From: a virus
Strand: one strand, 5' to 3'
DNA length: 20,890 nucleotides
IMG/VR virus record: IMGVR_UViG_3300033148_000952
Location: 1 to 20,890 of that record
The notes beneath the pieces are model-generated. The model saw only the letters and a program-made list of their open reading frames with translations, searched no databases and was not told the origin of the DNA. Both the position numbers and the translations under genes were made by a program. Shown here in pieces: positions 1 through 20,890 of the stretch. The stretch's first letter is position 1. Each line of letters begins with the position of its first letter.

Positions 1-1709
1 GCTAAACTCTTAGCTATAAATAGACTACCATTTAATATATGTCTTGTTGCTACATTAGAATTTAAAGCAGCTAACTTCTGAAGACCAACTAATGAGTTAG
101 GGTCAGGAGAGCTACCATCTCTTGCTTCATTTAATCCTGTTACAGTTCTAATTTGGTTTAAGTAATGGTTATAATTACTTATAAGCATTTGTGCTTTTGC
201 TGCTCCTGAACTTGATTGAAGTTCTCTAATTGGAGTTCTTGCTTGATTGAAGTCTCCATCTTGTGTGTAACTTCTACCAATAACGGAACCTGTTTGAAAG
301 TATAACCTTAAAGCATCTTCAGGATTATAAGCATTTCCTGTTCCTAAGTCTACTTCATTTAATCCATCTGCATCAATAAATACACCATCAGGTACTACTC
401 TTGAAATAACTTGTTGAAGTTTTAAATGGGTAATCTGTATCAAGTCTGCAAAAGGAATCATTCTTCTAACTAAAGATTCAATACTACCTTTATACATTCT
501 TGGAGCACAAGCTACATAATTTGGAATAGCGTGTTGAGTAGCAGATTGTGGTCTAACCATATTCTCCATCATCTTCCATTGAAGCATAATATTAGTTCCC
601 ATAACCATAACACCTTCATACCACACATCAATAGTTTTAGAAACCTTTTCAAAGTTTCCTTCTTCCATCATTTCTGCAGGTGGATTAAAAGTGTCCTCCT
701 TTTTTATCATACTTACATTACCATTATCTTTTACTTTCCTTTTGTAAACAACTTTCTTAGTAGTCTTATAGTTAAAGTAAAGTAGAGTAGCAGTGTCTTT
801 GTAAAAAATACTGTTCTGATAAAATTGTGCTGCGTTATAATAATCATACCAACTTTGTGAGTATTGTGATATTTCTTCTAAATCTTCTCTTGTTAATGAA
901 GGGTCTATTTTTATAAGTTCAGTTATTGGAACATTTTTAATTTCTCCCCAATAAAAACAATCTTTAAAATGTGGGTCTTCAGTATAACTATGAACAACAT
1001 TAGCAGGGTCAACATAACTTATTTTAACACCATCTCCTTCTTGGAACTCGTGTTTAGCTACAGACATACCTACAACAGTAAGGTCATAATCTAATTGCTT
1101 TCTAATATCATCGTACTTATTAGATTCAAATAACGTATTGATAGCTTCCTCGTTAGCGATTTCTATAGCAGGTTTATAATTCAACTGCATATATAATTTA
1201 AGCTCTTCATCTGATTCAGGAAGTTCATCAGGATTTGTAGTAAAAGGGTCAACTCCTGTTTTCTCTTGAATTTTTTCTAACAAAGGTTTAGCAACCATTT
1301 GTCCTTCTATCATTGTTTGAAACTTACTTCTCCTTGATTGTGACACTGCATCCTGTGCATATGTGTTAACATCAAATAACCTATCTTGCATTCCATTAAC
1401 AACAATATCAACAAACTTAGGAAGTATAGGAACAGGTGTCCAATCTAAATTTAGATAAGATAAATCTCCATCAATTGCTAATTCATTTTTGTATTTTCCA
1501 ATAGGTTGTTCTCCTCTTGCATATAATCTAAGTCTATGGAAATCTCTCCACTGACTAAAGTACCTACAATTATTTCCATCCTTTCTGAACCATTCATATT
1601 GAATCGCCTGACCTATTTGTAATCCAAATTCTTCAGTTGCCTTCTCCTTGTCTGAAACAAATTGACTTGGAAATCCTGTAGATGCTATATCTATTTTTAC
1701 GTTTTTCAT
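1..1709 (-). CDS. Portal protein (partial, C-terminus off the left edge)
   Basis: The reading frame stays open for 569 codons from the ATG at 1709 to the window edge, so only the N-terminal part is present. The start overlaps the TerL stop as ATGA, so the two are translationally coupled. The translation begins MKNVKIDIASTGFPSQF and contains blocks such as YFSQWRDFHRLRLYARGEQP, PILPKFVDIVVNGMQDRLFD and NVVHSYTEDPHFKDCFYWGE. These resemble the portal proteins of crAss-like and related Bacteroidota podoviruses. A portal would form the dodecameric ring at the capsid vertex through which TerL pumps DNA. The position directly after TerL fits the usual packaging-module order. Family assignment rests on remembered motif style and gene order, not on a search. 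The capsid gene is expected next, beyond position 1. Confidence 0.8.
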   Translation of the reverse strand, partial: MKNVKIDIASTGFPSQFVSDKEKATEEFGLQIGQAIQYEWFRKDGNNCRYFSQWRDFHRLRLYARGEQPIGKYKNELAIDGDLSYLNLDWTPVPILPKFVDIVVNGMQDRLFDVNTYAQDAVSQSRRSKFQTMIEGQMVAKPLLEKIQEKTGVDPFTTNPDELPESDEELKLYMQLNYKPAIEIANEEAINTLFESNKYDDIRKQLDYDLTVVGMSVAKHEFQEGDGVKISYVDPANVVHSYTEDPHFKDCFYWGEIKNVPITELIKIDPSLTREDLEEISQYSQSWYDYYNAAQFYQNSIFYKDTATLLYFNYKTTKKVVYKRKVKDNGNVSMIKKEDTFNPPAEMMEEGNFEKVSKTIDVWYEGVMVMGTNIMLQWKMMENMVRPQSATQHAIPNYVACAPRMYKGSIESLVRRMIPFADLIQITHLKLQQVISRVVPDGVFIDADGLNEVDLGTGNAYNPEDALRLYFQTGSVIGRSYTQDGDFNQARTPIRELQSSSGAAKAQMLISNYNHYLNQIRTVTGLNEARDGSSPDPNSLVGLQKLAALNSNVATRHILNGSLFIAKSL

Positions 1710-3934
1710 CTAATAATTTCGCTTAAATTTCCCTTATTACTATACCTTGCAAAGTTAACCTTTATTTTTGATACTTTTTTCTCAGGTAAATAAAGATGCT
1801 TTTGTGTTGCCATAATTGCTAACCCTGAACTAATTGATGCATCATATTTAGTTCTGTTAGAAATATCAAACTTTGCCCAATCTTCTAATGTTCTTGTGAA
1901 TACCATATCCCCCATCTCCAAGTCATCTCCCATTCCTATCTTCTGTTCTATATAAGATTCAATTGCAGATGCGTGTGCTTGTTTCACATCTTCACTTGAG
2001 TTTGGTATTCCACCTAATTCTCTTTCTGTTTTCGATAACTTTGTATATTGTTTATCAGGTCTATTCATACAGAAACCTCTATACCCTCTGTTCTTGAAAT
2101 GATACAAAAGTCTTGGCTTGTTATTTTCTATTAGTATTGGCATACCATAAAATACACAAGCTTTAAGTACATCTTCAAAAAATATCTCAGCAGTCTGAGG
2201 TCGTGCAATGTATTCCAAGAAAAATTCATTGCTCGGTGCATCATCCATATTGAATTTAGTCTTTCCGTGTAAAGCTCCGTTTGAGCCACCTCCTCCCACA
2301 ACTCCTGAAATATCATAACTATCACAACCAAATGCTCCTAAGTGTTCATTACCCGGATGTTTGATTCCTCTTTTTTCTACTACTCTGTTTTGCAAATTTT
2401 TATTTGGAGTCCAAGACACTCTAAACCTACCTCTACTATCAGGACTAAAGATAACCTCTGTATCTTTTATTCCATTCTTCCAAGATAGTGTACCACGAGT
2501 AATGTGATGGTCCATTATCAAAGAATCATTATAATCTATTTGTTGATATATTTTAGTAAGATTAAATATTGATTGTTTACTTTCATCTCTAAATGCGTGT
2601 GACTCTGTTCTTGGGAACTGTCTATAAAACTCATTTAATGCATCTGCATCATTCTTTAATGACTCAACTTCAGCTTCCCAATAATCAATTGCACCTTGAA
2701 GTATCAGCTCTCCATCAATTCCAAGCACAGGACTTTCAGGTGTCCTAAACACCGGCATTCCATATACATCTATAAACCCTTCCATATTCCACTCCATTGG
2801 AATAAATAAAGAATATAAACCTGACTTAGTTTGTCCGTTGCCATTTCTTTTAGTCACATCGGAATCTTGATATAGTTTTTTAAACTCTTCTCCACCTTTG
2901 TTTAGTGCATTGGATGTAGAACCCATCATACACTTACCAATAATCTTACTACCTAATCTCAAACAAGTTTTAGTAACTCGCCAATTGTTTAGAATATTAT
3001 TTGGTTTTAACCACTTACCACTCTCATCGTGAACTAATAACAATAATTTTTCTCCATCATACGAGTTGTCATCAGTGTTCTTCCAATCTATAGTTGTATC
3101 TAATCCGAATAGCTCATCCTTTTCGGTATTGTACATATTCTTCTTAGTAATCTTTTCTGCAGGAATCCTAAAAGCTAATTCAGTTTTAGGTTTATCCATA
3201 CCATCCATAATAGGTTTAAAGAAAAATGGTAGTCTGTTATTTATAGGAACAACTTTATCTGTAAACATTTTCTTAGCATCAGAACCTGTCTTAGATAATA
3301 TTCCAACTCTTGCATCCTTTGCAAGTGTTCCTGTATTTATACATTCTGAAGAACTCATAAAAGAAAAACCTGAACGTCTTATCTTTAAATAGTCTTGACC
3401 AAAACTTCTTTTATCTGCTTTACAAGCTTCCCAATGCAACCATAGTATTCTGTTAGCTTCTCTATAGTCAGGATATCCTACATCAATTGATGTCCATTGA
3501 AGATACATATAGTGTGAACCTGAGATATAAGTTGGTTTACCATTATTCATAAACCATACTCCATACTCTCTTCTTTCAAACTCTTCTTCTATATAGTCAA
3601 CCCAAGTATCTTTAAACTCAGATGACATCTCATTCCATTGAAATATAGATTGTATTTTATCTAACGACTTAGGTATCTCAGTTCGTTCCCAATATTGTTC
3701 TGATGGTTTCTTGTGTCTTTGAAGACACTTTTTTGGAGTTGGTGGTAATGCTATTCTTAATCCTGATATCTCAATGCAATCTCCAATCTGACCTGTTTTT
3801 GAAATTACAATGAAATCATATTTTGGTTCATAGCCATACTTCCAAGACTTTGCTTTATTCTTGGATGTGAGAATATTCTTAGGCACGACACCTTTAAGTT
3901 CTCTGTATAAACTATTTTGACCTTCTTTCTGCAA
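1706..3934 (-). CDS. terL: Terminase large subunit (packaging ATPase and nuclease)
   Basis: At 742 residues this has the size and motif order of a TerL with an N-terminal extension. A P-loop-like segment, LKIRRSGFS, lies near residues 183-191, with Phe where the Walker A lysine would be. Walker B with the catalytic Glu is LLLLVHDE at 297-304, and a GST coupling-type motif is near 338-340. The RNase H-like nuclease is suggested by D538 (GCDSYD), E603 (LIENN) and D698 (KYDASISSGLAIMA). It would cut concatemeric DNA and drive it into the prohead. It overlaps the upstream small-subunit candidate by 23 nt and the portal by 4 nt, forming a packaging operon. A perfect copy of the 16-base hairpin repeat lies inside the gene and encodes residues 70-74 (CLQRH). 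Confidence 0.92.
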   Translation of the reverse strand: MQKEGQNSLYRELKGVVPKNILTSKNKAKSWKYGYEPKYDFIVISKTGQIGDCIEISGLRIALPPTPKKCLQRHKKPSEQYWERTEIPKSLDKIQSIFQWNEMSSEFKDTWVDYIEEEFERREYGVWFMNNGKPTYISGSHYMYLQWTSIDVGYPDYREANRILWLHWEACKADKRSFGQDYLKIRRSGFSFMSSSECINTGTLAKDARVGILSKTGSDAKKMFTDKVVPINNRLPFFFKPIMDGMDKPKTELAFRIPAEKITKKNMYNTEKDELFGLDTTIDWKNTDDNSYDGEKLLLLVHDESGKWLKPNNILNNWRVTKTCLRLGSKIIGKCMMGSTSNALNKGGEEFKKLYQDSDVTKRNGNGQTKSGLYSLFIPMEWNMEGFIDVYGMPVFRTPESPVLGIDGELILQGAIDYWEAEVESLKNDADALNEFYRQFPRTESHAFRDESKQSIFNLTKIYQQIDYNDSLIMDHHITRGTLSWKNGIKDTEVIFSPDSRGRFRVSWTPNKNLQNRVVEKRGIKHPGNEHLGAFGCDSYDISGVVGGGGSNGALHGKTKFNMDDAPSNEFFLEYIARPQTAEIFFEDVLKACVFYGMPILIENNKPRLLYHFKNRGYRGFCMNRPDKQYTKLSKTERELGGIPNSSEDVKQAHASAIESYIEQKIGMGDDLEMGDMVFTRTLEDWAKFDISNRTKYDASISSGLAIMATQKHLYLPEKKVSKIKVNFARYSNKGNLSEIIR
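3713..3728 (-). repeat. 16-base hairpin repeat, copy inside terL
   Basis: On the minus (sense) strand this reads GTGTCTTCAAAGACAC, identical to copies upstream of early genes at the other end of the window. It can fold as a 6-bp stem with a UCAA loop. It is fully inside the TerL coding frame. Function unknown. Confidence 0.85.
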
Positions 3935-4193
3935 ATCCCTGTTTTGTACTTGTCTTACTAATTCCTTTTTCTATAGATTCAATTGCTTCTCTTTCTACTT
4001 CAATTCTATTTAATATTTCAAATGCATCAAATATTGCTAACTTTTTTGTAGCTGCTGCATTCTTTAATCTATCTGCTGCTAAGTCATCTTCGGCATCATA
4101 CTTTATGATATCTTCTTTTGCTACTTTAATAAGTTGCTCCACTGCTCTGTGACCTGCTTCGATTATCTTTAGTTTAATTTCTTTAGATTTCAT
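3912..4193 (-). CDS. Small acidic/basic helical protein, candidate terminase small subunit
   Basis: This 93-residue, charged, probably all-helical protein starts MKSKEIKLKIIEAGHRAVEQ. It contains a long helical stretch (DLAADRLKNAAATKKLAIFD) and a basic C-terminus. It lies immediately upstream of TerL and overlaps it by 23 nt. Small-terminase subunits usually occupy this position and have this size, and they recognise phage DNA for packaging. No DNA-binding motif is clear to me, so the role is inferred from position. A TAATTTTG box at 4219-4226 could supply a local promoter for this gene, TerL and portal. Confidence 0.55.
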   Translation of the reverse strand: MKSKEIKLKIIEAGHRAVEQLIKVAKEDIIKYDAEDDLAADRLKNAAATKKLAIFDAFEILNRIEVEREAIESIEKGISKTSTKQGFAERRSK

Positions 4194-4218
4194 TTCTATT
4201 TTTATTATATGTAATATA

Positions 4219-4226
4219 CAAAATTA
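4219..4226 (-). promoter_or_regulatory. Candidate -7 box (TAATTTTG) before the packaging operon
   Basis: The minus strand matches the Bacteroidota -7 consensus TAnnTTTG and ends 25 nt before the ATG at 4193. It overlaps the stop codon of the upstream oxygenase. No clear -33 TTG was found at the usual spacing, and the motif is common by chance in AT-rich DNA. Confidence 0.35.
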
Positions 4227-4796
4227 ATCAACTGTATAAAACATAACATAAACAACCCTACCTTCATTCCAACTTTTATTAGGATACTTACTATGAAAGT
4301 AATTACAAGGATAGGATATAAGTCTATTTGGTTTATAACCCACAACACTTTTTAAATTCCATTTATCTAAATCATTAGAATCTCTTAAAAGTATTTTATC
4401 AAACTCTTCATCACTTATATCTACCGGCATTGTTTCTCCCATTTCAGTATGTTCCCAAAATGCAGTTCCGTGTAAATCTTTTTTGAAAGAATCAGACAAA
4501 TAAAGAACTATAGCTCTATTTGGCTTCTCTCCCATTATTATAGTATCTGCGTGTATTCTCCAATCATTATCTATTCTATTAGTAGATACTCTAAAAAAAC
4601 TAAAAATGTTTTTAATGTTTTTCTTTTCAAGTACCTCTAACTTAGATATAACGTAATCATCAAAGTCATCGTTACTAAATTGACACCAAAAATCTTTTTC
4701 TCCTGCAGTTACCTTTTTAAATTGACCCTCTGCTAAATACATTAAAGTATTCTCAAATGTAAACTCATCTAAAAAGTTATCTTCAATATAAATCAT
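4224..4796 (-). CDS. 2-oxoglutarate/Fe(II)-dependent oxygenase
   Basis: The 190-residue protein has the spaced iron- and cosubstrate-binding pattern of the 2OG-Fe(II) dioxygenase superfamily. HAD is at 82-84 (H82, D84 in WRIHADTII), a distal H168 is in YPCNYFHSKYP, and R180 (EGRVVYVMFY) suits the 2OG carboxylate. Family members hydroxylate proteins, nucleic acids or small molecules using O2 and 2-oxoglutarate. Marine phages often carry them, usually with unknown substrate. The start overlaps the upstream tandem-GroES-like gene by ATGA, so both are probably made together. Placement between virion and packaging genes suggests late expression and perhaps a virion-protein substrate, which is inference. 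Fold assignment is fairly secure, substrate unknown. Confidence 0.75.
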   Translation of the reverse strand: MIYIEDNFLDEFTFENTLMYLAEGQFKKVTAGEKDFWCQFSNDDFDDYVISKLEVLEKKNIKNIFSFFRVSTNRIDNDWRIHADTIIMGEKPNRAIVLYLSDSFKKDLHGTAFWEHTEMGETMPVDISDEEFDKILLRDSNDLDKWNLKSVVGYKPNRLISYPCNYFHSKYPNKSWNEGRVVYVMFYTVD

Positions 4797-5356
4797 AGTG
4801 CTACAGTTATTTGGTGGTCAAACATTCTGTAAAGCTTTTCTCCATCTATATTAAACTCGTATTCACTCTCAGGTTTAAAACAAACTTTATCTCCTGAATT
4901 TATACCTTTACTTTTTAAATACTTATTAGGGTACTTCATTTCCCCTACTAAAGGTTCTTCAGTTATAGGTTTGTATATATAACTTTCTTCTACAGGAATT
5001 GGTTTAACAAAACAATACCTGTCTATTGCGTTCCATTTATCTTTGTGCTTGTATGCGTAGTATTGGTCAGGTTCAATAAAAAATAAATCATCTTTAAAAT
5101 AACTTTTACCACTTCTTTGTTTTCCGTACATATCATTATAATACTTGAAAACATTATGGTGTACTAATAAAGTATCTCCAATAGATATTGGACCTTTATA
5201 ATTTAAAGGTAATTCAATCACTTCAGCTTCTCTATTTGAGAATCTGTGGTCTTCTGTTGAGGTACTAACTACAAAGTCTATCCCACCTATTTCCTTTGTG
5301 TTATTGTACCTTCTGTTTTTTATTGGTTTAACAATAAACGCAAAAGGTGCTTTCAT
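4793..5356 (-). CDS. GroES-like protein, apparently two fused co-chaperonin folds
   Basis: This 187-residue protein reads as two GroES-type beta-barrel units. The first (about 5-100) has KPIKNRRY, a mobile-loop-like GGIDFVV (24-30), EVIELP, and SIGDTLLVHHN (58-68). The second (about 112-187) has DRYCFVKPI, then GINSGDKVCF (151-160), FNIDGEKLYRM and a closing HQITVAL, close to the GroES C-terminal pattern GDkVlf ... idGeey ... Dilav. A canonical GroES has one such unit in about 95 residues. It is about 9.5 kb from the groEL-groES pair and is translationally coupled to the oxygenase. It could be a specialised co-chaperonin for a virion protein or a structural protein reusing the fold. Homology is from motif reading only. 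Confidence 0.6.
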   Translation of the reverse strand: MKAPFAFIVKPIKNRRYNNTKEIGGIDFVVSTSTEDHRFSNREAEVIELPLNYKGPISIGDTLLVHHNVFKYYNDMYGKQRSGKSYFKDDLFFIEPDQYYAYKHKDKWNAIDRYCFVKPIPVEESYIYKPITEEPLVGEMKYPNKYLKSKGINSGDKVCFKPESEYEFNIDGEKLYRMFDHQITVAL

Positions 5357-5365
5357 AAATTTAAT

Positions 5366-5545
5366 TTATGAGCCACAACCTATACAATCTATATGAGAAT
5401 CTTGAGGTTTGACTCCGTTTAATTTCATTTTAAGATTATGCTCTCTATCTTTAAGCTCACACTTTTCTATAAAGGATAACCCTTTTGTTGCTAATTTAAC
5501 TGAAATATTATACAACTCTGCTCTAATCTCTGTATTATTCTCCAT
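5366..5545 (-). CDS. Small protein with C-terminal CxxC
   Basis: This 59-codon frame starts at the ATG at 5545 and overlaps the end of the upstream basic protein by 11 nt. It fills the gap before the tandem-GroES-like gene. The protein starts MENNTEIRAELYNISVKLAT and ends HIDCIGCGS, a possible metal- or thiol-binding CxxC. I do not recognise a family. Tight packing and the strand of its neighbours support it as real. Confidence 0.6.
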   Translation of the reverse strand: MENNTEIRAELYNISVKLATKGLSFIEKCELKDREHNLKMKLNGVKPQDSHIDCIGCGS

Positions 5546-5897
5546 TATTTGCGTTTCTATAGTTTTTAGTAGTTCTAAATTTATTTCTATTCATACGAGT
5601 TTTACCATTTCTTGAAGTAGATTTCTTAACTTCTTTAACAAGTAGTTTCCCATCTTCATCTCTTACTTTAACTACCTCTTTAAATCTACTTTTACTTTTT
5701 TTCTTTCCACTTGGTTTACTCTTCTTTTTACTTTTTTCTTTTGTTTCTATAGAAATATTATAAGTTTTGCCATCAGAATCTTGTTGACTATCTTTTACAG
5801 AACTTCTGTAATTTTCTTTTACTACTTCCTTTTTGTTTTTAGCTTTAGAGTTAACTGCTAATACCTCAGAACTTTGTATTTTATTTTTCTTTGCCAT
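5535..5897 (-). CDS. Lys-rich hydrophilic protein, function unknown
   Basis: This 120-residue protein is dominated by Lys, Ser, Asn and Arg. A central basic run (KSKKKSKPSGKKKSKSRFKE) precedes a short ordered-looking segment (VVKVRDEDGKLLVKEVKK). No signal peptide, membrane segment or known motif is visible. Composition suggests a disordered nucleic-acid- or capsid-interacting protein, but that is inference. It sits 2 nt downstream of the preceding gene in the late operon and overlaps the next small gene by 11 nt. Confidence 0.7.
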   Translation of the reverse strand: MAKKNKIQSSEVLAVNSKAKNKKEVVKENYRSSVKDSQQDSDGKTYNISIETKEKSKKKSKPSGKKKSKSRFKEVVKVRDEDGKLLVKEVKKSTSRNGKTRMNRNKFRTTKNYRNANNGE

Positions 5898-5899
5898 AA

Positions 5900-6130
5900 T
5901 TAAAAGTTTATATTGTATTCAATAGACACAGGAACTGTTGCAGTAAATTCTTTCCACATAACTATTTCTTCTGCTTTTTGTATATATATTACAATAGACT
6001 TAGTTTCTGCAACTAACTTAATTAAATGTATCTTATAGTTGCTATTTAGAACATCTTGTCCTACTATGTAATGCATTGCTCCTGATTTGTAATCAGGTCC
6101 GATTGATATTTTTCTTATAGCGTTTCCCAT
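5900..6130 (-). CDS. Conserved-looking 76-aa phage protein, function unknown
   Basis: The protein begins MGNAIRKISIGPDYKSGAMHYIVGQ and ends TVPVSIEYNINF, a pattern I associate with small conserved proteins of marine and Bacteroidota phages. The start is joined to the upstream stop as TAATG. No enzymatic motif is visible. It lies in the virion/late operon between adsorption proteins and a basic protein, so a minor structural or assembly role is possible. Confidence 0.75.
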   Translation of the reverse strand: MGNAIRKISIGPDYKSGAMHYIVGQDVLNSNYKIHLIKLVAETKSIVIYIQKAEEIVMWKEFTATVPVSIEYNINF

Positions 6131-6429
6131 TATGAATGTTCTGAAATTGCTTTAAATGCGTTTCCTACTATGCCATTTTCTGCATATTCTTTTTTAATCC
6201 ACTTATAAGAGTTGGGAGTATATACCTTTTCAGCAGACACCCAAAACTCTTCTACCCATTGGTTTATTTTAGCATCGTTCTCTATAGTATATACAATATC
6301 TAATAATTGTATTATTAAAGTATCTCTATACAATAAACATTCTTGTACAGAATTTGTGAGTGTATACAGGTTATCTCTAAGTGTTTGTAACGCTATCTCA
6401 TCTTGTCCTATTTGTCCCATCATTACCAT
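6130..6429 (-). CDS. Helical 99-aa late protein, function unknown
   Basis: The protein starts MVMMGQIGQDEIALQTLRDN and is mostly helical, with YRDTLIIQLLDIVYTIENDA and EEFWVSAEKVYTPNSYKWIK. It is coupled by TAATG overlaps on both sides. The true start may be the first or third Met. No family is recognised. Position suggests a virion-associated or assembly factor. Confidence 0.7.
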   Translation of the reverse strand: MVMMGQIGQDEIALQTLRDNLYTLTNSVQECLLYRDTLIIQLLDIVYTIENDAKINQWVEEFWVSAEKVYTPNSYKWIKKEYAENGIVGNAFKAISEHS

Positions 6430-7040
6430 TATCCAAATATAGTTATTTTAGTTGTGGGAACATACCCACTTCTTGCTCCATTTGAAGTAGGGTAACTTGA
6501 CATTGAATACTCTAAAGCTGAAGCCGAAGTTCTTGAATCATATGACCATTCAGCAGAAACTGTGCTTGATTGATAATCTCCATTTCTATATTGAAAATTA
6601 ACAATTAAATTTTTTTCATTATCGTAATCAAAATCAGTATCAAAAGGTATTGCAGTCCAACCTACTCCTGCACTTCTTGTGACACTTCCTACAAAAACTG
6701 TAGTTAAATCTGTTACTCCTGATATAGTTGAAAAGTTTTCCGGAACTGCAGAACTTGGAAATGTTGTTGAAGTTATGTGCCCTAACTTTATTGTTAAATC
6801 ATTTGTGGTGTATTGTGTAGCAGAACTGTGTTGATTATAAAATTGCATTTTACTAATTAGTCCTGATAGTCCTATGTCCTCTTTTTTATATATCTGACCT
6901 GTCCAATAGTATTCATAAAACTCATACATTGGATTAAATCTTGCATCTACACCTCCTGTATTACCTATTTGAATAGTTTGTTCAGTGCCCGGAATATGTT
7001 GACCTGCACTACCTAAAAAATATTTTTGACTATTACTCAT
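6429..7040 (-). CDS. Fiber/adsorption-like beta-rich protein A
   Basis: This 203-residue, Ser/Thr/Gly/Tyr-rich protein contains VGWTAIPFDTDFDYDNEKNL. The same block occurs in the 244-aa protein at 7260-7994 (VGWDTISFDTDFIYNGTDNL), and both end with a SGY.P motif before a beta strand. They look like paralogues. The W.tI.FDTdF.Y...NL pattern resembles a beta-sandwich domain of Bacteroidota cell-surface proteins. With the long fiber just upstream, a tail-tip or receptor-binding role is likely but inferred. The start overlaps the upstream gene by ATGA. Confidence 0.7.
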   Translation of the reverse strand: MSNSQKYFLGSAGQHIPGTEQTIQIGNTGGVDARFNPMYEFYEYYWTGQIYKKEDIGLSGLISKMQFYNQHSSATQYTTNDLTIKLGHITSTTFPSSAVPENFSTISGVTDLTTVFVGSVTRSAGVGWTAIPFDTDFDYDNEKNLIVNFQYRNGDYQSSTVSAEWSYDSRTSASALEYSMSSYPTSNGARSGYVPTTKITIFG

Positions 7041-7258
7041 ACCTCAAAAGACATTTTAGAAATGGAACCTGTGTAAGTTAATCCTAATAATGTTTTACCA
7101 CTTGTCGTACTATATTCTTGTCCTATTCCTTGACAGGTAACAAACATCGCATAATTAGACACATCAAACACAATTATGTTTTCCATACTTCCACCATCAG
7201 TTGCTATATAAATAGCTCCTGTATTTTGTATTGCTTGTATAAATTCTTCCCAAGTCAT
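7037..7258 (-). CDS. Small 73-aa beta-rich protein between two fiber paralogues
   Basis: The protein starts MTWEEFIQAIQNTGAIYIAT and contains IIVFDVSNYAMFVTCQGIGQE. No known motif is visible. It lies 1 nt after the stop of protein B and overlaps protein A by ATGA. This suggests a co-translated accessory or chaperone of the adsorption apparatus, an inference from context. Confidence 0.65.
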   Translation of the reverse strand: MTWEEFIQAIQNTGAIYIATDGGSMENIIVFDVSNYAMFVTCQGIGQEYSTTSGKTLLGLTYTGSISKMSFEV

Positions 7259-7259
7259 T

Positions 7260-7994
7260 TTAATAGTTTATTTTTAATAATATGTTTAAGTAAGGTGGTT
7301 GGTATCCTGAATCTAATGCATCCATTGAATATGAGTTTGTTACAGGATTACTACCTAAGTCTGAAGCATAAGTCATTGACCACTGTTCTATTTGCTCTGC
7401 ATATGCAAATGTTGTTCTACCTGTTAAATAAGTTGTTACACCTGCATTATAAAAACTAAAAACTAAGTTATCAGTACCATTATAAATAAAATCAGTATCG
7501 AAACTAATAGTATCCCAACCTACACTGCTATAAGGTAAACTCCCTTTGTTAACTACCTTTATCCTATCTGTGTAATCAAATGTAGTTTGAGACTGACTCA
7601 TATCTGTTTTAACAAAATCACTTGCTAATGATTCAGTGGTATGAGCACACCATATCTCTACATTCTTAGCACTATAAGTAGGACTTGAATTTCCTAAAGG
7701 TTGAGCAAAATAAACATCAATTCCTGTAATTGTCTTTGCACCTGAGTCAGATGCATTAACGGCATAAGCTTCTACAATCATATGAGTGCAAGAATACTTA
7801 TAATATTGATTAGCTACTGATGGAGATGCAGGAACAAAGGTTGAGTTTGGTCCATTATCATCATAATAAATTGGGTCGAAATTGTTAAATGGTCCTGTAA
7901 ATATATCCACAGTTTTGTTTTGCACAGGTGGCACACCACCACCTGCACTCATCAATCCTGATGTATTCAAATACTGTTTTATTACTTGACTCAT
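7260..7994 (-). CDS. Fiber/adsorption-like beta-rich protein B
   Basis: This 244-residue protein has a Gly/Pro-rich N-terminus (LMSAGGGVPPVQNK) and a C-terminal half with VGWDTISFDTDFIYNGTDNL, then ALDSGYQPPYLNILLKINY. The core block matches protein A at 6429-7040, so the two probably arose by duplication and diverged. The block resembles beta-sandwich domains of Bacteroidota surface adhesins. Directly downstream of the 687-aa fiber, it is a candidate receptor-binding or fiber-tip protein. Exact role unproven. Confidence 0.7.
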   Translation of the reverse strand: MSQVIKQYLNTSGLMSAGGGVPPVQNKTVDIFTGPFNNFDPIYYDDNGPNSTFVPASPSVANQYYKYSCTHMIVEAYAVNASDSGAKTITGIDVYFAQPLGNSSPTYSAKNVEIWCAHTTESLASDFVKTDMSQSQTTFDYTDRIKVVNKGSLPYSSVGWDTISFDTDFIYNGTDNLVFSFYNAGVTTYLTGRTTFAYAEQIEQWSMTYASDLGSNPVTNSYSMDALDSGYQPPYLNILLKINY

Positions 7995-8006
7995 TGAGTT
8001 TCAATT

Positions 8007-10070
8007 TTAGGTGTAATTAGTAGCGTAAGTCCAATAAAACATTGGAGAATTGTATGTGCAATATGTAAATGTAAGCGTGTGTATTTGTCCGGTAGCTAAA
8101 GTTACTGCACCTGCACCATTGTTAGCTACTTTAGAGTTACTCGGTAAAGCTAAAGTTGTTGCTCCTTCTGCTGCAGTTAAATCAACTATTACGTTTCCAT
8201 AGTCTCCACTTTCAGGATATTGTACTGCTAAAGTTAAAGCACCACCTGCTTGTGGACCAACTATTATTGCACTTGTAGACTCGTGTAAGTCCATAGTATA
8301 AGTACCACTTACATTAGTTAATTGAACATAATCTTTTTTTCCGTAGTGCTGAAGTTTCTGTACCTTATTCGTAGCGTTAGTAATATCTACATAACCTATT
8401 TCTCCTGTGGTTTCATTGTACCAAATCTTACCTTTATCTATTTGAAGAGAAGTATTTATATTACCTTCTTTAGTAGTAGTGTTAGGAGGTAATTGTATAG
8501 TTCCTACATCTTCTCCAAAAGGAATCCAAGATTCAATAACATCATCAGAAAAAGCATCAACTAAGTTTTTGTTTCCGTACCATCTTTGTAAATCACAGTT
8601 TGCCCAAAATCCTTTAGTTGTTGCAGAACCTTGATAAAGACCTTCAACTATTCTTCCTTCTACATCGCAAGTAAATATATTACTTACACCATCTTGAGGA
8701 TTAATAACAATCTTAGAGTATGTACTATCACTAAGGTTGTCTGAACAAAGTTCTAAATATCCTGAGTCAGCATTTTGAATGTATGCATCCCAATTGGTAG
8801 TTCCATTTGTAGTTCCACCTGATAACTTAAACTTCTCATCTAACTTTAACTCTGATTGCCAACCTGAAAAAGAACCTGTAGTTGGACTAAATGGTTTAAA
8901 ATCAATTTCTTTATAATTCTCTAACTTATAATCGTATAGACCTCCACCATTCCATACTACATCATTTGTACTTGTGTTAGTACCACCACCACCAACAATA
9001 TAAGTTGGTACGTTTAATGTTGCAGTAGATGAATCCCAAGTTGATGGACCTGAATCTCCTGTTGTAGTTAAAGTTATTGCTCCTTGTTTAGCTGCAAAAG
9101 AATTAAAATCTGCAGGACTTAAAACTCCTGATTGCGAACCTGATGCCGTTAGCACACCTATCGTTGGTGTAGTACCACCTGATGATGTGATTGGTGTAGT
9201 TGCACCCACTGATGTTACACTTCCTGAACTTCCTGAACCATAGTCAGGAATATTTAATGTGTTATTACTAAATGTTGCAGTTCCTGAAGTTCCTACTGTA
9301 GTTAATGTTATACCATCCTGTTTTCCATTAAATGTATTCCAATCTCCTGCAGACAAGAATCCATTTGTAGAAGTATTAGATTGAGCTATTCCAAGTACAG
9401 GTGCCGTAGCAGTTCCTGAATTATTTAATGGAGCAGTTACTGAAACTTGTGTAGCTTGTGGTATACAATAAACAGTAGAGTCAACTTCTAACTTAGTTAA
9501 GGTTATAGTACAATCAGCATTAGGATTAGCTACAACTGTTGAACCACCACCTGTTCCATTTGATACTGCAGTTATAATACCTCTTGGGTTTACTGTAATA
9601 TCTGCATTAGTGTAAGAACCTGCAGTTACTCCACTTTGGTCTGACATACCTATAACGATAGTGTCTGATGTTAGCGTTGATAATTCAATATCATCTTGAG
9701 CTTGAAATAAAAGCTCATTGTTTAAAGTGTTGATAGTAATAGGTGTACCATCTACAATTCCTGTAATAAAAGATGTTAAAGGAGCACCACCATCTAAAGA
9801 TATAGTTAATTTAGCAGTAGCTGCTCCTTCAGCAGATTGAGCAATACTAATTCCTGTACCACCTTCAAAGTTTACATTTCCGTTTAACCCGGCTACTTCT
9901 CCTAATTTTCTAACTGAAGCTACACCGGATGAACCTCCTGATGATGCTAAAGCAACAATGTCGCTTATTCTATAATTCTTAGTTATATTATTGTCTCCCA
10001 CATCAGTTCCAATAACCATATCGGTTAATTGGACATTGGAATCTATTGCATATGTTGCTATCTTAGCCAT
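8007..10070 (-). CDS. Long tail fiber-like protein with internal repeats
   Basis: This 687-residue protein is rich in Gly, Ser, Thr and Asn, with short beta motifs typical of trimeric phage fibers. Two copies of a unit of about 78 residues are visible. The first has GFLSAGDWNTFNGKQ (237-251) then TLNIPDY; the second has GVLSPADFNSFAAKQ (315-329) then TLNVPTY. An N-terminal block MAKIATYAIDSNVQLTDMVI may attach to the virion. The C-terminal third is non-repetitive and may carry receptor contacts. It is followed by smaller adsorption-like proteins. Low-complexity composition means homology alone would be weak. Confidence 0.82.
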   Translation of the reverse strand: MAKIATYAIDSNVQLTDMVIGTDVGDNNITKNYRISDIVALASSGGSSGVASVRKLGEVAGLNGNVNFEGGTGISIAQSAEGAATAKLTISLDGGAPLTSFITGIVDGTPITINTLNNELLFQAQDDIELSTLTSDTIVIGMSDQSGVTAGSYTNADITVNPRGIITAVSNGTGGGSTVVANPNADCTITLTKLEVDSTVYCIPQATQVSVTAPLNNSGTATAPVLGIAQSNTSTNGFLSAGDWNTFNGKQDGITLTTVGTSGTATFSNNTLNIPDYGSGSSGSVTSVGATTPITSSGGTTPTIGVLTASGSQSGVLSPADFNSFAAKQGAITLTTTGDSGPSTWDSSTATLNVPTYIVGGGGTNTSTNDVVWNGGGLYDYKLENYKEIDFKPFSPTTGSFSGWQSELKLDEKFKLSGGTTNGTTNWDAYIQNADSGYLELCSDNLSDSTYSKIVINPQDGVSNIFTCDVEGRIVEGLYQGSATTKGFWANCDLQRWYGNKNLVDAFSDDVIESWIPFGEDVGTIQLPPNTTTKEGNINTSLQIDKGKIWYNETTGEIGYVDITNATNKVQKLQHYGKKDYVQLTNVSGTYTMDLHESTSAIIVGPQAGGALTLAVQYPESGDYGNVIVDLTAAEGATTLALPSNSKVANNGAGAVTLATGQIHTLTFTYCTYNSPMFYWTYATNYT

Positions 10071-10085
10071 CTCTTAAAATTTTTA

Positions 10086-10361
10086 TTATTTTTCTAAAAC
10101 TTCTTCAGGAGCTTTAGACTCTTCCTCTTTAGGAATAGCTTCAATTTCTCCTGTCTGTACATTAATTCGAGAGTCTCTACCATACTTATCAGATAACTCA
10201 TTCTCTAACTTAATATACTCTGCTTGGAGTTTATCAATCTTTCTAACAATAGTTTGCTTAGTTAGTTCTGCATCTCCAAGCTGCATCTTCATATTGTTAA
10301 ATTCATTTAACATTCCTTGAATCTGCGTTAATTCTTCTTGTGTTAATTTTTTGTTTGCCAT
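10086..10361 (-). CDS. Coiled-coil 91-aa protein
   Basis: The sequence is a long heptad-like helix from about residue 5 to 60 (KLTQEELTQIQGMLNEFNNM and onward), followed by an acidic tail ending KAPEEVLEK. This hairpin-like helix layout resembles small fiber or chaperone proteins. Function is not established. A TATCTTTG box ends 23 nt before the ATG, so the fiber genes may have their own promoter here. The A-rich leader with AAATTAAATTAAAT fits initiation without Shine-Dalgarno pairing. Confidence 0.7.
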   Translation of the reverse strand: MANKKLTQEELTQIQGMLNEFNNMKMQLGDAELTKQTIVRKIDKLQAEYIKLENELSDKYGRDSRINVQTGEIEAIPKEEESKAPEEVLEK

Positions 10362-10384
10362 TTTTATTTAATTTAATTTACTTA

Positions 10385-10392
10385 CAAAGATA
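10385..10392 (-). promoter_or_regulatory. Candidate -7 box (TATCTTTG) before the fiber cluster
   Basis: It matches TAnnTTTG on the minus strand and lies in the 49-nt gap after the holin stop, 23 nt before the ATG at 10361. The same octamer occurs before groEL and before the gene at 12265-12513. No convincing -33 element was seen. Confidence 0.5.
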
Positions 10393-10410
10393 GTAAATTT
10401 GTTTGAAGGT

Positions 10411-10830
10411 TTATTTTTCTTCCTTCTTACTATCTGAATATGATTTCATCATTTTTTCTCCTGTCCTTCCAATTACATAACCACCAATACCTAACTGTAG
10501 TAAATTCCAAAACTCTGTTTCTAATTCAGGAATCCTTAAGTCAAACAATGGTCCAATGAATTTACAATAGATGACTATGAATCCAAACGCTAACATTAAG
10601 ATAGGTCTCCAACTTCTTTGTAACCAATTACCTTTAGCTTCTGCTAAGATAATATTGGTTTGCATTTGTTGTAGTGCTAATTCTTTTTTAGACGTTATGT
10701 CTTTTATTATTGCTTTAGCTTTTATTTTGTCTTCTTTGGAAGTAAATAGCTTGTCTAAGCCACCCATTAAGTCTCCTACGAAACCACCTCCGAGAAATTC
10801 AAGTATCTTCATCCCTGCTTTCATCTTCAT
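10411..10830 (-). CDS. Holin of the 3TM type
   Basis: This 139-residue protein carries the signature GNWLQRSWRPILML (67-80) leading into a membrane segment at about 76-93, followed by a second at about 107-121 and a charged tail. The N-terminal glycine-rich helix (LEFLGGGFVGDLMGG) can be a further amphipathic or membrane segment. This matches the 3TM holin family, which forms inner-membrane lesions that release or activate endolysin. It directly follows and overlaps the amidase by 32 nt. Starts at M3 or M7 would shorten the overlap. Confidence 0.78.
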   Translation of the reverse strand: MKMKAGMKILEFLGGGFVGDLMGGLDKLFTSKEDKIKAKAIIKDITSKKELALQQMQTNIILAEAKGNWLQRSWRPILMLAFGFIVIYCKFIGPLFDLRIPELETEFWNLLQLGIGGYVIGRTGEKMMKSYSDSKKEEK

Positions 10831-11251
10831 ATTTATTGCTTATTGGTTTATATTCTGAAGTTGCATCGAAACTTGGACACGCTTTTGCAGCGAAATCTCT
10901 ATGTCCGTGAATAATAGCTTCAGGATGCATAGCTTTCAATGTGTGTAATAAATGGTTTAATGATTCTTTTTGAGCTTCAGTTCTTGTGTCTTTAGGTGTT
11001 TTACCATCAGTTTCAACTCCACCGATATAACATATTCCTAAACTGAATGGATTGCTTTTTAAACAATGAGCACCTTGCCTATTATCTGCTCTTCCTTTAG
11101 CGATAGTTCCATCTAAATATATAACATAATGGTACCCCACATCTGACCACCCACGACCATCAACGTGCCATTTTCTTATTGTTTCTATATCTATATGCTG
11201 ATTCTCTCTTGTTGCAGAACAGTGTACAATTAATCTTTTAATCTCCTTCAT
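10799..11251 (-). CDS. N-acetylmuramoyl-L-alanine amidase (endolysin)
   Basis: This is a compact 150-residue Amidase_2/T7-lysozyme-like domain. Zinc ligands are visible as H10 (LIVHCSATR), H117 (HGHRDF) and C125 (AKACPSF), with K123 two residues before the Cys. That is the same H-(7)-C spacing and Lys position as in T7 lysozyme. The GYHYVIYLDGT block (39-49) is also characteristic. It cleaves the amide bond between MurNAc and the stem peptide to lyse the host. No signal peptide is present, so export would depend on the adjacent holin. It overlaps the upstream small membrane protein by 14 nt. Confidence 0.93.
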   Translation of the reverse strand: MKEIKRLIVHCSATRENQHIDIETIRKWHVDGRGWSDVGYHYVIYLDGTIAKGRADNRQGAHCLKSNPFSLGICYIGGVETDGKTPKDTRTEAQKESLNHLLHTLKAMHPEAIIHGHRDFAAKACPSFDATSEYKPISNKYEDESRDEDT

Positions 11252-11420
11252 CTTTATTTTGTTTTTTATTATCTCGAAGTAACACCCATTTATTCAATGT
11301 GTATCCAATAGATATAACAAGTAACAAAATCTTAAAGATAACTTCAAGGTTAGTCATTGACAACGCAAGAGCACTTGCATTAAGTAAGTATAATTTTATA
11401 TCTGACATCCATTCACTCAT
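11238..11420 (-). CDS. Small single-span membrane protein of the lysis cluster
   Basis: The 60-residue protein has a hydrophobic stretch around residues 25-42 (LEVIFKILLLVISIGYTLN) and a charged C-terminus (DNKKQNKDEGD). It overlaps the amidase by 14 nt and the upstream mini-gene by 8 nt. Size, topology and position fit an accessory holin or an inner-membrane spanin-like component, but no family is recognised. Confidence 0.65.
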   Translation of the reverse strand: MSEWMSDIKLYLLNASALALSMTNLEVIFKILLLVISIGYTLNKWVLLRDNKKQNKDEGD

Positions 11421-11526
11421 TTTCTACATATTCGTATTCAATATCTTTTTCTTCAATTAGAGTTGAGGTTACTGTATACTCAACGAATATCTCACTATGA
11501 GTGATGTCGCTTATATACTCTTGCAT
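11413..11526 (-). CDS. Acidic 37-aa mini-protein
   Basis: A 37-codon frame starts at the ATG at 11526 and ends 8 nt into the downstream membrane-protein gene. The product starts MQEYISDITHSEIFVEYTVT and ends in an acidic tail (EEKDIEYEYVENE). It fills an otherwise empty gap in a tightly packed operon. No family is recognised, and the short length keeps confidence modest. Confidence 0.45.
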   Translation of the reverse strand: MQEYISDITHSEIFVEYTVTSTLIEEKDIEYEYVENE

Positions 11527-11556
11527 TATATTCTTATAGTTATTGCTATTGACATA

Positions 11557-12261
11557 TTACCAAAGTGCTACTATGTTGGTTAAACTTGTTCCTGTTTCGT
11601 GAACCTTAACAATTTGAACCGGGAAAAAAGCTCCTGCTTTTAATCCTTTAAATTCAACTACGTTTCCGGCAACAGTTGTTACTTTTAAATTTCCATCAGT
11701 ATCTCCAAGATAAAGAACGCATCCGTTGTTTGCATCTTGAACTCCCTTTTGTGGAGATGCACTATATATAATGAACTCTTCTCCTGATGCCATTATATTG
11801 GCATTAAGCGTTAAAGTTTCATCATCATCAACTAATATTACAGTTGCTGCTTTACCATCAGTTGTATTGTAAACGATATCTCCAATCATTACTCTTTTAG
11901 TAATAAAACCTTCTTCGCTTTCAATAACATAGGTCTGACCTGTTACTGCAACATCTTTATCTAAAGATAAAGTGTCATTATCTTCGACTGAAGTTACAAT
12001 TGCTTCTCCTGTTGTTCCTGATGTCATCTTAACCTTGTAACCTTTCTTTACTGTGGTTAAAAAGTTTTGACCTGAATCCACTAATTTAAAAGCAACTGTA
12101 CTTGAAGTAGTACCCGAATCAACTTGTGTTTCTATTTTTAACTTATCTGTTACAGTAGCTGAAGCTTCTCCTGTTACAACTTCTTCAGCATATGGTACGT
12201 TAGCGTTGTCTGACTTATATACTTCTAATGCTTGAAATCCTTGTAGTTTATTATAACTCAT
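11557..12261 (-). CDS. Virion structural/decoration-like protein with two internal repeats
   Basis: This 234-residue, beta-rich protein has two related units. Residues about 59-114 contain KGYKVKMTSGTTGEAIVTSV, then DTLSLDKDVAVTGQTYVI. Residues about 118-168 contain RVMIGDIVYNTTDGKAATVI, then ETLTLNANIMASGEEFII. The C-terminal domain (GCVLYLGDTDGNLKV, then FFPVQIVKVHETGTSLTNIV) has the style of phage head or neck decoration domains that end in ...ALW. It is probably a capsid-surface or head-fiber protein, inferred from composition and context. No membrane or enzyme motif is visible. Confidence 0.7.
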   Translation of the reverse strand: MSYNKLQGFQALEVYKSDNANVPYAEEVVTGEASATVTDKLKIETQVDSGTTSSTVAFKLVDSGQNFLTTVKKGYKVKMTSGTTGEAIVTSVEDNDTLSLDKDVAVTGQTYVIESEEGFITKRVMIGDIVYNTTDGKAATVILVDDDETLTLNANIMASGEEFIIYSASPQKGVQDANNGCVLYLGDTDGNLKVTTVAGNVVEFKGLKAGAFFPVQIVKVHETGTSLTNIVALW

Positions 12262-12264
12262 TTT

Positions 12265-12513
12265 TTATTTTTTATCTCCTTTGTAGAATATTTTATTGAC
12301 TGCCAAGTTAGGGTTGTCCAAGAAATCTCTTCGTTTTTTGCACCCACAATCATCTTTACCTAAAGCTTTTGCTCCTGCTTCTACAACTTTTTTAATTCCT
12401 GTAGCTTCAGTCACTCTCTCTATAGCTGAACCTAAACCTTTTGGTTTCTTTCTCATATGTGCGTGTGCCATTGTATTAAGATTTACATTTACAAATTCTG
12501 TAAGGACAGTCAT
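12265..12513 (-). CDS. Small basic protein with a CGC motif
   Basis: The core reads GLGSAIERVTEATGIKKVVE, then GKDDCGCKKRRDFLDN. I associate this helix plus Cys-Gly-Cys plus basic layout with small conserved proteins of Bacteroidota and marine phages of unknown function. The Cys pair may bind metal. The ATG at 12513 is listed. A later ATG at 12471 (MAHAHMRKKP) may be the true start because conserved-looking sequence begins there. A TATCTTTG box lies 19 nt before 12513. Confidence 0.65.
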   Translation of the reverse strand: MTVLTEFVNVNLNTMAHAHMRKKPKGLGSAIERVTEATGIKKVVEAGAKALGKDDCGCKKRRDFLDNPNLAVNKIFYKGDKK

Positions 12514-12532
12514 CACTTACATTAATTAAAAA

Positions 12533-12565
12533 CAAAGATACGATTCTGTTATAACTACAACAGAA
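12533..12565 (-). promoter_or_regulatory. Candidate promoter (TTG-17-TATCTTTG) embedded in an inverted repeat
   Basis: On the minus strand a TTG is followed after 17 nt by TATCTTTG (12533-12540), the best match to the full Bacteroidota -33/-7 layout in the window. The upstream half sits in an inverted repeat: TTCTGTT and AACAGAA arms flank an 8-nt loop (12544-12565). The repeat could be an operator, or the tail of a terminator for the gene ending at 12619. Confidence 0.5.
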
Positions 12566-12618
12566 CTTCTTCCACCAAGCTTGAAGCTTTAGTCCTACTT
12601 TTACTAACCACTTTCCCA

Positions 12619-12819
12619 TTAGAAACTATGTTTAGTAACCTTAAGGTTGTTACAGTGGTATGCCATTGATTTGTCAGCAGAGTATTTTCTTTTACCCATT
12701 GCTTTCTCCATACCTTCAGACTCGTGTCTTCTTGACTTAAGTGATTGTGATTTCTTTCCGTTTCTCGCACCTAAAGAATCATCTAATCTTGCGTTATATC
12801 CTTTTCCGTATTTTGCCAT
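12619..12819 (-). CDS. Basic 66-aa protein, function unknown
   Basis: The protein starts MAKYGKGYNARLDDSLGARN and continues with a Lys/Arg/Ser-rich region (RRHESEGMEKAMGKRKYSAD). Its ATG overlaps the preceding stop as TAATG. Another frame across the same DNA is open too, but lacks a coupled start. No family is recognised. The 105-nt gap downstream to 12513 holds only the inverted repeats and promoter described separately. Confidence 0.65.
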   Translation of the reverse strand: MAKYGKGYNARLDDSLGARNGKKSQSLKSRRHESEGMEKAMGKRKYSADKSMAYHCNNLKVTKHSF

Positions 12820-12980
12820 TACTTTCTTTTTAAAATTTTTAATAAATTGTTTTTCGGTTTCTTTTTAATCTTATGAAAGTCTTCAAAAGATTGATTTGTT
12901 GAAGGACTAAAGGGATGCATAAGGTCTCTCTTTGGAGCCATATTTTTCGCTTTATATCCTTTATTTAGTTTTATTCCCAT
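12819..12980 (-). CDS. Basic 53-aa mini-protein
   Basis: The ATG at 12980 opens a 53-codon frame starting MGIKLNKGYKAKNMAPKRDL and ending in a basic tail (KKKPKNNLLKILKRK). It is joined by TAATG overlaps to the genes on both sides, which strongly favours a real translated gene despite its size. About a third of the residues are Lys or Arg. No family is recognised. Confidence 0.6.
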   Translation of the reverse strand: MGIKLNKGYKAKNMAPKRDLMHPFSPSTNQSFEDFHKIKKKPKNNLLKILKRK

Positions 12981-13153
12981 TACCCTATTGTTTTATTTCC
13001 AACTCTTACAGTCTTACCACTACCACCTTTGTTTCTACCTTTAAGTAATTGCATACCACCTAAGATTAATCCACCTATTGCAGCAGCTTTACCTACTCCA
13101 CTCATAGGTGTTGGGGATGGTGTTGGGGATGCCGGAGTTGCTAAATTTTTCAT
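12980..13153 (-). CDS. 57-aa mini-protein with Ser-Pro-Thr repeat and hydrophobic segment
   Basis: The ATG at 13153 opens a 57-codon frame: MKNLATPASPTPSPTP, then a hydrophobic Gly/Ala helix (AAAIGGLILGGMQLL) and a basic tail. The DNA under the Pro repeat is a direct repeat (GGTGTTGGGGATG twice). A TATATTTG box lies 22 nt upstream and the stop overlaps the next ATG. It could be a small membrane or minor virion protein. No family is recognised. Confidence 0.6.
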   Translation of the reverse strand: MKNLATPASPTPSPTPMSGVGKAAAIGGLILGGMQLLKGRNKGGSGKTVRVGNKTIG

Positions 13154-13175
13154 AACGTAACGAGTTTTGTTTATA

Positions 13176-13183
13176 CAAATATA
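13176..13183 (-). promoter_or_regulatory. Candidate -7 box (TATATTTG) before the mini-gene trio
   Basis: It matches TAnnTTTG on the minus strand, directly after the stop of the 97-aa gene and 22 nt before the ATG at 13153. No -33 element was found. Confidence 0.35.
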
Positions 13184-13477
13184 CTAATATTTTCCTTTCC
13201 TATTTTTTGGAGAGGATGCAGTTGAGCCACCTTTACCTGCCCATAACTTTTTACAAGACCAATATCTTGCAGTCAATTTGCTTTTAGCAGTACCACATTT
13301 ATGTCTTGCTTTAAAAGATTTCCTTGCAGCTTTAGAATAATTGTGACCATACCCTTTAGCTCCAAAGTGAATTAGTTTTTCTTTACCACCTTCACAAGCT
13401 TTTACCATTTTCTTCTTTCCCGGTCTTGTGCTTGGTCTTACGACATTACACTTCATATTCTTTTTGCTGACTGCCAT
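13184..13477 (-). CDS. Cys-containing basic protein, conserved phage type
   Basis: This 97-residue protein has 22 Lys and 6 Arg. Its core, HFGAKGYGHNYSKAARKSFK then ARHKCGTAKSKLTARYWSCK, resembles the FGAKGY..N.S..ARKSFKARH.C family that recurs in viruses of marine bacteria and in some large viruses. Four Cys residues could bind metal or form disulfides. A nucleic-acid-binding or internal virion role is plausible but not shown. It lies 3 nt after the preceding gene in the run of basic mini-proteins. Confidence 0.75.
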   Translation of the reverse strand: MAVSKKNMKCNVVRPSTRPGKKKMVKACEGGKEKLIHFGAKGYGHNYSKAARKSFKARHKCGTAKSKLTARYWSCKKLWAGKGGSTASSPKNRKGKY

Positions 13478-13480
13478 ATA

Positions 13481-13720
13481 TTAGTTTTTATTTTTTTTCT
13501 TTTCAAGTTCCTTCTCTAACTTGTCAATGTGTATTCTATTATACTTAACATCATTCTTTATAACCTCAATGTTAAAATTTTTACTTTGAGATTTTAAGTC
13601 ATACACCTTTTCGTTTAATGAGTCAACCTGATATTTAGTGTTGTACCATACACCAAGTATTGAACACACAAACACGATTACTTTAACTACGACTGCTATA
13701 CTAATTTTCTGTTCCATCAT
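13481..13720 (-). CDS. N-terminally anchored coiled-coil membrane protein
   Basis: The 79-residue protein has one N-terminal membrane segment (about 7-24, ISIAVVVKVIVFVCSILGVW) followed by a coiled-coil region ending ELEKKKNKN. This topology is seen in inner-membrane spanins and other phage envelope proteins. It is not next to the amidase-holin cluster, so a spanin role is only possible. The start overlaps the upstream stop as ATGA. Confidence 0.65.
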   Translation of the reverse strand: MMEQKISIAVVVKVIVFVCSILGVWYNTKYQVDSLNEKVYDLKSQSKNFNIEVIKNDVKYNRIHIDKLEKELEKKKNKN

Positions 13721-14079
13721 TTCTTTTTTCTTCTTATGGCAGATACTTTTTTACCACCTGCACCTTGTTTACCAATTCTTGCTTTTTCTCTTTGTTTCTT
13801 TTTTAAAGTAGATTTTGATAATTCAGATTTTGTTGCCGGTGTCTTTGAAGACACTCTCTTTGATGGTCTACAGTATTCACTTTTACCTCCTGTGCCACAA
13901 GGTTTTCCTGTTCGAGTGTCAATCCATTTTTCTTTAGTCCATCTCTTTAGATTGGAACCTGCTTTAGACTTCTTAACTTTCCCTTTCTTTTTTCTGCACT
14001 TAGCCGTTGCTTGTGCTGCACGAGCTGACCACTTGCCATAGCTCTTCATTACTTTTTTATAACAAGCATCTTTCGGCAT
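13717..14079 (-). CDS. Very basic Cys-containing protein resembling DUF5872
   Basis: Of 120 residues, 32 are Lys and 10 Arg, with only about six acidic residues. The central block LKRWTKEKWIDTRTGKPCGT then SEYCRPSKRVSSKTPATKSE resembles the DUF5872-type motif found in phages and giant viruses. An N-terminal MKSYGKWSARAAQATAKCRK block resembles another recurrent viral basic module. DNA or RNA binding in the virion is a reasonable inference. A perfect copy of the 16-base hairpin repeat lies within the coding sequence (VSSKTP). Confidence 0.75.
   Translation of the reverse strand: MPKDACYKKVMKSYGKWSARAAQATAKCRKKKGKVKKSKAGSNLKRWTKEKWIDTRTGKPCGTGGKSEYCRPSKRVSSKTPATKSELSKSTLKKKQREKARIGKQGAGGKKVSAIRRKKK
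13839..13854 (-). repeat. 16-base hairpin repeat, copy inside the DUF5872-like gene
   Basis: The sense strand reads GTGTCTTCAAAGACAC, identical to the terL copy but in a different codon frame. The shared feature is therefore the nucleotide sequence, not the peptide. It folds as a 6-bp stem with a UCAA loop. Confidence 0.85.
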
Positions 14080-14081
14080 AA

Positions 14082-14399
14082 CTATGTACTTCTATTGTTT
14101 TTCTTTCTATGTAATTTCATTCTACTACCACCTAATCTATTTCCACCAAACTGTAGAAGCTTTGCTCTTGTTGGTTTATTAGTTGTGTCAGGTTGGTTAG
14201 CTGCCCTTTCTTTCTCTTTAGCTAATTGAATTAATTTCTGTGCTTGAGCATTTTTAAAAGTAATTTCGTTGAGGTCTGCCAAAGAAACTTTAGCCGAACC
14301 TTTCTCATACTTGTTCTCATCCTTTTGTTGATTTGGTCTTGCTTTATTTTTTTCTTGACACTTCTTTAAAGCATCTCCTTTTAATCCTTCGCAGCTCAT
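14082..14399 (-). CDS. Small basic protein with N-terminal CEGLKGDALKKC
   Basis: This 105-residue protein starts MSCEGLKGDALKKCQEKNKA and has a basic C-terminus (GGNRLGGSRMKLHRKKNN). An ATG 18 codons upstream (14453) is in frame, but it lies upstream of a TACCTTTG box that would start the transcript near 14419. The ATG at 14399 is therefore preferred. The Cys-(10)-Cys pair may be functional. It is the first of the basic mini-protein run. Function unknown. Confidence 0.68.
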   Translation of the reverse strand: MSCEGLKGDALKKCQEKNKARPNQQKDENKYEKGSAKVSLADLNEITFKNAQAQKLIQLAKEKERAANQPDTTNKPTRAKLLQFGGNRLGGSRMKLHRKKNNRST

Positions 14400-14414
14400 A
14401 ACTTTATTTTTAAT

Positions 14415-14433
14415 TACCTTTGATACAAAGGTA
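14415..14433. promoter_or_regulatory. Palindromic two-way promoter/operator candidate
   Basis: TACCTTTGATACAAAGGTA is a perfect inverted repeat (8-bp arms, 3-nt centre). Each arm is a TAnnTTTG -7 box. The rightward box (14415-14422) would serve the gene at 14448 and the leftward box (14426-14433) the gene ending at 14082. The boxes face each other, so the transcripts would overlap by about 10 nt at their 5' ends. The symmetry also suits a dimeric repressor. Confidence 0.6.
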
Positions 14434-14447
14434 CGAAATTTAATATA

Positions 14448-14876
14448 ATGCATAATTACTTGAAATATTGGAAGGTGGTCAAACAGTTTGTAAAAACTAA
14501 ATATGATATATCTACTGCAGACTTAGAGATGTTATTGTTTCTGCGTTCTGAAAAATACTTTAGCAAAGGAGACTTCGATGAGTTTAACGAACTATTCCAT
14601 TGGGAAAAGAATAGGTTTGAAAGATTAAGACAGGAAGGTTGGATTGATGTCTTTAGAAAGAAGACAGGTAATAGAAGAGTGTTGTACCAATTATCGTACA
14701 AGGCACAAAGAATGTTGACAAGTGTATATAAAAAATTAGAGGGAGAAGAGATACCTGAAAGTAAATCCTCTAACCCTCAATTCTTAGCTGATGTTTCTTA
14801 TACCAATAAGGTACATAGAAACTATATCAAAAAATTAAATCAATCTATTCGACAACAACAACATCGTTCTCAGTGA
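14448..14876 (+). CDS. Winged-helix DNA-binding regulator candidate
   Basis: The 142-residue protein reads as a MarR/PadR-like winged helix. Helices come from STADLEMLLFLRSEKYFSKG and FDEFNELFHWEKNRFERLRQ, a wing from WIDVFRKKTGNRRVLYQLSY, and a C-terminal helix follows. I associate this pattern with small regulators of marine and Bacteroidota phages. It is the only rightward gene inside the late region and starts just after a palindromic promoter that also serves the leftward genes. This suggests autoregulation and control of the adjacent late genes, which is inference. It overlaps groES tail to tail by 32 nt. Confidence 0.65.
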   Translation: MHNYLKYWKVVKQFVKTKYDISTADLEMLLFLRSEKYFSKGDFDEFNELFHWEKNRFERLRQEGWIDVFRKKTGNRRVLYQLSYKAQRMLTSVYKKLEGEEIPESKSSNPQFLADVSYTNKVHRNYIKKLNQSIRQQQHRSQ

Positions 14877-15102
14877 TGACTGTGTATTGTTCTCCTTTAA
14901 TTACCATAGTGTAACCTGCTCTTGAATCATAATAGATGGTATCATCTTTCATTATTCTTTTCACATCAGTACCCGGTACAACCACGATACCTTTCTTGTA
15001 TCGGATGTCTTGAGCATCTTTAGCTGAAAGCAGTAGACCTGAATCAGTCTTGATTTCTTCTTTGATTTGACTTATCAAAATGTATTTCCCAATTGGCTTC
15101 AT
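14845..15102 (-). CDS. groES: Co-chaperonin GroES
   Basis: The 85-residue protein has the GroES order: KPIGKYILISQI, a mobile loop ending in a GLLL motif (DSGLLLSAKDAQ), KKGIVVVPGTD, DDTIYYDSRAG, KGEQYTVITENDVVVVE. It is slightly shorter than the bacterial protein (about 97 aa). It would form the heptameric lid for the phage or host GroEL during folding of virion proteins. It follows groEL with one small ORF between and shares 59 nt with that ORF. Its 3' end overlaps the convergent regulator gene by 32 nt. Confidence 0.85.
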   Translation of the reverse strand: MKPIGKYILISQIKEEIKTDSGLLLSAKDAQDIRYKKGIVVVPGTDVKRIMKDDTIYYDSRAGYTMVIKGEQYTVITENDVVVVE

Positions 15103-15202
15103 TGTATCTCTTTCTTATTTGTTTACCTAACTCTTGGTCGTTAGGGTAAAGTTTACATAACATAGTAATATACTCAAATGGTATTTTATCTACATCACTC
15201 AT
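15044..15202 (-). CDS. 52-aa mini-protein nested between groEL and groES
   Basis: The ATG at 15202 immediately follows the groEL stop (TAA ATG) and opens 52 codons starting MSDVDKIPFEYITMLCKLYP. The last 59 nt overlap the start of groES in another frame. The gap has no other use, and the tight junction suggests real, coupled translation. The protein is small, mixed-charge and of unknown function. Because it is translated through the groES start, it may set the level of GroES. Confidence 0.55.
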   Translation of the reverse strand: MSDVDKIPFEYITMLCKLYPNDQELGKQIRKRYNEANWEIHFDKSNQRRNQD

Positions 15203-16786
15203 TTACTTATCTTCATATGTTCTTGCCATTGTTATAATAGCGTTAGTAGATAATAAAGTAATTGCAACCGAGATTGCATTCTGTAATGCAGACCTTGTTA
15301 CTTTCAATGGGTCTATAATTCCCATCTCATATAAGTCTCCATACTCCTGAGTCTTTACATTCATACCCCAAGCAAAGTCTGCGTATCTATCTTTGATGGT
15401 ATGAGGTTCCTCTTGTATTCCTGCGTTCAACCATATTTGTTTTAAAGGAGCTTGTAAAGCTTCTTTTAAAATTTTTTTTGCAGGTGTATCAGCAGGTATA
15501 TCTTTTGCTAACTTATATAATGCAACTCCACCACCGGGTAGTATACCTTCTTCCAAAGCAGACTTCACTGCACATACTGCATCATCCACTCTATCGTAAA
15601 GTTCTTTTTGTTCTAAGTCAGTTTTACCACCAACATATATAACTCCAATACCTCCATTCAAAGATGCAATCCTTTTTGATATAAACTCTTTGTCTTCTTT
15701 ACTATTAGAATTGTCTTGAGCTTTCTTTAGCTCAGAAACTCTTTTAGATATCTCTGTAGAGTTTTTGTTCTCTTCATCTTTGATGACAACAGTTGAGTCA
15801 CGACTAACTATCAACTTAGCACAATGACCCAAATCATCAGTTGTCATCAAGCTCAAATCATCTCCTGTCTTCTCACTAAAGTATGTTGCTCCTACACTAA
15901 CTGCGATATCTTGCATCAACTCGTGTTGCTTGTATCCGAATGAAGGTGGACCTATTACACATATCTTTAGGTTGTTCTTCATTACATTCGCTGCTAATGT
16001 ATTTACTACATTCCTTTCTACAGGTGCGATAATTAATAATCTCTTGTTATCCTGTATCACAGGTTTCAATACGTTTTCTATATTTAGGATGTTCTCAATC
16101 GGTGCATCACTTACAAGAACGTAAGCATCTTCTAATACACACTCATCCTTCTTTTGGTCATTGACAAATAGTGGAGACTCATATCCTCTATCTATCTTTA
16201 ATCCTGTAGTAGACTCAAAGTAAGTCTCAGAACTTTGTGACCTGTCTACTGCAACTATACCATCTTTACCGACTGCCTTGTATACATCTGCTATTATCTT
16301 TCCAAGCTCTGCATCGTTGTTGGCTGAGATGGTTGCTACATCCTTAAGCTTCTTGTTTGTTACTTTGGTTGACTTCTTCTTAAGACTATCAACTATCTTC
16401 TCTGACTCATACTTGAGTCCTCTAAGTATCTGTGTCTTATTCTTGTCTAAATCTTTTCCTGCGTTGACTAACGCTTCTGTGAGAACTATTGCAGTTGTCG
16501 TTCCATCTCCTGCTTCGGTTGCAGTCTTGTCGGCTGCCCTCTTCATAATGTTTACTGCTAAGTGTTCTGTTGGGTCCAATAGTGAAACGGCTTTGGCAAC
16601 TGTTACTCCATCTTTGGTAACTGTCATTCCGTGTGTGTGTTCATTGGATTCTATTAAGACTGTTTGACCTTCCGGTCCTAATGTAGACTTAACTGCTGAT
16701 GATATTTTTTCTATTCCCTTGTAGAGCTTATCCCTACCTTCCTCATCGAACATTAAGTTCTTTGGTGTGTAACCTAAATTTGACAT
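15203..16786 (-). CDS. groEL: Chaperonin GroEL (phage-encoded)
   Basis: This full-length 527-residue group I chaperonin has TLGPEG (35-40), TKDGVTVA (57-64), the ATP motif GDGTTTA (93-99), the catalytic Asp equivalent D402 (RVDDAV), and GILPGGGVALYK near 414-425. It would assemble into a tetradecamer that folds proteins in the cytoplasm with GroES. The C-terminus ends ARTYEDK without the GGM-repeat tail of bacterial GroEL. The sequence is strongly diverged from typical bacterial proteins, for example MTVTKDGVTV preceded by an NEHTHG segment. This argues for a long viral history rather than recent host capture. A TATCTTTG box lies upstream. Confidence 0.95.
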   Translation of the reverse strand: MSNLGYTPKNLMFDEEGRDKLYKGIEKISSAVKSTLGPEGQTVLIESNEHTHGMTVTKDGVTVAKAVSLLDPTEHLAVNIMKRAADKTATEAGDGTTTAIVLTEALVNAGKDLDKNKTQILRGLKYESEKIVDSLKKKSTKVTNKKLKDVATISANNDAELGKIIADVYKAVGKDGIVAVDRSQSSETYFESTTGLKIDRGYESPLFVNDQKKDECVLEDAYVLVSDAPIENILNIENVLKPVIQDNKRLLIIAPVERNVVNTLAANVMKNNLKICVIGPPSFGYKQHELMQDIAVSVGATYFSEKTGDDLSLMTTDDLGHCAKLIVSRDSTVVIKDEENKNSTEISKRVSELKKAQDNSNSKEDKEFISKRIASLNGGIGVIYVGGKTDLEQKELYDRVDDAVCAVKSALEEGILPGGGVALYKLAKDIPADTPAKKILKEALQAPLKQIWLNAGIQEEPHTIKDRYADFAWGMNVKTQEYGDLYEMGIIDPLKVTRSALQNAISVAITLLSTNAIITMARTYEDK

Positions 16787-16809
16787 ATGTGATTTAATTT
16801 GATTTTAAA

Positions 16810-16817
16810 CAAAGATA
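16810..16817 (-). promoter_or_regulatory. Candidate groEL -7 box (TATCTTTG)
   Basis: It matches TAnnTTTG on the minus strand, 23 nt before the groEL ATG, and is identical to the boxes at 10385 and 12533. It sits 13 nt from an opposite box for the nuclease gene, so the two promoters overlap in their upstream elements. Confidence 0.55.
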
Positions 16818-16830
16818 ATAAAATATAGTT

Positions 16831-16838
16831 TAACTTTG
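16831..16838 (+). promoter_or_regulatory. Candidate -7 box (TAACTTTG) for the rightward nuclease gene
   Basis: It ends 4 nt before the ATG at 16843. Bacteroidota transcripts start about 7 nt after this box, so the mRNA would be leaderless or nearly so. No -33 element is seen at 17-23 nt; the nearest TTTG is about 29 nt upstream. Confidence 0.45.
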
Positions 16839-16842
16839 GTTT

Positions 16843-17187
16843 ATGGATTACAATTCTGATTTTAAGTTTGACCTATGTGTCGGTCAGCTTGAAGAAAAAG
16901 AGTTAGGTAACTTACTTAGTAATAAAACTATTGAAGTTAAGACAGACCTAAGAGCAATCAAGACCGGTAATGTTTTTATAGAATACTATAGCCGAAACAA
17001 ACCGAGTGGTATCAGTACCTCACAAGCAGATTACTATTGCATTGTATTCAACGAATCATTTCACTTTATTAAAACCTCAGTCCTCAAATCAAGATGCAGA
17101 AAGTATATAGGTACTAATCGTGATGTACTTGGTGGAGATAATCAAACATCTAAAGGTATACTATTACCTATAAAAGAACTTTTATAA
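16843..17187 (+). CDS. PD-(D/E)XK-like endonuclease candidate
   Basis: The 114-residue protein has FDLCVGQLEEKELGNLL, then the core IEVKTD (E31, K33), then GNVFIEYYSRNKPSGISTSQ and ADYYCIVF. This order (acidic residue, E-x-K, G..iEy, PSGI..t.ADyy) is the pattern of small restriction-like nucleases common in marine phages. Possible roles include host DNA degradation, recombination or genome processing. It is transcribed away from groEL from an adjacent promoter. The catalytic assignment is by motif only. Confidence 0.68.
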   Translation: MDYNSDFKFDLCVGQLEEKELGNLLSNKTIEVKTDLRAIKTGNVFIEYYSRNKPSGISTSQADYYCIVFNESFHFIKTSVLKSRCRKYIGTNRDVLGGDNQTSKGILLPIKELL

Positions 17188-17230
17188 TTCTTGTCTAAAT
17201 GTTGGAATGTTGCTTTTCGCCCTCTCTATA

Positions 17231-17253
17231 CTACTACTACTACTACTACTACT
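17231..17253. repeat. (CTA)n trinucleotide microsatellite
   Basis: Seven full CTA units plus CT run uninterrupted in noncoding DNA, about 44 nt after the nuclease stop. The length is likely to vary between relatives by slippage. Confidence 0.9.
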
Positions 17254-17390
17254 TTATTATATTACTATCTATGATAGAATATTTTTAACATAATCAACAT
17301 TAAAGAAATAATAGACTGATAATCAATAAGTTATAAAAAATAAATTAACACTAAAACTAACATCACTGTGTCGAAAATAAACATATAGGT

Positions 17391-17418
17391 AAAAAAAAAG
17401 AGGAACCTTAGTTCCCCT
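17391..17418 (-). terminator. Intrinsic terminator for the 64-aa gene
   Basis: On the minus strand AGGGGAAC and GTTCCTCT form an 8-bp stem (one G-U pair) around a TAAG loop, followed by a run of nine or more T residues. It lies 33 nt after the stop at 17452. Confidence 0.8.
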
Positions 17419-17451
17419 TTCCCCACATACAATCAACTAAAATTAAATCAA

Positions 17452-17646
17452 CTACAATCTATAGAAGTTTTTTCTACCCTCTGCAAGTTCAATCCCATCA
17501 GCAATCATATCAACTTTCTTAGCTCTATGCATAGTTTTTCTGATTCGTGCTGCACGTTCAATTCCTGATACACCGGGTTCTCTATCGTTTACGAGTCTTC
17601 CGTTCTTAACGTCAAGTCCTCCCATACTTTTAAATTTCATCTTCAT
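17452..17646 (-). CDS. 64-aa basic protein as a one-gene unit
   Basis: The protein starts MKMKFKSMGGLDVKNGRLVN and contains GIERAARIRKTMHRAKKVDM, which may be a helical basic segment. No family is recognised. It has its own TATATTTG box 20 nt upstream and a strong terminator 33 nt downstream, so it is probably transcribed alone in the control region. A regulatory or nucleic-acid-binding role is possible from position and charge. Confidence 0.62.
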   Translation of the reverse strand: MKMKFKSMGGLDVKNGRLVNDREPGVSGIERAARIRKTMHRAKKVDMIADGIELAEGRKNFYRL

Positions 17647-17666
17647 AGCAATTCTGTTTAGTATTA

Positions 17667-17674
17667 CAAATATA
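17667..17674 (-). promoter_or_regulatory. Candidate -7 box (TATATTTG) for the 64-aa gene
   Basis: It matches TAnnTTTG on the minus strand, ending 20 nt before the ATG at 17646. No -33 element was found. Confidence 0.45.
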
Positions 17675-17819
17675 CAAAAATTATTAGATACCTATACTGT
17701 TTGGGTTCTATGCCGTGCCACGCTGACCGGACCCCTACCGAAACCGATTTTTTTTTGAGGGGGTGGGGGTACCTTTTCACTGACCTCATCAGATTTTTTT
17801 AGCTTTTTTCTACAGGCAT

Positions 17820-17937
17820 CCTGTCTACCTGTTGACCTGTTGACCTCTGCTCCTGTTGTCCTGTTGTTGTTCCTGTTGTTGTTCCCTCGTTCCTTCCCCT
17901 GTTCCCTGTATCCTTCCCCTGTTCCCTGTGTCCTTGA
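17820..17937. repeat. CCTGTT iteron-like tandem array
   Basis: CCTGTY hexamers start at 17820, 17828, 17836, 17852, 17860, 17872, 17898 and 17918, with a degenerate CCTCTG at 17844. The first units are spaced 8 nt, then 12 nt (CCTGTTGTTGTT twice), then 20 nt (two near-identical 20-mers). One strand is nearly pure pyrimidine in places. The surrounding segment 17690-17943 is clearly more GC-rich than the rest and includes a T9 run and GAGGGGGTGGGGGTACC. It resembles an origin or regulator-binding array. Periods of 8 and 20 argue against coding. Confidence 0.75.
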
Positions 17938-17943
17938 AGACAC
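17928..17943 (-). repeat. 16-base hairpin repeat, variant copy at the array edge
   Basis: The minus strand reads GTGTCTTCAAGGACAC, one base from the other copies. The change keeps pairing in minus-strand RNA (G-U) but breaks it in plus-strand RNA (C-A), which favours a minus-strand transcript. It overlaps the last 20-nt unit of the array. Confidence 0.75.
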
Positions 17944-18118
17944 TAACGTATTAAACTAATACTTGTTAAACTATTTACACAAGCAAAGACTTGCGTTAAC
18001 CTCTCAACGAAAAAAAAGAACCTAAAACAATTCGTAGTATTTACAGGAGTAATAGAAAAAAAATGCACATTGATTGAAACTTTTTTGTCAAAACATTAGT
18101 ATTATTAAATAATTAGAC

Positions 18119-18126
18119 TAAATTTG
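18119..18126 (+). promoter_or_regulatory. Candidate early-block -7 box (TAAATTTG)
   Basis: It matches TAnnTTTG on the plus strand in the leader of the rightward block. The predicted start of transcription is close to 18133. The rest of 17944-18221 is AT-rich, with a GTATTA/TAATAC inverted repeat at 17948-17962, TTAAACTA direct repeats at 17951 and 17966, and no other recognised element. Confidence 0.5.
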
Positions 18127-18134
18127 TACCAACA

Positions 18135-18215
18135 ATGAGAGAGAAAGAGACACATAAAACACATAACTGCTTGATTATCAATCATTTAACACTATTATTA
18201 ACTAAATTAAATTAA
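18135..18215 (+). CDS. Possible 26-aa leader peptide
   Basis: An ATG at 18135, about where the transcript should begin, opens 26 codons (MREKETHKTHNCLIINHLTL, then LLTKLN) and stops 6 nt before the 213-aa gene. It could be a leaderless upstream ORF that couples translation to that gene. There is no homology evidence and it may be chance. Confidence 0.25.
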   Translation: MREKETHKTHNCLIINHLTLLLTKLN

Positions 18216-18221
18216 ATTATT

Positions 18222-18863
18222 ATGAGTTTATTAACGATTGAACAGAATTTTTTGAATTTACCACAGGTAAAAGATGCGTTAAACCTTACTGAAGTAAAAC
18301 GTACACAGAGGAACATTAACAATGCACACAAGTCCAAGTTTAACCATACGATGAAGTTGACTGCTTTAATCAAGTCAGCCGTAGAATGGTTCGAGTCAGA
18401 GGATGGTAAAGATGCTTTAAGAGAAGAGGGAATAGAATGGAATAAGGAAGACTTCGGTAAGAAAGTATTCGGTTATCAGAAGTCATTCTTCTACAAGCTA
18501 ATCAAAGTATCTAATCTTGATGAGAGAATAGTTGATGCTTTCAACAGAAAATGCGATGAGATTGGAACAGATGCTAACAGAAGTATTGCAGGTTTACTTG
18601 AGTTTTCAAGAGATATTGACCTTGATAACCTTGAAGTATCAGAGGATGCTACAGAGGAAGAAATCACTGAAGCAGAGAATGAAGCAATTGAGTCAGCATC
18701 TGTAGAACAGGAAAGAACAAATTACCTGTTTGTGATGACCTACAAAAATCCTGATGGCAATAACCTGTCAATCAGAATTGATGAGGATGGTAATGTTTCA
18801 GGTAATAACCTTGAGGAAGTAGCTAATGCAATCACTTTCTTACAAAATGCAATTAACGGATAA
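18222..18863 (+). CDS. First gene of the rightward block, 213-aa protein of unknown function
   Basis: The N-terminal half is helical and basic, with KSKFNHTMKLTALIKSAVEW and FGKKVFGYQKSFFYKLIKVS, the latter resembling a DNA-binding or replication-control helix pair. A Glu-rich linker (EDATEEEITEAENEAIESAS) joins a small beta domain (NYLFVMTYKNPDGNNLSIRI) ending in helix LEEVANAITFLQNAING. I do not recognise a family. Position directly after the iteron region and the main rightward promoter suggests an early regulator or replication protein. It uses an A/T-rich leader with no Shine-Dalgarno. Confidence 0.8.
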   Translation: MSLLTIEQNFLNLPQVKDALNLTEVKRTQRNINNAHKSKFNHTMKLTALIKSAVEWFESEDGKDALREEGIEWNKEDFGKKVFGYQKSFFYKLIKVSNLDERIVDAFNRKCDEIGTDANRSIAGLLEFSRDIDLDNLEVSEDATEEEITEAENEAIESASVEQERTNYLFVMTYKNPDGNNLSIRIDEDGNVSGNNLEEVANAITFLQNAING

Positions 18864-18880
18864 ATTAAATTAATAACAGG

Positions 18881-18902
18881 GTAGTGTCTTCAAAGACACT
18901 AC
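18881..18902 (+). repeat. Extended hairpin repeat before the amidoligase-like gene
   Basis: The 16-base core GTGTCTTCAAAGACAC is lengthened here to 10-bp arms (GTAGTGTCTT and AAGACACTAC) around CA. It lies 18 nt upstream of the ATG at 18921 and 17 nt after the preceding stop. No T-run follows, so a terminator is unlikely; the downstream sequence is A-rich. Confidence 0.88.
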
Positions 18903-18920
18903 TCAAAACCAAAAAAAGAT

Positions 18921-19904
18921 ATGGAAAACACAAGATTCAATACAGCGACAGAGACAGGATTAACTTACGTTAACGATGACAACAGAGAGAGAGGAATGGT
19001 TCAAGGATACCACAGAAAGCCATCGCCAAGAGATTTATCAAAAGGAGCAAAGTCTTCAGATATTGCTAACTTGAAAAGTCCAAGCAAGAGGAACCTTATT
19101 GACTTGGGGAATGGGGATTATGACTCTAAATTTACTATCGGATTTGAAGTTGAGAAGAACAGACTTTCAAGAGGAGCAGTTAAGCAGTATCCATTGTTCT
19201 GTGGATTCGAGAGAGATTCTTCTTGTGGATTTGAAGCAGTGACTAACATCTTACCATTGCTACCATCAGGACAATGGAGAAACAAAGTATTCTCTATGAT
19301 GCACGATGCTAAGAGAATTATTGAGGATTCTTCAAGTCCATCAGATATGAGATGTGGTGGTCATATCACAATAGCTTGTGAGGGGATGACAGGTCAAGAA
19401 TTGCTTGAAGCAATCAGAGTAAATAGTGGAATTATCTTTGCTCTATTCAGAAAGAGACTTCAAAACTACTACTGCAAGAGAAACCTGTTTCTTGAGAATA
19501 CTGACCTTGTTGATGTGGTTCACGAATACCATTCTCACAAATTTGCTACTGCTTTAGTGAAAGGTAACTGCGTTGAGTTTAGACTTGTTTCAAGGTTCCA
19601 ATCAGTTAAGCAAATGATGAGAAGATATGAGTTATTCTATGAGTTACTTGACTTCTCAATCAATAAGCCAAATGGCTCTGTAGCATCTTTCCTTAAGAAA
19701 GTTACACCAATCATCAAGTCTATGTATAGTGGCGATATGGACAAGACAAATGAGATTCTTGACTTAGGGAAAGCATTCTCTAAAATGATTAAGGACAAGA
19801 AAATCAACAGACAAGTTATTGAGTTTGTTGACATCCACAGGAACCTTGATGCTGAGACCTACTACGACAGAGACCTCAACAGAAATGGTTACAGAGCAAT
19901 CTAA
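18921..19904 (+). CDS. Amidoligase-like enzyme (COOH-NH2 ligase superfamily)
   Basis: The 327-residue protein carries motifs of the predicted phage amidoligases (Amidoligase_2 type, glutamine-synthetase-like fold). They are GFEVE at 74-78, D99..G103.E105 (RDSSCGFEAVTN), CGGHITI at 145-151, and VEFR at 218-221. These would bind ATP-Mg and join a carboxylate to an amine, making peptide-like bonds on an unknown substrate. Length is typical. A long N-terminal segment (about 1-70) is polar and may be disordered. It is preceded by the extended hairpin repeat and followed by another stem-loop. Early-block placement suggests action on host or phage components soon after infection, which is inference. 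Confidence 0.65.
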   Translation: MENTRFNTATETGLTYVNDDNRERGMVQGYHRKPSPRDLSKGAKSSDIANLKSPSKRNLIDLGNGDYDSKFTIGFEVEKNRLSRGAVKQYPLFCGFERDSSCGFEAVTNILPLLPSGQWRNKVFSMMHDAKRIIEDSSSPSDMRCGGHITIACEGMTGQELLEAIRVNSGIIFALFRKRLQNYYCKRNLFLENTDLVDVVHEYHSHKFATALVKGNCVEFRLVSRFQSVKQMMRRYELFYELLDFSINKPNGSVASFLKKVTPIIKSMYSGDMDKTNEILDLGKAFSKMIKDKKINRQVIEFVDIHRNLDAETYYDRDLNRNGYRAI

Positions 19905-19925
19905 ACCATAACTAAACCACAGATA

Positions 19926-19949
19926 CCTCACTTCAGAAACGGAGTGAGG
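19926..19949 (+). terminator. Stem-loop after the amidoligase-like gene
   Basis: CCTCACTTC and GGAGTGAGG form a 9-bp stem (one G-U pair) around AGAAAC, 21 nt after the stop. Only ATTTGG follows, so it may be a weak terminator, a 3' stabiliser or an RNA-processing site. Confidence 0.4.
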
Positions 19950-19977
19950 ATTTGGTGGTAGAAACAATTACTAATCA

Positions 19978-19993
19978 GTGTCTTCAAAGACAC
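19978..19993 (+). repeat. 16-base hairpin repeat before the lipoprotein gene
   Basis: A perfect GTGTCTTCAAAGACAC lies 15 nt before the ATG at 20009. It shares 5' (TAATCA) and 3' (ACAAA) flanks with the copy at 20479, indicating duplication of a larger element. Confidence 0.9.
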
Positions 19994-20008
19994 ACAAAGC
20001 AAAAAATT

Positions 20009-20284
20009 ATGAAACATTTACCAAGTATCCTTTTAGTTTGTACAGTCGCAATAGGTTGTATAGGTAAACACCAAGCATTAAAGACAGACTTCATTGAAGC
20101 AGAACCTCAACAGGTTGACCAAGAAATCAGAATGGCTACTGCCATTGATAACCTACAGGATGCAATGACTTGGATGAGAGAAGACATTCAGCAAGGTAGA
20201 ATAGATGCTGATTTAGGCAACATCTACATTGACAATATGAATGAAGCAGAAGACTTATTAATTGAATACATTAAAAACAAATAG
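20009..20284 (+). CDS. Small lipoprotein candidate
   Basis: From the ATG at 20009 the 91-residue product starts MKHLPSILLVCTVAIGCIGK, with a short basic N-terminus, a hydrophobic core and AIGC as a near-consensus lipobox (Ala rather than Leu at -3). The rest is acidic and helical (MATAIDNLQDAMTWMREDIQ). An earlier in-frame start at 19952 would translate the hairpin as CLQRH and is rejected. Phage lipoproteins can block superinfection or modify the envelope; that role is only a possibility here. Confidence 0.65.
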   Translation: MKHLPSILLVCTVAIGCIGKHQALKTDFIEAEPQQVDQEIRMATAIDNLQDAMTWMREDIQQGRIDADLGNIYIDNMNEAEDLLIEYIKNK

Positions 20285-20288
20285 AGTT

Positions 20289-20468
20289 ATGAAAGATTGG
20301 AAAGATAAATTGAAAGACCAAGTTACATACAAGATAGACTTCAAAAGTAAGTATGGTAACTACTCAAGTTTTGAGAAAACCTTTAACGACAATAGACACT
20401 TTGAAAATTGGTGGAACTATATGCACAAGCAAGGTCATAAGATAATCGGAGAAACACAAATAAAATAA
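20289..20468 (+). CDS. 59-aa protein, function unknown
   Basis: The ATG at 20289, 4 nt after the preceding stop, gives MKDWKDKLKDQVTYKIDFKS, then aromatic-rich FENWWNYMHKQGHKIIGETQ. An upstream in-frame start at 20262 would overlap the lipoprotein gene and is less likely. No family is recognised. It ends 10 nt before the next hairpin repeat. Confidence 0.6.
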   Translation: MKDWKDKLKDQVTYKIDFKSKYGNYSSFEKTFNDNRHFENWWNYMHKQGHKIIGETQIK

Positions 20469-20478
20469 TTATTAATCA

Positions 20479-20494
20479 GTGTCTTCAAAGACAC
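20479..20494 (+). repeat. 16-base hairpin repeat before the 62-aa gene
   Basis: A perfect GTGTCTTCAAAGACAC lies 15 nt before the ATG at 20510, the same spacing as the copy before 20009. Confidence 0.9.
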
Positions 20495-20509
20495 ACAAAT
20501 ACAAATCAA

Positions 20510-20698
20510 ATGAGTGATATAAACGGAATAATACCAAGAAGAAAATTATCAGATGTAATCGAAGACTTAAAGCTAATAGCAGATGAGTTTAAGTTAAAGT
20601 TGAATAGGGTTGATGACTTCAGTCAGGCAGTAAAGATACTTGACACAAGAGAGATGCTAAGAGTTGACCATTTAAAAGATTACAATGAGAAGAAATAG
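20510..20698 (+). CDS. 62-aa early protein, function unknown
   Basis: The product starts MSDINGIIPRRKLSDVIEDL and is mostly helical (IADEFKLKLNRVDDFSQAVK). No motif or family is recognised. It has the hairpin repeat in its leader and overlaps the next mini-gene by 14 nt. Confidence 0.65.
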   Translation: MSDINGIIPRRKLSDVIEDLKLIADEFKLKLNRVDDFSQAVKILDTREMLRVDHLKDYNEKK

Positions 20699-20786
20699 CA
20701 AGACAAGTAGAATAGCATTAGCGATTGGGGTAATTAACCTCATCGTTAATGCACTAATAATCGTAGCACTAATATTAATTAAATAA
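20685..20786 (+). CDS. 33-aa single-span membrane mini-protein
   Basis: The ATG at 20685 gives a basic N-terminus (MRRNSKTSR) and one hydrophobic segment to the end (IALAIGVINLIVNALIIVAL). It overlaps the preceding gene by 14 nt. Such small membrane proteins in early phage regions often target host envelope functions, but no family is recognised. Confidence 0.5.
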   Translation: MRRNSKTSRIALAIGVINLIVNALIIVALILIK

Positions 20787-20793
20787 AAATAAA

Positions 20794-20890
20794 ATGAATC
20801 AGATAAAAGTATACTCCGTATGGGAAAGTGATTGGAATGGTAGAGATTACCCAAGTTATTACTTGGATAAATCAAGAGCAATGAATCACT
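20794..20890 (+). CDS. Start of an early gene running off the right edge
   Basis: The ATG at 20794, 7 nt after the preceding stop, opens 32 codons to the window end: MNQIKVYSVWESDWNGRDYP, then SYYLDKSRAMN. The A-rich leader fits the neighbouring starts. Too short for a family call. Confidence 0.55.
   Translation, partial: MNQIKVYSVWESDWNGRDYPSYYLDKSRAMNH

Follow-up and report, generated by a model that had tools for sequence, protein, structure and literature searches.

KorB of plasmid RK2, a protein of the ParB family, controls several operons from its dispersed, symmetric 13-bp sites O_B (PMC5577506). L5-like mycobacteriophages carry stoperators, of which L5 has more than 20 copies, placed in short intergenic regions and oriented with transcription; these sites are asymmetric 13-mers that are bound by a monomer and tied to immunity (PMC9283540). 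Among RNA elements, clustered phage hammerhead ribozymes flank single phage genes and are thought to cut long transcripts (PMC3088659). The 16-bp palindrome described here resembles KorB/O_B in that dispersed symmetric sites, which would control several operons, go together with a single candidate protein (called HBP), and it resembles the L5 stoperators in its many genome-wide copies and possibly in its short intergenic positions and its orientation bias with transcription. Unlike the stoperators, the copies are near-symmetric 16-mers and often lie in genes, and unlike the KorB operators they are found both within genes and beside ribozymes. As in the clustered phage hammerheads, ribozymes of the related phages flank single phage genes, but 62 out of 82 have the lineage-specific palindrome hairpin directly 5' of them, and the copies in the window come without a ribozyme. 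A late copy in the relatives looks like an intrinsic terminator, with a T-run behind a G+C-rich stem, whereas the three leader copies of the window lack the T-run.

The window denotes the whole stretch of viral DNA that was analysed (20,890 nucleotides, i.e. 20.9 kb out of a 21.4-kb virus record). A scan of the window found GTGTCTTCAAAGACAC as exact copies on the + strand at 18884-18899, 19978-19993 and 20479-20494, and when up to three mismatches were allowed, 12 strand-matches were obtained compared to a shuffled mean of 0.24, a number reached in 0 of 100 shuffles. The repeated hairpin in front of three early genes, which had been noticed in the original prediction, is therefore real, as are the longer arms of its first copy and the missing T-run. 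Leader hairpin 1 (18879-18904, + strand) folds into an 11-bp stem around the core 16-mer at 18884-18899 and lies upstream of the ATG at 18921, at 21 nt when counted from the 16-mer and at 16 nt when counted from the end of the stem. The 327-aa early gene that follows (18921-19904, + strand) belongs to a family confined to the HBP-bearing group and had no match in Pfam or PHROG; an orthologous site is kept upstream of this family in 20 genomes. Leader hairpins 2 (19978-19993) and 3 (20479-20494), both on the + strand, have 6-bp stems and end 15 nt before the ATGs at 20009 and 20510, respectively. All three copies have the simple form of a hairpin, an A-rich leader of 15-21 nt and an ATG; no T-run follows any of them, which rules out ordinary intrinsic terminators as a reading of the window copies. 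Three copies on the minus strand had been overlooked. Two of these are exact and deep within genes: the one at 3713-3728 lies in the gene of the terminase large subunit (sense TGT CTT CAA AGA CAC, residues CLQRH) and the one at 13839-13854 in a DUF5872-like gene (13717-14079), where 16 genomes have an orthologous site. The third, at 17928-17943, has one mismatch (GTGTCTTCAAGGACAC) and is placed where the leftward gene block starts. A search of the window for hammerhead ribozymes (RF00008: CUGAUGA core, three stems, NUH cleavage site) gave no match. The Bacteroidetes promoter TTTG-N-TANNTTTG was considered as a neighbour of the sites and discarded, its sole match at 16835 being at chance level.

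The terminase encoded in the window is 76% identical to that of MW202828, a circular podovirus-like record of 60.85 kb, 46% identical to those of the Flavobacterium elemo phages and about 38% identical to those of Cellulophaga phages. Given these identities, the phage probably has a host within the Flavobacteriia, and the group as a whole, which is uncultured, probably infects this class. The search for the 16-mer in relatives, which had been proposed along with the original prediction, showed GTGTC-N6-GACAC repeated 9-19 times per record of about 60 kb in IMG/VR relatives, approximately half of the copies being within coding sequence; 0.01-0.04 copies per genome are expected by chance, and a backwards control motif was found zero times in all records except two site-free ones. 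MW202828 contains 14 copies of the fully symmetric variant GTGTCGTTAACGACAC, in which the inner pair is changed, exclusively in its early half. When viral contigs were scanned with the bare 16-mer, 118 of the 120 stretches among the matches listed encoded proteins of this group. Another palindromic repeat, GGACC-N4-GGTCC, was seen in two of the genomes (G002 and G003) with 9-11 copies.

Across 31 genomes, in which intergenic DNA makes up just 5%, we located 323 sites: 156 in genes, 138 no more than 150 nt ahead of a start (including two divergent ones) and 29 in other intergenic DNA; these counts rest on our own ORF calls, many records are fragments, and the sequences are related, so that the counts are not independent events. 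Among the upstream sites, distances of 14-23 nt to the start are the most frequent, others form a second class at 30-48 nt, and the remainder trail off to 150 nt. The constant distance to the ATG that had been claimed thus holds for the three window leaders but not in general, considering the 156 sites within genes; the proposed coordination of a gene set fits the data, yet a fixed spacing to the ATG is not the defining feature of the element. Besides the positions upstream of the 327-aa gene and inside the DUF5872 gene, sites are kept upstream of a late gene encoding 250 aa (24 genomes), before a GGCT-domain gene (15 genomes), and inside the terminase (23 genomes), a helicase (21 genomes) and a giant virion gene (19 genomes). 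At the terminase site (..G TGT CTT CAA AGA CAC), site-bearing phages keep the codons nearly letter for letter, including the preceding G, whereas relatives of equal overall identity that lack the site differ at this place in both residues and codons (VYKRS, CFKRH and others). Judging by these comparisons, coding needs do not explain the conservation of the terminase site.

The original prediction had called for a phage or host protein tied to the hairpin, and co-occurrence points to a phage candidate. A comparison of gene families revealed several families that only site-bearing genomes possess, including that of the 213-aa HBP, whose gene (18222-18863, + strand) is the first rightward early gene of the window and encodes the candidate palindrome-recognising protein. 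The HBP family is present in 17 of 17 long records (≥55 kb) with repeated sites (9-19 copies). The four long related genomes lacking HBP have 0-1 sites each: G028 (61.8 kb, terminase 73% identical) has one site, and elemoF, Panino and phi38:1 have none. The association of HBP with the repeat is significant in Fisher's test with ancestry ignored (p = 1.7e-4) and is a co-occurrence within one phage lineage. When HBP alone was searched for, 70 of the 71 loci that contained a reading frame for HBP, among the matches listed, carried the site. The exception, locus L344/L346, encodes a divergent HBP and has six copies of GTCCG-N6-CGGAC (0.003 expected), one of which sits shortly 5' of the ATG of HBP. 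A very divergent HBP is encoded in G005 together with three copies of GTGTA-N6-TACAC, and three copies of GTCTG-N6-CAGAC were found in G009, on whose contig HBP was not seen; each of these two arm changes is thus based on three sites. All arm variants keep the 5-6-5 layout. From these sequences, the arms of the palindrome appear to change with the HBP lineage, in one clear case (GTCCG/CGGAC) and probably in a thinner one (GTGTA/TACAC), and HBP and palindrome are seen to co-vary. The genes encoding the 327-aa and GGCT proteins track the site nearly as well as HBP, so the binder might be some other shared factor. A winged-helix gene at 14448-14876 is not favoured in this role, as elemo and Panino possess the gene but no palindrome. 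In a pattern scan no HBP homologues were found in bacterial genomes, and a scan with the HBP of MW202828 as query gave no matches. Two further observations concern G005: GTAG-N9-CTAC was dismissed as a dispersed site, its copies being repeats of a single stretch that resemble tail-fibre coding repeats, and a long hairpin CATCTTGCCCCAT..ATGGGGTTAAGGTGG is repeated directly after the GTGTA-N6-TACAC palindrome (G005:26359 and 28332).

The AF2 model of HBP (pLDDT 90.7; 91.7 for the N-domain) shows a helical protein that carries a beta-beta-beta-alpha unit at its C-terminus. With the full model, VIA-align ranked the operator-bound DNA-binding domain of KorB first (Z 5.7, 100 residues, 3.9 Å), and the N-domain gave KorB at Z 4.8 and Noc and P1 ParB at Z 3.8; the resemblance is weak, with Z values in the range reachable by unrelated helical folds. 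A Foldseek search of the PDB with the HBP model returned nothing below E 0.9, and HBP had no sequence match in Pfam, PHROG or the PDB; with 17 members of its family, no ParB or KorB model of Pfam was hit, and a profile gave no PDB hit. HBP may thus be likened to KorB in the weak resemblance of its model to a DNA-binding domain and in palindromes dispersed in one replicon at 9-19 per genome, but it is short, lacks the ParB N-terminal region, has no sequence match to KorB and goes with a different palindrome. Residue 36 of HBP is associated with base 6 of the half-site (Q with C in 16/23, others in 4/43); the raw association is strong, but with just five supported independent pairs it was not accepted as proof of specificity.

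The sites themselves carry features of a DNA element. In degenerate genomes (n = 33), the inner half-sites were no more complementary than shuffled halves, and the two halves vary independently. The centre of the palindrome is a CA/TG step in most cases; at the orthologous late site its reading flips among genomes, the copy before the 250-aa gene using the centres CA, TG, TA and CG. The in-gene copies have no stem extension (0.74 vs 0.84 shuffled), and the orientation of in-gene families is 24:14 (p = 0.14) compared to 32:9 (p = 4e-4) for upstream families. The property shared by the copies is most likely that of a DNA site recognised by HBP, given the co-occurrence with HBP, the arm changes, the terminase codons and the weak likeness to KorB. 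On this evidence HBP probably binds the palindrome; the choice of HBP as the binder, its binding to DNA instead of RNA and the regulatory effect are our inferences.

Evidence at the RNA level comes from the relatives. In their GGCT-gene leader, the palindrome is enclosed by an outer stem of 4 bp, which includes a 3x1 internal loop and covaries in four of four pairs (0.304 vs 0.108 shuffled, 0/500; slid controls ≤0.08), while the core arms never vary and are therefore uninformative on covariation. The compensatory changes that the original prediction had asked for are consequently present in this outer stem and missing from the inner half-sites, which show no excess of pairing. The site at the late 250-aa gene reads GGGGA-palindrome-TCCCC-T-run in nearly all genomes, by which this copy is identified as an intrinsic terminator stem at the sequence level. 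We counted 82 unique type-III hammerheads in the loci examined, for instance in leaders of L312, L216, L237 and L214; for 62 of them the start lies 0-9 nt past the palindrome, and for at least 11 others a different 6-9-bp hairpin ends 0-1 nt before the ribozyme. Rfam RF00008 gave two matches above the gathering score in L312 (5648-5701 and 6712-6766) and eight more under it (E 5e-6 to 0.03), and stems I-III of the hammerheads covary in 13 of 15 pairs. On the RNA strand, the centre of the palindrome in the hammerhead modules is CA in 52 cases vs TG in 1, to which shared descent of the modules may contribute; CA- and TG-centred hairpins are of equal predicted stability. In L346, the palindrome next to the hammerhead has GTCCG arms, so that this hairpin keeps to the recognition code of its lineage. 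RtcB ligase was rejected as a partner for the hammerhead ends, since the HBP-bearing phages lack it and phi38:1 alone has it.

These data allow readings other than a DNA site of HBP. The palindrome might be an RNA element only: beside a cut or a terminator it would cap the upstream transcript at its 3' end, or else it would protect the 5' leader, with HBP possibly being an RNA-binding protein; cutting would be done by the hammerhead, perhaps also at an RNase P-type minihelix. The adjacency of the 62 hammerheads and of the at least 11 that adjoin a generic hairpin, the covarying GGCT leader, the stem and T-run of the late site, the 52:1 bias for CA and the proposal that phage hammerhead clusters cut long transcripts (PMC3088659) all speak for this account. 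On the other hand, about half of the sites are deep in genes, in both orientations (24:14) and without stem extension, inner mismatches are uncompensated, the late site of the 250-aa gene has four different centres, and the window contains no ribozyme; moreover, capping would be satisfied by any hairpin, yet one lineage-specific sequence dominates, and beside the hammerhead of L346 it is changed to GTCCG as well. We consider this account possible but less probable than a DNA site that also serves as RNA. The RNA role suggested in the original prediction hence stands for leaders of the relatives (covarying GGCT stem, hammerhead adjacency and late terminator) and falls short as a full account: around half of the copies lie within genes on both strands, inner positions are not kept complementary, and the repeat family follows one phage protein, HBP variants included. 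A view of the palindrome as DNA alone is also incomplete, as the leader copies are under RNA-level selection, visible in the covariation, the hammerhead adjacency and the sense-strand bias of the centre; this bias (CA 52:TG 1; 32:9 in upstream families) is not predicted by a purely DNA palindrome.

Two further explanations were weighed. HBP on dispersed sites could condense, segregate or mark the DNA, in the manner of parS or Noc sites or of packaging marks, which would suit the kept in-gene positions in late genes (terminase, giant virion gene, helicase) and the ParB/Noc/KorB-like neighbours of the HBP model; the sites cluster at gene starts, however (138 of 323 at most 150 nt upstream, in genomes with 5% intergenic DNA), those of MW202828 are confined to the early region, and a CTPase-type ParB domain would presumably not fit into HBP, considering its length of 213 aa and the missing Pfam match. 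We regard such a genome-organising role as improbable. Even further down we place N4-like hairpin promoters for a virion RNA polymerase. Hairpins 14-23 nt before early genes and a 3859-aa virion-type ORF in MW202828 would agree with them, but neither Pfam nor PHROGs finds an RNA polymerase domain in this ORF (a diverged one could escape), late-gene copies occur in both orientations, and hammerheads and terminators are found at the same places; for want of the polymerase domain this reading was rejected.

We favour a dual-use element, that is, a DNA site resembling stoperators and KorB operators which also serves as a leader RNA hairpin. The repeat would be a two-half-site element (5-bp arms, 6-bp centre, 16 bp in total) recognised by HBP, most likely a DNA-binding dimer of the KorB/ParB type, and HBP dimers would occupy the 9-19 dispersed DNA copies. 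Bound HBP would gate the passage of RNA polymerase through early leaders and, in the late operon, at fixed positions, in the fashion of stoperators or KorB operators; such an elongation gate, oriented with transcription in the leaders, would be the control mode nearest to the anatomy of the sites. The leader palindromes would in addition be transcribed and fold as hairpins, which in relatives may act as a cap beside the hammerhead cut, form the stem of a terminator or be a hairpin conserved in the 5' leader. For this whole explanation, an HBP recognition element used for DNA gating and as a leader RNA hairpin, our confidence is moderate. An extended form, in which HBP dimers read the palindrome as DNA, the same sequence acts as an RNA hairpin, and HBP gates both transcription and the ribozyme cutting of single-gene mRNAs, we hold to be unlikely, though less so than genome-organising marks.

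What the repeat suggests is a hitherto undescribed regulatory code that spans the genomes of a phage group common in IMG/VR, with HBP as its candidate reader protein. Natural mutants are available in the divergent HBP lineages with changed arms and in the HBP-less sister genome. For phage hammerheads, whose role has so far been unclear, the palindrome-hammerhead modules offer an architecture of cap, cut and single-gene mRNA.

Several other structured elements were encountered. At six loci (G024:2933, G019:56138, G020:55128, L304, L324 and L286) a tRNA-like minihelix replaces the hammerhead after the palindrome; it consists of an acceptor and a GGTTCGANTCC T-arm with a conserved AATGGTT, obtained one weak tmRNA score, and is perhaps an RNase P-type substrate. 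A second, type-I-like class of hammerhead-like elements, GGTTAACTGATGAG..CGAAAC with a closed third stem, is present at L346:5159, 6112 and 6499, at G025:57243 and 58072, and in the HBP-less G010, and a common leader element ..AGCCTTAG..GACTAAGGCAAACTAA follows the palindrome at G021:4207, G026:2501 and G027:29841. In the window, GroES-like (14845-15102) and phage GroEL (15203-16786) genes were found, which the relatives have too. Positions 19918-19965 of the window contain the structured element CCTCAC-TTCAGAAACGG-AGTGAGG-ATTTGGTGGTAGAAAC, which has no Rfam match and recurs in G016 (L228, around 7816) with a different but paired stem.
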